This document shows, one piece after another, positions 1-64,000 of a stretch of DNA of 64,000 nt. The notes beneath the pieces were generated by a model. That model had not been told where the DNA came from and did no database searches. It saw only the letters and a list, made by a program, of their open reading frames with translations. The translations under genes were made by a program, and so were the position numbers. Source of the DNA: an uncultured Pelagibacteraceae bacterium (GTDB lineage: Bacteria > Pseudomonadota > Alphaproteobacteria > Pelagibacterales > Pelagibacteraceae); contig CACDQQ010000001.1 of assembly GCA_902555065.1 (NCBI GenBank), forward strand, positions 163,474 to 227,473. The letters run 5' to 3'. Position 1 is the stretch's first letter, and every line of letters begins with the position of its first letter.

Positions 1-359
1 ACAGTTTTATCATTAAGTCCAAGATTTAAAATTGTATCCATCATGCCTGGCATGGAAACCCTTGCACCAGATCTTACAGATAACAACAAAGGGTTTTTCA
101 AATCTCCAAATTTTTTACCAGAGTCTTTTTCAACGTTTTTTAACTCTCTATTTATTTCATTTATGATTTTAGGCTTTAATTTCTTTTTATTTTTATAAAA
201 TAAATCACATGCTTCAGTAGAAATTGTAAATCCCGGTGGGACAGGCAGCCCCATCCTTCCCATTTCTGATAAATTTGCACCTTTGCCTCCTAAAATATTT
301 TTTGGGATTTTTATTTTTTTTGTTTCTTTAGATTTAAAATTAAAAACTAATTTTGACAT
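1..359 (-). CDS. ppdK: Pyruvate, phosphate dikinase, N-terminal part (cut by window edge)
   Basis: The minus-strand frame from the ATG at 359 runs off the left edge. It reads as the start of the nucleotide-binding domain of pyruvate phosphate dikinase: '[10 protein letters not shown]' near residue 24, then 'VPPGF', and '[14 protein letters not shown]' around residue 100. The enzyme interconverts pyruvate + ATP + Pi and PEP + AMP + PPi, which would serve gluconeogenesis or PPi-linked glycolysis. It follows glyS with no gap (glyS stops at 360), so it is probably the last gene seen of a glyQ-glyS-ppdK transcript. About 119 codons are visible of a protein normally near 880 residues. The family call is strong. 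Confidence 0.93.
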
Positions 360-2423
360 TTATACTTCTATTTTAGAAAAGTTAAAATAATTATCGAAGC
401 TTTTACACAACATTTTTAAAAGTTCTAGTCTGTTTTTCTTAATTATTTCTTCTTGATCATTAACTATTACATTATCAAAAAACTCATTGACCTCATTTTT
501 AGCACTAGAAAGAGTTTTAAGACTTTCATCATAATTCTCATCTCTATCTATACTTGAAAAATACTTTCTTATAGTATGTATTTTTTTATAAAGGTTCTTT
601 TCGTAATCATTTTTAAAGAGACCAGGATCGGCGGAACCCACGATATCTAATTTTGATTCTCTCTCACTATTTAAAATGTTTGCAGATCTTTTATAAATTG
701 CAATAACATCAATTCCAAAATCTTTTTTAATATTTTTATTCAAATTTAATGATTTATTAAAAATTTTTAGTAAATCGTCTATTCCATGTGAATTAATAGA
801 ACATTCAATAATATCCGATCTAATATCTTTTTCTTTCAAATAATTTTTTAATCTATCTAAAATAAAGTCTCCTAATTCATCATTTAATAATTTTGAGTCA
901 AAAGAGTAATTTTGTTCTTTGTACAAATTTATTGAATAATTTATTAGATCTCTTAATTTTATTTTTTTTTGATTTTCAATTATTAACCTCAATAAACTAA
1001 TAGTCATTCTTCTTAATGCATAAGGATCTTTTGAGCTAGTTGGTTTAAGATTAATACCAAAAAAACCAACTAGAGAATCGATTTTATCACTTAATGATAA
1101 TGCTATACTATATGGTTTTTTTGGTACTTTACTATCAATACCACTTGGTAAGTAATGCTCTGACACAGCTAAGCTTATTTCTTCATCAAAACCTTGCTCT
1201 CTCGCAAAGTATCCACCCATTACACCTTGCAATTCAGGAAACTCTGAAACTAAATCCGACATCAAATCTACTTTGCAAATTGAGGAGGCAATTTCTATCT
1301 TTTCTTTACTTATTAAAAGTTCATCCGATATTATTCCGCTAAGTTTTCTTACTCTTTGTATTTTATCAAAATAACTTCCTAATCCTTTAAAATAATTAAT
1401 TTGCTTCAATTTAGACACCTGCTTAACTAAATTTTGAGACTTATTTCTATTCCAAAAAAATTCTGCATCTGCTAATCTAGCTTCTACAACATTTTGATTT
1501 CCTAATTTAACTAATCCTTTCTTGTCCTTGCAATCTGCCACAACTATAAAATTATTTGTTATTTTTTTTTTATCATCAAATGTTGGAAAATATTTTTGGT
1601 GATATTGCATTGTAATAATAAGTATTTCTTGGGGAATTTCTAAAAATTTCTTGTTAAACTCACATACTAAAATTTTTGGTTTTTCAACAATATTTGTAAT
1701 TTCCTCTATAAGTTTTTCATTAAAGTTTATATAAATTTTTTTTTGATTAGTTGCCTTATTTATTTCTTTAGTTATAAATTCTTTTCTTTTATTTTGATCA
1801 ATTATTACCCCTCTTTGTTTAAAAAATTTTATATAAGATTTAAAATTATTAAAACTTTTTACTTCATCTTCTAGATCTTTATCTATAAAAGTTTTATTTG
1901 AACTCTGTAAATGGTTTAATTTAAAATCAATTATTTTTTTATCAAATAAGCATAATATTGATTTTAATGGTCTTCCCCAATATAAATCATAGTAGCCCCA
2001 TTTCATTGATTTTTTCCAAGAAATTTTTAAAAGCAAACTTGCAATATTATCTTTTAATAAATCGTATGTTTTAACTTTTTGTGGTGGTTTGTTGTAGAAA
2101 AAGAATATACCTTTATCAGTGCTTTTTTTGATAACTTTTTCTTTACTTATTTTATTAGATTTTAAAAATCCTTCTAAAGCCTTTTCTGGAGCATTAATAT
2201 TGGGACCTCTTATTTCCTGGGCTTTTTTTGTTACATCTTTAGATACCTTATTAATATAAACAATGAGTCTATTTGGAATTGAATAAATATTTATTTTACC
2301 TTTAATTATAATTTCATTATCATCAAAAAATTTTTTAAAAATTTGTATTAAATCATTTCTAGCATTAATTTGTAATCTGGAAGGTATTTCTTCACTAAAT
2401 AATTCAAGAAAAAATTCAGACAT
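360..2423 (-). CDS. glyS: Glycyl-tRNA synthetase beta subunit
   Basis: This is the 687-residue beta subunit of the bacterial alpha2-beta2 glycyl-tRNA synthetase, which binds tRNA and assists glycine attachment in the cytoplasm. Its length matches the family. The N-terminus 'FFLELFSEEIPSR' is the family hallmark. Central motifs such as 'VVEARLADAEFFW' and 'ELQGVMGGYFAREQG' are clear, and 'DPYALRR' lies in the second half. The C-terminus is the tRNA-binding helical part. One base separates it from glyQ upstream and none from ppdK downstream, so co-transcription is expected. Nothing is unusual apart from lysine/asparagine-rich composition. Confidence 0.97.
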   Translation of the reverse strand: MSEFFLELFSEEIPSRLQINARNDLIQIFKKFFDDNEIIIKGKINIYSIPNRLIVYINKVSKDVTKKAQEIRGPNINAPEKALEGFLKSNKISKEKVIKKSTDKGIFFFYNKPPQKVKTYDLLKDNIASLLLKISWKKSMKWGYYDLYWGRPLKSILCLFDKKIIDFKLNHLQSSNKTFIDKDLEDEVKSFNNFKSYIKFFKQRGVIIDQNKRKEFITKEINKATNQKKIYINFNEKLIEEITNIVEKPKILVCEFNKKFLEIPQEILIITMQYHQKYFPTFDDKKKITNNFIVVADCKDKKGLVKLGNQNVVEARLADAEFFWNRNKSQNLVKQVSKLKQINYFKGLGSYFDKIQRVRKLSGIISDELLISKEKIEIASSICKVDLMSDLVSEFPELQGVMGGYFAREQGFDEEISLAVSEHYLPSGIDSKVPKKPYSIALSLSDKIDSLVGFFGINLKPTSSKDPYALRRMTISLLRLIIENQKKIKLRDLINYSINLYKEQNYSFDSKLLNDELGDFILDRLKNYLKEKDIRSDIIECSINSHGIDDLLKIFNKSLNLNKNIKKDFGIDVIAIYKRSANILNSERESKLDIVGSADPGLFKNDYEKNLYKKIHTIRKYFSSIDRDENYDESLKTLSSAKNEVNEFFDNVIVNDQEEIIKKNRLELLKMLCKSFDNYFNFSKIEV

Positions 2424-2424
2424 T

Positions 2425-3309
2425 TTAATTTTGTGTTTCTACCCAGATTTTTCCAATTTTTTTTGTCAGATCTCTGATCCTTGCAATATATTCTGCTCTT
2501 TGAGCAACACTTATAACTCCTCTAGCATCTAAAATATTAAACACATGACTTGACTTTAAACATTGATCATATGCTGGAAGAGAAATTTTCTTTTCAATTA
2601 AAGATTTTGCTTCACCCTCAAGCATTTCAAAAATCTTAAATAATTTATCAGTATTTGCATACTCAAAATTATATGCTGAAAATTCTTTTTCAGCTTGATG
2701 AAAAATATCTTTATATAAAACTCCTTCATTGTTCCAAATTAAATCATAAACATTTTTTTTATTTTGAATGAACATACATAATCTTTCTAATCCGTATGTA
2801 ATTTCAACAGATATTGGATTGCATTCCATCCCTGCCATTTGTTGAAAATAAGTAAATTGAGTAATTTCCATACCATCACACCATACTTCCCATCCAAGAC
2901 CGGCGGCACCTAAAGTCGGACTTTCCCAATCATCCTCTACAAATCTGATATCGTGCTCTTCATGTTTAATACCAATTGATGAAAGACTATTAAGGTACAT
3001 TTTTTTAATATCTTTTGGTGAAGGTTTTATTAATACTTGAAATTGATAGTAGTGTTGTAAACGATTAGGGTTTTCTCCATATCTTCCATCTGTTGGTCTT
3101 CTTGTAGGTTGAACATAAGCTGTTTTCCAAGGTTTAGGACCTAATGATCTTAGAGTTGTTGCGGGGTGAAATGTTCCTGCTCCAACTTCTAAATCATATG
3201 GTTGTAAAATAACACAACCTTTTTTTGACCAGTACTTTTGTAGATTTAAAATTGTATCCTGAAAAGAAATAAATGATTTTAAATTTTTTGTTTTTTTTTT
3301 AGAAACCAT
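2425..3309 (-). CDS. glyQ: Glycyl-tRNA synthetase alpha subunit
   Basis: This is the 294-residue catalytic alpha subunit of tetrameric GlyRS, which forms glycyl-adenylate. Family motifs are intact: '[12 protein letters not shown]' near residue 43, '[17 protein letters not shown]' near residue 67, and '[18 protein letters not shown]' near residue 140. The length is normal. Its ATG lies inside the last codons of the S49 peptidase gene upstream (11-base overlap), which suggests translational coupling from that gene. It is followed after one base by glyS, its obligate partner. Confidence 0.97.
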
Positions 3310-4105
3310 ATTTTTGCCAAATAGATCTTTCTTCTAGAACGCTAATCAATTTATCCGCATGGTCTTCTGAAGACGAAAGTTTTTTGGCAAGCCATCCTTT
3401 AGACTTTTCAAATTTTTTAATTTCAACATCTTCACCAAATTTTTCTCTTAGTACTTGTTCAGCATTCCCTATTCCATCTATCAAACCAAGTTTTAAGGAT
3501 GTTTTACCAGACCAAAATTCTCCAGAAAAAAGCTCAACATCTGTTTTGTTTAATTTTGTTGATCTACTTTCCTCTACAACATTAATAAATTCTTGGTGAA
3601 GTTCCAGTTGAATATTTTTTAATCTTTGAATGTCCTCTTCTTTCTCGTCTAAAAAAGGATCTAGAGTACTTTTATTTTTTCCAGCTGTATAAACCCTTCT
3701 TTGAACCCCAATTTTTTGAATTAAATCTTTAAAACCAAAAGAAGAATAAATTACTCCTATTGATCCAATTATAGAACTTGCATTAGCATAAATCTCGTCA
3801 CCTGCGCATGCAATTAGATAGCCTCCAGATGCAGCAACATCTTCCGCAAAAACTAGTACTTTTTTTTTATTTTTCTTAGATTGTTCTCTAATAAATTTAT
3901 ATATTAGATGTGATTGAACAGGAGAACCACCTGGTGAATTAATTGAAATTGCAACTGCTTCTGCTTTTTTTACTGAAAAAGCTTTTTTTATCATTTCTTC
4001 TTGAGAAGAATATTCTATTCCTTGTTTAAACTTTCCAACATTTCCAATGACACCAGTAAGCCTTAAATGACTAACAATTTTTTTTTTTTTAAAAATAGAG
4101 AACAT
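3299..4105 (-). CDS. S49-family signal peptide peptidase (SppA/SohB type)
   Basis: This is a 268-residue ClpP-fold serine protease of family S49, a family that degrades cleaved signal peptides at the inner membrane. Visible motifs are 'SINSPGGSP' near residue 56, the nucleophile Ser93 in 'AASGGY', and the probable general-base Lys143 in 'YTAGKNKS'. It has one protease domain, as in SohB or short SppA forms. The N-terminus begins 'MFSIFKKKK' and shows no membrane anchor or signal sequence, which is odd for a family normally tethered to the membrane. It overlaps glyQ by 11 bases. It is divergent from ispB across a 108-base gap. Confidence 0.88.
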
Positions 4106-4213
4106 ACAAATGATTATAAAAATTTTACTTATTTATAAAGCTACTTATAGTTGAAGAAATAGGTGCGTCAATTGATAAGTATATTAATAAACTTAATGTA
4201 ATAATTTGAATTT
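4106..4213. promoter_or_regulatory. Divergent intergenic region between S49 peptidase and ispB
   Basis: This 108-base AT-rich gap separates two divergent transcription units, the peptidase-glyQ-glyS-ppdK unit and ispB, so promoters for both should lie here. A 'TTGATA' and a 'TAATAAT' occur on the plus strand but their spacing is not ideal. I cannot assign exact boxes. Confidence 0.35.
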
Positions 4214-5227
4214 ATGGGATCAGTAGTTCAATTAAAAAAGCAAATAACTAATGCATACACAGATCTGTTAAATTCTGTTGATGAAAAACTTAGTTTAGTT
4301 GAGGATAAAATTTCCTATAAATTAGATAGTAAAGTTGAGCTAGTTAAAGAAATGACTGCTTATCACATGACTAGTGGTGGTAAAAGATTAAGAGCATTGC
4401 TTACTTTGGAATGTGCTAAATTGTGTGGATACACAAAAGGTAGTAGAGATGTAAACCTAGCTGCATGTGTTGAACTTATACACGCAGCAACTCTTATGCA
4501 TGATGACGTGATTGACAACGCAGATTTAAGAAGAGGTAAAAAAACTACAAACAAAATTTGGGGGAATCAGTCATCAATTCTTGTAGGAGACTACTTATTA
4601 AGTAGATGTTTTGAAATGATGGTTGAGGATGGAAGTATTGAAGTATTAAAACTTTTATCTTCTACATCATCGACTATCGCTCAAGGAGAAGTTTTGCAGT
4701 TACAACATAAAGGTGACTCTGAAATGTTAGAAGAAACATATTTGAATATAATTTCCTCTAAAACTGCAGCTTTGTTTTCAGCATCTTCAAAAGTTGGGTC
4801 GATAATTACTGATAAAGGCAATAAATTTAAAGATGCACTAGAATTCTATGGAAAGAACCTTGGATTAACATTTCAGATTGCAGACGACACACTTGACTAT
4901 AACTCAGAATTAAAAATGTTTGGTAAAGAGATAGGGAAAGATTTCTTTGAAGGCAAGGTAACTCTCCCGATTATTCTATTAAATCAAAAATTATCTTCAG
5001 ATGAAAAATTATTTTTAAAAAAAATATTTGAACAAAATATCAGATCCAAAGAACAATTTGACTATGTACTTAAGTTGGTAAAAAAATATAATATAATTAA
5101 TGAGTGTTACAAAAAAGCGGAACACTATATAAATTTAGCATCAAATTCATTAAGCATATTTCAAGATTGTGAAGAAAAAACTATACTTAAAAATTTAACT
5201 TCTTTTAGTATTAATAGAAAATTTTAA
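4214..5227 (+). CDS. ispB: Long-chain polyprenyl diphosphate synthase (octaprenyl-type)
   Basis: This is a 337-residue trans-prenyltransferase that extends farnesyl-PP with IPP units to make the ubiquinone side chain. The two Asp-rich motifs are clear: 'DDVID' at about residues 97-101, and 'IADDTLDY' in the second half. 'GGKRLR' near residue 55 is the IPP-binding region. The small residues ahead of the first Asp motif ('AATLMHDD') fit a long-chain rather than a farnesyl synthase. A separate short-chain enzyme (ispA) is 4 kb away, which supports this split. Chain length cannot be read with certainty. The gene overlaps pdxH tail-to-tail by 4 bases. Confidence 0.9.
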   Translation: MGSVVQLKKQITNAYTDLLNSVDEKLSLVEDKISYKLDSKVELVKEMTAYHMTSGGKRLRALLTLECAKLCGYTKGSRDVNLAACVELIHAATLMHDDVIDNADLRRGKKTTNKIWGNQSSILVGDYLLSRCFEMMVEDGSIEVLKLLSSTSSTIAQGEVLQLQHKGDSEMLEETYLNIISSKTAALFSASSKVGSIITDKGNKFKDALEFYGKNLGLTFQIADDTLDYNSELKMFGKEIGKDFFEGKVTLPIILLNQKLSSDEKLFLKKIFEQNIRSKEQFDYVLKLVKKYNIINECYKKAEHYINLASNSLSIFQDCEEKTILKNLTSFSINRKF

Positions 5228-5847
5228 GGTGATAAGAGAATTTTTTTCCAAGCATTATTTTCTCTAATATATTTCAATCTTTCGTGAATTCTATTTTCAC
5301 CATCTAACCAAAATTCAATTTCTTGGTGTTTTAACCTCCACCCTGACCAATGATCAGGTCTTGGAACATTATTTTCATCTTTATAGAGATCTTTAAATTT
5401 TTTTATTGATTGGTTTAGTTCTTCTCTATCTTTTAAAATTGAGCTTTGATTTGAAGCCCAAGCACCAATTCTACTTCCATAACTTCTGGAATTATAATAA
5501 CTATCAGCTTCATCATCTGAAACTTTTTCAGCGGTACCAACTATACGGATTTGTCTGAGTAAACTTTTCCAATGAAAGCACATTGAAATTTTTGGATCCT
5601 GCTTTATAGATTTTCCTTTATTACTATTAAAGTTAGTATAAAAAACAAATCCATTTTCTCCATAGTCTTTGAGCAATACCATTCTCACATTTGGATAACC
5701 TTTTTTGTCAATAGTGCCTAAAGCCAATGCATTTGGATCATTAATTTCTGTTTTCTTTGCCTCTTTATACCATTCAGTGAATAATAATATTGGATTATCG
5801 AGTTCAAGAAAGCATTTATCTAATCCTAAAGAATTTTTTTCGTTCAT
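5224..5847 (-). CDS. pdxH: Pyridoxamine 5'-phosphate oxidase
   Basis: This is a 207-residue FMN-dependent oxidase that converts pyridoxine/pyridoxamine 5'-phosphate to pyridoxal 5'-phosphate. Family motifs include 'NVRMVLLKDYGENGFVFYTN' near residue 53, 'KISMCFHWKSLLRQIR' near residue 85, and the C-terminal 'WSGWRLKHQEIEFW' ending in 'RIHERLKY'. The length is typical. It is convergent with ispB (4-base overlap) and divergent from aroC across only 32 bases, so the two starts share one promoter patch. Confidence 0.95.
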   Translation of the reverse strand: MNEKNSLGLDKCFLELDNPILLFTEWYKEAKKTEINDPNALALGTIDKKGYPNVRMVLLKDYGENGFVFYTNFNSNKGKSIKQDPKISMCFHWKSLLRQIRIVGTAEKVSDDEADSYYNSRSYGSRIGAWASNQSSILKDREELNQSIKKFKDLYKDENNVPRPDHWSGWRLKHQEIEFWLDGENRIHERLKYIRENNAWKKILLSP

Positions 5848-5867
5848 AATTTAACCAAAATAATTTA

Positions 5868-5873
5868 TATAAT
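5868..5873 (+). promoter_or_regulatory. Candidate -10 box for aroC (leaderless geometry)
   Basis: A perfect TATAAT lies six bases before the aroC ATG at 5880, so a start site 7 bases downstream would be the A of the ATG itself. No good -35 or Shine-Dalgarno sequence is visible in the 32-base gap. In DNA this AT-rich a chance match is possible. Confidence 0.4.
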
Positions 5874-5879
5874 AATATA

Positions 5880-6965
5880 ATGTCTTTTAATACATTTGGA
5901 AAATTTTTTCGATTTACTACATGGGGTGAGTCTCACGGTCCAGCAATAGGATGTGTTGTTGATGGATGTCCTCCAAATATAAAGCTTAATATTAAAGATA
6001 TTCAGTTAGAATTAAATAAGAGGAAGCCTGGTCAGTCTAAATTCACAACCCAAAGAAAAGAGGATGATAAAGTGGAAATTTTATCAGGGACATTTGAGGG
6101 CAAAACAACTGGTACACCCATCTCAATGATTATATTTAATAAAGATATGCGTTCTAAGGATTATAAAAATATTAAAGATAAATTTAGACCTGGTCATGCT
6201 GATTATACATACTTTAAAAAATATGGAATTAGAGATTATAGAGGTGGAGGTAGACAATCAGCAAGAGAGACAGCTTCAAGAGTGGCAGCAGGGGCAATAG
6301 CAAAACAAATTTTACAAAATATTATTGGGAAAAAATACAGTGTAATTGGAGCAGTAACACAGTTAGGAATACTAGGATGTGACACAGAAAAATGGAATGA
6401 CAAATTCATTGCAAAAAACCCTTTATTTTGCCCTGATAAAACAGTTTTAAAATTATGGGAAAAATATTTACTTGGGATAAGAAAAGCTGGCTCATCATGT
6501 GGGGCAATTATTGAAGTGAGAGCAAGAGGTGTACCTGTCGGATTAGGAGCTCCAATTTATTCTAAATTAGATATGGATTTAGCATCAGCTATGATGAGTA
6601 TTAACGCTGTAAAAGGAGTAAATATAGGATCAGGAATGAACTCTGCTCAGCTTTCTGGCGAACAAAATTCTGATGAAATGTCTCAAACAGGAAAAAAAAC
6701 AAAATTTAAATCAAATAATGCAGGGGGAATTCTTGGAGGAATTTCTAGTGGTCAAGAAATAATTGTTTCATTTGCAGTAAAACCAACTTCGTCAATTCTT
6801 TCTCAAAGAAAAACAATTAATAAATTTGGAAAAAATACTTCGATTTCAGTCACAGGTAGACATGATCCTTGTGTAGGTATTAGAGCAGTACCTATAGGTG
6901 AAGCAATGATGCATTGTGTAATTCTTGATCACTACTTAATGAATAAAGCTCAATGTGGGAATTAA
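5880..6965 (+). CDS. aroC: Chorismate synthase
   Basis: This is a 361-residue enzyme that converts EPSP to chorismate with reduced FMN, the last step of the shikimate pathway. Signatures are intact: '[17 protein letters not shown]' near residue 17, '[19 protein letters not shown]' near residue 121, and '[18 protein letters not shown]' near residue 328. The length is normal. A TATAAT only six bases before the ATG suggests a very short or absent 5' leader. The 3' end overlaps dxs by 4 bases, tail to tail. Confidence 0.97.
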
Positions 6966-8872
6966 TTAGTTTTTTTAATTACAACTTTAGAGTTTAAAGT
7001 TTCTAAAACTTTCGCCTCAATGGATTTAGCATCTAAACCAGCTTCTTTATACATTTCTTCTGGTTTATCTTGGTCTAAAAATTTATCAGGTAATATCATT
7101 GATCTAAATTTTAAATTAGTATCTAATAAATTCTTTTCATTTAAGAAATGATTTACATGGGCACCAAAACCTCCAATAGAACCTTCTTCCAATGTAATCA
7201 GCACTTCATGATTTGTTGCAACTTGCCACATAAGATTTTCATCAAGAGGTTTTGCAAATCTAGCATCTATAATTGTTGGATTAATTCCCATTTTTTTTAA
7301 ACTTTCTTCAGCTAATAGACACTCTTTTAATCTGTTTCCGAAACTTACTAAAGCAACTTTCTTTCCTTCTCTTATAACTCTTCCTTTTCCAATATCTATT
7401 TTTTCGTTGATATCGGGTAATTCTAAACCTGCTCCATTTCCCCTTGGATATCTAAATGCACACGGTTTATTATTAATATCTACTGAAGTATTAACCATTC
7501 TTACTAATTCTGCTTCATCACTTGCTGCCATAACAATAAAATTAGGTAAAGTTGATAAATATGTAATATCAAAAGCACCTGCGTGAGTAGCTCCATCAGC
7601 GCCCACTAGACCGGCTCTATCGATAGCAAATCTTACTGGTAAACTTTGAATTGCAACATCATGAACTACTTGATCATAAGCTCTTTGTAAAAATGTTGAA
7701 TAAATAGCTGCATAAGGCTTATAACCTTCTGTAGCTAAACCTGCAGCAAAAGTAACGGCATGTTGTTCAGCAATTCCAACATCAAAAGTTCTTTCCGGGA
7801 AAACTTTACTAAATGCATCCATTCCTGTCCCTGATGGCATAGCTGCAGTTATACCTACAATTTTACTGTCTTTCTTTGCATGCTCTATTAATGTATTTGC
7901 AAATACCTTTGTAAAAGCAGGAGCTTTAGTTGTTGATTTTTGTTGAACTCCAGTTTTAACATCAAATTTTGTTACTCCATGATATTTATCATCAGATTTT
8001 TCAGCAAAACTATAGCCTTTACCTTTTTGAGTTTTTATATGAATTAGTATTGGACCATTATGATTAGTTTCTTTTGCATTTTTTAAAATTGGCAATAGAA
8101 CATCTAAATCATGGCCATCAATCGGACCAACATAATAAAAACCTAATGAATTAAATAACGTACCTCCTGTAACAGCCGATCTCAAAAAATCTTCAGCCTT
8201 TCCAGCCTTTTTACTAAATCTTTTTGAAAAGGAAGAAATAATCATTTTAACTGTTTCTCTAAAACTAAAATAAATCTTACCTGAAAAAATTTTGGCAAGA
8301 TAAGATTTCATTGCACCAACTGGTTTTGCAATTGACATATCATTGTCATTCAAAATTACGATCATTTTAGTTTTTGAATCTCCCGCATTATTCATGGCTT
8401 CATAAGCCATTCCTGCACTCATGGCACCGTCACCAATAACTGCAATAACTTGATCTGATTTATTTGATAATTTATTTGCTGTTGCAATGCCAAGTCCGGC
8501 AGAAATAGAGGTAGAACTATGAGCTGCACCAAAAGGGTCAAATTCACTTTCCGATCGCTTTGTAAAACCAGATAATCCACTTCCTTGTCTTAAAGTTCGT
8601 ATTTTATCTTTTCTTCCTGTTAAAATTTTATGAGGGTATGATTGATGGCCAACATCCCATATCAATTTGTCCTTTGGAGTATCAAAAACATGATGAAGTG
8701 CTACTGTTAATTCTACAACACCTAAACCTGCACCAAGGTGACCACCTGTTTTTGAAACAGCATCAATCATTTCTCTTCTAACTTCATCTGATAAAACTTT
8801 TAATTCTTCATTATTCAGTCTTTTTATATCTGAAGGAAAATTAATATTATTTAAATATTTATAATTCTGCAT
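6962..8872 (-). CDS. dxs: 1-deoxy-D-xylulose-5-phosphate synthase
   Basis: This is a 636-residue TPP enzyme that condenses pyruvate and glyceraldehyde-3-P to DXP, the entry step of the MEP isoprenoid pathway. It shows '[19 protein letters not shown]' near residue 43, the TPP motif beginning '[18 protein letters not shown]' near residue 148, and '[18 protein letters not shown]' in the pyrimidine-binding half. '[16 protein letters not shown]' carries the conserved catalytic Glu. The length is typical. It sits directly downstream of ispA and xseB on the same strand, the common dxs-ispA-xseB cluster that feeds farnesyl-PP synthesis. Confidence 0.97.
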
Positions 8873-9742
8873 TTATTTATTTCTACTTAATATAAATTCA
8901 ATTGTCTCTTTTAAATCACTAGCATTATTTCCATAGCTAACTAAACTATTAAATATTTCTTTTTTTAGTTTAGATGCATATTTAATAGCATTTTTATATC
9001 CTAGTAAACTTATTAATGTTGCTTTTCCCCTTTTAGAGTCTTTATTTGTTTTTTTTCCTGCAGTTTTTGATGTGCTACTATAATCAATTAAATCATCTGC
9101 AATTTGAAAAAGTAAACCAATTTTTTCACCAAGAAGTGAGAATTTTTTTATTTTATTCTTTTTATTTGTCAAAATAACTGGAGACAAACAACTGAATGAA
9201 AATAATTTTCCAGTCTTTTTAATCTCCATATCTATTACTTTTTGTCTAGAAACTTTTTTTCTTTCATAATTTAAATCCAAAAATTGACCTCCAGCTATTC
9301 CTTGGTGTCCTGATGATTGAGATATTAAATTTATTAAGGTTATTTTTTTATTGTTATTTATATTGAACTTTGGATCAGACAAAATTTCGAAAGCTAGTGT
9401 CAAAAGGGAGTTTCCAGCTAAAACCGCGGTTGATTCTCCAAATTTTTTATGTGTAGTTAGTTTACCTCTTCTAATATCATCATCATCCATACAAGGCAAA
9501 TCATCATGTATTAGTGAATAAGCGTGTATACATTCAACTGCTGAACTTAGATATAAAAGATATTTTTTTTCTACTTTAAAAATTTTTCCAACATCAAAAA
9601 TAAGTTTAGATCTTATTTTTTTTCCACCGGGAAATAAACCATACTTAATAGGCATAATTAGATCTGTTTTTTTTTGTTTTGCTAAATAATTTTTTAAAAA
9701 TTTATTTACTTCATTAACAGTTTTAACTAATTTTTTTTTCAT
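8873..9742 (-). CDS. ispA: Short-chain prenyl diphosphate synthase (farnesyl diphosphate synthase)
   Basis: This is a 289-residue trans-prenyltransferase making geranyl/farnesyl-PP. The first Asp-rich motif is the short-chain form with two extra residues, 'DDLPCMDDDD' at about residues 80-89, and the second is 'IADDLIDY' near residue 215. 'PGGKKIRSKL' near residue 38 is the IPP site. It abuts dxs and overlaps xseB by 4 bases, so xseB-ispA-dxs is one transcript. It supplies the primer for ispB and for undecaprenyl-PP synthesis. Confidence 0.93.
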   Translation of the reverse strand: MKKKLVKTVNEVNKFLKNYLAKQKKTDLIMPIKYGLFPGGKKIRSKLIFDVGKIFKVEKKYLLYLSSAVECIHAYSLIHDDLPCMDDDDIRRGKLTTHKKFGESTAVLAGNSLLTLAFEILSDPKFNINNNKKITLINLISQSSGHQGIAGGQFLDLNYERKKVSRQKVIDMEIKKTGKLFSFSCLSPVILTNKKNKIKKFSLLGEKIGLLFQIADDLIDYSSTSKTAGKKTNKDSKRGKATLISLLGYKNAIKYASKLKKEIFNSLVSYGNNASDLKETIEFILSRNK

Positions 9743-9975
9743 TTTTTTTTGCTTAATTCTTCGATTTTAAGCTTGGTACTTTCAGATATATTTTTTGAGT
9801 CCTTTTGAAATTTTTTCTCTATTAAATTATTTAACTTTATTAAATATTGATAATCATCAATAGATTCTTCCAAATTTTTTTTACTTTCTAATTCTTGTAT
9901 TAAACGATCTGCTATATCTGTGAGTTCACTCAAAGATTTTGATTCAATATCATCTGGCAAAATTTTTTCATTCAT
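9739..9975 (-). CDS. xseB: Exodeoxyribonuclease VII small subunit
   Basis: This is a small helical subunit that pairs with XseA to degrade single-stranded DNA. I start it at the internal Met 'MNEKILPDD' (78 residues) instead of the 91-residue ORF. The shorter form matches the usual ~80-residue length and avoids running into the divergent Sua5 gene. The 'LIQELESKKNLEESIDDYQ' stretch resembles the family core, with the usual 'LE.G...LE..L..YE' pattern in a lysine-rich version. xseA was not seen in the window. Confidence 0.82.
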   Translation of the reverse strand: MNEKILPDDIESKSLSELTDIADRLIQELESKKNLEESIDDYQYLIKLNNLIEKKFQKDSKNISESTKLKIEELSKKK

Positions 9976-9995
9976 ATAATAATTTGTAATATTAT

Positions 9996-10931
9996 ATGAA
10001 AATAAATGATTCAAATATTAAAAAAGCAGTAAAATATTTAAATAATTACGAATGTATTGGAATACCTACAGAAACTGTCTATGGATTGGCTGCTAATGCG
10101 TATTCTGATAAAGCTACCAAAAGAATATTTAAATTAAAAGGAAGGCCTGCTAATAACCCCTTAATAGTTCATTATTATAATATTAAAGATTTGGAAAAAG
10201 ATTGTGAGACTAATACTTTGTTTTATAAACTTTATAATTCATTATGCCCTGGGCCAATTACATTTATATTGAAACTAAAAAATGCAAGCAAAATTTCAAA
10301 AAACGTTACTAATAACAAAAATACGTTAGGTGTAAGATTTCCAAGTCACCGAACTGCTAGAATATTATTAAAATCTTTAAAATATCCTTTAGCGGCACCA
10401 AGCGCAAATATTTCTGAAGGGATAAGCCCAGTGACAAAAGATGATGTATATGATGAATTTGGAGAAAAAATTAAATTTATTCTAGAAGGTGGAAGATCAA
10501 AAGTTGGTGTTGAATCTACAATAATAAGTTTAGTAAAAAAACCCCAAATTTTAAGATTGGGCGGTTTAGATATTTCTATATTAAAAAAAAAATTAAAAAT
10601 AAATTTAAAAACTAAATTGCATGGTAAAAACAATATAAATTCTCCAGGAAGAGGGAGGGTTCATTATTCACCAGGTATACCCATAAGATTAAACGCAGTT
10701 AAAATAAAAAAAGATGAGGCTTTTATCCTTATCAAGAAGAAAAAAGAAAATAATAAGAATTATTTTTATTTAAGTAAGACAAATAATCTAATGGAGAGTG
10801 GTAAAAATTTGTATAAAACATTAAGGAAAATTAAAAAGTTAGGTTACAGAAAAATAGCTGTGCAAAGAATACCAAACCGAAACTTTGGATTAGTGATTAA
10901 CGATAGACTTCTTAGAGCATCAAAAAAATGA
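9996..10931 (+). CDS. L-threonylcarbamoyladenylate synthase (Sua5 type)
   Basis: This 311-residue protein has an N-terminal YrdC/TsaC domain (about residues 10-190) and the C-terminal Sua5 extension. It makes threonylcarbamoyl-AMP for the t6A37 modification of ANN-decoding tRNAs. Motifs are 'GIPTETVYGLAANA' near residue 22, 'KLKGRPANNPLIVHY' near residue 47, 'APSANISEGISP' near residue 133 and the linker 'HYSPGIPIRL'. It is divergent from xseB with about 20 bases between the starts. Its TGA overlaps the ABC ATPase start (ATGA), so they are coupled. The functional link to the exporter is unclear. Confidence 0.93.
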   Translation: MKINDSNIKKAVKYLNNYECIGIPTETVYGLAANAYSDKATKRIFKLKGRPANNPLIVHYYNIKDLEKDCETNTLFYKLYNSLCPGPITFILKLKNASKISKNVTNNKNTLGVRFPSHRTARILLKSLKYPLAAPSANISEGISPVTKDDVYDEFGEKIKFILEGGRSKVGVESTIISLVKKPQILRLGGLDISILKKKLKINLKTKLHGKNNINSPGRGRVHYSPGIPIRLNAVKIKKDEAFILIKKKKENNKNYFYLSKTNNLMESGKNLYKTLRKIKKLGYRKIAVQRIPNRNFGLVINDRLLRASKK

Positions 10932-11665
10932 AAAATTTAGTCGAAGTAAAAAATATTAAAAAAAATTATGGAAAGAACGAGGCAGTAAAAGGTATAAGCT
11001 TTAACATAAAAGAAGACGAAATTTTAGGTCTATTAGGTCCAAATGGCTCAGGCAAAACGACTACCATTGGTATGTTGTTGGGACTTTTAAAACCAACTAG
11101 TGGAGAAATTTTGATAAATGGTCAAAAATTGGAGGGAAATAGAATTGAAATCTTGGAACAAATAAACTTCATATCTCCATATATTGAATTACCAAAAAAA
11201 CTTACGGTTAAACAAAATCTAACCGTTTATGGAAAATTATATAAAATAAATAATATCAATGAGAGGATTGAATTTTTATCAGAAAAATTAAGATTGGGAG
11301 GATTGCTTAATGGCATTACAGGTGAATTATCATCTGGACAAAAAAATAGAGTTAGTTTGGCAAAAGCATTAATCAATGAACCAAAAGTATTGCTATTAGA
11401 TGAACCAACCGCATCATTAGATCCAGAAGTAGGTGATTTTGTTAGATCTTTTTTGGAAGATTATAAAAAAGAAAAAAAAATATCTATACTTCTTGCCTCT
11501 CATAATATGAATGAAGTCACTAGACTTTGTAAGTCAATTCTAATGATGAAAGATGGAATAATAATCGATAAAGGAAATCCTGAAGAATTAATCAATAAAC
11601 ATGGCAGAAAAAACCTTGAAGAAGTTTTTTTAAAATTATCTAGGAGTAAAAATGAGCTTAACTAG
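10928..11665 (+). CDS. ABC-2 exporter ATP-binding protein
   Basis: This is a 245-residue ABC ATPase. Walker A is 'GPNGSGKTT' near residue 37, the signature is 'LSSGQ' near residue 134, and Walker B 'LLLDEP' with 'ASLDP' lies near residue 154. The H-loop is 'LLASHNM'. It is closest in style to NodI/YadG-type ATPases of ABC-2 exporters. It overlaps its permease (next gene) by 14 bases and the upstream Sua5 gene by 4, so the three are co-translated. The substrate is unknown; polysaccharide, lipid or drug export are all possible. Confidence 0.9.
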   Translation: MKNLVEVKNIKKNYGKNEAVKGISFNIKEDEILGLLGPNGSGKTTTIGMLLGLLKPTSGEILINGQKLEGNRIEILEQINFISPYIELPKKLTVKQNLTVYGKLYKINNINERIEFLSEKLRLGGLLNGITGELSSGQKNRVSLAKALINEPKVLLLDEPTASLDPEVGDFVRSFLEDYKKEKKISILLASHNMNEVTRLCKSILMMKDGIIIDKGNPEELINKHGRKNLEEVFLKLSRSKNELN

Positions 11666-12443
11666 AATGTATGGTCTTTTTTTAAGACATTTTTATTTAA
11701 TTACCAGATCTTTCCCAAGGGTTTTGGATCTTGTTTATTGGCCGACTATTCAAATTACATTGTGGGGATTCATCTCAAATTTTTTTGCTACACATACAAC
11801 ATATTATAATAATGCTGTAGGAGTTATATTAACATGCGCAATACTTTATGATTTTCTTTTCAGAACAAGCATTGGATTTAATATGCTGTTTCTTGAAGAA
11901 ATTTGGAGTAGAAACTTTACAAATTTATTTATTGCGCCAATGAAAATTGGTGAGATATTAACCTCACTTGTTGCCACAGCTTTAATAAGAGCTCTAATAG
12001 GTTTAATACCAGCAGTACTTTTAACTTCTCCATTGTTCGGTATTTCTATTTTAGATTTAGGAATATTTTTATTCTTTTTATTTTTGAGCCTATATTTATT
12101 TGGAATAACACTTGGCATCCTGGTATCTGCTGGTCTATTAAGATATGGGCCCTCTTTTGAAAATATAGCATGGTCGACAATGTTTTTATTAGCTCCATTT
12201 GGATGCATTTATTATCCAATTGAAATATTGCCAGAGGTGTTTCAGAAAATAGCTTACTTATTACCATTGGTGTATATTTTTGAAGAGGCAAGAAATATTT
12301 TAATTAATCAAACTGTAGATATTCAAAATATCTATTATGCATTCTTGTGGAATGGGGTTTACTTTGTATTATCAATTGTATTATTCTATTATTCATTTAA
12401 TGTCGCAAAAAATAAAGGGACGCTTATTAATATGGGTGAATAG
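11652..12443 (+). CDS. ABC-2 type exporter permease
   Basis: This 263-residue integral membrane protein has about six hydrophobic segments and the ABC-2 family fold (NodJ/YadH-like). It starts within the ATPase gene and should form the transmembrane half of the exporter. Examples of the hydrophobic segments are 'AVGVILTCAILYDFLF' near residue 55 and 'LGIFLFFLFLSLYLFG' near residue 137. The stop codon lies just before the 3' CCA of the minus-strand tRNA-Arg, with no spacer, so no plus-strand terminator fits between them. Confidence 0.85.
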   Translation: MSLTRMYGLFLRHFYLITRSFPRVLDLVYWPTIQITLWGFISNFFATHTTYYNNAVGVILTCAILYDFLFRTSIGFNMLFLEEIWSRNFTNLFIAPMKIGEILTSLVATALIRALIGLIPAVLLTSPLFGISILDLGIFLFFLFLSLYLFGITLGILVSAGLLRYGPSFENIAWSTMFLLAPFGCIYYPIEILPEVFQKIAYLLPLVYIFEEARNILINQTVDIQNIYYAFLWNGVYFVLSIVLFYYSFNVAKNKGTLINMGE

Positions 12444-12520
12444 TGGTGCGCCCGCAAGGAGTCGAACCCTGAACCTCCAGAGCCGAAATCTGGCGCTCTA
12501 TCCAGTTGAGCTACGAACGC
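12444..12520 (-). tRNA. tRNA-Arg (anticodon UCG)
   Basis: A full 77-base cloverleaf is readable on the minus strand. The acceptor 'GCGTTCG' pairs with 'CGGGCGC' using two G-U pairs, the D arm is 'AGCTC...GAGC', and the anticodon stem 'CCAGA/TCTGG' encloses loop 'TTTCGGC' (anticodon TCG). The T arm is 'GGTTCGACTCC'-like. The 3' CCA is encoded. It would read CGA and other CGN codons. The gene is wedged between the end of the ABC permease and the divergent rluD-like gene. Confidence 0.95.
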
Positions 12521-12530
12521 ATAATAATTT

Positions 12531-12560
12531 AATATAATAATTTATGAAAAATTTCATCAA
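12531..12560 (-). promoter_or_regulatory. Candidate promoter of tRNA-Arg inside the start of the rluD-like gene
   Basis: On the minus strand a TTGATG (12560-12555) and a TATATT (12536-12531) are 18 bases apart. The -10 ends ten bases before the tRNA 5' end. The -35 would lie within codons 4-6 of the divergent pseudouridine synthase gene. On the opposite strand a TATAAT (12533-12538) sits five bases before that gene's ATG. Confidence 0.35.
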
Positions 12561-13524
12561 TTTTATTATTAAAGAAGACGATAATAACAAGAGAGTAGAC
12601 ACGATATTAGCAAATCATGATAAAAGGTTAAGCAGAACTAGAGTAAAAAATTTAATTCTAGATAGTAAATTAAAAATTAATGAGAAAATTATAAAAGACC
12701 CTTCAATTAAAACAAAATTAAATGACAAAATTGATCTTGAAATTGCTGAACCTAAGAAACAAAGCTTAAAACCTTATAATTTTAAATTAAACATAATTTA
12801 TGAAGATGAAGACTTAATTGTAATTGACAAACCTTCTGGAATTTCAATGCACCCTGGCCCTGGTAATTACGATAATACAATAGTTAACGCTTTAATGAAT
12901 TATAATGGTAAAAATTTATCTGATATTGGAGATGAACTTAGACCTGGTATAGTACATAGAATTGATAAGGATACATCAGGATTAATTGTAATTGCAAAAA
13001 ACAATTTAACCCATGAAAAATTATCAATTCAATTCTCTGAACATTCTATAACTAGAGTTTATCAAACTTTAATATGGGGAAAATTAAGACCTCAAAAAGG
13101 AAAAATTGAAACCTTCATAACTAGAAGTTCGAAAAATAGACAGATGATGGAAGTATCATCAAGTAAAGGTAAAAAGGCGATTACTTACTATGAAACTTTA
13201 GAGCTTTTTGAGAATGATAAAGTTCCAACTTTTAGCTTTATACAATGTGAATTAGAAACTGGGAGAACTCATCAAATAAGAGTTCATATGTCATACAAAG
13301 GTAATAATATTCTTGGTGATAAAAAATATAAAAAGAAATTTAAGAAATTTAAAAATATTGATGAAGATCTTAATAATAAAATTCTAAATCTAGATAGACA
13401 ATTTTTACATGCAAAACAGTTAGGTTTTGAACATCCTAGGACAAAGGAAAGACTAGAATTTTCATCAAATATCCCAAAGGAGTTAAGTGATATCCTAAAA
13501 AAACTAAGAAAATTAGGTAAATAA
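12544..13524 (+). CDS. RluA-family 23S rRNA pseudouridine synthase (RluD type)
   Basis: This 326-residue enzyme has an N-terminal S4 RNA-binding domain (about residues 14-75) followed by the RluA catalytic domain. The catalytic Asp is in 'HRIDKDTSGLIVIAK' near residue 141, and 'ETGRTHQIRVHM' lies near residue 239. The order and length fit RluD, which modifies helix 69 of 23S rRNA, but RluC or another paralogue cannot be excluded. It is followed 43 bases later by rpoH, the typical alphaproteobacterial rluD-rpoH neighbourhood. Confidence 0.9.
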   Translation: MKNFINFIIKEDDNNKRVDTILANHDKRLSRTRVKNLILDSKLKINEKIIKDPSIKTKLNDKIDLEIAEPKKQSLKPYNFKLNIIYEDEDLIVIDKPSGISMHPGPGNYDNTIVNALMNYNGKNLSDIGDELRPGIVHRIDKDTSGLIVIAKNNLTHEKLSIQFSEHSITRVYQTLIWGKLRPQKGKIETFITRSSKNRQMMEVSSSKGKKAITYYETLELFENDKVPTFSFIQCELETGRTHQIRVHMSYKGNNILGDKKYKKKFKKFKNIDEDLNNKILNLDRQFLHAKQLGFEHPRTKERLEFSSNIPKELSDILKKLRKLGK

Positions 13525-13567
13525 AACAATTGTAAAAAAAAATTTCTCTATTACATAAATACTTCCG

Positions 13568-14458
13568 ATGAATAATAATACGTACAACTTGCCTACGCTT
13601 TCGAATGAAGGTGGCTTAGCAGCTTATCTAGCTCAGATAAAAAAATTCCCTATGCTAGATGCAGAAGAAGAATACATGCTTGCTAAAAATTGGCAAACTA
13701 CAGGAAATGTTAAATCAGCTGAAAAACTTGTTACAAGTCATTTAAGACTAGTTGCTAAAATAGCGATGGGTTACAAAGGCTATGGTTTACCTCTTAATGA
13801 AATGATTTCAGAAGGTAACGTAGGTTTAATGCAAGCTGTTAAAAAATTTGAACCAGAAAAAGGTTTTAGACTTGCAACTTATGCAATGTGGTGGATTAAA
13901 GCTTCTATTCAAGAATATATTCTAAGATCATGGAGCCTAGTAAAAATAGGAACAACAACAGCTCAGAAAAAGCTTTTTTTCAACTTGAAAAAGTTAAAAA
14001 ATCAAATTGCACCTAGGACTGAGGGTGACTTACGTGATGAACACGTTAAAGATATAGCAAACAGATTAGATGTGAGTGAACAAGAAGTAGTATCTATGAA
14101 TAGAAGGCTTTCAGGAAAAGAACAGTCATTAAATGCACCAATTGGAGAAGACGGCGATGAATGGCAAGATTGGGTAGTGGACAATGATATGGATCAAGAA
14201 CTTAAATTTGCCCAAAATGAAGAAATGGAGCAACGAAAAGATCTTCTTCAAGATTCTATTAAAATTTTAAATGAAAGAGAAAAAGAAATCCTTTACTCAA
14301 GAAGATTAACAGACGATCCAATAACTTTAGAGGACTTAAGTAAGAAATTCAAAATAAGCAGAGAAAGAATAAGACAAATTGAAAATAAAGCTTTTGAAAA
14401 ACTTCAAAAACATATGCTGAACTCTGCTAAATCAAAAAATCTATTACCAGCTAATTAA
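13568..14458 (+). CDS. rpoH: RNA polymerase sigma-32 (heat shock) factor
   Basis: This is a 296-residue sigma-70 family protein with regions 1.2, 2, 3 and 4. Region 2 reads 'LVTSHLRLVAKIAMGYKGYG', then 'EGNVGLMQAVKKFEPEKGFR' and 'TYAMWWIKASIQEYI'. The diagnostic RpoH box 'QKKLFFNLKKLK' near residue 134 marks it as sigma-32 rather than RpoD. Region 4 ends with 'ISRERIRQIENKAF'. It would direct chaperone and protease genes, ftsH among them in other bacteria. It is convergent with the autotransporter-like gene. Confidence 0.96.
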   Translation: MNNNTYNLPTLSNEGGLAAYLAQIKKFPMLDAEEEYMLAKNWQTTGNVKSAEKLVTSHLRLVAKIAMGYKGYGLPLNEMISEGNVGLMQAVKKFEPEKGFRLATYAMWWIKASIQEYILRSWSLVKIGTTTAQKKLFFNLKKLKNQIAPRTEGDLRDEHVKDIANRLDVSEQEVVSMNRRLSGKEQSLNAPIGEDGDEWQDWVVDNDMDQELKFAQNEEMEQRKDLLQDSIKILNEREKEILYSRRLTDDPITLEDLSKKFKISRERIRQIENKAFEKLQKHMLNSAKSKNLLPAN

Positions 14459-14463
14459 GCTTA

Positions 14464-16271
14464 TTAAAATTCTTTTCTAATATTTGCAGTTAAACTGGTA
14501 TTAAATGCTTCTTTATCATTTCTATAATGATCGACCATTAAACTTATATTTAAACCATCTTCCAACGCAACGCCTATTCCAAGGGTTAGTTTTGCATGTG
14601 ATGTATTTTGATCAGATATTGCATTAGCATAAATAGTTGAAGAATCATTTACATAATAAGCTTCTGATAGTGAATTTATTGTTTTATTTTTACCAATTTC
14701 AAACTGCATTAAAGGAGTAATAAATCCTTGATCTATCTCTAATATATTTGAAAAATTAAATCCAAAAGATAATGACGAACTTTTTATATTTTGATCATTG
14801 TAATTAATTGAATCACCATCACCACTTTCAATATAATCGTCTAATATAGTATAACCCAAATCTATCCTAGAATAGTAATTTAAGTTTTTATTTTCTTTTT
14901 GCTCTAATGGTTCGAACAAGTAAGTGAAGCTTCCAAATAATTGTTTTCCATCTCTTAGGCCTTTATTATTTCCTCCAGATACTTTTCTATTGATATCGAT
15001 TTCTGTTTCTCCAAATCCAATGGCAGCCTCGAAATATCGATTTTCAAAAAATTGGTTGCTTCCATAGATTAATAAAGATTTTGCTGTTGCATCCATATGT
15101 GCATCATTACTTCCAATTTGGGTTTCTTGTTCAGATTGATTTAATGCTAAACCTATAGTTTTTAGATCAGTAATTTTTTTATCAAATCCTACCGTAAAAC
15201 CCTTGGTGCTAAGATCCTGACCTAAGTCTTTACCTTTGTTGTTTATTCTACCAAAAGAAAGGTTGCCTTCACTCCAAAAAGCAAATTTTCTCTCCTTTTT
15301 TTCATATTTTATTAAGTTAGTTGTTAAAGCATCAACTATTTTGTTTGCGTATGGGTCATTAAAATTTAATGCTATTTTATTTCTTGAAGTGTTACTATTT
15401 TGAATTGGTCTTATAAAATTTAAGCGGCTATTTACTCTATTTAATGACTGAGTCATTGACTGAATTGAGGCTGTTGTTTGATTTTTTAATAAAGTTTTTA
15501 CAGTATCGTCAAAAATTTGACCTTTTGCGGTAGTAAAATTTAAAGTTGTTGTGTTTGAAATACCAGCATAAGAGTTTCCAACTGCATCATCAAATGCGGT
15601 TGAATCTATTTTTACATGATAGGATGTATCATTTTCTAAGTCAGATGATGGATTAATAGTAATTTCAGTTGTTCCACTTCCAGATAATAATGATCCTGTT
15701 ACATCAATCTCTATCGCTTCGCCTGTTGATGTATTTATTATATCAATATTTCCACTTTCGGCATCTACAGCTTCATTAAATGTAAGAACTATATTTGATG
15801 ATACACTAACATTAGATGCTTCGTCAGATGGCGAAGAAGATGTTAAAGTAGGATTATTATTATCAACTGTTTTAAAATTTAATTCTGTTTTACTTGAAAT
15901 ACCATCAAAATTATTAAATGCTGCACTATCTACTAGGATATAATATTCAGTATCCTCATCTAAATTTGATGATAAAGAAAATGTAGCTGTAACTGTTGCT
16001 GGAGTGGACAAACTCATAGCTAAAAACATTCCATTAGTTGAAAAAATTTCAACAGTGCTGTCATCTGATGTTTTTTTTAAAATTACATTTCCGTTATTTG
16101 CTGATACAGACCCTGATGCTAGCCACACAAGATCTATTCCAGTATTCACTGCAATCTGTGTTGCATTATCTGCAGGAGTAGTTGATGATAAATCAACAGC
16201 GTGTACATGATTAGGATTGATTAAAATAACAAAAAAAAAAAAATAAATATGTGAGTATATTTATTATTCAT
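14464..16271 (-). CDS. Surface autotransporter-like protein with Ig-like domains; signal peptide out of frame
   Basis: The ORF-track start at 16149 is a GTG inside a repeat domain, not the real start. The frame stays open upstream and reads a signal-peptide core '...FVILINPNHVHA' before 'VDLSSTTPADNATQ', but it has no start codon before a stop at 16263-16261. An ATG at 16271 begins 'MNNKYTHIF', which would join this signal peptide if the T13 tract (16231-16243 on the plus strand) had one more T. The protein has two Ig-like (SwmA/Big_5-type) repeats, the second opening with 'SPSDEASNVSVSSNIVLTF'. A C-terminal outer-membrane beta-barrel of about 280 residues ends in Phe ('TANIRKEF'). The family assignment is an autotransporter-type surface protein; its ligand is unknown. 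Confidence 0.7.
16231..16243. repeat. 13-base poly-A/T tract in the signal-peptide codons of the autotransporter-like gene
   Basis: This run of 13 A on the plus strand reads as T13 in the gene. With 13 T the ATG frame ends at a TAA (16223-16221); with 14 T it would read straight through into the body of the protein. The tract codes for the hydrophobic Phe run of the signal peptide, a place where length change would switch export on or off. Confidence 0.85.
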
Positions 16272-16319
16272 ATTGGCAATATATGCCGAATTTTATTATT
16301 AATTAAATTAATTTTAATA

Positions 16320-17609
16320 TTAATTAAATGGATCTATTAAAAGGATAGTATCTTCTCTTTCTGGACTAGTTGAAATACTGGATATTTTTGTCTCAATGAA
16401 CTCTTCAATAGCTTTTACATAAATCTTTGCATTATTAGGTAAATTATCAAATTTTTTAATACCTTGGGTTTTAGATTTCCAACCCTTGAATGTTTTGTAA
16501 ACTGGTTTTACATTTAATTGATCCTCGACAGCAGCGGGGAAATAATCTATTTTGTTTCCATTTAATTCATAAGCAACACATAGATTTATTTCATCAAGTT
16601 CATCTAATACATCTAATTTAGTTAACGCTATTCCATCAATGCCTGAGATTTTTATTGTTTGTCTTACTAAAACTCCATCAAACCATCCACATCTTCTTTT
16701 TCTACTAGTTACAGTTCCAAATTCATGTCCCTTTTCACCTAAATAATTACCAATATTATCTGTTAGTTCTGTTGGAAAAGGTCCTTCACCAACCCTTGTT
16801 GTGTATGCCTTTGTAATTCCTAATACATAATTTATTGAGTTTGGACCACACCCAGATCCTGTTGCTGCTGAAGCTGCTACTGTATTAGATGAGGTTACAT
16901 ATGGATATGTTCCGTGATCAACATCAAGTAATATTCCCTGGGCACCTTCAAACAATATTTTTTTATTTTCTGATTTAAATTGATCTATTTTTCTCCAAAC
17001 AGGTGCTGAATATTTTAAAATATTTGAGGCTATTTTTAACAAATCTTCGACCAATTTGTCTTTTTCAAATATTGGTTTGCCCAATCCTTTTCTAATAGCA
17101 TTATGATGTTCAAGCACTAGGGATAATCGATTTTCTAGATTTTTTTTTGAAGCAAGGTCCATTACTCTAATAGATCTTCTTCCTACTTTATCTTCATATG
17201 CTGGACCAATACCTCTTCTAGTAGTTCCAATTTTTGATTTACCGGCAGAGTCTTCTCTTATTTCATCCATCTCTCTATGAAATGGTAAAATTAATGTGGC
17301 AGCCTCTGATAATATGAGATTATTTTCATTAATTTCCACACCTTTAGATTTAGCTTCATCAATTTCATCTAAAAGTGCCCAAGGATCTATTACAACTCCA
17401 TTTCCTATAATAGAAACTTTATTTTTTCTAACAATTCCAGAAGGTAATAATCTTAATTTATAAGTAACGCCATCTATAACTAAGGTGTGACCAGCATTAT
17501 GTCCTCCTTGGAATCTAATAACAACGTCTGCTTCACTGGATAGCCAATCAACTATTTTGCCTTTTCCTTCATCTCCCCATTGAGATCCAACAACTACTAC
17601 ATTATTCAT
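16320..17609 (-). CDS. purA: Adenylosuccinate synthetase
   Basis: This is a 429-residue GTP-dependent enzyme joining IMP and aspartate, the first committed step to AMP. The N-terminal P-loop '[16 protein letters not shown]' and '[12 protein letters not shown]' near residue 33 are intact, as are '[14 protein letters not shown]' near residue 128 and '[14 protein letters not shown]'. The length is standard. It overlaps thiD upstream by 4 bases. No riboswitch-like structure is visible because there is no leader between thiD and purA. Confidence 0.97.
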
Positions 17610-18418
17610 CTAAATTTCTCTTCTATAATAAAACTATTTAAATGGTTAATTGGTCCATTTCCTTTTCCAAAGTTAGGCCTTGTCCTTATGGCATTGTTTA
17701 CATATCTAATACCTAACTCACAAGATTTCTTTAGAGTTTTTCCACATCCATAATAAGTTGCAATTGCACTTGATAATGTACAACCAGTTCCATGAGTATT
17801 TTTTGTATTAATTCTTTTATTAATAAATATTACAGTTTCTTTTTTATTTACAAAAATATCTTTCAAAGTTTTAGAACTTAAATGACCACCTTTAATTAAA
17901 ACATTTTTAGAACCTAAATCTAATAATATTTTAGCAGCATTTTTCATATCCAAAATAGATTTAATTTTTAATTTAGTTAATATTTCTGCTTCAGGAATAT
18001 TTGGTGTTATTAAATCAACTTTTTTTATTAGTTTTTTTTTCAAAACTAAAATGGCTTTATTATCAATAAGCTTTGTTCCACCTTTGGCTACCATGACAGG
18101 ATCTAATATTATTTTTTTTAAATTTGATTTTTTTATCGATTTTAATACTGAGTCTATAACTTTAGCAGAATGTAGCATTCCTATCTTAACTGAATCTGGC
18201 TTAATATCTTTTGACGTAAATTCAATTTGATTAGAAATTTCTTTACTAGGTATTGGTATTATTGACTTAACACCTGTTGTATTTTGGGATGTTACTGCTG
18301 TGATTGCTGTCATCGCAAAAGAACCAAGAGAAGTAACTGATTTAATATCTGCCTGAATTCCAGCTCCTCCAGAAGAATCTGAACCAGCGATTATTAATAT
18401 TTTAGATTTGATTTTCAC
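17606..18418 (-). CDS. thiD: Hydroxymethylpyrimidine (phosphate) kinase
   Basis: This is a 270-residue ribokinase-fold enzyme that phosphorylates HMP and HMP-P to HMP-PP for thiamine synthesis. Motifs are '[18 protein letters not shown]' near residue 10, 'DPVMVAKGG' near residue 106 and the anion-hole '[14 protein letters not shown]' near residue 207. SAR11 cells are known to lack de novo pyrimidine-moiety synthesis and to salvage HMP. ThiD here with a ThiE-like protein at 37.4 kb fits that lifestyle. It lies between glmM and purA on one strand with no gaps. Confidence 0.93.
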
Positions 18419-19750
18419 TTATTGAATAGATTTTTTAATTATATTTACACACAGTTTATTTATACTTGGATCCTCTGACTCACTCATAATTCTTATTTTT
18501 GGTTCAGTACCAGATTTTCTAACTAATATTCTACCTTTATTTTTAATTATTTTATTTGCTTGGTTAATAGCTTTTTTACATTTAAGTGTATTAATAATTG
18601 ATTTATCTTTAACTTCTATATTTTCTAATATTTGAGGTGTAGGTTTGAACTTATTAAAAAGTTCACTTGCCTTCTTTCTTTTTCTTAAAGAAAAAAGGAT
18701 TTCCAAGGCAACTAATAATCCATCTCCTGTGGTTGCAAACTTCCCAAGAATTATATGACCAGATTGCTCACCACCCAAATTAAATTTATTTATTTTCATT
18801 TTTTCTTTTACGTATCTATCTCCTACATCTGATCTTAAAAATTTAATTCCAATATTTTTAAAAAAATTTTCTAAGCCATAATTTGACATTAATGTACCAA
18901 CAACGCCTCCCTTTAAAATCTTTTTTCTTTTCCATCTCTCACCCAACATTGCAATGATTTTATCTCCATCAATAATTTTCCCTTTTTCATCACAGACAAT
19001 TATTCTGTCTGCATCACCATCTAACGAAATGCCTATATGTGCTTTATTTTTTTTTGTCATTTGACAGATTTTACTTGGATAAGTTGACCCTGATTTAAGA
19101 TTTATATTTAATCCATTTGGAGAAATGCCGGTACTATATACTTTAGCACCTAGCGATTTAAATAATTCTGGACCAGCTTTATAACTGGCTCCGTTAGCAC
19201 AATCTAAAGCAATTTTGATCCCTTTTAAACTAAAAGAAGATGGGAAATTTTGTTTTAATATTTTAATATAACTTTCATTAGCATCTTCTAATCTTTTAAC
19301 TCTGCCTAACTCAATTGGTTTTGAAAGATTTTTAGTTATCTTTGAATCAATTAACTTTTCAATTTTTTTTTCGATTTTGTCTGAAAGTTTAAGTCCATCA
19401 GGTCCAAATAGTTTTAATCCATTATCGTGATAAGGATTATGTGATGCTGTAATCATTATACCCATATTTGCTCTCATTTTTTTTGTTAGCATTGCTAAAC
19501 CATTTGTCGGTAGCGGCCCTAAGGTATAGATATGCATTCCTGCTGATGCCAATCCAGACACTAACGCTGGTTCAAGAGTATAACCTGATAATCTAGTGTC
19601 TTTTGCAATAATTGCTGTTTGTTTATTTTTTTTTAAATTTTTAAAATATGTTCCAGCAGCTAATCCAAATTTAAAAAACATTTCTCCATTTATTTTAGAT
19701 CCATTAACTTTTCCTCTAATTCCATCTGTACCAAAATATTTTTTAATCAT
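18419..19750 (-). CDS. glmM: Phosphoglucosamine mutase
   Basis: This is a 443-residue alpha-D-phosphohexomutase that converts glucosamine-6-P to glucosamine-1-P for peptidoglycan and LPS. It shows 'KYFGTDGIRGKVN' at the N-terminus, the phosphoserine loop 'TASHNPYHDNGLK' near residue 101, the metal loop 'LDGDADR' near residue 242 and the C-terminal phosphate loop 'RKSGTEPKIRIM'. It follows folP by 2 bases, the usual ftsH-folP-glmM order. Confidence 0.96.
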   Translation of the reverse strand: MIKKYFGTDGIRGKVNGSKINGEMFFKFGLAAGTYFKNLKKNKQTAIIAKDTRLSGYTLEPALVSGLASAGMHIYTLGPLPTNGLAMLTKKMRANMGIMITASHNPYHDNGLKLFGPDGLKLSDKIEKKIEKLIDSKITKNLSKPIELGRVKRLEDANESYIKILKQNFPSSFSLKGIKIALDCANGASYKAGPELFKSLGAKVYSTGISPNGLNINLKSGSTYPSKICQMTKKNKAHIGISLDGDADRIIVCDEKGKIIDGDKIIAMLGERWKRKKILKGGVVGTLMSNYGLENFFKNIGIKFLRSDVGDRYVKEKMKINKFNLGGEQSGHIILGKFATTGDGLLVALEILFSLRKRKKASELFNKFKPTPQILENIEVKDKSIINTLKCKKAINQANKIIKNKGRILVRKSGTEPKIRIMSESEDPSINKLCVNIIKKSIQ

Positions 19751-19752
19751 TT

Positions 19753-20802
19753 TTATTTTTGTAATTCTCTAAAGACTTTAAATGCCTGATTAATTTCTTG
19801 TACATCGTGAACCCTAAGAATTTGAACTCCTTGAAGATATGCTTGAATGCATGAAGATATGGTTCCACCAATTCTATTTTTAGTGTCATTTTCTTTTGAA
19901 ATATCCTTAATAAATCTTTTTCTAGACAAGCCCAACATTATAGGAAGACCTAATGAATGAAAAATAGAAATATTCTTAATCAGAGTAATATTATGTTTCA
20001 AATTTTTTCCAAACCCAATGCCAGGGTCTAATATAATATTATTATGTTTAATACCTTGTTTTCTTAGATATTTTAATTTTGTTTCAAAGAAGTCGTAGAT
20101 ATCAAGTAGTACATTTTTATATGTAGGCTTAATTTGCATATTCTTTGGTGTTCCTCTCATATGATGAATAACAAAAGGTTTTTTTGTTTTTTTTAAAAAG
20201 TCAATAGTTTCTGGGTCATAAGTTAGACCAGATACATCATTTATGAGATCTATATTTATTTTAGAAGCTTTCTTCATTACAAAACTTTTTCTAGTATCTA
20301 ATGAAATAAAACTTTTTTTATTTTTTAAATTTTTTAAAATAAACTTAACTCTGTTCCACTCTTTATCAGGTTTAATATCATTTGCACCTGGTCTTGTAGA
20401 CTCTCCACCCACATCTATTATTTTTGCACCACTTAATAATAAATTATCCACATGTTTTTTTGCAAAATTATTTTTATTATATTTACCACCATCAGAAAAA
20501 CTATCTGGAGTTAAATTAATTATACCCATTAAAATTGGGGTATCGGATAAATTTAATTTTTTAAAAATTTTTTTTTTTTTTATATTTTTTAAATCTCTTT
20601 TAACTATATTTTTTATTTTATTTGGAAGTTTATTAATATCTTTGAGATTAATTATTCTACTTTTTTTTCTCTCTATAATTTCTATTTTATCAAATGAGAT
20701 AGAATTATAACCATTAAGAGGAATAGATTGTTTTTTTTTAATGTATGTTTTTGATGCTGTTCCGTAGTAAAAATTACACGCTCTAGTGTAATATTTATTC
20801 AT
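19753..20802 (-). CDS. folP: Dihydropteroate synthase with long N-terminal extension
   Basis: This TIM-barrel enzyme condenses DHPP with pABA in folate synthesis. The catalytic core begins near residue 88 with 'ILMGIINLTPDSFSDGG' and includes 'IDVGGESTRPGA' near residue 135 and 'ILDPGIGFGK' near residue 255. The total of 349 residues is about 70 longer than a minimal enzyme. The extra N-terminal part carries no motif I recognise. A run of 14 A at the extension/core junction encodes 'KKKK' and is a potential slippage site. The gene is followed by glmM and preceded by ftsH. Confidence 0.93.
   Translation of the reverse strand: MNKYYTRACNFYYGTASKTYIKKKQSIPLNGYNSISFDKIEIIERKKSRIINLKDINKLPNKIKNIVKRDLKNIKKKKIFKKLNLSDTPILMGIINLTPDSFSDGGKYNKNNFAKKHVDNLLLSGAKIIDVGGESTRPGANDIKPDKEWNRVKFILKNLKNKKSFISLDTRKSFVMKKASKINIDLINDVSGLTYDPETIDFLKKTKKPFVIHHMRGTPKNMQIKPTYKNVLLDIYDFFETKLKYLRKQGIKHNNIILDPGIGFGKNLKHNITLIKNISIFHSLGLPIMLGLSRKRFIKDISKENDTKNRIGGTISSCIQAYLQGVQILRVHDVQEINQAFKVFRELQK
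20568..20581. repeat. 14-base homopolymer inside folP
   Basis: This run of 14 T on the plus strand is A14 in the folP reading frame, encoding lysines just before the catalytic core. The frame is intact at this length. Confidence 0.9.
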
Positions 20803-20808
20803 TAGTGC

Positions 20809-22701
20809 TTAATGCACTATCTTGGGTTTTAAGCCCATTGAACCAAGTGCTGAGCTTTGATCATCATCTTCAACTTTAAGATCTTCTTTATTTTTAGGAT
20901 ATATATTTTTATTAATTAAATCTTCAATTTCTGCACCTGTCAAAGTTTCATAGGTAAGTAAAGCTTTTGCTAATTTATGAAGATCATCAATCTTTTCAGT
21001 CAATACTTTTCTTGCCCTCTCATATCCCATATCAACAAATTTTCTAATTTCGTTATCCACTTTTCTTGCTGTCTCCTCTGACATATTTTGCTGTCTAGCA
21101 ACAGATCTTCCCAAAAAGACTTCTTCTTCGTTTTCTCCGTAAGCAACTGGTCCCATTTCTTTACTTAACCCAGCTCTCATAACCATAGCCCTTGCTCTTT
21201 TAGTTGCCTGTTCAATATCGCTTGCTGCACCTGTAGTTACTTTATCATCACCAAAAATTATTTCTTCAGCAACTCTTCCTCCCATTGCAATAGCCATTTG
21301 TGCATGAAGTTGCTCTCTTGTTTGAGAAACTTCATCTCTTTCAGGTAATTGCATTACCATTCCTAGAGCTCTACCTCTTGGTATTATTGTTGCTTTATGT
21401 ATTGGATAAGCAGCTTTTTCATTTATTGTTACAATTGCATGTCCAGCTTCATGATAAGCCGTTAATTTTTTCTCTTCTTCTGACATTACCATAGATCTTC
21501 TTTCTGATCCCATCATTACTTTATCTTTAGCTTCTTCAAATTCTTGGTACGTTACAATTCTTTTATTCTTTCTTGCAGCTAGTAATGCAGCCTCGTTAAC
21601 AAGATTTGCTAAATCTGCACCAGAAAATCCAGGTGTTCCCCTTGCAACTGTCCTTAAATTGACATCAGGTGCCATTGATATTTTTTTTGCGTGAACTTTT
21701 AAAATTTTTTCTCTACCAATTAGATCTGGATTAGAAACTACAACTTGTCTATCAAATCTTCCAGGTCTTAATAAGGCAGGGTCTAATACATCAGGTCTAT
21801 TAGTTGCAGCAATAATAATTACGCCTTCATTAGTATCAAATCCATCCATCTCAACTAATAACTGATTAAGTGTTTGCTCTCTTTCATCATTTCCTCCACC
21901 AAGACCTGCTCCTCTGCTTCTTCCTACAGCATCAATCTCGTCTATAAATATTATACATGGAGAATGTTTTTTACCTTGCTCAAACATATCTCTTACTCTT
22001 GAAGCTCCAACACCGACAAACATTTCAACAAAGTCAGATCCAGAAATTGTAAAGAATGGTACACCAGCTTCACCAGCTATTGCTCTTGCTAATAATGTTT
22101 TACCAGTACCTGGGGGGCCCACTAATAAACATCCTCTTGGTATCTTGCCGCCTAATCTACTAAACTTTCTTGGATCTTTTAAAAATTCTACTACTTCCTC
22201 TACTTCTTCTTTGGCTTCCTCAACGCCAGCAACGTCATTAAATGTAACTTTGCCTTTTACCTCATTCATCATCTTTGCCTTAGATCTTCCGAAGCCCATT
22301 GCCCCACCTTTTCCTCCTTGCATTTGTCTCATAAAGAAAATCCAAACTGCAATTAATAAAAGCATTGGGAACCATGAAAGAAGTATTCCTAATAATGAGG
22401 GCATTTTTTCCTCTAAAGGACTAGCAGAAATGCTAACACCTTTATCACTTAACTTTTGAATTAAGTTCGGGTCCTCTGGTGCATAAGTTGTGAATTGATT
22501 TCCATTTGACAATAAACCTTTAATATTTTTTCCTTGTATCTCGACTTTAACTACTCTTCCATTATCAACTTCAGTTAAGAATTCTGAGAAGATAATTTTA
22601 TTTTTTTGAGAAATAGAACTCTGCGGGTTTTTAAACATATTGTAAAGACCAATTGTCAAAATTACAATTATTCCCCACATTGCTAAGTTTTTAAAATTCA
22701 T
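20809..22701 (-). CDS. ftsH: ATP-dependent zinc metalloprotease FtsH
   Basis: This is a 630-residue inner-membrane AAA+ protease that degrades misfolded membrane proteins and short-lived regulators. It has two transmembrane segments (near residues 7-24 and 105-124) flanking the periplasmic domain. Walker A is '[19 protein letters not shown]' near residue 193, Walker B is '[11 protein letters not shown]', the second region of homology follows, and the zinc site is 'HEAGH' near residue 418. It is followed 6 bases later by folP. In other proteobacteria it tunes RpoH and LPS synthesis, and rpoH lies in this window. Confidence 0.98.
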
Positions 22702-22769
22702 AGAACACTAAATTAAGAATTATTAATAAATTAACAAGTGTCATTTTGATCATTTAACAAAAAAAAATA

Positions 22770-23819
22770 TCATTTTTCTGGGTAAATAATCACCGAATCA
22801 TGAATTTTTTCAATAATACATCCAGAAAGCGTCAATTTTACGTTTTTATCAGAGAGCTTTAATGAGTTAACTAGTGCAACTACCTTTTTGCCTCTTGGAT
22901 AGTTTTTTTTCATACTAATAATTGTAATTACTTTTATAAAACTTCTCAAAATAATTTCGCCTGGATTATCAAAAAAAGACTTATTTAAGATTATTTTTTT
23001 TTCTTTTTCAAAATATTTTGAGTTTTCAACAACATTTTTCTCGACGTAAAATTCAATAACTTGATTACTTTTTGATAAATTTTTTAGAGTTAAATAGAAT
23101 TTATTAAAGTTTAAACCTTCTTTATCTAAATTTAGTAGAAGTTTTCTAATTCTATTTCTTAAAAATCTATCATTGTTATTTGTTGGATCATCTACAAAAA
23201 AACCAAAAGATTTTTTATTAATATTAATTAATTCTTTTTTTGAAGTAGACAAAAATGGTCTAATAATCTTTATACCATTATAATTACTTACATTTTTATT
23301 AAAAGAAACAAGACCTTTTAAACCAGAACCTCTCAAAAATCTTATAAAAAAATTCTCAATAAAATCATCTTTGTGATGTCCTAATAATAGATAGTCTATG
23401 TTATATTTATTACACTCTTTTGAAAATAAATCATATCTTAAGTCTCTCGCGTAAGATTGTAGATTGTTATCAATTTTACTAATTTTTCTAGATAAAATTT
23501 TACAATTAATTTGAAAGTTTTTTTCAAGTGTATATTTTAAATTTTTAGCTTCTTTTGTGGACTCCTTTCTTAATTTATGATCGATAATTACTGGGTACAA
23601 TTTTACATTATGCTTTAAAGAATAACATTTAGCGAAAAATAAAACGGATAAGCTGTCAACACCACCAGATACCCCAATCATAATCTTCTTGTTACTGATA
23701 TTTAAAGATGTGAGGTTGTTTGAAAATATTTTATATAACTTTTTTAAATGTGGATCCTTTAATTTTGTTAAATAAAAATTAAGAGTTTTCTTTGATACAC
23801 TCAAACTTTTTCTCTTCAT
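22770..23819 (-). CDS. tilS: tRNA(Ile)-lysidine synthase
   Basis: This N-type ATP pyrophosphatase converts C34 to lysidine in tRNA-Ile(CAU). The PP-loop 'GVSGGVDSLSVLFFAK' is clear, followed by 'LGHHKDDFIENFFIRFLRG'. I start it at the third in-frame Met ('MKRKSLSV', 23819), giving about 349 residues; the track ORF from 23879 would overlap cpoB by about 100 bases, against 41 with this start. The order cpoB-tilS-ftsH is the common proteobacterial one. The exact start is uncertain. Confidence 0.88.
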   Translation of the reverse strand: MKRKSLSVSKKTLNFYLTKLKDPHLKKLYKIFSNNLTSLNISNKKIMIGVSGGVDSLSVLFFAKCYSLKHNVKLYPVIIDHKLRKESTKEAKNLKYTLEKNFQINCKILSRKISKIDNNLQSYARDLRYDLFSKECNKYNIDYLLLGHHKDDFIENFFIRFLRGSGLKGLVSFNKNVSNYNGIKIIRPFLSTSKKELININKKSFGFFVDDPTNNNDRFLRNRIRKLLLNLDKEGLNFNKFYLTLKNLSKSNQVIEFYVEKNVVENSKYFEKEKKIILNKSFFDNPGEIILRSFIKVITIISMKKNYPRGKKVVALVNSLKLSDKNVKLTLSGCIIEKIHDSVIIYPEK

Positions 23820-24783
23820 ATTTAGCTTTTTGAAGGACTGATTGAGTGGCATTAGGATATTGTTTTTTAACACCAGCAATCATTAAGCAACCCTGATCTT
23901 TCTCCCCTATTTGAACTAAGGATATGCCAAGCTTTAAAAGGTTAATAGGTGCTTTTTCACTCTTAGGATATTTTTGGTAACCTTCTAAGTAAGCAGAAGC
24001 TGCATCAGTGTATAGTTGTCTTATTCTAAAAGTCTCAGCATACCAATACTGAGCATTTCCAGAAAGATCATTATCTGGATTTGTATCTACAAATTCTCTA
24101 AATGCTCTTTCTGCCATATTATAATCTCCAACTTTTAAGAAGCTAGTTGCAAATTCATATTGCTCCAATGGAGATGCATCAGGTAAAATTTTTTCCTCGT
24201 TAATAAAACTTTCCGTTAAGATGGTTTTAGTTGTCTCAACAGACTGTATTGCCTGTGACTCATTTGTGTCTGTCATATCTTTATATGATATTGTTCCTAA
24301 ATCTTGAGGCTGTGATGTTCCTGGCATTAATTTATTGCTCGCTAAGTCTGTCTCTTTGTTTTCGTTTGTTGATAAATTCTGTTCATTACTTATAGTATTT
24401 TGTGCAAGACTTGAATTATTTTCTAATTCTTGAAATCTCAACTGATTATCGGCTTGAGTTTTTGATAATCTTGATGATAGTTTGTCTATTTTAAAATTAA
24501 TTTCTTCAAATTTATTAGTCAAATTTTGAAACTGCTTTTCTATTTCCGACAATTTGAGTAAGTGCCTTGTCAGTACATCTTCAGTTTCCTTATCATTTAA
24601 AGATGTTTCTCCACCAGATTTTTTTTGAAATGATTCTGAATATACGGCTCTTTCTAAAGTTCTAAGATCTTTTTGAATGATTTCTAAAATTTCTCTCATA
24701 TTTAATTCTTCTGAAACTACATTGAAAGAAATAAAAGAGAGTGAGATTATAAAAGTAAAAATTTTAGTGCAATATTTAAACAT
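23779..24783 (-). CDS. cpoB: Tol-Pal system coordinator CpoB/YbgF
   Basis: This 334-residue periplasmic protein has an N-terminal signal-like hydrophobic stretch ('TFIISLSFISFNVVS'). A coiled-coil region follows (about residues 30-125, 'LLKLSEIEKQFQNLTNKFEE'), then a low-complexity linker, and C-terminal TPR repeats from about residue 210 ('YEFATSFLKVGDYNMAERAFREF'). The family coordinates outer-membrane constriction with peptidoglycan synthesis through TolA. It is separated from pal by a hairpin terminator, so it may also have its own promoter. Its 3' end overlaps tilS. Confidence 0.88.
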   Translation of the reverse strand: MFKYCTKIFTFIISLSFISFNVVSEELNMREILEIIQKDLRTLERAVYSESFQKKSGGETSLNDKETEDVLTRHLLKLSEIEKQFQNLTNKFEEINFKIDKLSSRLSKTQADNQLRFQELENNSSLAQNTISNEQNLSTNENKETDLASNKLMPGTSQPQDLGTISYKDMTDTNESQAIQSVETTKTILTESFINEEKILPDASPLEQYEFATSFLKVGDYNMAERAFREFVDTNPDNDLSGNAQYWYAETFRIRQLYTDAASAYLEGYQKYPKSEKAPINLLKLGISLVQIGEKDQGCLMIAGVKKQYPNATQSVLQKAKYEEKKFECIKENS

Positions 24784-24811
24784 TAAATTATTTTTTAATT
24801 ATAATGATGGC

Positions 24812-24858
24812 AAAAAAAAGACCCTTAAATTATTTATGATAATTTTAGGGTCTTTAAA
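24812..24858 (-). terminator. Rho-independent terminator after pal
   Basis: The arms 'AAAGACCCT' and 'AGGGTCTTT' pair with further A-T pairs around a short loop. On the minus strand the hairpin is followed by a T-run ('TCTTTTTTTG'). It sits 14 bases past the pal stop and before cpoB, so it should end or attenuate tolQRAB-pal transcription. It is the clearest intrinsic terminator in the window. Confidence 0.8.
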
Positions 24859-24871
24859 TATTTAAATAGCT

Positions 24872-25360
24872 TTAATTAGCTTTTACGGTTACAGATCTTC
24901 TATTCTTAGACCATGAAAGTGGATTTGAACCTGAGTCCACTGGTCTTTCTTTTCCATAACTTATAACCGATATTCTATCCGCAGATATACCGTAAGTAAT
25001 TAGATAATCTTTAGCAGCATTTGCTCTTCTTTCACCTAATGCTAAGTTATATTCTCTTGTGCCTCTCTCATCTGCATGACCTTCAACAACAACATTGATA
25101 CTTGAATTAGCTCTTAACCAGTTTGCTTGTTTTCTTAATGTATCTCTTGATTTAGTAGTTAAAATAGATTCGTTTGTGGCAAAAAATACTCTGTCTGGAA
25201 CACCGTCAGCTAAATATTTAACAGTATCCGTGCCTGTATAAACATCACCCTGCATTTGACCCTCTACTTTTGTAGTAGTTTTTTTTGTTGCACAAGCTGA
25301 TACGATTAAACTTAATAATATAACTAGAAAAGTATTTCTAAATGATTTGCTAAAATTCAT
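24872..25360 (-). CDS. pal: Peptidoglycan-associated lipoprotein Pal
   Basis: This 162-residue outer-membrane lipoprotein has a signal peptide ending in the lipobox 'LIVSAC' (lipidated Cys near residue 23). The C-terminal OmpA-like domain binds diaminopimelate in peptidoglycan and includes 'VVEGHADERGTREYNLALGERRA'. The start is supported by a good Shine-Dalgarno sequence AGGAG five bases before the ATG, which is stronger than for most genes here. It forms the Tol-Pal bridge with TolB and TolA encoded directly upstream, and is followed by an intrinsic terminator. Confidence 0.96.
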   Translation of the reverse strand: MNFSKSFRNTFLVILLSLIVSACATKKTTTKVEGQMQGDVYTGTDTVKYLADGVPDRVFFATNESILTTKSRDTLRKQANWLRANSSINVVVEGHADERGTREYNLALGERRANAAKDYLITYGISADRISVISYGKERPVDSGSNPLSWSKNRRSVTVKAN

Positions 25361-25459
25361 TAATGCTCCTTAATATTTTATTAGAACTTTTTCACAACTA
25401 ATTAGATGTTTCAAGCATAAAAATCAACTTAATTTATATTAAAAATTAATAAAAAAGCC

Positions 25460-26806
25460 TTAATTACTTAATAAAGACGACCAAGATGGGTCAGAGGCAT
25501 CCGTCTCTGTTTGAACCTGCCTTTCATTGTATCCTGTAAGATCAATAGACCAGAGCTTTGCGCTAAATCCCTCGCCTTTATCGTTAGATTTAGTTTCTCT
25601 GTAGAAAATTAAAACCCTTCCATTTGGAGACCAAGAAGGCGCTTCCTGATAGTAATTTTCAGTTAACAATCTTTCTCCAGAACCATCTGTTCGCATAACA
25701 CCAATATAAAATTTTCCTTTATGTAATTTTGTAAATGCTATTAAATCTCCTCTAGGAGACCATACGGGAGTACCATATAAACCTTTGCCGAAAGAAATTC
25801 TTTTTACATTTGAACCATCGGATTTCATTACATAAATTTGTTGAAAGCCACTTCTATCAGAATTAAATGTTATATACTTGTTATCAGGAGAATATGATGG
25901 GGACGTATCAATTGATGGATGATTTGTAATTCTTTCAACAACTCTATTTTCTAAATCCATTGTATAAATATCTGAGTTTCCGTCTTTAGCAAAACTCATA
26001 ATAATTTTCTTACCATTGGGTGAAAATCTTGGAGCAAATGTCATTCCAGGAAAATCACCAACAACTTCTTGTTTGCCAGTTTCAATGTCTAATAAATACA
26101 CTCTAGGTAGATTTTTGAAATATGATAAATAAGTCACCATCTGACTTGTTGGATTAAATCTTGGAGTTAAAACTAACTCATTTCCCAAAGTTAAATATTT
26201 TGTGTTAAAACCATCTTGATCCATAATAGCTAACTTCTTCACTCTTGCTGTCTTAGGTCCTTCTTCAGAAACATAAATAATTCTAGTATCAAAGTATCCT
26301 TTTTCTCCAGTTAATCTCTCATAAACTTTATCAGAAATTATATGTCCTACTCTCCTCCAGTTACTTGGAACTGTCGTAAAAGCTAAAGCCATCATTTCCC
26401 TTCCAGCTAAAATGTCCCAAAGTCTAAATTCAACTTTTAATTTCTTGTCTTCAATTGTTACTTTTCCTGTTATTAAAGCTTGAGCTTTAATTAAAGCCCA
26501 ATCTTCAAATCTTGGTTTTAAATGTGCAATATCAGGCTTTTGTAAAAATGCTTCACTACTAAGTGGATTAAATAAACCCGAAGTTTTAAGATTATTTTCA
26601 ACAACAGATGAAATTTCAGAACCAACATTTTCTATTTTTAATTCATTAATTGAATTTTTTTTTGAGTTATCGTCTTGAAATAATGGTGAAACTGCAATTG
26701 GTAAAGGATCTAGATTACCTCTTGTTATGTCAATTTCTATTAAAGAATTTGCTTTTGTAATCAAAAACAAAAATACTAAAAAGGTTAAGTTAAATAATCT
26801 AATCAT
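25460..26806 (-). CDS. tolB: Tol-Pal periplasmic beta-propeller TolB
   Basis: This 448-residue periplasmic protein has an N-terminal signal segment ('[22 protein letters not shown]'). The D1 domain comes next, then a C-terminal six-bladed propeller with repeated WD40-like strings such as '[12 protein letters not shown]', '[16 protein letters not shown]' and '[10 protein letters not shown]'. It binds Pal and links to TolA/TolR/TolQ. It overlaps tolA by one base. About 100 bases of AT-rich DNA separate it from pal, and I see no hairpin there. Confidence 0.97.
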
Positions 26807-27774
26807 TATCCTCCAAGCATATCACGAGCATCAAAATTTAAAATCATATTTTTCCATCTTTCATATCCACTTGTAGGGACTTTTAATGGATTACACAGCT
26901 GAATAGCTCTTCTCACACTATCTGCAAGTGTTCTAAATTTTTCTTTACCAGGTGTATTCATTTTTACATGATCTAACATTTCAAGTTTTTCAATTGTTCC
27001 GTCTGGTTTTAATTGAAGTTTAACTCTAACTAATAAATCTTCACTAAATGGCAAACCTATAGGCACACTCCAACATGTAAATATTTGAGCCTTTAAAGCA
27101 TCTTCCTCACTTAATGTTAGCTTCGAATAGTCCATAGTTTCATCATTTGATTGAGAAATCTTATCAACTTCTTTTTTTGTTTCTGCTAAATTTTCTTTTT
27201 TTTTATCAATTAAAGCTGCTATTTCATTTAAATCTAATTTTTCTTTTTTTTCAAATTCAGACACTTGTTTAACTTTTTTTTCATCCAAAATAGGTTTTTT
27301 AGTTTGAACTATTTTTTTTATATTTTCATCATTGATTTCCTTTGAAGGTTTTTGCTTTTTTTCTTCTTTAGGTTGAATTTTTTGTTTATCTTCATCTGGC
27401 ATAGGTACAGCATTTAATTTTTCTTTTTTTAACTTTTCTATTTTATTTTCACTCGTTGGTGTTTTTTTTGATGCAACCTTGGAAATTTCATTTTTTTTTT
27501 TATCTGTCTGAACTTCTTTTTTTTCATCTTTTTTTACTTTTTTAGGAGGGGCCTGTTCAGACAAAAGCTTTTCATTTTCTTTTTTTACCTTCTCAATTAT
27601 TTTTGATGCTTTTGGTGCGAAAGGAATATTTGTCTTTTCGGCTATTTGAATAAGTTCAACAGAAATAAGAGGTGGAATATCCAGGGGTTTTTTGGCTACA
27701 AATGGCAAAGCCAGAATACTCACCATAACAATAGCAACATGAAATCCAGATGAGATTAAAAGACCTCGATACAT
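26806..27774 (-). CDS. tolA: TolA-like energy-transducing protein
   Basis: This 322-residue inner-membrane protein has an N-terminal transmembrane helix ('[23 protein letters not shown]'). A long Lys/Glu-rich helical stalk covers about residues 60-215. The C-terminal domain has the TolA/TonB-like signature '[31 protein letters not shown]'. It transmits proton-motive energy from TolQR to TolB-Pal. Its position between tolR and tolB confirms the assignment. The stalk is low complexity, with several long A/T runs. Confidence 0.93.
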
Positions 27775-27779
27775 AACCT

Positions 27780-28196
27780 TTATCTCTCTTTATTCGGTTC
27801 AGATATTAAAGCAACTTTTGTAAATCCTGACCCTGAAAGCATTCCCATAATTTCAAGAACCCTTCCATAGTTTATAGCTTTGTCTCCCCTAACATATATT
27901 CTTGTATCAGTTCTATTGTTTGACACTGCCAATATTTTTACAATTAAATTATTAAATTCAACTTTTGTTTCCTGAATAAAAATTTCACCTTTAGAATTAA
28001 TTGTTAAAGTTAAAGGTTCATTTTCCTCAGGAAGTGTATCGGCAGAAGTTTCTGGCAAATCTACTTGGACGCCAACAGTAAGTAAAGGTGCAGTGACCAT
28101 AAATATAATTAGTAGAACCAGCATTACATCAACAAATGGTGTAACATTAATTTCACTCATTGGATCATTTTTTGAACTTTTGAGCTTAAATCCCAT
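27780..28196 (-). CDS. tolR: ExbD/TolR family biopolymer transport protein
   Basis: This 138-residue protein has one N-terminal transmembrane helix with the conserved pore Asp ('VDVMLVLLIIFMVTAPLLTVG') followed by a periplasmic domain ('LTINSKGEIFIQETKV'). It forms the ion-channel motor with TolQ encoded directly upstream, with no gap between the genes. Its place between tolQ and tolA distinguishes it from ExbD. Confidence 0.95.
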   Translation of the reverse strand: MGFKLKSSKNDPMSEINVTPFVDVMLVLLIIFMVTAPLLTVGVQVDLPETSADTLPEENEPLTLTINSKGEIFIQETKVEFNNLIVKILAVSNNRTDTRIYVRGDKAINYGRVLEIMGMLSGSGFTKVALISEPNKER

Positions 28197-28871
28197 TTAA
28201 ATAATTGATAAAAATCTTTTTGAAAAATTTTCTAATTTTTGTGAGTATTTTCTAGAGTCTGAATTGAATTTATTATATGCAATCACAGCAGGAATTGCAG
28301 CTAATAATCCAAGTGCAGTTGCAAATAATGCTTCTGCAATACCTGGGGCTACTATTGCAAGACTGGTATTTCTTGAAATTGCAATCGATTGAAATGAATT
28401 CATAATTCCCCAAACAGTTCCAAACAATCCTATAAATGGGGCCGTCGATCCAACAGTTGCTAGAAAACTATTATACTTTTCAACTGCCACCATTTGTTTT
28501 TCAATATTTACTTCTAGAACACTAGAAAGTCTCTCAGATAAATTTGATTTTGATCTAGTTTTAATAACTGTTTGCATAGAACTTTTAAATAATTTTGCCA
28601 TAGGATCCTCAATATTTGAAGGTAGACTGTTATAAAATGTTTCAGCAGACTTTGATTTCCAGAATTTTTCTTCAAATTCCTCTGCGCTTTTATTAATTTT
28701 TCTAAACATTCTAATTTTTTCGAATATTATTGCCCATGAATAAATAGAACTTAGAATTAATATAATGATTACAGACTTAACAATTATATCCGCTCGTAAA
28801 AATAAACTAATTAAAGAAAAATCTGTGTTACTTGCTAAACCTAAGCTTTGTGTTGCAATTTCTGCTTCCAT
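28197..28871 (-). CDS. tolQ: MotA/TolQ/ExbB proton channel protein TolQ
   Basis: This 224-residue inner-membrane protein has three transmembrane helices: near residues 30-50, and the family core 'STAPFIGLFGTVWGIMNSF' with a following pair after about residue 140. It pairs with TolR to use proton-motive force. It is the first gene of the tol block. The upstream gap is only 56 bases, to a resolvase gene; the ybgC gene that often precedes tolQ is absent. Confidence 0.95.
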   Translation of the reverse strand: MEAEIATQSLGLASNTDFSLISLFLRADIIVKSVIIILILSSIYSWAIIFEKIRMFRKINKSAEEFEEKFWKSKSAETFYNSLPSNIEDPMAKLFKSSMQTVIKTRSKSNLSERLSSVLEVNIEKQMVAVEKYNSFLATVGSTAPFIGLFGTVWGIMNSFQSIAISRNTSLAIVAPGIAEALFATALGLLAAIPAVIAYNKFNSDSRKYSQKLENFSKRFLSII

Positions 28872-28927
28872 TCAATCGTTTCCCATTAAAATATGTCATT
28901 AATTTGACTTCAAAAAACTCTAATAGT

Positions 28928-29425
28928 CTAGTTATCGTTGTTTTCTCTTGTGTTTTCAAAATATTGAGCAATTAAAATAGCATCTGCTTTATTATTATCT
29001 TTTTTTCTTGATAACTTATTAGAAATTCTAGGAAACATCTCTATTGCTTTAGTTCTGCTGGCATCTTTTTCAGAATTAATCAAATTAAAATATTTTTTCC
29101 ATTTTGCTGGTCTAACATAAAAAATGGGAAGCTCCATTGCAGAACATATGCCTTTAATAACTCCAAATGATTGTCCAAAATTAAACATGCTTGTTACCCC
29201 TTGTCCTGGCATAGCAGAAACTTGTTCGACTATTACACTTATTTTTTCATTCATAAATTTATTTTTAATTAGCATTATTTCATTATAAATTTGCCTACCA
29301 TTAACTTGTTTTTTATTTTTTTTACCTTCAGACATCGTAGGCATGTCGATTACATCAATAACTTTCCCAGCAGAAAAAAAACAAATAGCACCTGCTATCC
29401 CTGGATCAATTCCAACAATTATCAT
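28928..29425 (-). CDS. RuvC-fold Holliday-junction resolvase, phage/MOC1-like variant
   Basis: This 165-residue RNase H-fold nuclease has acidic residues in the RuvC pattern: Asp7 in 'GIDPGIAGA', Glu67 in 'VIVEQVSAMPGQG' and Asp148 in 'NKADAILIAQYF'. The middle and end ('FNFGQSFGVIKGI', 'RPAKWKK', 'KDASRTKAIEMFP') look more like the RuvC-like resolvases of phages and plastid MOC1 than canonical bacterial RuvC. It occupies the usual alphaproteobacterial ruvC position next to the yebC-type gene, but ruvA, ruvB and ybgC do not follow it. The nuclease fold is well supported; the subfamily comes from recall of motifs. Confidence 0.8.
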   Translation of the reverse strand: MIIVGIDPGIAGAICFFSAGKVIDVIDMPTMSEGKKNKKQVNGRQIYNEIMLIKNKFMNEKISVIVEQVSAMPGQGVTSMFNFGQSFGVIKGICSAMELPIFYVRPAKWKKYFNLINSEKDASRTKAIEMFPRISNKLSRKKDNNKADAILIAQYFENTRENNDN

Positions 29426-30148
29426 TTAACCTTCAAAGTTAACATTTGTATAAACATTTTGTACATCGTCCTCATCCTCAAGAGTTTCTAAAAATTTTGC
29501 CATGTTTTGATTTTCTTGTCCTTTAAGAGATACTTTATTTATGGGTAGCCACTCTATTTCAGTAGAAAGAAAATTTACAATAACTTTTTCGAATTTTTTT
29601 TTTACCTCATATATTTCATCGATATCCGTATGTACTTCATGAAATTCATCACGAGAAATACAATCATTCGCTCCCGACTCGATTGCTAATTCAAATATTT
29701 TATCTTGTTCAATTTCATTTTTGTCTATTTTAATTATACCCAATCTTTGAAAATTATGTGATGCAGACCCCTGGGTTCCTAAAGAACCGTTATTTTTGGA
29801 AAATATCGTTCTTAAATTAGAAGCGGTTCTATTTTTATTATCAGTCAATGCTTCAACTATTACAGCAGATTTGCTTGGACCAAAACCTTCATACCTAATA
29901 TTTTCAAAATTTGATTGATCATTGTTTGAAGATTTTTCAATCGCTCTCTCAATATTTTCTTTTGGCATATTGGCTGATCTGGCTGCTTGTATTGCTGACC
30001 TTAGTCTCGAATTCATATCGGGGTTCTTATCTCCTAGTTTTGCGGCTACCGTGATTTCCCTAGAGAGTTTAGAAAAAATTTTTGATCTCTGTTTGTCAGC
30101 TTTACCTTTTTTATGTTTAATGCCCGCCCAATGTGAATGTCCAGCCAT
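29426..30148 (-). CDS. YebC/PmpR family transcription/translation regulator
   Basis: This protein of about 240 residues starts at the internal Met 'MAGHSHWAGIKHKKGKAD', the invariant N-terminus of the family. The 26 extra codons in the track ORF overlap the upstream gene and are spurious. Family features include 'KLSREITVAAKLG', 'MPKENIERAI' and 'YEGFGPS'. Members are reported as DNA-binding regulators or, more recently, as factors easing ribosome stalling. It is followed without a gap by the RuvC-like gene, as in many alphaproteobacteria. Confidence 0.95.
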   Translation of the reverse strand: MAGHSHWAGIKHKKGKADKQRSKIFSKLSREITVAAKLGDKNPDMNSRLRSAIQAARSANMPKENIERAIEKSSNNDQSNFENIRYEGFGPSKSAVIVEALTDNKNRTASNLRTIFSKNNGSLGTQGSASHNFQRLGIIKIDKNEIEQDKIFELAIESGANDCISRDEFHEVHTDIDEIYEVKKKFEKVIVNFLSTEIEWLPINKVSLKGQENQNMAKFLETLEDEDDVQNVYTNVNFEG

Positions 30149-30150
30149 AA

Positions 30151-30957
30151 TTAATTTATGTTTTTTAAACTTCCACCAAAAATGAAGCTTTCTATATTTT
30201 TTGCAAGTCCATTTCTTACGTCGCAATCTACCACTACCCCACTCAGAGATGCTTCTCCATTTGCAGGAAAATGTTTTACAGCTTCTCTTTTTAGAAATCT
30301 GTTAATTGAATTTTGTGCATTCATACCAATGACCGAGTCATAGTCACCACACATTCCAGCATCTGTAATATAGCTAGTTCCATTTTTTAGAACTCTTGCA
30401 TCATTTGTAGGCACGTGTGTATGGGTACCTACAACTAAAGTTGCATATCCATCAAATAGATTGCCTATAGCCATTTTTTCACTTGTTATTTCTCCATGAA
30501 AATCCACTATTAAAAAATCATAATCTTTTGATTTTTTTTTTTCTGCAATAAATTCTGTAGCAATTTTAAAAACATCATCACACTTTTTCATAAAAACGTT
30601 ACCCATAAGATTTAATACACCAACTTTCAGATTTTTTTTTGAATTGAATATGGAAAAACCTTTGCCAGGTAAATTTCCACTCATATTTATTGGTCTTAAT
30701 AATTTTTTTTCAGTTTTTATATATTCATAAATTTCTTTTTGATCCCATACATGATTGCCTGTTGTAATTACATCTACACCTACATTAAAAAGTTCATTAG
30801 CAATATTTTCAGTTAAACCCACACCTTCACTGGCTGCATTTTCACCGTTAACACAAACAAAATCTATACCTTTTTTTGAGACTATATTTGGCAAGTTTTT
30901 TTTTACTGATTTGAAGCCTGCATCTCCAACTATATCGCCTAAAAATAAAATCTTCAT
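30151..30957 (-). CDS. YmdB-type metallophosphoesterase (TIGR00282 family)
   Basis: This 268-residue calcineurin-like phosphoesterase has metal ligands in 'LFLGDIVGDAGF' (residues 4-15), 'VNGENAA' near residue 38, 'TTGNHVWDQKEI' near residue 65 and 'THTHVPTNDAR' near residue 178. 'DFHGEITSEK' lies near residue 150. Relatives in Bacillus hydrolyse cyclic 2',3' or 3',5' nucleotides and affect development; the substrate here is unknown. It is packed two bases from the YebC-type gene and one base from the cyclo-ligase. Confidence 0.9.
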   Translation of the reverse strand: MKILFLGDIVGDAGFKSVKKNLPNIVSKKGIDFVCVNGENAASEGVGLTENIANELFNVGVDVITTGNHVWDQKEIYEYIKTEKKLLRPINMSGNLPGKGFSIFNSKKNLKVGVLNLMGNVFMKKCDDVFKIATEFIAEKKKSKDYDFLIVDFHGEITSEKMAIGNLFDGYATLVVGTHTHVPTNDARVLKNGTSYITDAGMCGDYDSVIGMNAQNSINRFLKREAVKHFPANGEASLSGVVVDCDVRNGLAKNIESFIFGGSLKNIN

Positions 30958-30958
30958 T

Positions 30959-31498
30959 TTACATTAATTTTTCTGTCAAAATTAAATCTAATTTTCTATC
31001 AAAATTTTCAACATTAATTTTATTAACTTTTTGATGTGAAAAAGCCAGTCCAATTGTTGTACATTTTTTTATTTGAGAAATTTTTTCTAAATATCTGTCA
31101 TAAAATCCACCGCCATAGCCAATTCTGTTCCCAAATTTATCAAAAGCAACTATTGGTACAAATATTATATCTGGGTATACTTTTTTCAATTTTAGTGGCT
31201 GAGGAATTCCTAATGAGCTTATTGCTAAAGGATCATTTGGACTCCATTTATAAAAATCCATTTGATGATTTCTTTTTATAATTGGCAACGAAATACTATA
31301 ACCGTAAGAATAAAATTTTTTTAGTATTTGCAAACAATCAAATTCAAAATTTATTGGAAAATAGCCTCCAATAATTTTATTTTTTGATAGATTAAATTTA
31401 TTATATAAACTATCTATAATGTTATTGCCTATTTTGATTTCAAAATATTTTTTTTTTCTTAAGTAAATAATTTTTTTTCTTAATTTAAATTTAGACAC
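30959..31498 (-). CDS. 5-formyltetrahydrofolate cyclo-ligase
   Basis: This ATP-dependent enzyme (ygfA/fau family) converts 5-formyl-THF to 5,10-methenyl-THF. The family signature 'GYGGGFYDRYLEK' lies in the C-terminal half. The N-terminal 'LRKKIIYLRKKKY' matches the usual 'LRK.....R' start. I choose a GTG at 31498 ('VSKFKLRKK'), seven bases after the zapA stop, instead of the track ATG at 31543, which overlaps zapA by 38 bases and adds a non-family leader. That gives about 179 residues. Confidence 0.85.
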   Translation of the reverse strand: MSKFKLRKKIIYLRKKKYFEIKIGNNIIDSLYNKFNLSKNKIIGGYFPINFEFDCLQILKKFYSYGYSISLPIIKRNHQMDFYKWSPNDPLAISSLGIPQPLKLKKVYPDIIFVPIVAFDKFGNRIGYGGGFYDRYLEKISQIKKCTTIGLAFSHQKVNKINVENFDRKLDLILTEKLM

Positions 31499-31505
31499 TG
31501 ATATT

Positions 31506-31952
31506 TTACGAAACAGACGTATTTGTGCTATTTTTTTTGACAAAGTCTTCTATTTCTAAAGTTACTTTGTCTATTAAATTTTCATAACTTATTTTGTAGT
31601 TTTCAATTTCATTCTCAAGTTCTTCTTGTGATGAGCTTAAATTTTTAATTTCATTTTCTTTGTTATCTTTGTACTGGTAAACTAAAGATTTTAATTCTTT
31701 AAATTTTTCTTTTAATTCTTGAAGCTCTTTTTTTTGCGCATCTACTTTTTTTTTGGTTTCAAAATACTCATCCATGACTTTTATAGAAGATATTAGTAAT
31801 AATTTATTCTCTCCAATATTTCCAAGATCAAATTTTAGATCATTAAATTTTTTATTTAAACTCAAGGATAATTCTTCCAAATGTTCCTCTTGACCATCTT
31901 CACAAGACAATAAATATTCTTTACCATTAAATTTTATATTTACATTTGCCAT
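31506..31952 (-). CDS. zapA: Cell division protein ZapA
   Basis: This 148-residue protein has an N-terminal ZapA domain ('VNIKFNGKEYLLSCEDGQEEHL' followed by 'LLISSIKVMDEYF') and a long C-terminal coiled coil from about residue 66. ZapA bundles FtsZ filaments at the division ring. The coil is longer than in E. coli ZapA (109 residues), as is usual in alphaproteobacteria. It overlaps the upstream coiled-coil gene by 13 bases and is followed by the cyclo-ligase gene, the conserved zapA-fau pairing. Confidence 0.88.
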   Translation of the reverse strand: MANVNIKFNGKEYLLSCEDGQEEHLEELSLSLNKKFNDLKFDLGNIGENKLLLISSIKVMDEYFETKKKVDAQKKELQELKEKFKELKSLVYQYKDNKENEIKNLSSSQEELENEIENYKISYENLIDKVTLEIEDFVKKNSTNTSVS

Positions 31953-32263
31953 TTATCTATTTCTTCCAATAAATTATCTGTTTCTTGATTTAATTCATCA
32001 ATTTTTTCATTAAATTGTTTTTCTTTTCTTTTTGAAGTTTCGTAATCCTTTTTTAATTCATTTATTTGACTTCTAAGTTTTAAATTTTCTTCTTCTAAGC
32101 TTTGGAGAGATGTGGTTATCTGTTTTTTTTCAATTTCTAATTGATTTTTTTGATCTTTTAAAATTGCAACTTTATCTAATTCTTCATTATGTTGAATGTT
32201 TATCTCTCCTAATTTTTTTAAAGTATCCTTTAATTTTTTTTCTTTTTCATCAATGTTTTTCAT
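31940..32263 (-). CDS. Small coiled-coil protein upstream of zapA
   Basis: The protein is almost entirely one predicted coiled coil of Lys/Glu/Leu heptads ('LEEENLKLRSQINELKKDYE'), about 107 residues from the Met 'MKNIDEKEKK' at 32263. The track start at 32293 adds ten unlikely residues. It has no enzymatic motif. Its position and overlap with zapA match the DUF4164/ZapB-like coiled-coil genes beside zapA in other alphaproteobacteria, suggesting a division-ring partner. The function is inferred from context only. Confidence 0.7.
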   Translation of the reverse strand: MKNIDEKEKKLKDTLKKLGEINIQHNEELDKVAILKDQKNQLEIEKKQITTSLQSLEEENLKLRSQINELKKDYETSKRKEKQFNEKIDELNQETDNLLEEIDKWQM

Positions 32264-32315
32264 ATATATATCTATATTAATAAATTGAATCACCTAAGTC
32301 TAGATAGGATACTTT

Positions 32316-34271
32316 TTGAAAAATATAGAAAAAAATTTATCAAATGCTATTCGTTTTTTATCAATGGATGCGGTTCAAAACGCTAATTCTGGTCACCCAG
32401 GTATGCCAATGGGTATGGCTGACGTTGCAACAATTTTATTTAAGTATTTTCTAAAATTTAATCCAAAAAATCCAAACTGGCTTAATAGAGATAGATTTAT
32501 TTTGTCAGCTGGACATGGATCAATGTTGCTTTACTCGCTATTGTACTTAACAGGATATAAAAGTGTATCACTTAACGACATCAAGAAATTTAGACAACTA
32601 AATTCAATTTGTGCTGGACACCCAGAGTATCACCCAAACTCAGGTATTGAAACAACAACTGGTCCTTTAGGTCAAGGAATTGCAAATTCTGTGGGTTTTG
32701 CAATTGCAGAAGAAATTTTAAAGAAAAAATTAGGAAGTAATTTAATAAATCACAAAACCTATGTCTTGGCTGGTGATGGGTGCCTTATGGAAGGAATAAG
32801 TCATGAAGCAATGAGTCTAGCCGGTCACCTCAAACTTAAAAATCTTATAATGCTTTTTGATAATAATTCTATTTCAATAGATGGTCCTACTAGTTTAGCA
32901 GTTTCAGATAACTATAAAAACAGATTTAAAAGCTATGGATGGAATTATATTTTAATCAATGGGCATAATTACAGAGAAATTTATAATGCGTTAAAAAAAG
33001 CGCAAATATCAAAAAAACCAACTGTAATTTCTTGTAAAACCAAAATAGGATTTGGATCTCCAAATAAAAGTGGAAAGGCCTCTTCTCATGGAAGTCCTCT
33101 TGGAATAGATGAAATTAAGTTAGTTAGAAAAAAATTAGATTGGGATTATAAACCATTTAAAATACCTCAAAAAATTTTAATTGATTGGAGGAAAATTGGA
33201 GAAAAAGGTATTAAAAAAGAAAAGATATGGAATAAAACTTTTAGTAAACACAAACTAAAATTTAAAAATATTATAAAAAATAAATTCTCAAGTTCAATTA
33301 TAAAACAAAAAAAAGATGCGATAAAAAATTTTAAGACTATAGCTACAAGAAAATCCTCAGAAGAGTTCTTATCAGCTATATTAAAAGAGAGAAATACTTT
33401 AATTGGTGGCTCTGCTGATTTAGCAGGATCAAACAATACAAAAACTAAGTTACATAAAATTATTAATTCAAGTAACTTTGATGGTAATTATATTCACTAT
33501 GGTGTTAGGGAACACGCTATGAGTGGAATAATGAATGGATTAGCTCTACATAGTAATTTTATTCCTTATGGAGGTACTTTTTTAATATTTTCAGACTATT
33601 GCAAACCTTCAATAAGACTGTCTGCTATAATGAAAAAGAAGGTAATTTATATAATGACACATGACTCCATAGGACTAGGAGAAGATGGTCCTACGCATCA
33701 ACCAGTAGAGCAACTTGCTGCTTTAAGATCTATTCCAAACTTAAATGTTTTAAGGCCGGCAGATCAAACTGAAACAATTGAATGTTGGGATATTGCTTTA
33801 AATAGCAACAAAACACCTAGCATATTAGCCTTAACCAGACAAAACTTAAAACCTATAAGAAATAGATTTAGCAAAAAAAATCAATGCTCTATGGGAGCTT
33901 ACGAAGTTATAAGGACTGGAAAAAATATAAATTTAACTATTTTGGCCTCAGGATCAGAGGTTAATCTCGCAATTGAGACTAGTCATAAATTGGCCAAACA
34001 AAAAATTTATTCAAAAGTAATATCAATGCCTTGCCAAGAAATTTTTGACAAACAAAACAAGAGCTATAAAGATAAAATCTTAAAAGAAAGCAAAAACACT
34101 TTTTCAATTGAGGCAGGATCAAAAATGCCTTGGGAAAAATATATTGAAAAAGGCTTGTCTTTTTCAATAGAAGACTTTGGAAAAAGCGCTCCTTATAAAA
34201 AAGTTTATGATCATTTTGGTTTAAGTAGTGAAAAAATTAGTAAAGAAATTAAATTTTATTTAAAAAAATGA
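32316..34271 (+). CDS. tkt: Transketolase
   Basis: This is a 651-residue TPP enzyme of the non-oxidative pentose phosphate and Calvin-type rearrangements. The start is TTG at 32316, supported by AGGA six bases upstream and the family N-terminus 'NAIRFLSMDAVQNANSGHPGMPMG'. The TPP motif is 'GDGCLMEGISHEAMSLAGH', and 'HDSIGLGEDGPTHQPVEQL' is in the pyrimidine domain. It heads a tkt-gap-pgk-fba run with overlaps of 4 and 1 bases, an operon for triose/pentose interconversion and gluconeogenesis. Confidence 0.97.
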   Translation: MKNIEKNLSNAIRFLSMDAVQNANSGHPGMPMGMADVATILFKYFLKFNPKNPNWLNRDRFILSAGHGSMLLYSLLYLTGYKSVSLNDIKKFRQLNSICAGHPEYHPNSGIETTTGPLGQGIANSVGFAIAEEILKKKLGSNLINHKTYVLAGDGCLMEGISHEAMSLAGHLKLKNLIMLFDNNSISIDGPTSLAVSDNYKNRFKSYGWNYILINGHNYREIYNALKKAQISKKPTVISCKTKIGFGSPNKSGKASSHGSPLGIDEIKLVRKKLDWDYKPFKIPQKILIDWRKIGEKGIKKEKIWNKTFSKHKLKFKNIIKNKFSSSIIKQKKDAIKNFKTIATRKSSEEFLSAILKERNTLIGGSADLAGSNNTKTKLHKIINSSNFDGNYIHYGVREHAMSGIMNGLALHSNFIPYGGTFLIFSDYCKPSIRLSAIMKKKVIYIMTHDSIGLGEDGPTHQPVEQLAALRSIPNLNVLRPADQTETIECWDIALNSNKTPSILALTRQNLKPIRNRFSKKNQCSMGAYEVIRTGKNINLTILASGSEVNLAIETSHKLAKQKIYSKVISMPCQEIFDKQNKSYKDKILKESKNTFSIEAGSKMPWEKYIEKGLSFSIEDFGKSAPYKKVYDHFGLSSEKISKEIKFYLKK

Positions 34272-35275
34272 CGATAAAAGTTGGCATTAATGGTATGGGA
34301 AGAATTGGCAGAATGATTGTGAGGTCAATTTATGAAAATTACAAAGGTAAAATAATTATCAAACATATTAATAATAGATCGAGCTCTGAAATTTGTGCAA
34401 ATTTATTAAAATATGATTCAATTCATGGTAATTTTAGTTCTCTAGTAAAATCTGGAGGAAATTACATAAAAATAAATAAAGAAAAAATATCTTACACACA
34501 ACATTCTATGATTAATGACATAAATTGGAAAAAATATAGTGTTGATTATGTTTTTGAGTGTACAGGTAATTTTAATTCTAAAGATCAATTAATGCCACAT
34601 ATAAAAAATGGGGTAAAAAAAGTTATTGTATCAGCCCCATGTAAAATGGCAGATAAAACTATAGTTTTTGGCATAAATCATAACAAGATCAAAAAGAATG
34701 ATAGAATTATTTCAGCAGCTTCTTGCACAACAAATTGTTTAGCTCCCGTTGCAGACGTAATTAATAAAAATTTTATAATTCTTAATGGTTTTATGACAAC
34801 CATACATGCTTTTACAAGTGATCAAAGAATATTAGATAATTCTCATAAAGACCCAAGAAGAGCGAGATCGGCAAGTCAATCAATTGTGCCCACATCTACT
34901 GGAGCATCAAAAGCTATTGGTGAGATTATACCCTCATTGAAAGGTAAGCTAGAGGGAGTAGCAATGAGAGTGCCAACACCAAATGTTTCATTAATAGAAT
35001 TTATATTTAATGTAAAAAAAAATATTACCGTAAAAAAACTAAATAACTCTTTATTTTCAGCTTCTAAAACAAAGCTTAAAAATATTCTAAATGTTACAGA
35101 TGAGAAGCTAGTCTCAGTTGATTTTAATCATAATAGTGCATCTGCTATTATAGACTCCTCACTTACTAATGTAGTTGGTAATAAAATGGGTAAAATTTCA
35201 GCTTGGTATGATAATGAATGGGGTTTCTCCAATAGAATGTGTGATATTGCTGAGTATGTAAGCAAGATCAAATAA
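34268..35275 (+). CDS. gap: Glyceraldehyde-3-phosphate dehydrogenase
   Basis: This is a 335-residue NAD(P)-dependent dehydrogenase with the Rossmann start 'GINGMGRIGRMIVRS'. The active-site Cys is in 'SAASCTTNCLAPVAD' near residue 152, the conserved His in 'TTIHAFTSDQ' and the C-terminal 'WYDNEWGFSNRM'. It overlaps tkt by 4 bases and pgk by one, so the operon is translationally coupled. Cofactor preference was not inferred. Confidence 0.97.
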   Translation: MTIKVGINGMGRIGRMIVRSIYENYKGKIIIKHINNRSSSEICANLLKYDSIHGNFSSLVKSGGNYIKINKEKISYTQHSMINDINWKKYSVDYVFECTGNFNSKDQLMPHIKNGVKKVIVSAPCKMADKTIVFGINHNKIKKNDRIISAASCTTNCLAPVADVINKNFIILNGFMTTIHAFTSDQRILDNSHKDPRRARSASQSIVPTSTGASKAIGEIIPSLKGKLEGVAMRVPTPNVSLIEFIFNVKKNITVKKLNNSLFSASKTKLKNILNVTDEKLVSVDFNHNSASAIIDSSLTNVVGNKMGKISAWYDNEWGFSNRMCDIAEYVSKIK

Positions 35276-36447
35276 TGAAATCCATTGAAAATATAGAAAA
35301 TATTGAAAATAAAAGAGTAATTCTTAGACTTGATTTAAATGTTCCAATAAAAAATGGAAAAATAACAGACCCTAACCGAATTGATAAGGTTATGCCTACA
35401 CTAGAATTTCTATTAAAAAAAAAAGCAAAGATTATAATAATTTCTCACGTTGGAAGGCCAAAAGGTAAAATAGTTAAGGAGCTTTCTCTAGAATTAGTAT
35501 CATTGTATATTAAAAGTAAAATTAAAAAAGAAGTATTATTACTTAAAGAAAACATTTTTAATTTAAATAAAGAAAACATTTTTAAGAATTCAAATGATGA
35601 GTTGGTATTACTTGAAAACATTAGATTTTATGCCGAAGAAGAAGCCAACGATGATAAATTTTCAAAGAAATTAGCAAGCTTAGGTGAAATATATGTTAAT
35701 GATGCATTTTCGTGTTCACACAGAGATCATGCTTCTGTATCAAAAATAACAAAATATATTCCATCGTACAGTGGAATTCAAATTAATGCAGAAGTAAATG
35801 CTCTCAACAAGATAACTTCTGAAATAAAAAAGCCTATAACATGTATAATTGGTGGATCTAAAATATCTTCGAAAATAAATATAATAAAAAATTTAATACC
35901 AAAATTTAATAGTATTATAATAGTTGGCGCTATGGCGAATAATATACTGAAATTCAAAGGTTTAAAAATTGGTAACTCTGTATATGAAAAAAATATTGAT
36001 AACATAATTCAAGAAATTTTCACCTATGCTGAAAAAAATAAATGCAAAATATATTTTCCTAAAGATGTTAAAATTGGAAAAAAATTGAACGATAAATCTT
36101 TTGAAAAAGATTTTAAAGATATTGAAGATGATGATATGATACTTGATGTAGGATCAAAAACATTAGTTGAAATAAAAAAAATTATTGACGATTCCTCGAC
36201 AATATTATGGAATGGACCATTAGGTTACTTTGAAAATGAGAATTTTTCATTAGGAAGCTCAGAAGTTGCAAAATATATAGCAAATAGAGGGAACAAAATA
36301 TTTTCAGTTGTTGGTGGAGGCGATACGGTTGCGGTAATTAATTCACTAAATATGAAGGATAAATTTAATTTTGTTTCAACTGCAGGTGGAGCATTTTTAG
36401 AATATCTTGAAGGCAAAGTTCTCCCTGGTATAAAAGCATTAAATTAA
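35275..36447 (+). CDS. pgk: Phosphoglycerate kinase
   Basis: This 390-residue two-domain kinase interconverts 1,3-bisphosphoglycerate and 3-phosphoglycerate. It shows 'RVILRLDLNVPIKNGKI' at residues 13-29, 'SHVGRPKG' near residue 58, 'NDAFSCSHRDHAS' near residue 142 and the nucleotide loop 'SVVGGGDTVA' near residue 345. It overlaps gap by one base and abuts fba. The N-terminal 'SIENIENIENK' repeats a short motif and is slightly longer than usual. Confidence 0.97.
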   Translation: MKSIENIENIENKRVILRLDLNVPIKNGKITDPNRIDKVMPTLEFLLKKKAKIIIISHVGRPKGKIVKELSLELVSLYIKSKIKKEVLLLKENIFNLNKENIFKNSNDELVLLENIRFYAEEEANDDKFSKKLASLGEIYVNDAFSCSHRDHASVSKITKYIPSYSGIQINAEVNALNKITSEIKKPITCIIGGSKISSKINIIKNLIPKFNSIIIVGAMANNILKFKGLKIGNSVYEKNIDNIIQEIFTYAEKNKCKIYFPKDVKIGKKLNDKSFEKDFKDIEDDDMILDVGSKTLVEIKKIIDDSSTILWNGPLGYFENENFSLGSSEVAKYIANRGNKIFSVVGGGDTVAVINSLNMKDKFNFVSTAGGAFLEYLEGKVLPGIKALN

Positions 36448-37461
36448 ATGTCTGAATTAAACAAAATAGCTCTTCAAATATTGTCAAATGGCAAAGGTAT
36501 ACTTGCAGCCGATGAAAGTACAGCCACAATGACAAAAAGATTAGACTCAGTAAAAGTACACTCTGACGAAAATAATAGACTCCTCTTTAGACAAACTCTT
36601 TTTTCATCTTCATCAATGAGTAAATGTATAGGTGGAGTAATACTATATGATGAAACAATAAGGCAAAGAACAACTAATGAAAAATCTATACCTGAACTAA
36701 TAAAATTAAGTGGTTCGTTAGTAGGGATTAAAGTTGATACAGGAGCCAAAATATTGGCAGGATCTAAAGAAGAAAAAATTACAGAAGGTTTAGATGGTTT
36801 AAGAGAAAGGCTTAATGATTATTATGAACTGGGAGCAAGATTTACAAAATGGAGGGGTGTTTACTTAATTTCTGATAAATATCCTAGCAAACTATCTATT
36901 TCAGCAAATGCTCACGCATTGGCTAGATACGCTGCTTTAGTTCAAGAAGCAGGAATGGTTCCAATAATTGAACCAGAAGTTTTAATGGATGGCGATCATT
37001 CTGCTAAAGATTGTTTGATGAAAACATCTGAAGTAATAAATAAATGTTTTGAAGAATTAGATTTAAATAATGTTGATTTAAAGGGAACAATATTAAAACC
37101 AAACATGATTTTACCTGGAAAAAATTCTGGTGAAAAAATTTCCAGTGAAGAAATAGCAGAACTAACTATAGATTGTTTAAAGAATAATGTGCCATCATCA
37201 GTCCCTGGTATAGCTTTTCTATCTGGGGGTCAAACGGAAAAAGAAGCTACAGCAAACTTAAATCAAATAAATATAAAAAATAATACGAATTTTATAATGA
37301 CTTATTCTTATGGAAGAGCTCTTCAACAAAGTGCACTGAAATTTTGGTCTAAAGATATAAAAAACATTATCGGTACTCAGAAAATATTCGATCATAGAGC
37401 AAACATGTGCACTCTAGCAGCACAAGGGAAATGGTCAGAAAATCTTGAAAATTCGCAATAA
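36448..37461 (+). CDS. Fructose-bisphosphate aldolase, class I
   Basis: This 337-residue aldolase is of the eukaryote-like class I (Schiff-base) type. It shows 'GKGILAADESTATMTKRL' near residue 14, 'GVIPIIEPEVL'-like text ('MVPIIEPEVLMDGDH' near residue 170), and the Schiff-base Lys in 'GTILKPNMILPG' near residue 217. It needs no metal, unlike the class II enzymes of many bacteria. It is last in the tkt-gap-pgk-fba run and overlaps the next gene by 17 bases. Confidence 0.95.
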   Translation: MSELNKIALQILSNGKGILAADESTATMTKRLDSVKVHSDENNRLLFRQTLFSSSSMSKCIGGVILYDETIRQRTTNEKSIPELIKLSGSLVGIKVDTGAKILAGSKEEKITEGLDGLRERLNDYYELGARFTKWRGVYLISDKYPSKLSISANAHALARYAALVQEAGMVPIIEPEVLMDGDHSAKDCLMKTSEVINKCFEELDLNNVDLKGTILKPNMILPGKNSGEKISSEEIAELTIDCLKNNVPSSVPGIAFLSGGQTEKEATANLNQINIKNNTNFIMTYSYGRALQQSALKFWSKDIKNIIGTQKIFDHRANMCTLAAQGKWSENLENSQ

Positions 37462-38062
37462 AAAATTTATTTATTTAATATCACCTAATAAAATAATAAA
37501 TAATTTATTTTACAATAACCTAGATTTAGTCTTGAAATCAAAAAAAGTAATGTTTTTTCAATTAAGACTTAAAAAAGGAAACATTAAAAAAAAAGCTCTA
37601 ATTGCAAAAAAAATTTTAAAAATTTGCAAAAAAAATAATGTAAAATTAATTATTAATGATAATCCTTATCTAGCAACAAAAGTGAACGCTGATGGTTGTC
37701 ATTTAGGACAAAATGATATGGATATTATTAAGGCAAAAAAAATTTTAAAAAATAAAATCATTGGAGTTACATGTCATAATTCAATTAAATTGGCCAAATA
37801 TGCTTCATCGAAGGGTGCAAATTATATTGCAATAGGAGCATTCTATAAAACTAGAACCAAGAAAGTAATACATAAAGCAGATATAAAAACTTTAAATAAA
37901 ATTAAAAAGTCAGTTAAAATACCTGTTGTAGCTATTGGTGGAATCAATCATAAAAATTATAAAAAACTATTATTGAATAAAGCAGATTTTTTAGCTATCT
38001 CAAGCTACATTTGGAAAAATAAAAAATTTAAACCACACCAAGCAATAAAGAATTTAACATGA
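37445..38062 (+). CDS. Thiamine phosphate synthase-like protein (ThiE/TenI family)
   Basis: This 205-residue TIM barrel of the ThiE/TenI family joins HMP-PP and THZ-P to thiamine phosphate in the ThiE case. It contains 'QLRLKKGN' near residue 39, 'NDNPYLATKVNADGCHLGQND' near residue 71 (usual 'DG.HLGQ.D') and 'AIGGINHKNYKKLL' near residue 164. The start is a TTG inside fba. Phosphate-loop residues near 'IGAFYKTRTKK' are partly altered, so a TenI-like role is possible. It is extremely lysine-rich. It pairs logically with thiD at 17.6 kb. Confidence 0.78.
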   Translation: MKIRNKKFIYLISPNKIINNLFYNNLDLVLKSKKVMFFQLRLKKGNIKKKALIAKKILKICKKNNVKLIINDNPYLATKVNADGCHLGQNDMDIIKAKKILKNKIIGVTCHNSIKLAKYASSKGANYIAIGAFYKTRTKKVIHKADIKTLNKIKKSVKIPVVAIGGINHKNYKKLLLNKADFLAISSYIWKNKKFKPHQAIKNLT

Positions 38063-38619
38063 AAATAAATGCAACAGAGATAAGGGTAGGTATGATTTTG
38101 GAGTATAAAGATGATCTGTGGGAGATATTAAAAACAAATCATGTTAAGCCTGGAAAAGGTGGTGCATTTGCACAAGTAGAAATGAAAAGTTTACTTAAAA
38201 ACACAAAACTTAATGAAAGATTTAGATCAAGCGAAACTGTCGAAAAAGCTTCAATAGAAGAAATAAAATATAATTTCTTGTATAGTGATGAAAACGATTT
38301 TTATTTTATGAACCCCAATTCGTTTGAACAAATTAATTTAAGTAAAAATGTTGTGGGTGACAAAGGTAAAATGCTTAGTGAAAATCTAGAAGTAACAATT
38401 AATTTTCACAATGAAAATCCTTTGAGTATTTTACTTCCAAATCAACTAACTTGTGTAATAGAAACAACAGATGTTGCATTAAAAGGTCAAACAGTTTCAT
38501 CTTCATATAAACCAGCGATACTTAAAAATGGATTAAGTATTCAAGTTCCACCTTTTATAGAAAGTGGAGATACTATAATTGTTGATACTAGATCAATGGA
38601 ATATGTAAAAAAAATATAA
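38059..38619 (+). CDS. efp: Translation elongation factor P
   Basis: This 186-residue protein has three beta-barrel domains and relieves ribosome stalling at polyproline stretches. The KOW-like N-terminus has 'NHVKPGKGGAFAQVEMK', with the tip lysine in 'KPGKG'. The C-terminal OB domain ends 'GLSIQVPPFIESGDTIIVDTRSMEYVKK', matching the family. It overlaps the ThiE-like gene by 4 bases and is followed after one base by the inositol monophosphatase gene. Confidence 0.96.
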   Translation: MKINATEIRVGMILEYKDDLWEILKTNHVKPGKGGAFAQVEMKSLLKNTKLNERFRSSETVEKASIEEIKYNFLYSDENDFYFMNPNSFEQINLSKNVVGDKGKMLSENLEVTINFHNENPLSILLPNQLTCVIETTDVALKGQTVSSSYKPAILKNGLSIQVPPFIESGDTIIVDTRSMEYVKKI

Positions 38620-38620
38620 A

Positions 38621-39367
38621 ATGAATTCGATATCTGCAAATTTAAATTTAATGATCAAAGCATGTGAGAAAGCATCAAAAGTAATTGTTCGTGATTTTGG
38701 AGAATTAGAAAACTTACAAGTTTCTAGAAAGGGACCAAAAGATTTTGTAACAAAAACTGATAAAAGAGTCGAAAAAATACTTATAGATGAGCTGTCAAAA
38801 ACAAAAAAAAATTACTCATTTATTACTGAAGAAACAGGAAAAATTTTAAATCAAAATAAAGATATATTTTGGGTTATTGATCCAATAGATGGTACAACAA
38901 ATTTTTTGCATGGGGTGCCTCACTTTGCAATATCAGTAGCTTTACAACAAGATGATGAAATATTAATAGGTTTAATCTTTGATCCAATAAAAAATGAAAT
39001 TTTTTACGCAGAAAAAAATAACGGATCTTATATCAATAATACCAGGATAAGAGTTTCTAAGAAAAATAACCTTGAAGAATGTTTATTTGCAACAGATAAT
39101 TTTGGTATATCTTCAGTTTATCCGATTTTAAATTTAAGAAATACTGGATGTGCAGCTTTAGATTTAGCATACGTTGGATGTGGGAGATTCGATGGATATT
39201 TTCACAACAATATAAATTTATGGGATATTGCTGCAGGTAAAATTATAATTGAGGAAGCGGGAGGAAAAGTTAACGATATAAATAATTTTAATTTAAACAA
39301 AATAAACATTAGAGCTGGAAATCCGAATATTTATGAAAAAATGCTAAAAAAATTAAATAACTTTTAA
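38621..39367 (+). CDS. Inositol-1-monophosphatase family protein (SuhB-like)
   Basis: This 248-residue Mg-dependent phosphatase has the metal motifs 'FITEETG' near residue 66, '[17 protein letters not shown]' near residue 85 and '[16 protein letters not shown]' near residue 200. SuhB homologues dephosphorylate inositol-1-P and in enterobacteria also act in rRNA transcription. The substrate here is open. It follows efp by one base, the alphaproteobacterial efp-suhB pairing, and precedes rpmE. Confidence 0.9.
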
Positions 39368-39395
39368 TTGTTTTTAAAACAAATTTTGCTATAAG
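39368..39395 (+). promoter_or_regulatory. Candidate promoter for rpmE
   Basis: TTGTTT and TATAAG are separated by 16 bases. A start site seven bases downstream would fall at or beside the ATG at 39403, giving a leaderless rpmE message. The same 'AAGG' could instead serve as a weak Shine-Dalgarno sequence for a read-through transcript. Confidence 0.5.
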
Positions 39396-39402
39396 GCTGC
39401 CC

Positions 39403-39630
39403 ATGAAAAAAAATATTCATCCAAAATATCATAAAATTATTGTTGAAATGACTGATGGAAGTCGGTTTGAGACGAAGTCAACTTGGGGTTCTGAAGATGA
39501 TGTTTTGAAATTGGAAATTGATCCAAAATCGCACTCTGCCTGGACTGGTGGGAAACAAAAAATTTTAGATAAAGGTCGAATAAGTAAATTTAATAAAAAA
39601 TTTCAGAATTTCAGATCTGAGAAAAGCTAA
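39403..39630 (+). CDS. rpmE: 50S ribosomal protein L31
   Basis: This is a 75-residue ribosomal protein. The sequence '[28 protein letters not shown]' and '[25 protein letters not shown]' match the alphaproteobacterial form, which lacks the zinc-binding Cys residues. That fits a zinc-sparing ocean cell, though it is also the normal form in this class. It abuts trcR with no gap, a conserved alphaproteobacterial pair. Confidence 0.96.
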
Positions 39631-40200
39631 ATGACAAAAGCTCCATTAATGCCAATGGCAACAGCAGTATGGCTAGTTGAAAATACTTCTTTATCATTTA
39701 AGCAAATAGCAGAATTTTGTAAACTTCATGAAGTTGAGATACAAGGTATAGCTGATGGCGAAGTTGCAAAAGGAATAGTTGGTTATAATCCTATAATATC
39801 TGGCCAATTAACAAAAGAGGAAATTTCGTTATCTTCGCAAGATGAAAATAGACCACTAAATATTACAAATGTTGAGGTAGAAATTAAAAATAATGAGAAT
39901 AAAACAAAAAGATACATTCCTTTATCAAAAAGACAAGACAAACCTGACTCTGCATTATGGCTTGTAAAAAATCACCAAATTCTTAAAGACTCCCAAGTGG
40001 CAAAGCTTGTTGGAATTACAAAAAATTCAGTAACTTCAATAAGAAATAAAAGTTATTGGAATTATAATAACCTGAATGCTAAAGATCCTGTTGCAATGGG
40101 CATGTTTACTCAAAAAGATTTAGTTAATGCTATTGAAAAAGCTGAGAGAAGAATTTTAAAAGAAAAAAAAGACAAAGAAAAAAATCAAAATAAACAATAA
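39631..40200 (+). CDS. trcR: DUF1013 cell-cycle regulator, TrcR family
   Basis: This 189-residue protein begins 'PLMPMATAVWLVENTSLSFKQIAEFC' and has a second helix-turn-helix-like half ('SALWLVKNHQILKDSQVAKLVGITKNSV'). This arrangement is typical of DUF1013, known as TrcR, a transcriptional cell-cycle regulator tied to CtrA/RNA polymerase in Caulobacter. It is restricted to Alphaproteobacteria and so supports the taxonomic call. The C-terminal tail is Lys/Glu-rich. It directly follows rpmE. Confidence 0.9.
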   Translation: MTKAPLMPMATAVWLVENTSLSFKQIAEFCKLHEVEIQGIADGEVAKGIVGYNPIISGQLTKEEISLSSQDENRPLNITNVEVEIKNNENKTKRYIPLSKRQDKPDSALWLVKNHQILKDSQVAKLVGITKNSVTSIRNKSYWNYNNLNAKDPVAMGMFTQKDLVNAIEKAERRILKEKKDKEKNQNKQ

Positions 40201-40259
40201 AAGTATCGTTTAATATTATAGACAAATATTATTTAAAATGTTAACAAACGGCACTTTTT

Positions 40260-40264
40260 GGAGG
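40260..40264 (+). promoter_or_regulatory. Strong Shine-Dalgarno for rpsU favouring an ATT start
   Basis: GGAGG here is five bases upstream of ATT at 40270. The only in-frame canonical-type candidate, TTG at 40258, overlaps this sequence and cannot use it. Strong ribosome-binding sites are rare in this window. Confidence 0.65.
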
Positions 40265-40269
40265 TTGTT

Positions 40270-40464
40270 ATTAAAATAGAAGTTAAAGACAATAATGTGG
40301 AGCAAGCGCTGAGGGTTTTGAAAAGAAAACTTCAGAGAGATGGTTTTTTTAAAATTATTAAATTAAAAAATAATTATGAAAAACCATCAGAGAAGAAAAA
40401 AAGAATACTTCAAGAAAACATAAAAAGAGTAAAAAAACTTAACAAACTCAAAAATAGAATTTAA
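40270..40464 (+). CDS. rpsU: 30S ribosomal protein S21, probable ATT start
   Basis: This small basic ribosomal protein helps mRNA selection at initiation. The sequence '..VKDNNVEQALRVLKRKLQRDG' and 'YEKPSEKKKR' is the alphaproteobacterial S21. Aligned to typical members ('MQVLVRDNNV'), the initiator falls on the ATT codon at 40270. A GGAGG lies five bases before it, giving 64 residues. The track start (TTG at 40258) adds four residues and has no Shine-Dalgarno sequence. The stop is four bases before the initiator tRNA, so both are likely in one transcript. Confidence 0.85.
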   Translation: MKIEVKDNNVEQALRVLKRKLQRDGFFKIIKLKNNYEKPSEKKKRILQENIKRVKKLNKLKNRI

Positions 40465-40468
40465 TAAT

Positions 40469-40545
40469 CGCGGGGTGGAGCAGCCTGGTAGCTCGCAAGG
40501 CTCATAACCTTGAGGTCGGCGGTTCAAATCCGTCCCCCGCAACCA
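40469..40545 (+). tRNA. Initiator tRNA-fMet (CAU)
   Basis: This is a complete 77-base cloverleaf. The acceptor 'CGCGGGG' pairs with 'CCCCGCA', leaving the C1 x A72 mismatch that marks initiator tRNAs. The D arm is 'GAGC...GCTC', anticodon stem 'CAAGG/CCTTG' surrounds loop 'CTCATAA' (anticodon CAT), the T arm contains 'GGTTCAAATCC', and CCA is encoded. It lies four bases downstream of rpsU, with no room for a promoter between them. Confidence 0.97.
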
Positions 40546-40585
40546 ATTTGCTTTATTTATTAAGAATTTAATTTGATTTTATTTC

Positions 40586-41980
40586 TTATAGGCTTTTAAC
40601 AATTTCTTCTGTCATTTTTTTAGCATCTGCAAATAACATTAGAGTATTATCTCTATAAAATAAATCATTATCAATACCAGCGTAACCCGGTGAGAGGCTT
40701 CTTTTAACAAATAGAACAGACTTGCTTTTTTCAACATCTAATACAGGCATTCCATAAATTGGACTCTGTGGATCTGATTTCGCTATTGGGTTTGTAACGT
40801 CATTAGCACCAATAACGTATGCAACGTCACAATTTGCAAAATCATTATTAATTTCATCCAGTTCGAATACTTCATCATACGGAACATTGGCTTCGGCCAA
40901 TAATACATTCATATGTCCAGGCATTCTTCCGGCAACCGGGTGAATAGCATATGATACCTTTACTCCATTTTTTTTTAAAGCATCGACCATTTCTCTCAAT
41001 GCATGTTGGGCCTGTGCAACTGCCATCCCATAACCAGGAACTATAATTACCGATGATGCATTTTTCATCAAAAAAGCAGCGTCATCAGCATTGCCACTTT
41101 TGACAGGTTTTTGTTCATTACCTTTTGAATCTAACGTTTGTTCAGTTGCTCCCCATCCTCCAAGTATAACATTGAAAAAAGATCTATTCATACCCTTACA
41201 CATTATATATGAGAGTATAGCTCCTGATGAACCTACTAAAGCACCAGTGATTATTAGTGCTGTATTTTCAAGTGTAAATCCTATTCCTGCTGCTGCCCAA
41301 CCTGAGTAAGAATTTAACATAGATATAACAACTGGCATATCGGCACCTCCGATAGGAATTATTAATAAAATTCCAACCAAAAAAGAAATGATAACTAGTG
41401 TCCAAAAAATATTTGATGACTGAGATGAACATAAATAATAAATTAAAAATAATATTGATAATCCAAGTAATAAATTAATTATATGTTGACCCTTAAAAGT
41501 AATGGGTGAACCAGACATAATCCCTCTAAGTTTTAAAAATGCAATTATTGATCCTGAGAATGTTATTGCTCCTATTGCTGCCCCAAGAGACATTTCAATT
41601 AAACTTGCAAGTTTAATATTTCCTGCAGATCCTAAATTAAAAGCATCTGGTTTTAAAAATGCTGATATTGCGACAAAAACAGCAGCTAGTCCGACAAGAC
41701 TGTGAAATCCAGCAACCAATTCCGGCATTGCTGTCATTGGAATTCTAAATGCGATTATTGCACCAATTGAACCTCCAATTAGTAGGAAAATTAAAACATA
41801 AATGAACCCTTTATCAAAATTCCCAACAGTCAAAAATGTAACTATTATTGAAATTAACATTCCTGCAATACCAAAATAATTTCCTTGTCTCGAAGTCTCT
41901 GGAGAAGATAAACCTCTTAAAGCTAAAATAAATAATATTCCAGAAATTAAATAAAATAGAGCTGATAAATTTGCGGACAT
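40586..41980 (-). CDS. pntB: NAD(P) transhydrogenase subunit beta
   Basis: This 464-residue protein has about nine membrane helices in the first 270 residues and a C-terminal NADP-binding domain III. That domain includes 'VIIVPGYGMAVAQAQHALREM', 'HPVAGRMPGHMNVLLAEANVPYD' and 'IGANDVTNPIAK'. With PntAa and PntAb it couples proton entry to NADPH formation. The gene is two bases after pntAb in the pntAa-pntAb-pntB order typical of alphaproteobacteria. It is convergent with the tRNA. Confidence 0.97.
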   Translation of the reverse strand: MSANLSALFYLISGILFILALRGLSSPETSRQGNYFGIAGMLISIIVTFLTVGNFDKGFIYVLIFLLIGGSIGAIIAFRIPMTAMPELVAGFHSLVGLAAVFVAISAFLKPDAFNLGSAGNIKLASLIEMSLGAAIGAITFSGSIIAFLKLRGIMSGSPITFKGQHIINLLLGLSILFLIYYLCSSQSSNIFWTLVIISFLVGILLIIPIGGADMPVVISMLNSYSGWAAAGIGFTLENTALIITGALVGSSGAILSYIMCKGMNRSFFNVILGGWGATEQTLDSKGNEQKPVKSGNADDAAFLMKNASSVIIVPGYGMAVAQAQHALREMVDALKKNGVKVSYAIHPVAGRMPGHMNVLLAEANVPYDEVFELDEINNDFANCDVAYVIGANDVTNPIAKSDPQSPIYGMPVLDVEKSKSVLFVKRSLSPGYAGIDNDLFYRDNTLMLFADAKKMTEEIVKSL

Positions 41981-41982
41981 AA

Positions 41983-42285
41983 TTACTTTTTCTTCTTTTT
42001 GTACATTTGAAGCATTCTTTGAGTAACAAGAAATCCTCCAAAAATATTTACTGCAGCTAAAATAATAGCTAGAAATCCAAATATATTTGATGTTTCGAAC
42101 AAATTATCTGATGTGCCTGCTAAAGCGGCAATAATTGCCCCAACTATTATAACTGATGAAATTGCATTTGTTACTGACATTAAAGGGGTATGTAAACTTG
42201 GTGTTACACTCCATACCACATAATATCCAACAAATATCGAAAGTATAAAAATACTTAATCTAAAAATAAAAGGGTCAATTTCCAT
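41983..42285 (-). CDS. pntAb: NAD(P) transhydrogenase subunit alpha, membrane part
   Basis: This 100-residue protein has three transmembrane helices, corresponding to the membrane end of E. coli PntA. Helices include 'FILSIFVGYYVVWSV' and 'AISSVIIVGAIIAAL', and the motif 'SVTPSLHTPLMSVTNAIS' is characteristic. The stop/start with pntAa overlaps by one base. The split alpha subunit is normal in alphaproteobacteria and in Rhodospirillum. Confidence 0.95.
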   Translation of the reverse strand: MEIDPFIFRLSIFILSIFVGYYVVWSVTPSLHTPLMSVTNAISSVIIVGAIIAALAGTSDNLFETSNIFGFLAIILAAVNIFGGFLVTQRMLQMYKKKKK

Positions 42286-43373
42286 TATTTTACCATGGTC
42301 TTCTGAATTATTTCATCATCTAAATTAAATTCAAAAAATTTTTTTTCTTTGTTAAATAAGTTATTAACAAAATTAAACATATTTTTTGCGTAAAGATTTG
42401 ACGCAGAAACTGGTAATTTATTCAATATATTTTCATCGCCCATAATCTTTACACCATTAATGTCGACAATCTCTCCAACTTTTGTCAATTCTGAATTTCC
42501 ACCTTGAACAGCTGCTAAATCGTAAATTACAGATCCATTAGACATTACATCAATCATATTTTTTTTTATTATAACAGGGGCTTTTTTTCCTGGTATTAAT
42601 GCAGTACAAATTACTATATCAATTTTTTCTAAGGTTTTTTTTAATAATTCTTCTTGTTTTTTTTTAAAATCTTCAGAAGTTTCTTTTGCATAACCCCCTT
42701 CTGTTTCTAAGTTTTCAGCTCCATCGACAGTCAAAAATTTTCCTCCTAAGCTTTCTACTTGCTCTTTAGAAGCAATTCTCACATCTGTGGCAAAAACAAT
42801 AGCACCCATTCTTTTTGCTGTTGCAATAGCTTGCAATCCAGCTACACCTGCTCCAACAACTAAAACTTTGGCCGCAGAAATTGTTCCTGCTGCTGTCATC
42901 ATCATTGGTATTGCTTTTTGAAAATATGCAAAAGAATCAACAACTGCTTTGTATCCAGCTAGATTTGCTTGAGAAGACAAAATATCCATAGATTGAGCTC
43001 GGGTTATTCTTGGCAAAAGCTCAAGTGAAAAACATTTTATATCTTTTAGCGCAACTTCTTTTAATTTTTTTTCATTGCTATAAGGATTAAGTACTCCAAT
43101 TAAAATTTGATTTTTTTTAAGTTTTTTTAAATTTTCATCACTAAGAATATTCATTTGTAAAATTGCATTTGAATTAGATATTAATTCGTCCTCATTATTA
43201 ATAATATTTGCACCTTCTTGTTCATAATCCTTATCTTTTATTCCTAAGTGATCTGCATAATTTTTTATTAATTGAACTTTAAACCCTAGTGATATATATT
43301 TTTTTACAACATCAGGAGTTATTGCAACTCTTTTTTCAATACTTTTATTTTCAGAAAGAGATGCTAGAATCAT
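42285..43373 (-). CDS. pntAa: NAD(P) transhydrogenase subunit alpha, NAD-binding part
   Basis: This is a 362-residue soluble domain I of the proton-translocating transhydrogenase. It has the alanine-dehydrogenase-like N-terminus ('SENKSIEKRVAITPDVVKKY'), the RQD-loop region 'LLPRITRAQSMDILSSQANLAGYKAV', and the Rossmann motif 'VLVVGAGVAGLQAIATAKRMGA' near residue 170. It sits one base after the small oxidase subunit gene and begins the pnt trio. Confidence 0.96.
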   Translation of the reverse strand: MILASLSENKSIEKRVAITPDVVKKYISLGFKVQLIKNYADHLGIKDKDYEQEGANIINNEDELISNSNAILQMNILSDENLKKLKKNQILIGVLNPYSNEKKLKEVALKDIKCFSLELLPRITRAQSMDILSSQANLAGYKAVVDSFAYFQKAIPMMMTAAGTISAAKVLVVGAGVAGLQAIATAKRMGAIVFATDVRIASKEQVESLGGKFLTVDGAENLETEGGYAKETSEDFKKKQEELLKKTLEKIDIVICTALIPGKKAPVIIKKNMIDVMSNGSVIYDLAAVQGGNSELTKVGEIVDINGVKIMGDENILNKLPVSASNLYAKNMFNFVNNLFNKEKKFFEFNLDDEIIQKTMVK

Positions 43374-43374
43374 T

Positions 43375-43485
43375 TTATAATAAGAAAATTGCCATTAATA
43401 TTAATATTACTACAACCGATACAGATCCCCATAAAACAAACTTGGTAAAATTATTCCAAGTTTTTTTATGACTATTATCATCCAT
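43375..43485 (-). CDS. Small aa3-type cytochrome c oxidase subunit IV-like protein
   Basis: This gene is not in the ORF track. It encodes 36 residues: a polar start ('MDDNSHKKTWNNFTKFVLWG') followed by one transmembrane helix ('SVSVVVILILMAIFLL'). It matches the tiny bacterial aa3-oxidase subunit IV family, which in alphaproteobacteria is commonly encoded immediately upstream of pntA, exactly as here. It ends one base before the pntAa ATG and starts seven bases after rpmJ. Position, size and the 'W..F.KF..WG' pattern support it; direct proof would need homology search. Confidence 0.78.
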   Translation of the reverse strand: MDDNSHKKTWNNFTKFVLWGSVSVVVILILMAIFLL

Positions 43486-43492
43486 ATTATTT

Positions 43493-43618
43493 TTATTTTT
43501 GCCTTGCTTTAAATTTAGGATTTTTTTTGTTAATTATATAAACTCTTCCTCGTCTTCTTACTAACTTAGAATTTAGATCTCTTTTTTTTAAGGATTTTAA
43601 TGAACTTGCAATTTTCAT
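43493..43618 (-). CDS. rpmJ: 50S ribosomal protein L36
   Basis: This gene is too short for the ORF track. It encodes 41 residues, '[14 protein letters not shown]...' then '[21 protein letters not shown]', the alphaproteobacterial (zinc-free) L36 form. The ATG at 43618 is two bases after the stop of the epimerase gene, and the stop is seven bases before the small oxidase gene. It therefore lies in a tight same-strand chain leading from the 5S rRNA to the pnt genes. Confidence 0.93.
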
Positions 43619-43620
43619 AA

Positions 43621-44511
43621 TTAATTTTTATTTTTCGATTTAATAAACGAACTTACGTAATCTTTCAAATTTATTTTTCCATAATGACTATTTATCTTAT
43701 TATTATTTGACATATTTGTTAATGCTGAAGCATACCTTTCCCCTGCTCTATGTGGTAAATATTTTATTTTAGAGCCAAACATTTTTGCCACATCTTTAAT
43801 AGAATATGGTTTTTTGTGACTTATGCTATGATGTGAGCAAGTATTTGTCTTCCAAGCTTTTATGCAAATATTTATTGTGTCTGATATATGTGTAAATCTT
43901 CTCGTTTGAGTTCCGGGTCTAACAACCGTCAAGGGTTTGTTATTCATAAATTGATTTTGAAATATTCCAATTACCGTTGCCATTGAGCCTGTTTCAATTT
44001 GGTTTCTACCATATACATTATAAAAATAAATTATTTCAAACTTAAAATTGAACCATTTCTTTAAATTTTCTAACAATTCAAGATTTTTAGATTTTGTAAA
44101 CGCGTATGGAGATAAATTTTTGTCACTACCCTTATTGCCTAAGCTTGCAGATGTGGCAGAATAAATTAATTTTACTTTATTATCTAAACAAAATTTAAAC
44201 ACCTCTTGAGATCCAATAGAGTTAGACTGAAAGCACTTGTCAAAATTTTTGAAACTTTGAAAGATTCTTGAAAATTCACCAAAATGAAAAATTGTTTTTA
44301 TTTTATTTTTTTTTTTACTTAAAATTTTTGAAATATTTCTTGTATCTCCATAAATATATTTTACTCTTTTATTTTTTATATGGTTTTTTTTTGAACCTGA
44401 AGTATAATTATCTATACTGATTATTTTATACTTAGAGATTTTTAAAATTTCAGAAATAAGATTAGAACCTACGAAACCAGCACCTCCAGTTACAATAAGT
44501 AAATCTCTCAT
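43621..44511 (-). CDS. NAD-dependent nucleotide-sugar epimerase/dehydratase
   Basis: This 296-residue extended SDR enzyme has the Rossmann motif '[13 protein letters not shown]' at residues 7-19 and the catalytic 'YAFTK' (YxxxK) near residue 138. It resembles UDP-glucose 4-epimerase-type enzymes acting on nucleotide sugars; the exact substrate is unknown. Its ATG is nine bases from the 3' end of the 5S rRNA on the same strand with no Shine-Dalgarno sequence. It is wedged between 5S rRNA and rpmJ and looks like a surface-sugar gene inserted into a ribosomal context. Confidence 0.85.
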
Positions 44512-44520
44512 TTTTGAAAG

Positions 44521-44635
44521 CCTGGCAATGTCCTACTCTTCCAAGTCTTAAGACTAAGTACCATCGGCGCTGAAAGGCTTGACTTCCGAGTTCGGAATGG
44601 GATCGGGTATTTCACTTTCGCAATAATCACCAGGC
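44521..44635 (-). rRNA. rrf: 5S ribosomal RNA (orphan, not next to 23S)
   Basis: The minus strand reads as a complete 5S rRNA of about 115 bases. The terminal stem is 'GCCTGGTGAT' against the 3' '...GCCAGGC', and internal text such as 'CCCGATCCCATTCCGAACTC' and 'CGCCGATGGTACT' is diagnostic. No 23S or 16S sequence lies within 19 kb on its upstream side or in the core side of the window. It therefore stands alone, with a promoter directly upstream. The overlapping 70-residue ORF is spurious. Confidence 0.97.
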
Positions 44636-44641
44636 AAGAGA

Positions 44642-44669
44642 CATATACAAACTTAAAAATAAATGTCAA
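44642..44669 (-). promoter_or_regulatory. Promoter of the orphan 5S rRNA
   Basis: On the minus strand a consensus TTGACA (44669-44664), 16 bases, then TATATG (44647-44642) ends six bases before the 5S 5' end at 44635. This is the best sigma-70 promoter seen in the window. It may also drive the downstream epimerase-rpmJ-pnt chain. Confidence 0.75.
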
Positions 44670-44750
44670 ACAGATAAATTTATTTTGACATAAAATCATT
44701 AGAAACTTTAAAATCTTCATAAATTTGTTTTAAAAATATTAATAATTTTT

Positions 44751-45686
44751 TTATAAAATGTTCTTTTTCAAATAATCATTAATAGTCTCTGATAAGCCCT
44801 GCTCTAAAGATGTACGGTATTTCCATCCATATTTTTTTGCTAATGTACAATCTAATAATTTTCTTGGGGTTCCATTTAAGTTTTTTTTTTCATAAATTAT
44901 TTTAAAATTTACCTTAAGATGTTTCATCATAAAATTAGCATATTCTGTAATTGATTTTTCAATACCTGTTCCAATATTAATTACTGTTCTGCTAGTTTTC
45001 TTATTTAAAAAATAAATACAAGCATCAGCTATATCGTCTGCAAATATTACCTCTCTTAGTGGTTTTCCATTTCCCCATATCTTAATATAGTTTTTTTTTG
45101 TTTTTATAGCGTCAATAATTTTTTTGATGAGTGCTGGAAAAAAATGAGAATTATTTAAATCATAATTGTCATTCAATCCGTAGGCATTTGCAGGCATTAA
45201 ACATTTATAATTTAAACCATATTGATAATTATAACTTTGACACAAATTTATACCTGCAATTTTCGCTATTGCGTAAGGTTCATTTGTTTTTTCTAAGTAT
45301 CCTGATAATAAATACTCTTCTTTAATTGGTTGTTTGGAATTTTTTGGATATACACAGCTTGATCCTAAAAATATTAAATTTTTTACACCTGCTTTGAAAC
45401 TTGAATTTATAAGATTATTTTGAATAGCCAGATTATCGTATATAAAATCTGCTTTATATTTATTATTAGCATTAATTCCACCAACTTTAGCAGCAGCTAT
45501 TATTACAGCACTAGGTTTAATTTTTTTTAAATACCTATCTACAGCTAATTGATTCCTTAAATCTAATTGTTTTTTATTTTTTACATGAATTTTTTCATAC
45601 TTAAGCTTTGTTAGTTTCCTTAAAATTGCAGATCCAACCATACCATTGTGACCTGCTAAATAGATAGTTGAACTCTTACCGATCAT
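44751..45686 (-). CDS. fcl: GDP-L-fucose synthase
   Basis: This is a 311-residue SDR epimerase/reductase that turns GDP-4-keto-6-deoxymannose into GDP-L-fucose. The NADP motif 'LAGHNGMVGSAILRKL' at residues 10-25, 'VIIAAAKVGGINANNKY' near residue 61, 'FLGSSCVYPK' near residue 105 and the catalytic 'YAIAK' near residue 138 are all characteristic. It overlaps gmd by 4 bases, so the two form the classical GDP-fucose pair feeding the glycan assembled by this island. Confidence 0.95.
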   Translation of the reverse strand: MIGKSSTIYLAGHNGMVGSAILRKLTKLKYEKIHVKNKKQLDLRNQLAVDRYLKKIKPSAVIIAAAKVGGINANNKYKADFIYDNLAIQNNLINSSFKAGVKNLIFLGSSCVYPKNSKQPIKEEYLLSGYLEKTNEPYAIAKIAGINLCQSYNYQYGLNYKCLMPANAYGLNDNYDLNNSHFFPALIKKIIDAIKTKKNYIKIWGNGKPLREVIFADDIADACIYFLNKKTSRTVINIGTGIEKSITEYANFMMKHLKVNFKIIYEKKNLNGTPRKLLDCTLAKKYGWKYRTSLEQGLSETINDYLKKNIL

Positions 45687-46717
45687 CTTTTCAATAGTTT
45701 CAATTCGTAAGAAATCATATCTTTTATTAAACTATTAATATTTATTTTTGGTTTCCATTTTAGTTGTTTTTTTGCTTTAGAATAATCTCCTTGTAAAGTA
45801 TCAACTTCTGATGGTCTTAAATATTTTTTGTTACACTCTATTATTAATTTATCATTTTGATCATAAGCTTTTTCATTAATTCCTTTACCTTTCCAAAAGA
45901 GCTTTAATTTAAGTTGTTTTGCAACTAAATTTATAAATTGCTTTATAGAATATTGTTTACCTGTACAAATCACAAAATCGTCGGGTTTTTTATGTTGAAG
46001 AATTTTCCATATTGCCTCAACGTAATCACGCGCATGACCCCAGTCTCTTTTTGAATATAAATTACCTAGAATAAGTTTTTTCTGTTTTTTTAATTTAATT
46101 TTACACAAACCTTTTACAATTTTTTTTGTAACAAAAGTTTCACCTCTAAGAGGACTTTCATGATTAAATAATATACCGTTACTAGCGAATAAATTATAAG
46201 ATTCTCTATAATTTATTGTAATCCAATGTGAATATAGTTTTGCAACTCCATACGGACTTCTTGGATAAAATGGTGTTTTTTCATTTTGAGGTTTTTCAAC
46301 TACCTTTCCAAACATTTCTGAGCTACCAGCTTGATAAAACTTTATTTTTTTATTCACTCTCACAATTGCTTCTAAAATTCTAATTGTTCCAAGTGCATCT
46401 GCATTTGTAGTATATTCGGGTATTTCAAATGAAACTGCTACATGGGACTGCGCTGCTAAATTATATACCTCGTCAGGATTAATTTTTTTTATAATATTAA
46501 ATACAGAAATAGAGTCTGTTACATCTCCATAATGTAAGTAGAACTTATTTTTTTTAATCAAAGGATCGGAATAGATATCATCAATTCTGTATGTATTTAA
46601 CGTTGATCCTCTTCTTTTTACGCCATGAACATTATAACCTTTTGATAAAAGTAATTTTGAAAGATATGCACCATCCTGGCCAGTTACACCAAATATCAAA
46701 GCAGTTTTATTTTTCAT
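45683..46717 (-). CDS. gmd: GDP-mannose 4,6-dehydratase
   Basis: This 344-residue SDR dehydratase is the first step from GDP-mannose to GDP-fucose or related 6-deoxy sugars. The N-terminal 'ALIFGVTGQDGAYLSKLL', 'VKRRGSTLNTYRID', 'NLAAQSHVAVSFE' near residue 85, the catalytic 'YGVAK' near residue 154 and 'NHESPLRGETFVTKKI' are all family hallmarks. It overlaps fcl (4 bases) and the GT2 gene upstream (11 bases), giving a GT2-gmd-fcl transcript that ends just before the 5S promoter region. Confidence 0.97.
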   Translation of the reverse strand: MKNKTALIFGVTGQDGAYLSKLLLSKGYNVHGVKRRGSTLNTYRIDDIYSDPLIKKNKFYLHYGDVTDSISVFNIIKKINPDEVYNLAAQSHVAVSFEIPEYTTNADALGTIRILEAIVRVNKKIKFYQAGSSEMFGKVVEKPQNEKTPFYPRSPYGVAKLYSHWITINYRESYNLFASNGILFNHESPLRGETFVTKKIVKGLCKIKLKKQKKLILGNLYSKRDWGHARDYVEAIWKILQHKKPDDFVICTGKQYSIKQFINLVAKQLKLKLFWKGKGINEKAYDQNDKLIIECNKKYLRPSEVDTLQGDYSKAKKQLKWKPKININSLIKDMISYELKLLKR

Positions 46718-47417
46718 AAAATTTAATAAAAAATCTATATTTGAATAATGTTAAAATAGCAAATATACCATCAATAAACTTTATTTTTTTACCCTCTTCA
46801 TATGTTCTTCCATTATAATTTACTTCAACTTCGATAATATTTTCCTTCATATTTGCAAGTTTAGTCGTAACCTCAGGACAAAAACTAAAGCCGTTTTCTT
46901 TTAAGTTAATTTTTTTAAAAGTATCGGCTTTAAAAATCTTATAACAAGTATGTGCATCAGATAAATTTTGATTATTTATAATATTTGATAAAATTGTAAG
47001 CATATGATTAAAAAAAACTCTTAAGTTTGATGAAAAATTATTATTATAGTATCTCTTTTTTCCCAAAACCCTAGAACCATAAACGACATTAGTTAAATTT
47101 TGTTGTAGCGGTTCCAAAAGTTTCAAATAATCATTAGGGTCATATTCTAAATCTGCATCCTGAATAATAACATAATTTCCGTTTATAAATTCTTTTGCAG
47201 ACCGTATAGCCGCTCCTTTTCCAAGATTTTTTTCATGTGTAATTACTTTATCAACTTTTTGGGTTATCTTCTTTTTAATTATTTCTTTGGTATTATCCGT
47301 AGATCCATCATCTATAAGAATAATCTCCTTTTTATAGATATTAACTTTGTGAATTTTATCAATAATTTTTTCTAAAGTATTAGCTTCATTAAATACAGGA
47401 ATGATTATTGATAGCAT
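46707..47417 (-). CDS. Family 2 glycosyltransferase (dolichol-P-mannose synthase-like)
   Basis: This 236-residue GT-A glycosyltransferase has 'SIIIPVFNEANTLEKII' at the N-terminus, 'LIDDGSTDNTKEII' near residue 35, 'NLGKGAAIRSAKE' and the metal-binding 'QDADLEYDP' near residue 91. The pattern is that of DPM1/undecaprenyl-phosphate glycosyltransferases, which make lipid-linked sugar donors for membrane transferases. Several candidate membrane transferases lie nearby. It overlaps gmd by 11 bases. Confidence 0.9.
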   Translation of the reverse strand: MLSIIIPVFNEANTLEKIIDKIHKVNIYKKEIILIDDGSTDNTKEIIKKKITQKVDKVITHEKNLGKGAAIRSAKEFINGNYVIIQDADLEYDPNDYLKLLEPLQQNLTNVVYGSRVLGKKRYYNNNFSSNLRVFFNHMLTILSNIINNQNLSDAHTCYKIFKADTFKKINLKENGFSFCPEVTTKLANMKENIIEVEVNYNGRTYEEGKKIKFIDGIFAILTLFKYRFFIKFYEK

Positions 47418-47447
47418 TAAATTAAATTTATATTACATTAATAAGAT

Positions 47448-49088
47448 ATGATAAAGATCTTATTGTTTAGTTTTTTTACAAATATACTTTTTTATTCTTA
47501 TGGTCACTTAATAAAATCAGAAAATTATAAAGATGAAATAAGTAATTATAATTTAAAGTCTATTCTAGGTGTTATTGTTGTTTCTTTTATAGCCCTATTA
47601 TTAAATTTTTTCTTTCCATTAGATAGAGTTTTAAATAGTCTAATATTCGTCATTGGTATTTTAATATTATTTATTAAAAAAAAATTTTATTTCAAAAAAA
47701 ATGAGATTTATTACATAATAGTAGTCTCTTTTATAACAGCCTCTTTGATTGCTTATTCTAATGTAAATAGACCAGACGCTGGGCTATATCATTTGCCTTA
47801 TACCAGTTTCTTAAACGAGAATAAAATTATTATCGGACTGAGCAATATTCATTTTAGGTTTGGTCACATTTCAATAATGCAATATTTATCTGCGATTAAT
47901 AACAATATTATATTTAAAGATCTTGGTATTCTTATTCCTTTATCAAGTATTTGTTCTTTTTTTTTCGTATATTTTTTTAATAATGTTTTAATGTTGATAA
48001 AAAAATTTGAAATAGATATATCAAAATTATTTTCATTATTTGTAATAGTTTTTATAACGTTTAAAATCAATCGTTATAGTGCCTTTGGTAATGATGCAGT
48101 TTCACACTTAACATTTTTTTTTTTAATTTCTTATTTATTAGAAAAAAGAAATAAGGACCTTTTTTTTATTTCACTAATAAGCGTATTTGCTTTTCTTAAT
48201 AAAACAACTTTAATTCTCTCTTTGTTATTTCCTATAATATTGTTCTTTAAAAATTACCGTTTTGAAAATTTCAAAATATTTTATTCTTTACCTAGTTTAT
48301 TTTTAATATTGTGGTTTATCAAAAATGTTTTTATTTCTGGATGTATTATGTACCCAATTGAAAGTTTTTGTATAAACGCTTTGAGTTGGACTGATATTAA
48401 TGAGATTAGGCAAGAAAGCTTATCTGCAGAAGCTTGGTCAAAATCATGGCCAAATAAAGTTGACCCAAATATTTCAATGTTAGAATTTAACAAAAAATTT
48501 AATTGGATTGGGTCTTGGTTGGGAAATCATGGTATTTATTTAATTAAGATTTTTTTTATTTATTTTTTAATTTTAATTTGTATTTCTATTTTTATAAGTG
48601 GAAAAAATTCAAATAAAAATAATATTAAAATTGAAAAAGATATTATATTTAAAATTACATACTTAATTTCATTTATAGGTATAATAATATTTTTTTGGAA
48701 ATTTCCACTTTTTAGATATGGATACTCTTATATAGTTGTATTTGGTTCACTATCTATTTTGATACTATTAAAATCTTTAGATAGTAATAAATTAGGTAAA
48801 GCTTCAAAAATTGTATTCTATATTTGTCTGATTGGTTTATGTTCTAAGCAAATAATTAGATATAGTGAAAACTTAAATTCAGATTATATTTGGCCAAGAA
48901 TTTACTCATTCACAAATAACAATAAAATCAATTCACAAAAAATAAATTTTTCTAACAAATTTTCAATATATCTAGCTAAAGATTTATGTATGTATAGTAA
49001 TTCTCCATGTACTAATTACGATTTGAAAGATTTCTCAGTAGAAAAGTTATTTTCATATCATTTAATCAAAATCAAGCAACCTAAGTAA
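47448..49088 (+). CDS. Large multi-pass membrane protein, putative glycosyltransferase (LIC_10190-like)
   Basis: This 546-residue protein has roughly 12 hydrophobic segments. A conserved-looking loop 'NVNRPDAGLYHLPYTSFLNENKIIIGLSN' near residue 106 and 'FRFGHISIMQYLSAI' near residue 137 recall the LIC_10190 family of membrane proteins found in polysaccharide loci. These may be GT-C-like transferases with acidic residues in the first periplasmic loop. The specific reaction is not known. The 3' end overlaps the convergent small gene by 27 bases. Confidence 0.7.
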   Translation: MIKILLFSFFTNILFYSYGHLIKSENYKDEISNYNLKSILGVIVVSFIALLLNFFFPLDRVLNSLIFVIGILILFIKKKFYFKKNEIYYIIVVSFITASLIAYSNVNRPDAGLYHLPYTSFLNENKIIIGLSNIHFRFGHISIMQYLSAINNNIIFKDLGILIPLSSICSFFFVYFFNNVLMLIKKFEIDISKLFSLFVIVFITFKINRYSAFGNDAVSHLTFFFLISYLLEKRNKDLFFISLISVFAFLNKTTLILSLLFPIILFFKNYRFENFKIFYSLPSLFLILWFIKNVFISGCIMYPIESFCINALSWTDINEIRQESLSAEAWSKSWPNKVDPNISMLEFNKKFNWIGSWLGNHGIYLIKIFFIYFLILICISIFISGKNSNKNNIKIEKDIIFKITYLISFIGIIIFFWKFPLFRYGYSYIVVFGSLSILILLKSLDSNKLGKASKIVFYICLIGLCSKQIIRYSENLNSDYIWPRIYSFTNNNKINSQKINFSNKFSIYLAKDLCMYSNSPCTNYDLKDFSVEKLFSYHLIKIKQPK

Positions 49089-49634
49089 TCTTTCAACTAA
49101 AACTGGTCTTTTAATTTTTAAAAAATAAAATTTTGGATTTGATATTTTAATAAGGTAGTAATCACTTGTAAGGTTAATTAGTTTCTCTTGATCAGTAAAT
49201 TTAATACCTAAAATTTGTAAAAGTTTAATAAAAAAAGAATTTTTCAATTTTGAATCAATAATTTTCTTGAAAGTTGCAATCTTAATCTTTCTATTATGTA
49301 TTAATTTTCCCTGCAATATTTTGTAGAAAAATACTACTCTACTAAAGCTAACTTTTTTTGGAACGTGTGTTGAAACTAACAAAAGAAAATTTGTTTTTTT
49401 CTCTAAATATGAAACAAATTTGTAATAACTAATAATATAATCTTTAATACTATCAAAATTACATTGAAGAATATAATGGTGATACCCCGAAAGAATAATA
49501 ACATCATAGAAATCAATATTTCTATCTTCCCAAATATTTCTGAATTTTACAAATTTTACATCATCTGAAGAAAATTTTTTTGAAAAAGTTTCTTTTATAC
49601 TATAACTAGAGCCTATAATTAAAATCTTTCCCAT
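49062..49634 (-). CDS. Unrecognised Rossmann-like protein in the polysaccharide island
   Basis: I do not recognise this protein. I start it at 'MGKILIIGSSYSIKETF' (49634, 190 residues); the track start adds 'MYNYS'. The N-terminal 'ILIIGSS' resembles a nucleotide-binding beta-alpha start, but the glycine pattern is degenerate and no catalytic YxxxK is seen. A TATAAT lies six bases upstream of this ATG, part of a palindromic box shared with the divergent gene at 49651. It overlaps the preceding membrane protein by 27 bases tail to tail. Confidence 0.6.
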   Translation of the reverse strand: MGKILIIGSSYSIKETFSKKFSSDDVKFVKFRNIWEDRNIDFYDVIILSGYHHYILQCNFDSIKDYIISYYKFVSYLEKKTNFLLLVSTHVPKKVSFSRVVFFYKILQGKLIHNRKIKIATFKKIIDSKLKNSFFIKLLQILGIKFTDQEKLINLTSDYYLIKISNPKFYFLKIKRPVLVERLLRLLDFD

Positions 49635-49636
49635 AC

Positions 49637-49646
49637 TATAATTATA
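49637..49646. promoter_or_regulatory. Palindromic bidirectional -10 element TATAATTATA
   Basis: This 10-base box is its own reverse complement, so each strand carries a perfect TATAAT. It lies in the 16-base gap between two divergent ATGs (49634 on minus, 49651 on plus). On the minus strand the ATG begins seven bases after the hexamer, and on the plus strand nine. Confidence 0.6.
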
Positions 49647-49650
49647 CAAA

Positions 49651-50571
49651 ATGAAAATTATAAATCATTCTATTTTAGGAAGTGGATTAAGTGCACTTGT
49701 AAAAGATATTAACAAGTCAAATAGTACAATATTTAGTAATAATAATGACGTTATAAACAAAAGTTACAAATTTTACGAATATCAGAAAATTGGGGGTAAC
49801 TCAAACATTTGGGGAGGTTATGTTAATTTTGAAAGATATAAATATCTTTTAAAAAATAAAAAATACAGAAATTTTATGAAATATAATCCTTTGTTTGAGG
49901 TTAAAGAATTTATAGATAATAAAAACTTAAATTATACTCACTACTTAAGTGAAAAAAAAAATGGAAGAATTTTTAGAGTTAAAAATAGTAACTTTAAAAG
50001 TAAAATAATAGACGATAAAATATTGAAACTGATTATAGAAAAAAATAAAATAATACTAAAATCTAAAAAAAAAAATTACAAAACTAAATTCTTAAGTATA
50101 TGCATAGGTAATCTAGGTCTTATTGAATTATTACACAATTCGAAGTTAATCAAAGGGAGTGATGTCATATCTTTTTATGATGGAATATGTAGTTATAATT
50201 TAAATTTATTTTTAAATCACAACAAAAGCTATTATATTCCGATGACGTTAGGTGAAATTTCGAAAAAGCTCATTTATGGAAAAATTATAGGATATAAAAA
50301 AAATATTTCAAATACATTAATAGTTCAAAAATTTCCAAAATCATCGTTTAAAAATTCACAAACTGTTAATGAAATTTTAAAATTTAAGTCTAATCACATA
50401 AGATTTTTTTTATCAAACCATCCTGCAAATTTAAAAATTAACAATGTTCCAATAAAAAGATTTATTAAAAATATATCAACAAAAATCCATGTATACTGTA
50501 GTGGAATGAATATTAAATATAGAGCAGGACCGATATCTCAAGATATAATTTTTAATGCATTAATAAAATGA
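49651..50571 (+). CDS. FAD-oxidoreductase-like protein, function unknown
   Basis: This 306-residue protein begins 'IINHSILGSGLSALVKDINK', a weak Rossmann 'GSGLSA' dinucleotide motif. It has 'IGGNSNIWGGYVNFERY' near residue 47, reminiscent of the 'GG.S..WGG' loop of GMC-type or related FAD oxidoreductases. The usual C-terminal FAD motif is not obvious and the protein is short, so it may be a divergent sugar-modifying enzyme or a non-catalytic relative. Its stop overlaps the start of the next membrane-protein gene by 4 bases, suggesting a joint task. Confidence 0.55.
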   Translation: MKIINHSILGSGLSALVKDINKSNSTIFSNNNDVINKSYKFYEYQKIGGNSNIWGGYVNFERYKYLLKNKKYRNFMKYNPLFEVKEFIDNKNLNYTHYLSEKKNGRIFRVKNSNFKSKIIDDKILKLIIEKNKIILKSKKKNYKTKFLSICIGNLGLIELLHNSKLIKGSDVISFYDGICSYNLNLFLNHNKSYYIPMTLGEISKKLIYGKIIGYKKNISNTLIVQKFPKSSFKNSQTVNEILKFKSNHIRFFLSNHPANLKINNVPIKRFIKNISTKIHVYCSGMNIKYRAGPISQDIIFNALIK

Positions 50572-51932
50572 AAATATTATTTTTCTTTAATAAAAATCTA
50601 GTAGATTTGAAACATAAAGAATACTATTTTTTATTAACCATTTTTCAATTACTAATAATTTTAATTAGCATTATATTTTCATATTATTTTTATCAACAGT
50701 TTCAGTATATGTTTGAAAAAGGAACTTATAATATACTTCCTGGAAAACTCCCTTTCGGGTACGGAGATTTATTGAAAAATATGTTTGATAATAATATTTA
50801 TGCAAATAAAGAAGTTTTTTTAAGCTTCAATAAAGATGGTTCTTCAAATATTCATGAAATTAACTTTGTTCTAAAAAAGCTACCTTTTTTTTCTTTGCTA
50901 TTATATTTAATTTTAAATATTTCAAAAAATATTTACTTTGTCGTTATTTTAAAAAACTTAATTTTTTTTAATTTATTCTTTATTACAAGCTATATTACTA
51001 TCAAATCACTAAGGTTAAAATTAAGTCATCATCTTATTATTATCTTATTTTTTTTATTAGTACCGTTTAATATAAAAACTTTTTCTGAAATATCTTATGG
51101 CGATTCTGTAAGTTCTATAATGCTTGGTTGCCTATACTTAATATTAATCTCAAAATTAAAGAATAAATATTTCTACACTGGAATTATTTTATCAGTACTT
51201 TACTTAACTAAGGAGTCTATGTTCATAATCTGTGTGATGATACCGTTTTTGATTGTTTTTCTAAACTTTAATCGAGACAGAATTAAAACATTAATTCCTT
51301 TAATTTTTGTAATCTTTTCTGCACTTTCATGGGGATTTTTTGGATTATATAAGACTGGAGAATTTCCATTTGGGTCAAGTATTTCGACTTGGAAATCGTA
51401 CGATCTTTCAAAATCTATTGATGAAGATTTTAAACTTTATTACCCAAAAAATTCTACTGATAATTTGGACAAAAATATAATTACAGAAAAATTATCTAAT
51501 GAATGGGAATTTTACCACTATTTTCAAGAAAAAAATTACAAACAAATTATTAGTAAACCAAAAATTGTTTATGAAAATTTTTTACTAAAAATCAAATTTA
51601 TTTTATTTAATTTAAGCCCAGATGGAATATCTTATGAAAAAACAATTAATGCAAAGTCAATGTTTATTTTAACAAGCTTATTAAATAAATTATTTTTTTA
51701 TTTGGGGATCATATTGAGTCTAATTTTCTTAATAAAAAAAAATTTTAAATTTAAACATGAAACTATGTATTTTTTAGGCCTTGTAACTCTTAACCTTGCT
51801 ACACATTTAATAGGTTGGATGACATCTAAACACTTTGTTGGAATAGCTCTTGTTTCATTTATATTCGTAGTATTAATCGGATCTAATTTTTTTTTAAACG
51901 AAAAAAAAAAGTATAAAAAAGTTGCTTTATAA
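50568..51932 (+). CDS. Multi-pass membrane glycosyltransferase-like protein (GT-C/PMT type)
   Basis: This 454-residue integral membrane protein has about ten hydrophobic segments. An early periplasmic loop 'LPFGYGDLLKNMFDNNIYAN' follows the first helix, as in GT-C (ArnT/PMT-like) enzymes that use lipid-linked sugars. Later segments such as 'FFLLVPFNIKTFSEISYGDSVSSI' support a GT-C fold, but I see no decisive catalytic signature. It is coupled to the FAD-like gene by a 4-base overlap. The last 50 bases overlap the convergent GT2 gene. Confidence 0.6.
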   Translation: MKILFFFNKNLVDLKHKEYYFLLTIFQLLIILISIIFSYYFYQQFQYMFEKGTYNILPGKLPFGYGDLLKNMFDNNIYANKEVFLSFNKDGSSNIHEINFVLKKLPFFSLLLYLILNISKNIYFVVILKNLIFFNLFFITSYITIKSLRLKLSHHLIIILFFLLVPFNIKTFSEISYGDSVSSIMLGCLYLILISKLKNKYFYTGIILSVLYLTKESMFIICVMIPFLIVFLNFNRDRIKTLIPLIFVIFSALSWGFFGLYKTGEFPFGSSISTWKSYDLSKSIDEDFKLYYPKNSTDNLDKNIITEKLSNEWEFYHYFQEKNYKQIISKPKIVYENFLLKIKFILFNLSPDGISYEKTINAKSMFILTSLLNKLFFYLGIILSLIFLIKKNFKFKHETMYFLGLVTLNLATHLIGWMTSKHFVGIALVSFIFVVLIGSNFFLNEKKKYKKVAL

Positions 51933-52578
51933 ATAAATTTACTATTTTAAAATTAAGTTTAGACTTACCATAAATTCTTTTCTTGAATAAGATTTGAATA
52001 TCAAAAATATTCAAATTTTTTTTACCATTATAAATAATATCAAAAAGTATTTTATACCCTTTATTAAAAAAATTTTTTTTATATTTTGAGATGATATCTT
52101 TTTTGCAAATAAAATATCCAGATAGAGGATCTGACGTTTTTTTTTCTAAAAAAAAATTTATAAGGAATATAAAAGATACAGAAAATAGTGATCTTACATA
52201 ACCTAAGTTTCCAGAATATTTTTCTTTTAAAAAACGACTTCCTATCACAATATCGAAATTATCTTTTATTATTTTTTTATACATATTATTTGCACTTGCT
52301 ACATTATGTTGAAGATCGCAATCTAAAACTAACACATAATTGTACTTTGCTTTTTTTACACCAAGAATAATTGATTGTGATAAGTCCCTGTTTTTAGATT
52401 TTCTTTTTATAAATTTAATCTTTTTACTTAAAAATTTTTTTACAACATCATCAGTATTATCTTTAGAATTATCATCTATAAATATTAATTCATAATTAAA
52501 TTTTAACTTTTTTAGTTCTTTTATAAAAAGTGGAATATTTTTTTCTTCATTTAGTGTGGGTGTAAGAATTGATATCAT
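51883..52578 (-). CDS. Family 2 glycosyltransferase (polyprenyl-P-mannose synthase type)
   Basis: This 231-residue GT-A enzyme has 'SILTPTLNEEKNIPLFIKEL' at the N-terminus, 'IFIDDNSKDNTDDVV' near residue 33 and 'VLDCDLQHN' near residue 84, followed by 'IVIGSRFLKEKY'. The pattern is DPM1-like, making a polyprenyl-phosphate sugar donor for the nearby GT-C-like proteins. It lies convergent to one such gene with a 50-base coding overlap and divergent from another at 52624. Confidence 0.87.
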   Translation of the reverse strand: MISILTPTLNEEKNIPLFIKELKKLKFNYELIFIDDNSKDNTDDVVKKFLSKKIKFIKRKSKNRDLSQSIILGVKKAKYNYVLVLDCDLQHNVASANNMYKKIIKDNFDIVIGSRFLKEKYSGNLGYVRSLFSVSFIFLINFFLEKKTSDPLSGYFICKKDIISKYKKNFFNKGYKILFDIIYNGKKNLNIFDIQILFKKRIYGKSKLNFKIVNLFIKQLFYTFFFRLKKN

Positions 52579-52623
52579 ACAAATAATATATATATTTTTA
52601 AAAATTCATATATATCTTAATTA

Positions 52624-54561
52624 ATGCTACAATTAACTCCTTTTATTATTTTATTTATTTTCAGTACATTTCTTTCTAACCTATTTAGATTAGATTTTAT
52701 AAGGTCATTACTAATAAATATTTTAATAGTTACATACTTTTTATATTTTTTTTCAAAATTTGACTATCTTGTATTAGGAAATTATATTTTAATAGCACTA
52801 TCAATAATAATTTTAATTTACTTAATTTATAATTATAAAGAGTTAAAGCACGTAGATTTTTATAACTTACTATTTATTTTAATTACTTCTATACTTCTAA
52901 TTTTATACTCTAAGAATCTTTTTCTATATAAATTTGATGATTTTACTGAATATGGAATAATATCAAAATTGGTTTTTACTGAAAATAATAATCCCATAAA
53001 TATAAATTATTTAGATAAAGGATCTCACTCGAAAATTAATATACTAAGTTTTTTTCAGTATTTTTTTCTAAAAAATTCATCAGAAGTTTTTAGTGAAAAA
53101 ATAGCTTTAATGGCAAATAATTTTTTTAAGGTTGTATTAATATTAAACATAATTAATTTCACAAAATATAATGCTTCGAAAAAACTTTTATTATTCATTT
53201 TTACTTATTTTTTAATATATACATTAAGCACAAGTTTTGATCGTCTCTATGTTGATTCAATTTTAGGATTAATTATTGCAAATCTCTTTCTCATAAGTTT
53301 TAAAAAGAAAATCCAAAATGTTGATTATATAATTTTTTGTTTACTTATTATCCATATTACTTCTATGAAATTTAGTGGAGTTATAGTTTTATTAGGAATA
53401 TCAATTATTTTTATTACGATATCAGTATTAAGCAAAGATTACAAAAAAGTTATTGTTGTTTCGCTAGCTATAATTTTTTCATATTCCATTAATCAATTTC
53501 ATCATAAAGATGTAAGTAATTTTATTAAATTTAAATTTAAAAAAGATAAATTTAAAGTTTATGAAGATGATGTAATATATACACATGATGTAATATATAC
53601 ACATAGAGAACAGTTCTATAATTTACAACGAGAGTTCTCAGATGGTACTACTTTCAAATTATATTCACGTTATAAAAATAAAGATATTAATTATATAAAT
53701 TCCAAAGAGGACCTAAAAAATTTATTTACTACACAATTAAGTAAAATTACTTCAGATGGAATTTATCACGCTAAAACATTTCTTATAATAAATAAATTAT
53801 TTGAGGTTGGTAATATCAATTTAAAATTTATTGAAATACCTCTTAATCTTTGGATATGGATAATTTTAATTATAATGCTATCAATAATAATAAATCGAGA
53901 AAAAGATAATCCATATTTAAATTTTACAACTTTTATGTATATAAATTTTATTTTATGTTATTTTATAGTGTTAGTAATTTGGTCAATAAGAAATAAATTA
54001 TTAAATGAAGATTTCACTATAGAATCATCTTGGCATAGACACCTTGGATCTTTAATTCTTGGATATATATTATTTTTAATAATTAAATATTTGCAGAAGA
54101 TTAATCTTAGTACTTTTGGATTTATTATTATTATAACTATTTGCTTACAATTGACATTACCAAATTCCATTAAGAATTTCTTACCTTATTCACAAATTAT
54201 GAAGTTTAAATTTTGGAATTATTCAAAAAATATGAGGACAGACATTAGAAAAATTGCAAATAATATTAGATCTGAAATACCAGAATATTCGAAACTTATA
54301 GTCATTCAAGAAGATATGTATAAAGGTTATTTTTTTCCAGTTTTAAATTATGAATTAATAAAAATTAATATGTTAAGACAAGATAATCACAGAATTAATG
54401 ACTTTATTTCTAAGATTGATAATGAAAGAAATCCTTTAAATAATACATATTTATTAATTTCACAAAACCAAAATCTTAGTGAATACTTGACAATGATAGA
54501 TATAAAAACTGAGAAAATAATTAGCAAGAACGGTTATGATTTATACGAAATTATTTTTTAA
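52624..54561 (+). CDS. Large multi-pass membrane protein of unknown function
   Basis: This 645-residue protein has about 12-14 hydrophobic segments. The first third contains 'YKFDDFTEYGIISKLVF' near residue 102 and 'INYLDKGSHSK', a charged loop after several helices, reminiscent of GT-C or LIC_10190-like transferases but not a firm match. A hydrophilic region near residues 300-380 carries an exact 18-base tandem duplication giving 'DVIYTHDVIYTH'. The 3' end overlaps the SGNH gene by 26 bases. The assignment to glycan assembly is by context. Confidence 0.6.
   Translation: MLQLTPFIILFIFSTFLSNLFRLDFIRSLLINILIVTYFLYFFSKFDYLVLGNYILIALSIIILIYLIYNYKELKHVDFYNLLFILITSILLILYSKNLFLYKFDDFTEYGIISKLVFTENNNPININYLDKGSHSKINILSFFQYFFLKNSSEVFSEKIALMANNFFKVVLILNIINFTKYNASKKLLLFIFTYFLIYTLSTSFDRLYVDSILGLIIANLFLISFKKKIQNVDYIIFCLLIIHITSMKFSGVIVLLGISIIFITISVLSKDYKKVIVVSLAIIFSYSINQFHHKDVSNFIKFKFKKDKFKVYEDDVIYTHDVIYTHREQFYNLQREFSDGTTFKLYSRYKNKDINYINSKEDLKNLFTTQLSKITSDGIYHAKTFLIINKLFEVGNINLKFIEIPLNLWIWIILIIMLSIIINREKDNPYLNFTTFMYINFILCYFIVLVIWSIRNKLLNEDFTIESSWHRHLGSLILGYILFLIIKYLQKINLSTFGFIIIITICLQLTLPNSIKNFLPYSQIMKFKFWNYSKNMRTDIRKIANNIRSEIPEYSKLIVIQEDMYKGYFFPVLNYELIKINMLRQDNHRINDFISKIDNERNPLNNTYLLISQNQNLSEYLTMIDIKTEKIISKNGYDLYEIIF
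53569..53604 (+). repeat. In-frame tandem duplication, 2 x 18 bases
   Basis: The 18-base unit GATGTAATATATACACAT occurs twice back to back without a mismatch. It adds six residues in frame (DVIYTH twice) near residue 316 of the membrane protein. The identity of the copies suggests a recent event. Confidence 0.95.
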
Positions 54562-55462
54562 TTTATCAAAATTTTTTATTTTTTTTATTTTGATATTAAT
54601 ATTATTAGAGATATTTTTTAGATTTGTTGGTTTTGGCAGCCCAATATTATATGAAGTATCAAATAACAACTATTACCCAAAGGTTTCACAAGAGAATAGG
54701 AGATTTTTAGGTAAATTTGTAAATATTAATAACGTTGGAATGAGATCAAGTTACAACTGGAAAAATAATAACAACAAAAAAAAATTAATTTTTTTTGGAG
54801 ATAGTGTTACTTTTGCTGGTTCGTACATAGATAATAAGGATGTATTTGCAGAAAAAATTTGCAAAATATATTTAAAAAACTACGAATGTGGAAACTTTGG
54901 AGTTAATGGATATTTCTTAGAAAATTTAACGGAAAGAATAAAATATATTCATAAAGAACTAGAAAATTACGATAGAATTGTAATAGTTGTAAGCAGTTCA
55001 TTTTATTACGGTAAATCAAGTATCTTTGATATGCCTTTATATCAAAAATTTAATTATAAATTATTTAAATCATTGAATGAAATTATTAATCATATTTTAT
55101 TTAAGCACAAAATTATAAATAGATATAACAACATTAATCCAAATTTTGAAAAAAAAGAAAATTATGGAAAAAGTGTTGAAGAACAATTTAGTGATTTTAA
55201 AAATTTAATGAAACAGGTTTCAAAAAATGAAAAAAATTATATATTTGTATTACCAACATTAGAGGATCTTAAGCTTAATAATATTAAAAAACATTTTTTA
55301 ATGAAAACTAATATCAATAATCTTAGGGTTATAAATCTCTATAAAGATATAAAGAATTTAAATTACCAAGATTTATACTTTAATAATGCACACTTAAATG
55401 AAAAAGGTCATGATTATTTATCAAAAATAATTTATGAATACATAGATGAAAACAAAAAATAA
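54536..55462 (+). CDS. Membrane-anchored SGNH/GDSL hydrolase-like protein
   Basis: This 308-residue protein has one N-terminal membrane helix (residues 7-29), then an SGNH domain. Block I is 'IFFGDSVTFAGSY' near residue 87, the block II Gly is in 'NFGVNGYFLENL', and block V is 'NNAHLNEKGHDYL' near the end. The usual Asp of the block V 'DxxH' is Asn here. Family members hydrolyse or transfer acetyl groups on glycans. Directly downstream come a one-helix peptide and an acyltransferase-3, so a sugar O-acetylation pair is likely. Confidence 0.78.
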   Translation: MIYTKLFFNLSKFFIFFILILILLEIFFRFVGFGSPILYEVSNNNYYPKVSQENRRFLGKFVNINNVGMRSSYNWKNNNNKKKLIFFGDSVTFAGSYIDNKDVFAEKICKIYLKNYECGNFGVNGYFLENLTERIKYIHKELENYDRIVIVVSSSFYYGKSSIFDMPLYQKFNYKLFKSLNEIINHILFKHKIINRYNNINPNFEKKENYGKSVEEQFSDFKNLMKQVSKNEKNYIFVLPTLEDLKLNNIKKHFLMKTNINNLRVINLYKDIKNLNYQDLYFNNAHLNEKGHDYLSKIIYEYIDENKK

Positions 55463-55562
55463 ATTATTATTAAGAATATTAATTATTTTGGCTCTTATTT
55501 TAATTTCTATTTTTTTATCAAAATATATATCTACCGATATTTTTGATTATAATTTTTTGTAA
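55446..55562 (+). CDS. Possible 38-residue single-helix membrane peptide
   Basis: This ORF is too short for the track: 'MKTKNKLLLRILIILALILISIFLSKYIS...' with basic N-terminus and one membrane helix. Its ATG overlaps the end of the SGNH gene by 17 bases and its stop is three bases before the GTG of the acyltransferase gene, so it fills the gap exactly. That spacing argues for a real, coupled gene, but AT-rich DNA makes hydrophobic short ORFs by chance. No homologue is recalled. Confidence 0.45.
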   Translation: MKTKNKLLLRILIILALILISIFLSKYISTDIFDYNFL

Positions 55563-55565
55563 ATA

Positions 55566-56603
55566 GTGAAAGATTTAAGATATTCAGGAATTGATTTACT
55601 TCGATTTTTAGCTGCGTACACAGTAGCCATTACGCATATTTCAATTAATCAATTTCAATCAGGTATAAATTTTGAAATAATATCATCTATGGCCGTTGAG
55701 GTATTTTTTATAATAAGCGGATTCGTTCTTGCGCCTCAAATTATAAGTCTTGTAAAGAAGAATACATTATTTAACTATAAAATATTTTTAATCAGAAGGT
55801 GGTACAGAACAATACCATTATATATTTTAAGTTTAATTATTACGACAATTATTTTAGATAAATTTACGACTTTTGATTTTCTCAAATACACTTTGTTCTT
55901 ACAAAATTTTTTTTTTATTTGGGTTAAAAACGATTATTTTTCAATATCATGGAGTCTTTCTGTAGAGGAATGGTTTTATATAATTTTTCCTTTTTTTTTA
56001 ATATCACTATTTAGAATATTTAATTCACAGGAGAATAGAATTCTTTTGATTAGTTTTATTTTTGTTTTTTTAATTTTTTTAATAAGAGTTTATTTTTCAG
56101 ATTTTAATAACTGGGGTTCATCAGTAAGAAGAGTGGTAATATTTAGACTAGACTCTATTGCTTTTGGTTTTATTTTATTTTGTTATAAAGATAAGTTTTT
56201 TTTTAAAAAAAACAGGATTTTAAGTGTTTTTATTATTTTTTTAATACTTTCAGTTTTAACTTTTTATTTTTTTAAATTAAATATATTTGGAGATAATATT
56301 TATATTAAATTATTTTCTCATTATTTAATTGCTTTTTGGGGATGCAGTTTATTTATTTTTTTTTATATTTTAGAAAGTTTCCTAAATAATGACAAATTTA
56401 GAAAGTTAAATTTATTTCTAGGTAAAATTTCATATTCTACTTATTTATTTCACTTAATACTAATTTACATAATAGGTTCATTAATTAATACATCATTTTT
56501 GACTTTTTTAATTTTATTCACTTTTCTTCAAATAATTTTATCCATCATACTTTATTATTTTTTTGAAGAACCAATATTAAAATCTAGACCAAATTATAAA
56601 TAA
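55566..56603 (+). CDS. Acyltransferase family 3 (OafA/YrhL-like) membrane protein
   Basis: This 345-residue inner-membrane protein with about ten helices starts at GTG. The family N-terminus 'RYSGIDLLRFLAAYTVAITHI' supplies the conserved Arg and His, and 'MAVEVFFIISGFVLAP' and 'FSISWSLSVEEWFYIIFPF' are typical. Such proteins carry acetyl groups across the membrane to O-acetylate O-antigen, Nod factor or peptidoglycan. The fused SGNH domain seen in many relatives is missing here, but an SGNH gene lies immediately upstream. Confidence 0.92.
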   Translation: MKDLRYSGIDLLRFLAAYTVAITHISINQFQSGINFEIISSMAVEVFFIISGFVLAPQIISLVKKNTLFNYKIFLIRRWYRTIPLYILSLIITTIILDKFTTFDFLKYTLFLQNFFFIWVKNDYFSISWSLSVEEWFYIIFPFFLISLFRIFNSQENRILLISFIFVFLIFLIRVYFSDFNNWGSSVRRVVIFRLDSIAFGFILFCYKDKFFFKKNRILSVFIIFLILSVLTFYFFKLNIFGDNIYIKLFSHYLIAFWGCSLFIFFYILESFLNNDKFRKLNLFLGKISYSTYLFHLILIYIIGSLINTSFLTFLILFTFLQIILSIILYYFFEEPILKSRPNYK

Positions 56604-56610
56604 TTAATTT

Positions 56611-57774
56611 TCAAACATCATTTAAAGAATAAACAAAACCAAGCGAAAACCATGTGATTATCATCCCATGGGAATTAAAAAAACTTCCAGAGGGCAACAG
56701 AGGGAAAAATAAAAGTGAAGAATATATGATTATTATAGATCTATGTAAATTTGACTTAATCATAAGAAACTTATTAAAAAACAAAAAAATTAATGCGAAG
56801 TAAAAAAGTATCGCTGAAACAAAACCAGTATCACTTAATAGTTCTAAAAAAAAATTATGAGGATGGGTACTACATATTTCAGAGATTTTGGAACATTCAT
56901 ACCTGAATGTTTGTAAACCAGTACCAAATAAAAAATTTTCTTTAAAAATTGTAAAAGCATTATCATATAATTTAAAATAAACATTGTCACTAAACTGGTA
57001 AAATGTATAAGAGATTCTTTCATTAATTATGCTGTCTTTTTGAAAATAAATTATTCCAAACACTAAGATAAACAAAATAGAATACAAAATTAGTTTTTTA
57101 TAACTTAGGAATTTAATATTTAAGATTATAAATCCAATGAGTGCTATTGTTGATAAAATCGATGGCAATCTTTCTCCAGTTATCAAAATTGAAAAATAAA
57201 GAAAAAATAAAAATATGTATTTAAATTTATTAATAAAATTATTTTTTTGTTTGAATAAAAAATATATAAAAAATGGCGATAACTTGAATATTATACCGCC
57301 AGGAATTTGTTCACCTTTAAAGAAAGAAGTTAATCTTCCCGCTTGTTCTTTTTCATAACCAAAAATATTTTTACCAAAAATGCTCTGAATCCACAAATCA
57401 ATACAAATTAACAAAACAACATAGAAAACTACTCTGGAAATATTAAAAGATTTTTTTGTGTCTTTACTTAAAAAATAAGCAATGCCAAAAAAAAGTAATA
57501 AGTGTGACGCAAAAGAAGCAACATTCTCTATGGATTTAAGAAAATAATTTGAAAATATTGAACTTAATAAAAATAATAATAACAAAACAAAAAAGGAATA
57601 ACTATTTTTATTGTAAATTATATAATAATTTTTATTTAGGATAATAAATGCAATAAATAATATTGAAATTAAAGCAGAGTTTAGGTTCAAAAAAAAGACA
57701 CCAACTAATAATGATACCGGAATTGTAAAAATAGAATAATAAATAAATTTTTCTAAATTTTTGTGTTGAAACAT
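56611..57774 (-). CDS. O-antigen ligase-type membrane protein (Wzy/WaaL family)
   Basis: This 387-residue membrane protein has about 11 helices. The large periplasmic loop ends in 'FLFGTGLQTFRYECS', and 'STHPHNFFLELLSDTGFVSAILF' contains the conserved His near residue 310 found in O-antigen ligases (Wzy_C domain). It should polymerise or ligate the glycan onto lipid A core at the periplasmic face; polymerase and ligase are not separable by eye. It is convergent with the acyltransferase and divergent from the acetyltransferase gene at 57804. Confidence 0.85.
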   Translation of the reverse strand: MFQHKNLEKFIYYSIFTIPVSLLVGVFFLNLNSALISILFIAFIILNKNYYIIYNKNSYSFFVLLLLFLLSSIFSNYFLKSIENVASFASHLLLFFGIAYFLSKDTKKSFNISRVVFYVVLLICIDLWIQSIFGKNIFGYEKEQAGRLTSFFKGEQIPGGIIFKLSPFFIYFLFKQKNNFINKFKYIFLFFLYFSILITGERLPSILSTIALIGFIILNIKFLSYKKLILYSILFILVFGIIYFQKDSIINERISYTFYQFSDNVYFKLYDNAFTIFKENFLFGTGLQTFRYECSKISEICSTHPHNFFLELLSDTGFVSAILFYFALIFLFFNKFLMIKSNLHRSIIIIYSSLLFFPLLPSGSFFNSHGMIITWFSLGFVYSLNDV

Positions 57775-57803
57775 TTTATAATTATTGGTTTAACATATTT
57801 ACA

Positions 57804-58250
57804 ATGAAAATTTTTAAATCACAAATAGTAAGAATAAAAAAGAAGAAAAATTTAAAGATTGTAGAACCCGTGAATATTTATGGTGTAGAATTCGGAAATA
57901 ATTGTTTTGTAGGTCCTTTTTGTGAAATTCAAAAAAATGTTAAAATTAGTGATAATACAAAAATACAATCCCATTCTTTTATATGCGAAAAAGTGAGTAT
58001 AGGTAAAAATTGCTTTATAGGACATGGAGTTATTTTTATAAATGATAAATTTAAAAATGGTAAGCCAGCGGGTGGTGACAAAAAAAAATGGGGCAAAACA
58101 ACCATAAGCTCTAATGTCTATATTGGAAGCAATTCAACAATACTCCCAATTAAAATTTGTTCGAATGTTGTTATTGGCGCAGGATCGGTAGTTACAAAAA
58201 ATATTACCAAACCAGGCAGATATGTTGGCAATCCTGCAAAAAAAATTTAA
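57804..58250 (+). CDS. Left-handed beta-helix sugar N-acetyltransferase (WbpD/WlbB-like)
   Basis: This 148-residue hexapeptide-repeat acyltransferase carries repeating isoleucine-rich turns ('VEFGNNCFVGPFCEIQKNVKISDNTKI') and 'FIGHGVIFINDKF'. 'VVIGAGSVVTKNITKPGRYVGNPAKKI' is the typical C-terminal end. It resembles enzymes that N-acetylate UDP-2-acetamido-3-amino-glucuronate, but close O-acetyltransferases share this fold. It overlaps the WecA-like gene by one base (TAATG), so the two are coupled. Confidence 0.85.
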   Translation: MKIFKSQIVRIKKKKNLKIVEPVNIYGVEFGNNCFVGPFCEIQKNVKISDNTKIQSHSFICEKVSIGKNCFIGHGVIFINDKFKNGKPAGGDKKKWGKTTISSNVYIGSNSTILPIKICSNVVIGAGSVVTKNITKPGRYVGNPAKKI

Positions 58251-59239
58251 TGGATCTTGTCTTTCTTTCTTTTAATTTAATAAATATTTTTATTGTTTGG
58301 TTTATATTTGAAAAATCTGCTATTATTTCCAGAAAAATAAACTTATATAAAAAATTGGATGATCAAACTCCCCTAATAGGAGGTCTTGGAATTTATCTTT
58401 TTTTTATAATTTTCAATTTAAGTCTTTATATTTTCAAAGAAGATTTAATAATAAATGGTCAGCTAAGCATTCTTATTGTTTTATCTGTAGTATTTGCAAT
58501 AGGTTTAATTGATGACCTATATCAAATTAGTTATGCGTATAGATTAATTTTTATATACCTGGTGTTGATTATTTTTTTTAAATACAATGATGCATATATA
58601 ATAGATTATTTGTATTTTGAAACTACTAATAAGACTATTCTGCTAGGGAAACTTTCATTATTTTTAACACCTTTTTTTATTTTGTTATTACTTAATAGTT
58701 TAAATATGGCTGATGGAATAAATGGAAACTCTACTTTTATAGTATTATCCTATTTATTTTTATTATTTGAAAATAATTTGAATTTAAACTCTATAGCTTT
58801 TTCCATAATTCCTCCGTTGTTATTATTCCTTTACTACAATTTAAAAAATAAAATTTATTTAGGTGACTCTGGAATTTATTTACTGTCTGTAATAATTTCT
58901 CTTTATGTTATTAGTAAATATAATTCTAATGATGCGATTATTTCTTGTGAAAAAATTTTTTTAATTTTTTTAATTCCAGGAATTGATATGTTTAGATTAT
59001 TTATTTTAAGATTATTAAAAAAAAGAAATCCATTTAAGGGTGATAAAAATCATTTCCATCACTTACTAGAGGAAAAATTTAAAGCTAAAAAAACACTAAT
59101 AATTTACTTAATATTAATAAACTGGCCTAATTTTCTGATAAAAATATTTGATATAAATGTTTTCATTTTAATATTTATTAATATTTTGTTATTTGTTTTA
59201 TTAATTAATTACCTACAAAAGCTGAGAAAATTTTCTTAA
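58250..59239 (+). CDS. Polyprenyl-phosphate sugar-1-phosphate transferase (WecA/MraY family)
   Basis: I start at 'MDLVFLSFNL' (58250, 329 residues), since the longer track ORF reads the wrong frame through the acetyltransferase gene. The protein has about ten helices and the family loops 'DDQTPLIGGLGIYLF', 'IGLIDDLYQISYAYRL', 'NMADGINGNS', 'YLGDSGIYLL' and 'DKNHFHHLLEEKF'. It loads the first sugar-1-phosphate onto undecaprenyl phosphate, starting glycan synthesis on the cytoplasmic face. Its end overlaps the convergent GT2 gene by 27 bases. Confidence 0.92.
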   Translation: MDLVFLSFNLINIFIVWFIFEKSAIISRKINLYKKLDDQTPLIGGLGIYLFFIIFNLSLYIFKEDLIINGQLSILIVLSVVFAIGLIDDLYQISYAYRLIFIYLVLIIFFKYNDAYIIDYLYFETTNKTILLGKLSLFLTPFFILLLLNSLNMADGINGNSTFIVLSYLFLLFENNLNLNSIAFSIIPPLLLFLYYNLKNKIYLGDSGIYLLSVIISLYVISKYNSNDAIISCEKIFLIFLIPGIDMFRLFILRLLKKRNPFKGDKNHFHHLLEEKFKAKKTLIIYLILINWPNFLIKIFDINVFILIFINILLFVLLINYLQKLRKFS

Positions 59240-59944
59240 TAATTTGACCATAATAAAAATTAAAGGAAATCGTACTTTATTTTTTCTCAGTGATTTAAAG
59301 CATTCTATATTAGCTTTTACTATATTTTGAAAACCTGAACTTGCTCCACCAGGTGACATTAAAACTGTAAATTTATTATAATAATAATAACTAGTATTTT
59401 TATTTTTTTTTGCTCTTATAAAAAAATCAAAATCAGAAGAAATTTTATATTTCAAATCAAAATATTCCATATTTATTAAATATTTTTTTTTAATTAAAGT
59501 TCCAGGATGTGGAATGTGATTTCCAAATTTATTAACATTTAAAATATCACCAACTATATATTTACGTGAGAGTCCTAATAAATTTTTTTTATAAATTATA
59601 TTAGAATATAGAATATCTATTTTATTTTTTGACAAAATTTTATTTACATTGAATAAAAAAAACTGGTCAATCAACTGATCATCTGAATTTAAAAATAACA
59701 AATAATCGCCAAATGATTTTGATATACCTTTATTCATTCCATCATATATCCCTTTATCATCTTCAGAAATTAATCTTAATTTTGTATTATTAAATTTCTT
59801 AATAATTTGTATAGTTTTATCGTTAGAGCAATTATCAATTATAATATGTTCGTAATCTTCAAATTTTTGATTTTTAACTGAAGTAAGACAATTTTTTAAA
59901 GTTTTTTCAGAATTAAAAGTAGGTGTAATAATACTTATAAACAT
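59213..59944 (-). CDS. Family 2 glycosyltransferase
   Basis: This 243-residue GT-A enzyme has 'SIITPTFNSEKTLKNCLTSVKNQ' at the N-terminus, 'IIIDNCSNDKTIQII' near residue 36, 'SEDDKGIYDGMNKGIS' near residue 60 and the metal-binding 'LFLNSDDQ' near residue 82. It resembles WcaA/WbbD-like transferases that add single sugars to lipid-linked intermediates. It abuts the GT4 gene upstream, so the two probably act in sequence. The acceptor and donor are unknown. Confidence 0.9.
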   Translation of the reverse strand: MFISIITPTFNSEKTLKNCLTSVKNQKFEDYEHIIIDNCSNDKTIQIIKKFNNTKLRLISEDDKGIYDGMNKGISKSFGDYLLFLNSDDQLIDQFFLFNVNKILSKNKIDILYSNIIYKKNLLGLSRKYIVGDILNVNKFGNHIPHPGTLIKKKYLINMEYFDLKYKISSDFDFFIRAKKNKNTSYYYYNKFTVLMSPGGASSGFQNIVKANIECFKSLRKNKVRFPLIFIMVKLLRKFSQLL

Positions 59945-61099
59945 TTAACTAAAATTATTAAAAATATCTATATACTGTTTTTTTATTTTTTTTGATGTCA
60001 AATTTTTTAATGCAAATTTTCTAGATTGCAGAGATTTTTTTTTTAAATTTTTATTGGTAATACTTAATAAGGTTTTTATTATTTTATTTTTATCTCCTAA
60101 TTTAAATGTATAACCAATATCTTTTAAAACTTCACTAACTCCTCCGTTTTTAATACTAAAGACAACATTGCCTGATGATAAGGCTTCCAAGACAGTTAGC
60201 GGCAAATTATCAATTAGTGATGTACATAAAAATATATCTGACAAAGAATATAAATCAGAAATTTTATCATGATCTAAAAAATCTATTTGTTTTAGATTAG
60301 AATAATTATCAAAGTTATTATTTTTTTTTCCTAAAGATAAAAAATATATATCTTTATTATTCTTCAGTTTATTTACTATTTCAATAAAAGTTTTGTATCC
60401 CTTTCTTTCATCAGAAAAGTCTTGGGCAGAAAAAAAAACTATTTTTTTATTAGTTGGTAAATTATACTTTTTTCTTAGATATATTTTGTTCCTTGGTTTA
60501 AATATATTAGTTTCTATTGGGTAATATTTACAAAGTTGTATTCTAGATTTATGTTTTGGATATTTTCTCTTAAATTTATCTAACATCCATTTATTATGTG
60601 CAATAAAAAAAACATTTTTTTTTTTCACAATCTCAATTTTTTTTTTTAAACAATACTTAGAAATAAAATCATTATCTTCTTTTTTTTTGTCTGTATAATG
60701 TTCTGTAGAATTTAGAAACCACATATCATGAAGTGAAATAACAACTTTACTTTTAATTTTACAAATCTCATTAAGAGAAATCATTGACCTGTTAACCCAA
60801 TGTAGGTTTAATATATCTGCATTTAGTTTATTTATTTTACCTGAAATGTTTGTATTAAATATATTTAATGATTGGTGGTATTTTTTTTTTAAGAATATTT
60901 TAATAATAATTTTCTCAAAAATTCTTAATAATATAATGTATAATTTTTTTAATTTTCCAATTATTTCTTTTGATTTTTTATTTTTGGAATAAACCGTTAA
61001 AAAAAAAAAATTTTTATTTTTTAAAGATTTAAAAATCGAAAAAGCTGCGATGTTGGCTCCACCTTTATAATCACTAAATGACAAAAACAATATTTTCAC
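59945..61099 (-). CDS. Family 4 (GT-B) glycosyltransferase
   Basis: This 384-residue retaining GT-B enzyme has the N-terminal 'FSDYKGGANIAAFSIFKSL', 'NLHWVNRSMISL' near residue 98, 'SLHDMWFLNSTEHYT' near residue 120 and the C-terminal 'TSLIDNLPLTVLEALSSGNVVF'. That last stretch lies in the nucleotide-sugar site, with a Glu-x7-Glu-type motif in reduced form. It resembles WcaC/WcaL-like transferases. A T12 tract lies near residue 30 with the frame intact. It overlaps the dehydratase gene by 4 bases. Confidence 0.88.
   Translation of the reverse strand: MKILFLSFSDYKGGANIAAFSIFKSLKNKNFFFLTVYSKNKKSKEIIGKLKKLYIILLRIFEKIIIKIFLKKKYHQSLNIFNTNISGKINKLNADILNLHWVNRSMISLNEICKIKSKVVISLHDMWFLNSTEHYTDKKKEDNDFISKYCLKKKIEIVKKKNVFFIAHNKWMLDKFKRKYPKHKSRIQLCKYYPIETNIFKPRNKIYLRKKYNLPTNKKIVFFSAQDFSDERKGYKTFIEIVNKLKNNKDIYFLSLGKKNNNFDNYSNLKQIDFLDHDKISDLYSLSDIFLCTSLIDNLPLTVLEALSSGNVVFSIKNGGVSEVLKDIGYTFKLGDKNKIIKTLLSITNKNLKKKSLQSRKFALKNLTSKKIKKQYIDIFNNFS
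60999..61010. repeat. 12-base homopolymer near the start of the GT4 gene
   Basis: This run of 12 A on the plus strand is T12 in the glycosyltransferase frame, coding the Phe run near residue 30. The frame is open at this length; a one-base change would truncate the enzyme. Confidence 0.9.
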
Positions 61100-62052
61100 T
61101 TATTAAATAATTTAAGGTTTTTTTTATACCAATCACATATTTGCGGTATTTTAACTTCTAATTTTTCTTTTTCTGACCATCCTAGTCTTTTTAACTTTTC
61201 ACAATTAATTTTGTAAATTTTATCATTAAATGGTCTATCTTTTATAAAGATTATATTTTTTTTAAAATCAACATTCAAATGTCGAGAAATTATTTTAATT
61301 ATATCCAATGTATAAAAAGACCTATTTGCAGCTATATTATAAATTGTATTAGATTTACCTTTATCTAAAATTTTTATAAGCCCATTACAAAAATCATTTA
61401 CTGATAAAAAATATCTAATAGAATTTCCTCTTCCATGGACAGTCATTTTTTTCTTTTTTAAAAATGAATATATTGTTTTTGATATTAGCTTTTCTGGATA
61501 TTGCCTTGTTCCATAAATGTTATTAGCTCTTATAGTTATTACATTTAATTTATAAGAATGATTATATGAATTGACAATCATGTCTGCAGCTGCTTTAGAT
61601 GCCGAATATGGGTTTGTTGGATTTAAAATTTGACTCTCTGTAAAAGATTTCTTTTTTAAATTCTCTCCATATACCTCGTCAGTACTTACATGAATTATTT
61701 TTTTTACTTTTTGTTTTCTACAAGCTTCTAAAAATGAATGTGTACCTAGAGTATTAGTTTTAGTAAATAGTAAAGAATTTCCAAAAGAATTATCTACATG
61801 ACTTTCCGCGGCAACATTTATGGCTAATTCTACGTTTTTTAAATTTTTTTCTAAAACTGGATAATTAAGAATGTCATTTTTAACAAATGTAACATTCTTT
61901 TCAAATATTATACTGTTTAAATATTTAATGTTTGCGGCATAAGTAATTTTATCATAAAGAACAATTTTGGAATTTTTATATTTTCTTAATATTTTCTCAG
62001 CAACATGGGAACCAATGAAACCGGCGGCACCAGTTATAAGTATTTTTTTCAT
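61096..62052 (-). CDS. Nucleotide-sugar 4,6-dehydratase (RmlB-like SDR)
   Basis: This 318-residue SDR enzyme has the NAD motif 'LITGAAGFIGSHVAEKIL' at residues 4-21, 'NVAAESHVDNSFGN' near residue 80, 'VSTDEVYGE' near residue 122 and the catalytic 'YSASK' near residue 150. 'RANNIYGTRQYPEKLI' follows. The closest style is dTDP-glucose 4,6-dehydratase; a CDP- or UDP-sugar substrate is possible because no rmlA/C/D genes are visible in the window. It overlaps the next SDR gene by one base. Confidence 0.85.
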   Translation of the reverse strand: MKKILITGAAGFIGSHVAEKILRKYKNSKIVLYDKITYAANIKYLNSIIFEKNVTFVKNDILNYPVLEKNLKNVELAINVAAESHVDNSFGNSLLFTKTNTLGTHSFLEACRKQKVKKIIHVSTDEVYGENLKKKSFTESQILNPTNPYSASKAAADMIVNSYNHSYKLNVITIRANNIYGTRQYPEKLISKTIYSFLKKKKMTVHGRGNSIRYFLSVNDFCNGLIKILDKGKSNTIYNIAANRSFYTLDIIKIISRHLNVDFKKNIIFIKDRPFNDKIYKINCEKLKRLGWSEKEKLEVKIPQICDWYKKNLKLFNK

Positions 62053-62873
62053 TATATTTTTTTTAATTCCTTTTTAAGTTTTTTAAAGTAAATAAAAAGT
62101 TTTTTTTTCGTTATATTTCTGCCAATAATATTATTTAGGACTTTAGTATCAAAACAAAAATTATCATCAGTAAATTTTTTTTTTAAATTTATTATAATTT
62201 TTATTTTTTTTGCCTCAATAATATTGTTAAGAAAAAATTTTGTTTTTATAGGTATACCTGATCCTATATTAATAATTCCTTTATAGTTTAGATTAATTAA
62301 TTTTTCTAAAATTATACAAAAAACTTCTATTGGCAATAAATCTTTATAAAGGTTGTAGCTATTATCAAATATGATTTGTTTTTTTTTTAATCCAGAGATA
62401 ATTAAACTCATTAATGATGGTTTTTTTTTTCTTCCATTTTCAAGCCCTACAACATTCGAAAGTCTAAGAATTAATATATTGTTACTCAATAAATTCTTAC
62501 ATTTTTTTTCAGAAATTAAACAATTTTTAGCATAGACATTCATTGGTTGAATTTTAGATTTTTCTGTAATATTTATTTGTGGTTTATATACCTGCCTTGT
62601 GCTAATAAATATTAGTTTTGAATTAAAGTTTTTTATTATTTTTGCTATTCGATAATTCCTGTCTATTTTAGTATTATATTTTTTATTATAAAAATTAACG
62701 TTGTTACTAAAATTTACGACAATATCATTTTTTTTATAATTAAATTTGTTTATGTTTGTAAATCTTATTTTTTTTACTAGATATTTTTTTTTTAAGTATT
62801 TATAGAGATTCTCTTGCAAAAAACTTTTGTAACCAATTAAGATAATTCTTGATTTAATTTTTTGTTTTAACAC
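62052..62873 (-). CDS. Degenerate SDR-fold nucleotide-sugar protein
   Basis: This 273-residue protein aligns in outline with NAD-dependent epimerases/reductases such as RmlD. It contains 'FISTRQVYKP', 'MNVYAKNC', 'LILRLSNVVG' and 'GIINIGSGIPIKTK'. The dinucleotide glycine motif is poor ('ILIGYKSFLQEN'), and the catalytic Lys of YxxxK is Cys (Y-A-K-N-C). It may be an inactive partner or use an altered mechanism. It overlaps both neighbours (1 and 20 bases), so it belongs to the same operon. Confidence 0.7.
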   Translation of the reverse strand: MLKQKIKSRIILIGYKSFLQENLYKYLKKKYLVKKIRFTNINKFNYKKNDIVVNFSNNVNFYNKKYNTKIDRNYRIAKIIKNFNSKLIFISTRQVYKPQINITEKSKIQPMNVYAKNCLISEKKCKNLLSNNILILRLSNVVGLENGRKKKPSLMSLIISGLKKKQIIFDNSYNLYKDLLPIEVFCIILEKLINLNYKGIINIGSGIPIKTKFFLNNIIEAKKIKIIINLKKKFTDDNFCFDTKVLNNIIGRNITKKKLFIYFKKLKKELKKI

Positions 62874-63627
62874 CTATAATTCCTGAATAATCTATCTGCT
62901 GAAAAAATATATTTTCTTTGTTAGAAAAAAATTCATCTACAGCTTTTTTGCAACCTTTCCAGTGTCCATAATCATCAATTATAATTACTCCCCCCTCTTG
63001 GAGACAAGGATATAATTTTTCAAGTTCAGCTTTAGTAGACTCATAAAAGTCAGTATCTAATCTTAATAAACTTATTTTTTTTGGATGTTTATTTAATAAA
63101 GTTTCCTCAACTAAACCTTTAACATAAATAACATTATTAAGATTTATACCTGTTCTACTCATATTTTGTTTTACATAATCTAAAGTAGAATAAGCCCAAA
63201 TATCTTTTTTATTCTCAGATTTTTTGTTTTTATTCAATTCCACTATCGCATTTTGATTCAAAATATTTGTGTCAAATTTAGAAGGATTTGCCATACCGTC
63301 AAAAGTATCATAAAGCCACAATTTTTTTTTTTCTAAAGTTTCAAAATGCATCATTGAATATGCAATCATCATTGCAGAACCACCTCTAAATACACCGCAC
63401 TCTACAATGTCCCCCTCAATTTTATTTTTATAAATATAGTTTACTGCTTGGAACAATGACAAAAATCTTTCTCGACTAACATTTAATGACTCTGAATCAC
63501 AAATTTTATAAAATTGATTAAATTTACTTATATTGTCAACGTTAAATGTAATATCATTTCTTACATTTATTTTCTTTATTTCATACGAAAATAATTGAAA
63601 TATTTTTTTTATAATTTTTTTTATCAT
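62854..63627 (-). CDS. TylF/MycF-type sugar O-methyltransferase
   Basis: This 257-residue SAM-dependent enzyme shows 'IVECGVFRGGSAMMIAYSM' (SAM-binding glycine loop) near residue 74 and 'LWLYDTFDGMANP' near residue 100. Its metal-binding 'LRLDTDFYESTKAELEKL' is near residue 190, and 'GVIIIDDYGHWKGCKKAVDEFF' near residue 212 is typical of macrocin-type O-methyltransferases. It likely methylates a sugar in the surface glycan. It is the first gene of the minus-strand operon running to 59213. Confidence 0.9.
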   Translation of the reverse strand: MIKKIIKKIFQLFSYEIKKINVRNDITFNVDNISKFNQFYKICDSESLNVSRERFLSLFQAVNYIYKNKIEGDIVECGVFRGGSAMMIAYSMMHFETLEKKKLWLYDTFDGMANPSKFDTNILNQNAIVELNKNKKSENKKDIWAYSTLDYVKQNMSRTGINLNNVIYVKGLVEETLLNKHPKKISLLRLDTDFYESTKAELEKLYPCLQEGGVIIIDDYGHWKGCKKAVDEFFSNKENIFFQQIDYSGIIGVKTKN

Positions 63628-63677
63628 TTAATATTTATTTGTTTATAATTCTTTTTGACAAAATAGAAATAATAATA

Positions 63678-64000
63678 ATGAAAACTTTCGAATTTATAAA
63701 AAATAAATCTGAGATTTTTTTCTTTTCACTTCTTTTTTATGGGTTATCAATATCTATTTTTCTTAAAGAGTTATACTTATTATTTTTTAATAATGAAAAT
63801 TTTAATATTTTATTAATTTATCGATTTTTAATTGTATTATCATCTGTAATTTTGTTCTTCTTAGTAAAGAAAAAAATTAATTTAAAAATTTTTGCTTTAA
63901 TTTTACCTTGTATAATTTTTATAATAAATTCCTTATTAAATCCACAAATGAACTTCATTATTGATGGAATAAATTTTTTTAAATTAATAAATACTAAATT
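63678..64000 (+). CDS. Membrane protein, N-terminal part (cut by window edge)
   Basis: The ORF starts at ATG 63678 ('MKTFEFIKNKSEIFFFSLLFYGLS') and stays open to the window end, about 107 codons. Three or more hydrophobic segments are visible ('FLIVLSSVILFFLV', 'IFALILPCIIFIINSL'). No family motif is recognised in the visible part. In this setting an O-antigen polymerase or flippase-like protein is plausible but unproven. It is divergent from the methyltransferase across 50 bases. Confidence 0.6.
   Translation, partial: MKTFEFIKNKSEIFFFSLLFYGLSISIFLKELYLLFFNNENFNILLIYRFLIVLSSVILFFLVKKKINLKIFALILPCIIFIINSLLNPQMNFIIDGINFFKLINTK

Follow-up and report, generated by a model that had tools for sequence, protein, structure and literature searches.

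In the window, i.e. a stretch of 64,000 nucleotides from an uncultured Pelagibacteraceae bacterium, the gene of an autotransporter-like surface protein is broken at a run of 13 T, which leaves the beginning of its signal peptide out of frame with an otherwise intact body. Rather than an evolved on/off switch, this break is most likely an isolated mutation caused by slippage or an error in the sequenced length; with about an even chance, the correct explanation is that replication slippage recently shifted the frame of a dispensable surface gene, possibly with some leakage. Regarding the four options offered in the first-pass annotation, a fixed loss (as a slippage mutation) or an error in tract length fits best, and phase variation is not supported. 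If real, the case would be a small example of a free-living, mismatch-repair-less and AT-rich genome keeping many long homopolymers in frame, and would show the outcome when one of them slips in a dispensable gene.

The frame break and the interrupted protein

On the minus strand, the ATG at 16271 opens a frame of 16 codons (16221..16271), which reads MNNKYTHIFIFFFLLF and is closed by a stop at 16221, the frame shifting at the tract. The tract (16231..16243, A13 on the plus strand) encodes Phe codons of the signal-peptide core. The rest of the signal peptide, with its c-region NPNHVHA, and the first mature residues follow out of frame at 16150..16220, cleavage being predicted from the sequence before VDLSS, and they lead into a 561-codon open reading frame with an internal GTG start (14464..16149, minus strand). 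Upstream of this GTG, the 561-codon frame reads IYSHIYFFFFVILINPNHVHA followed by VDLSS and reaches a stop without any start codon. In-silico insertion of one T gives MNNKYTHIFIFFFFVILINPNHVHA followed by VDLSS and joins the ATG to the 561-codon frame, which makes T14 the in-frame length for the window. The first-pass annotation had described this arrangement, namely the ATG in the other frame, the signal-peptide core deprived of a start codon, and the fusion of signal peptide and mature start by one T added to a tract of exactly 13; each of these points was confirmed on reading the frames. A single frame break in a long A/T run of a gene otherwise intact is the pattern of slippage-corrected frameshifts, and it is what is found here. 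As the body contains neither a stop nor any further frameshift, the gene is not an old pseudogene. Directly before the ATG (16275-16287) lies a small inverted repeat, GGCATATATTGCC, which is not kept in relatives.

The 561-codon frame carries a Big_5 Ig-like domain (PF13205, aa 96-207, E=2e-19) and an autotransporter beta-domain (PF03797, aa 291-537, E=1.5e-22), both well above the curated Pfam cut-offs; a search of solved structures gave no match. Signal peptide, passenger and C-terminal beta-domain together compose the architecture of a type V autotransporter, the signal peptide being recognised by reading the sequences of the relatives. The product would normally be a secreted surface protein, putatively with an Ig-like passenger and an autotransporter barrel. 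Type V autotransporters have been reported in hypervariable region 1 of the SAR11 strains HTCC1062 and HTCC1002 (PMC2217521); they resemble the present gene in being gained or lost between strains but differ in their site, which is here between purA and rpoH.

The gene and its tract in related genomes

The upstream neighbour (16320..17609, minus strand) is taken to be purA, and the convergent downstream neighbour (13568..14458, plus strand) to be rpoH of the sigma-32 type, both judged from their sequence; the former flank was confirmed and the latter also seen in relatives. In most of 30 Pelagibacter loci sampled at the end of purA, the surface gene is missing and rpoH directly follows purA, tens of bases apart, so that the gene is an accessory insertion between the two in one clade. 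One relative has only a decayed remnant of the gene (L125, G545:C29:1516-1673): its signal peptide runs, across a large deletion, straight into the final portion of the barrel, its start codon has changed to GTG, and towards its end there is a stop.

One scan of species-representative genomes provided 24 distinct orthologues at this locus; further genome searches found part of these again and added the remnant just described. In all 24, ATG, signal peptide and body share one frame, and with a homologous ATG in each of them the joining of the two frames is more than chance. The intact form proposed in the first-pass annotation, i.e. ATG, signal peptide and autotransporter-like body, is thus seen in every relative; as for relatives that would start this gene elsewhere and lack the signal peptide, none was encountered, the upstream ATG and signal peptide being used in 24/24. 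The distance from the ATG to GATTTATCATCAA is 75 nt in every relative and 77 nt in the window only, which is the sole off-frame copy among the 25 sequences. The longest T run among the relatives is T6 (2 sequences), T8 (14), T10 (1) or T11 (7), this variation being due to substitutions only, with the length of the stretch constant; the seven T11 tracts are uninterrupted, all seven without change in length, and T14 occurs in none of the 24. Accordingly, the description of a one-base change has to be amended: one added T does restore the frame, but relative to every relative (T11 where the tract is pure) the window's change is +2, though it stands one T short of the in-frame T14. In a maximum-likelihood tree, the window falls within a shallow, mostly T11 group, beside the T6 pair, with modest support.

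Regarding selection, the pairwise dN/dS between the window and its relatives over the mature part is in the usual range (0.09-0.32). Within its clade, substitutions private to the window have an N:S of 11:6, vs. a total of 42:64 for six sister rows (p=0.066, two-sided), and private replacements affect 3 of 25 signal-peptide codons vs. 4 of 150 (p=0.061). In a comparison that was chosen after seeing the data, these figures lean weakly toward relaxed selection.

Probable slippage mutation or length error

In the mechanism favoured here, i.e. a frameshift by replication slippage, the poly-T of the signal-peptide core would have gained two bases, and the slipped tract would have been left unrepaired in a lineage without MutS and MutL. 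The MutS_V domain was found in none of 41 Pelagibacter genomes (11 of 14 controls were positive) and none of these 41 contained a match to the MutL family above the family's cut-off, in which light slippage mutations are expected to be frequent; a published study reports that subclades Ic and IIa.A of SAR11 lack both mutS and mutL (PMC12374537). With the export signal out of frame, surface display would be largely off in the lineage of this cell, a loss presumably tolerated because the gene is accessory. Production of in-frame protein may persist to some degree, since T13 invites slippage of the RNA polymerase and the U-run permits -1 ribosomal frameshifting; transcriptional slippage is, by analogy, a plausible leak. 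In endosymbionts, corrected transcripts amount to 12-50% at long poly(A) runs (PMC5009743), and eight genes of Blochmannia vafer have homopolymer frameshifts of this kind (PMC3017870). The likeness to Blochmannia and Buchnera resides in an AT-rich reduced genome, one indel within a long run of A or T and a gene otherwise intact (PMC3017870; PMC5009743), whereas the window belongs to a free-living SAR11 bacterium and the frameshift concerns a dispensable surface gene in one genome, known from DNA alone. Against a slippage frameshift, the net +2 requires two steps or one unusual step, the signal of relaxed selection is weak and post hoc, and the species is represented by a single assembly, in which the tract length may be wrong; that T13 is the true length is inferred.

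A less probable but still serious alternative is that the tract of the cell is in frame, at T14 or T11, and that an error of amplification, library or assembly gave 13. The source genome is a 29-contig draft with a completeness of 82%, several of the relatives have isolate names that look like those of single-cell genomes, length errors are common at tracts of T13-14, T14 would restore the frame, and the window is alone among the 25 sequences in being off-frame. The behaviour of the assembly at comparable tracts argues the other way. Among 60 tracts of at least 11 screened in the same genome (30 of the 54 T11, 19/19 T12 and 11/11 of 13-14), the target is the only clear gene-breaker, gene-end and intergenic tracts aside, from which the assembly can be taken to be mostly correct at runs of this length; of the tracts of 13-14, the ten others are all contained in open frames of 268-485 aa, and nearly all those of 11-12 are in intact frames. 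Moreover, a +2 error from the T11 of the relatives would be unusual, so that under an artefact the true tract would probably be T14, which none of them has, and the weak sign of relaxed selection in the gene also speaks against an error. Still, one wrong tract among those screened would not be surprising, and the target was picked for being off-frame.

Among the sense poly-A runs of 13-14, all in frame, one is found at 20568-20581 in a folP-like open reading frame (19753-20802, minus strand), another at 4078-4090, and eight elsewhere in the genome. An ABC-2-type permease-like open reading frame has a T11 close to its 3' end (L048:7764), where a shifted frame would extend 36 codons further; this is possibly a frame break or an end variant.

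Switching, recoding and other starts as unlikely readings

Phase-variable contingency loci with homopolymer tracts are known in Campylobacter and Neisseria, and the present gene resembles them in that it encodes a surface protein and has a long homopolymer close to its start. Adaptive phase variation, in which cells of the population would turn the surface protein on or off by changes in tract length, could draw on this position of the tract at the 5' end and on the genus in which neither MutS nor MutL was found; it nonetheless appears improbable. At contingency loci, tract length differs from one close relative to the next and both ON and OFF forms occur, whereas here the relatives are all ON at an identical signal-peptide length, including those with an uninterrupted T11, and the window supplies the single OFF copy. 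Because of this constancy, the phase variation suggested in the first-pass annotation is not supported; in addition, substitutions interrupt the T run in most relatives, which would disable a switch.

In 300 genomes searched with the pattern ATGA followed by at least 12 T, 46 regions were fetched and hand-picked for an ATG frame open to the tract; a genus-wide poly-T switch of signal peptides was discarded as the eight clear sense cases were all in frame (8/8), one ambiguous off case (L236, a short region with a longer antisense frame) being set aside from these. The paralogues were likewise considered as a switching family and rejected: their signal peptides are rich in Phe and contain T runs of at most 12, and none is visibly off-frame at the signal peptide where the N-terminal end lies within the locus. 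Long T runs of this sort exist because signal peptides are rich in Phe in AT-rich DNA. A search of the literature on phase variation in SAR11 gave nothing relevant among the papers listed. It seems quite unlikely that the tract occurs within the species as a mixture of 11, 13 and 14, with standing ON and OFF cells and a T13 made leaky by polymerase slippage; if true, a mismatch-repair-less ocean bacterium would carry a standing mix of cells with and without a surface protein.

Programmed recoding, whereby T13 would be retained as a means of holding the protein at a low level through transcriptional slippage or -1 ribosomal frameshifting, is more improbable again. T runs of at least 9 are slippery for the RNA polymerase in many bacteria (PMC1088944), the corrected transcripts of endosymbionts cited above give a precedent, and the U-run would offer a -1 slip site ahead of the stop; against this, a 2017 transcript study of Buchnera and E. 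coli reported no frame-restoring case (PMC5574713), and as the off-frame tract is unique to the window and lacks the conservation by which programmed use is usually recognised, there is no sign of selection for recoding. A different start, at the GTG present at 16149 or at a non-standard codon, giving a protein without this signal peptide, is scarcely credible given that every relative starts at the upstream ATG and carries the signal peptide and that an outer-membrane barrel needs an export signal for its arrival at the membrane and would otherwise fail to reach it.

A second off-frame, signal-peptide-like poly-T was observed in another genome (L006:2920-3490, minus strand, G159:C28), without relatives among the loci compared; there, a T12 after MKKIFIFFFF precedes a 179-codon open frame that adjoins a Big_5/autotransporter homologue.
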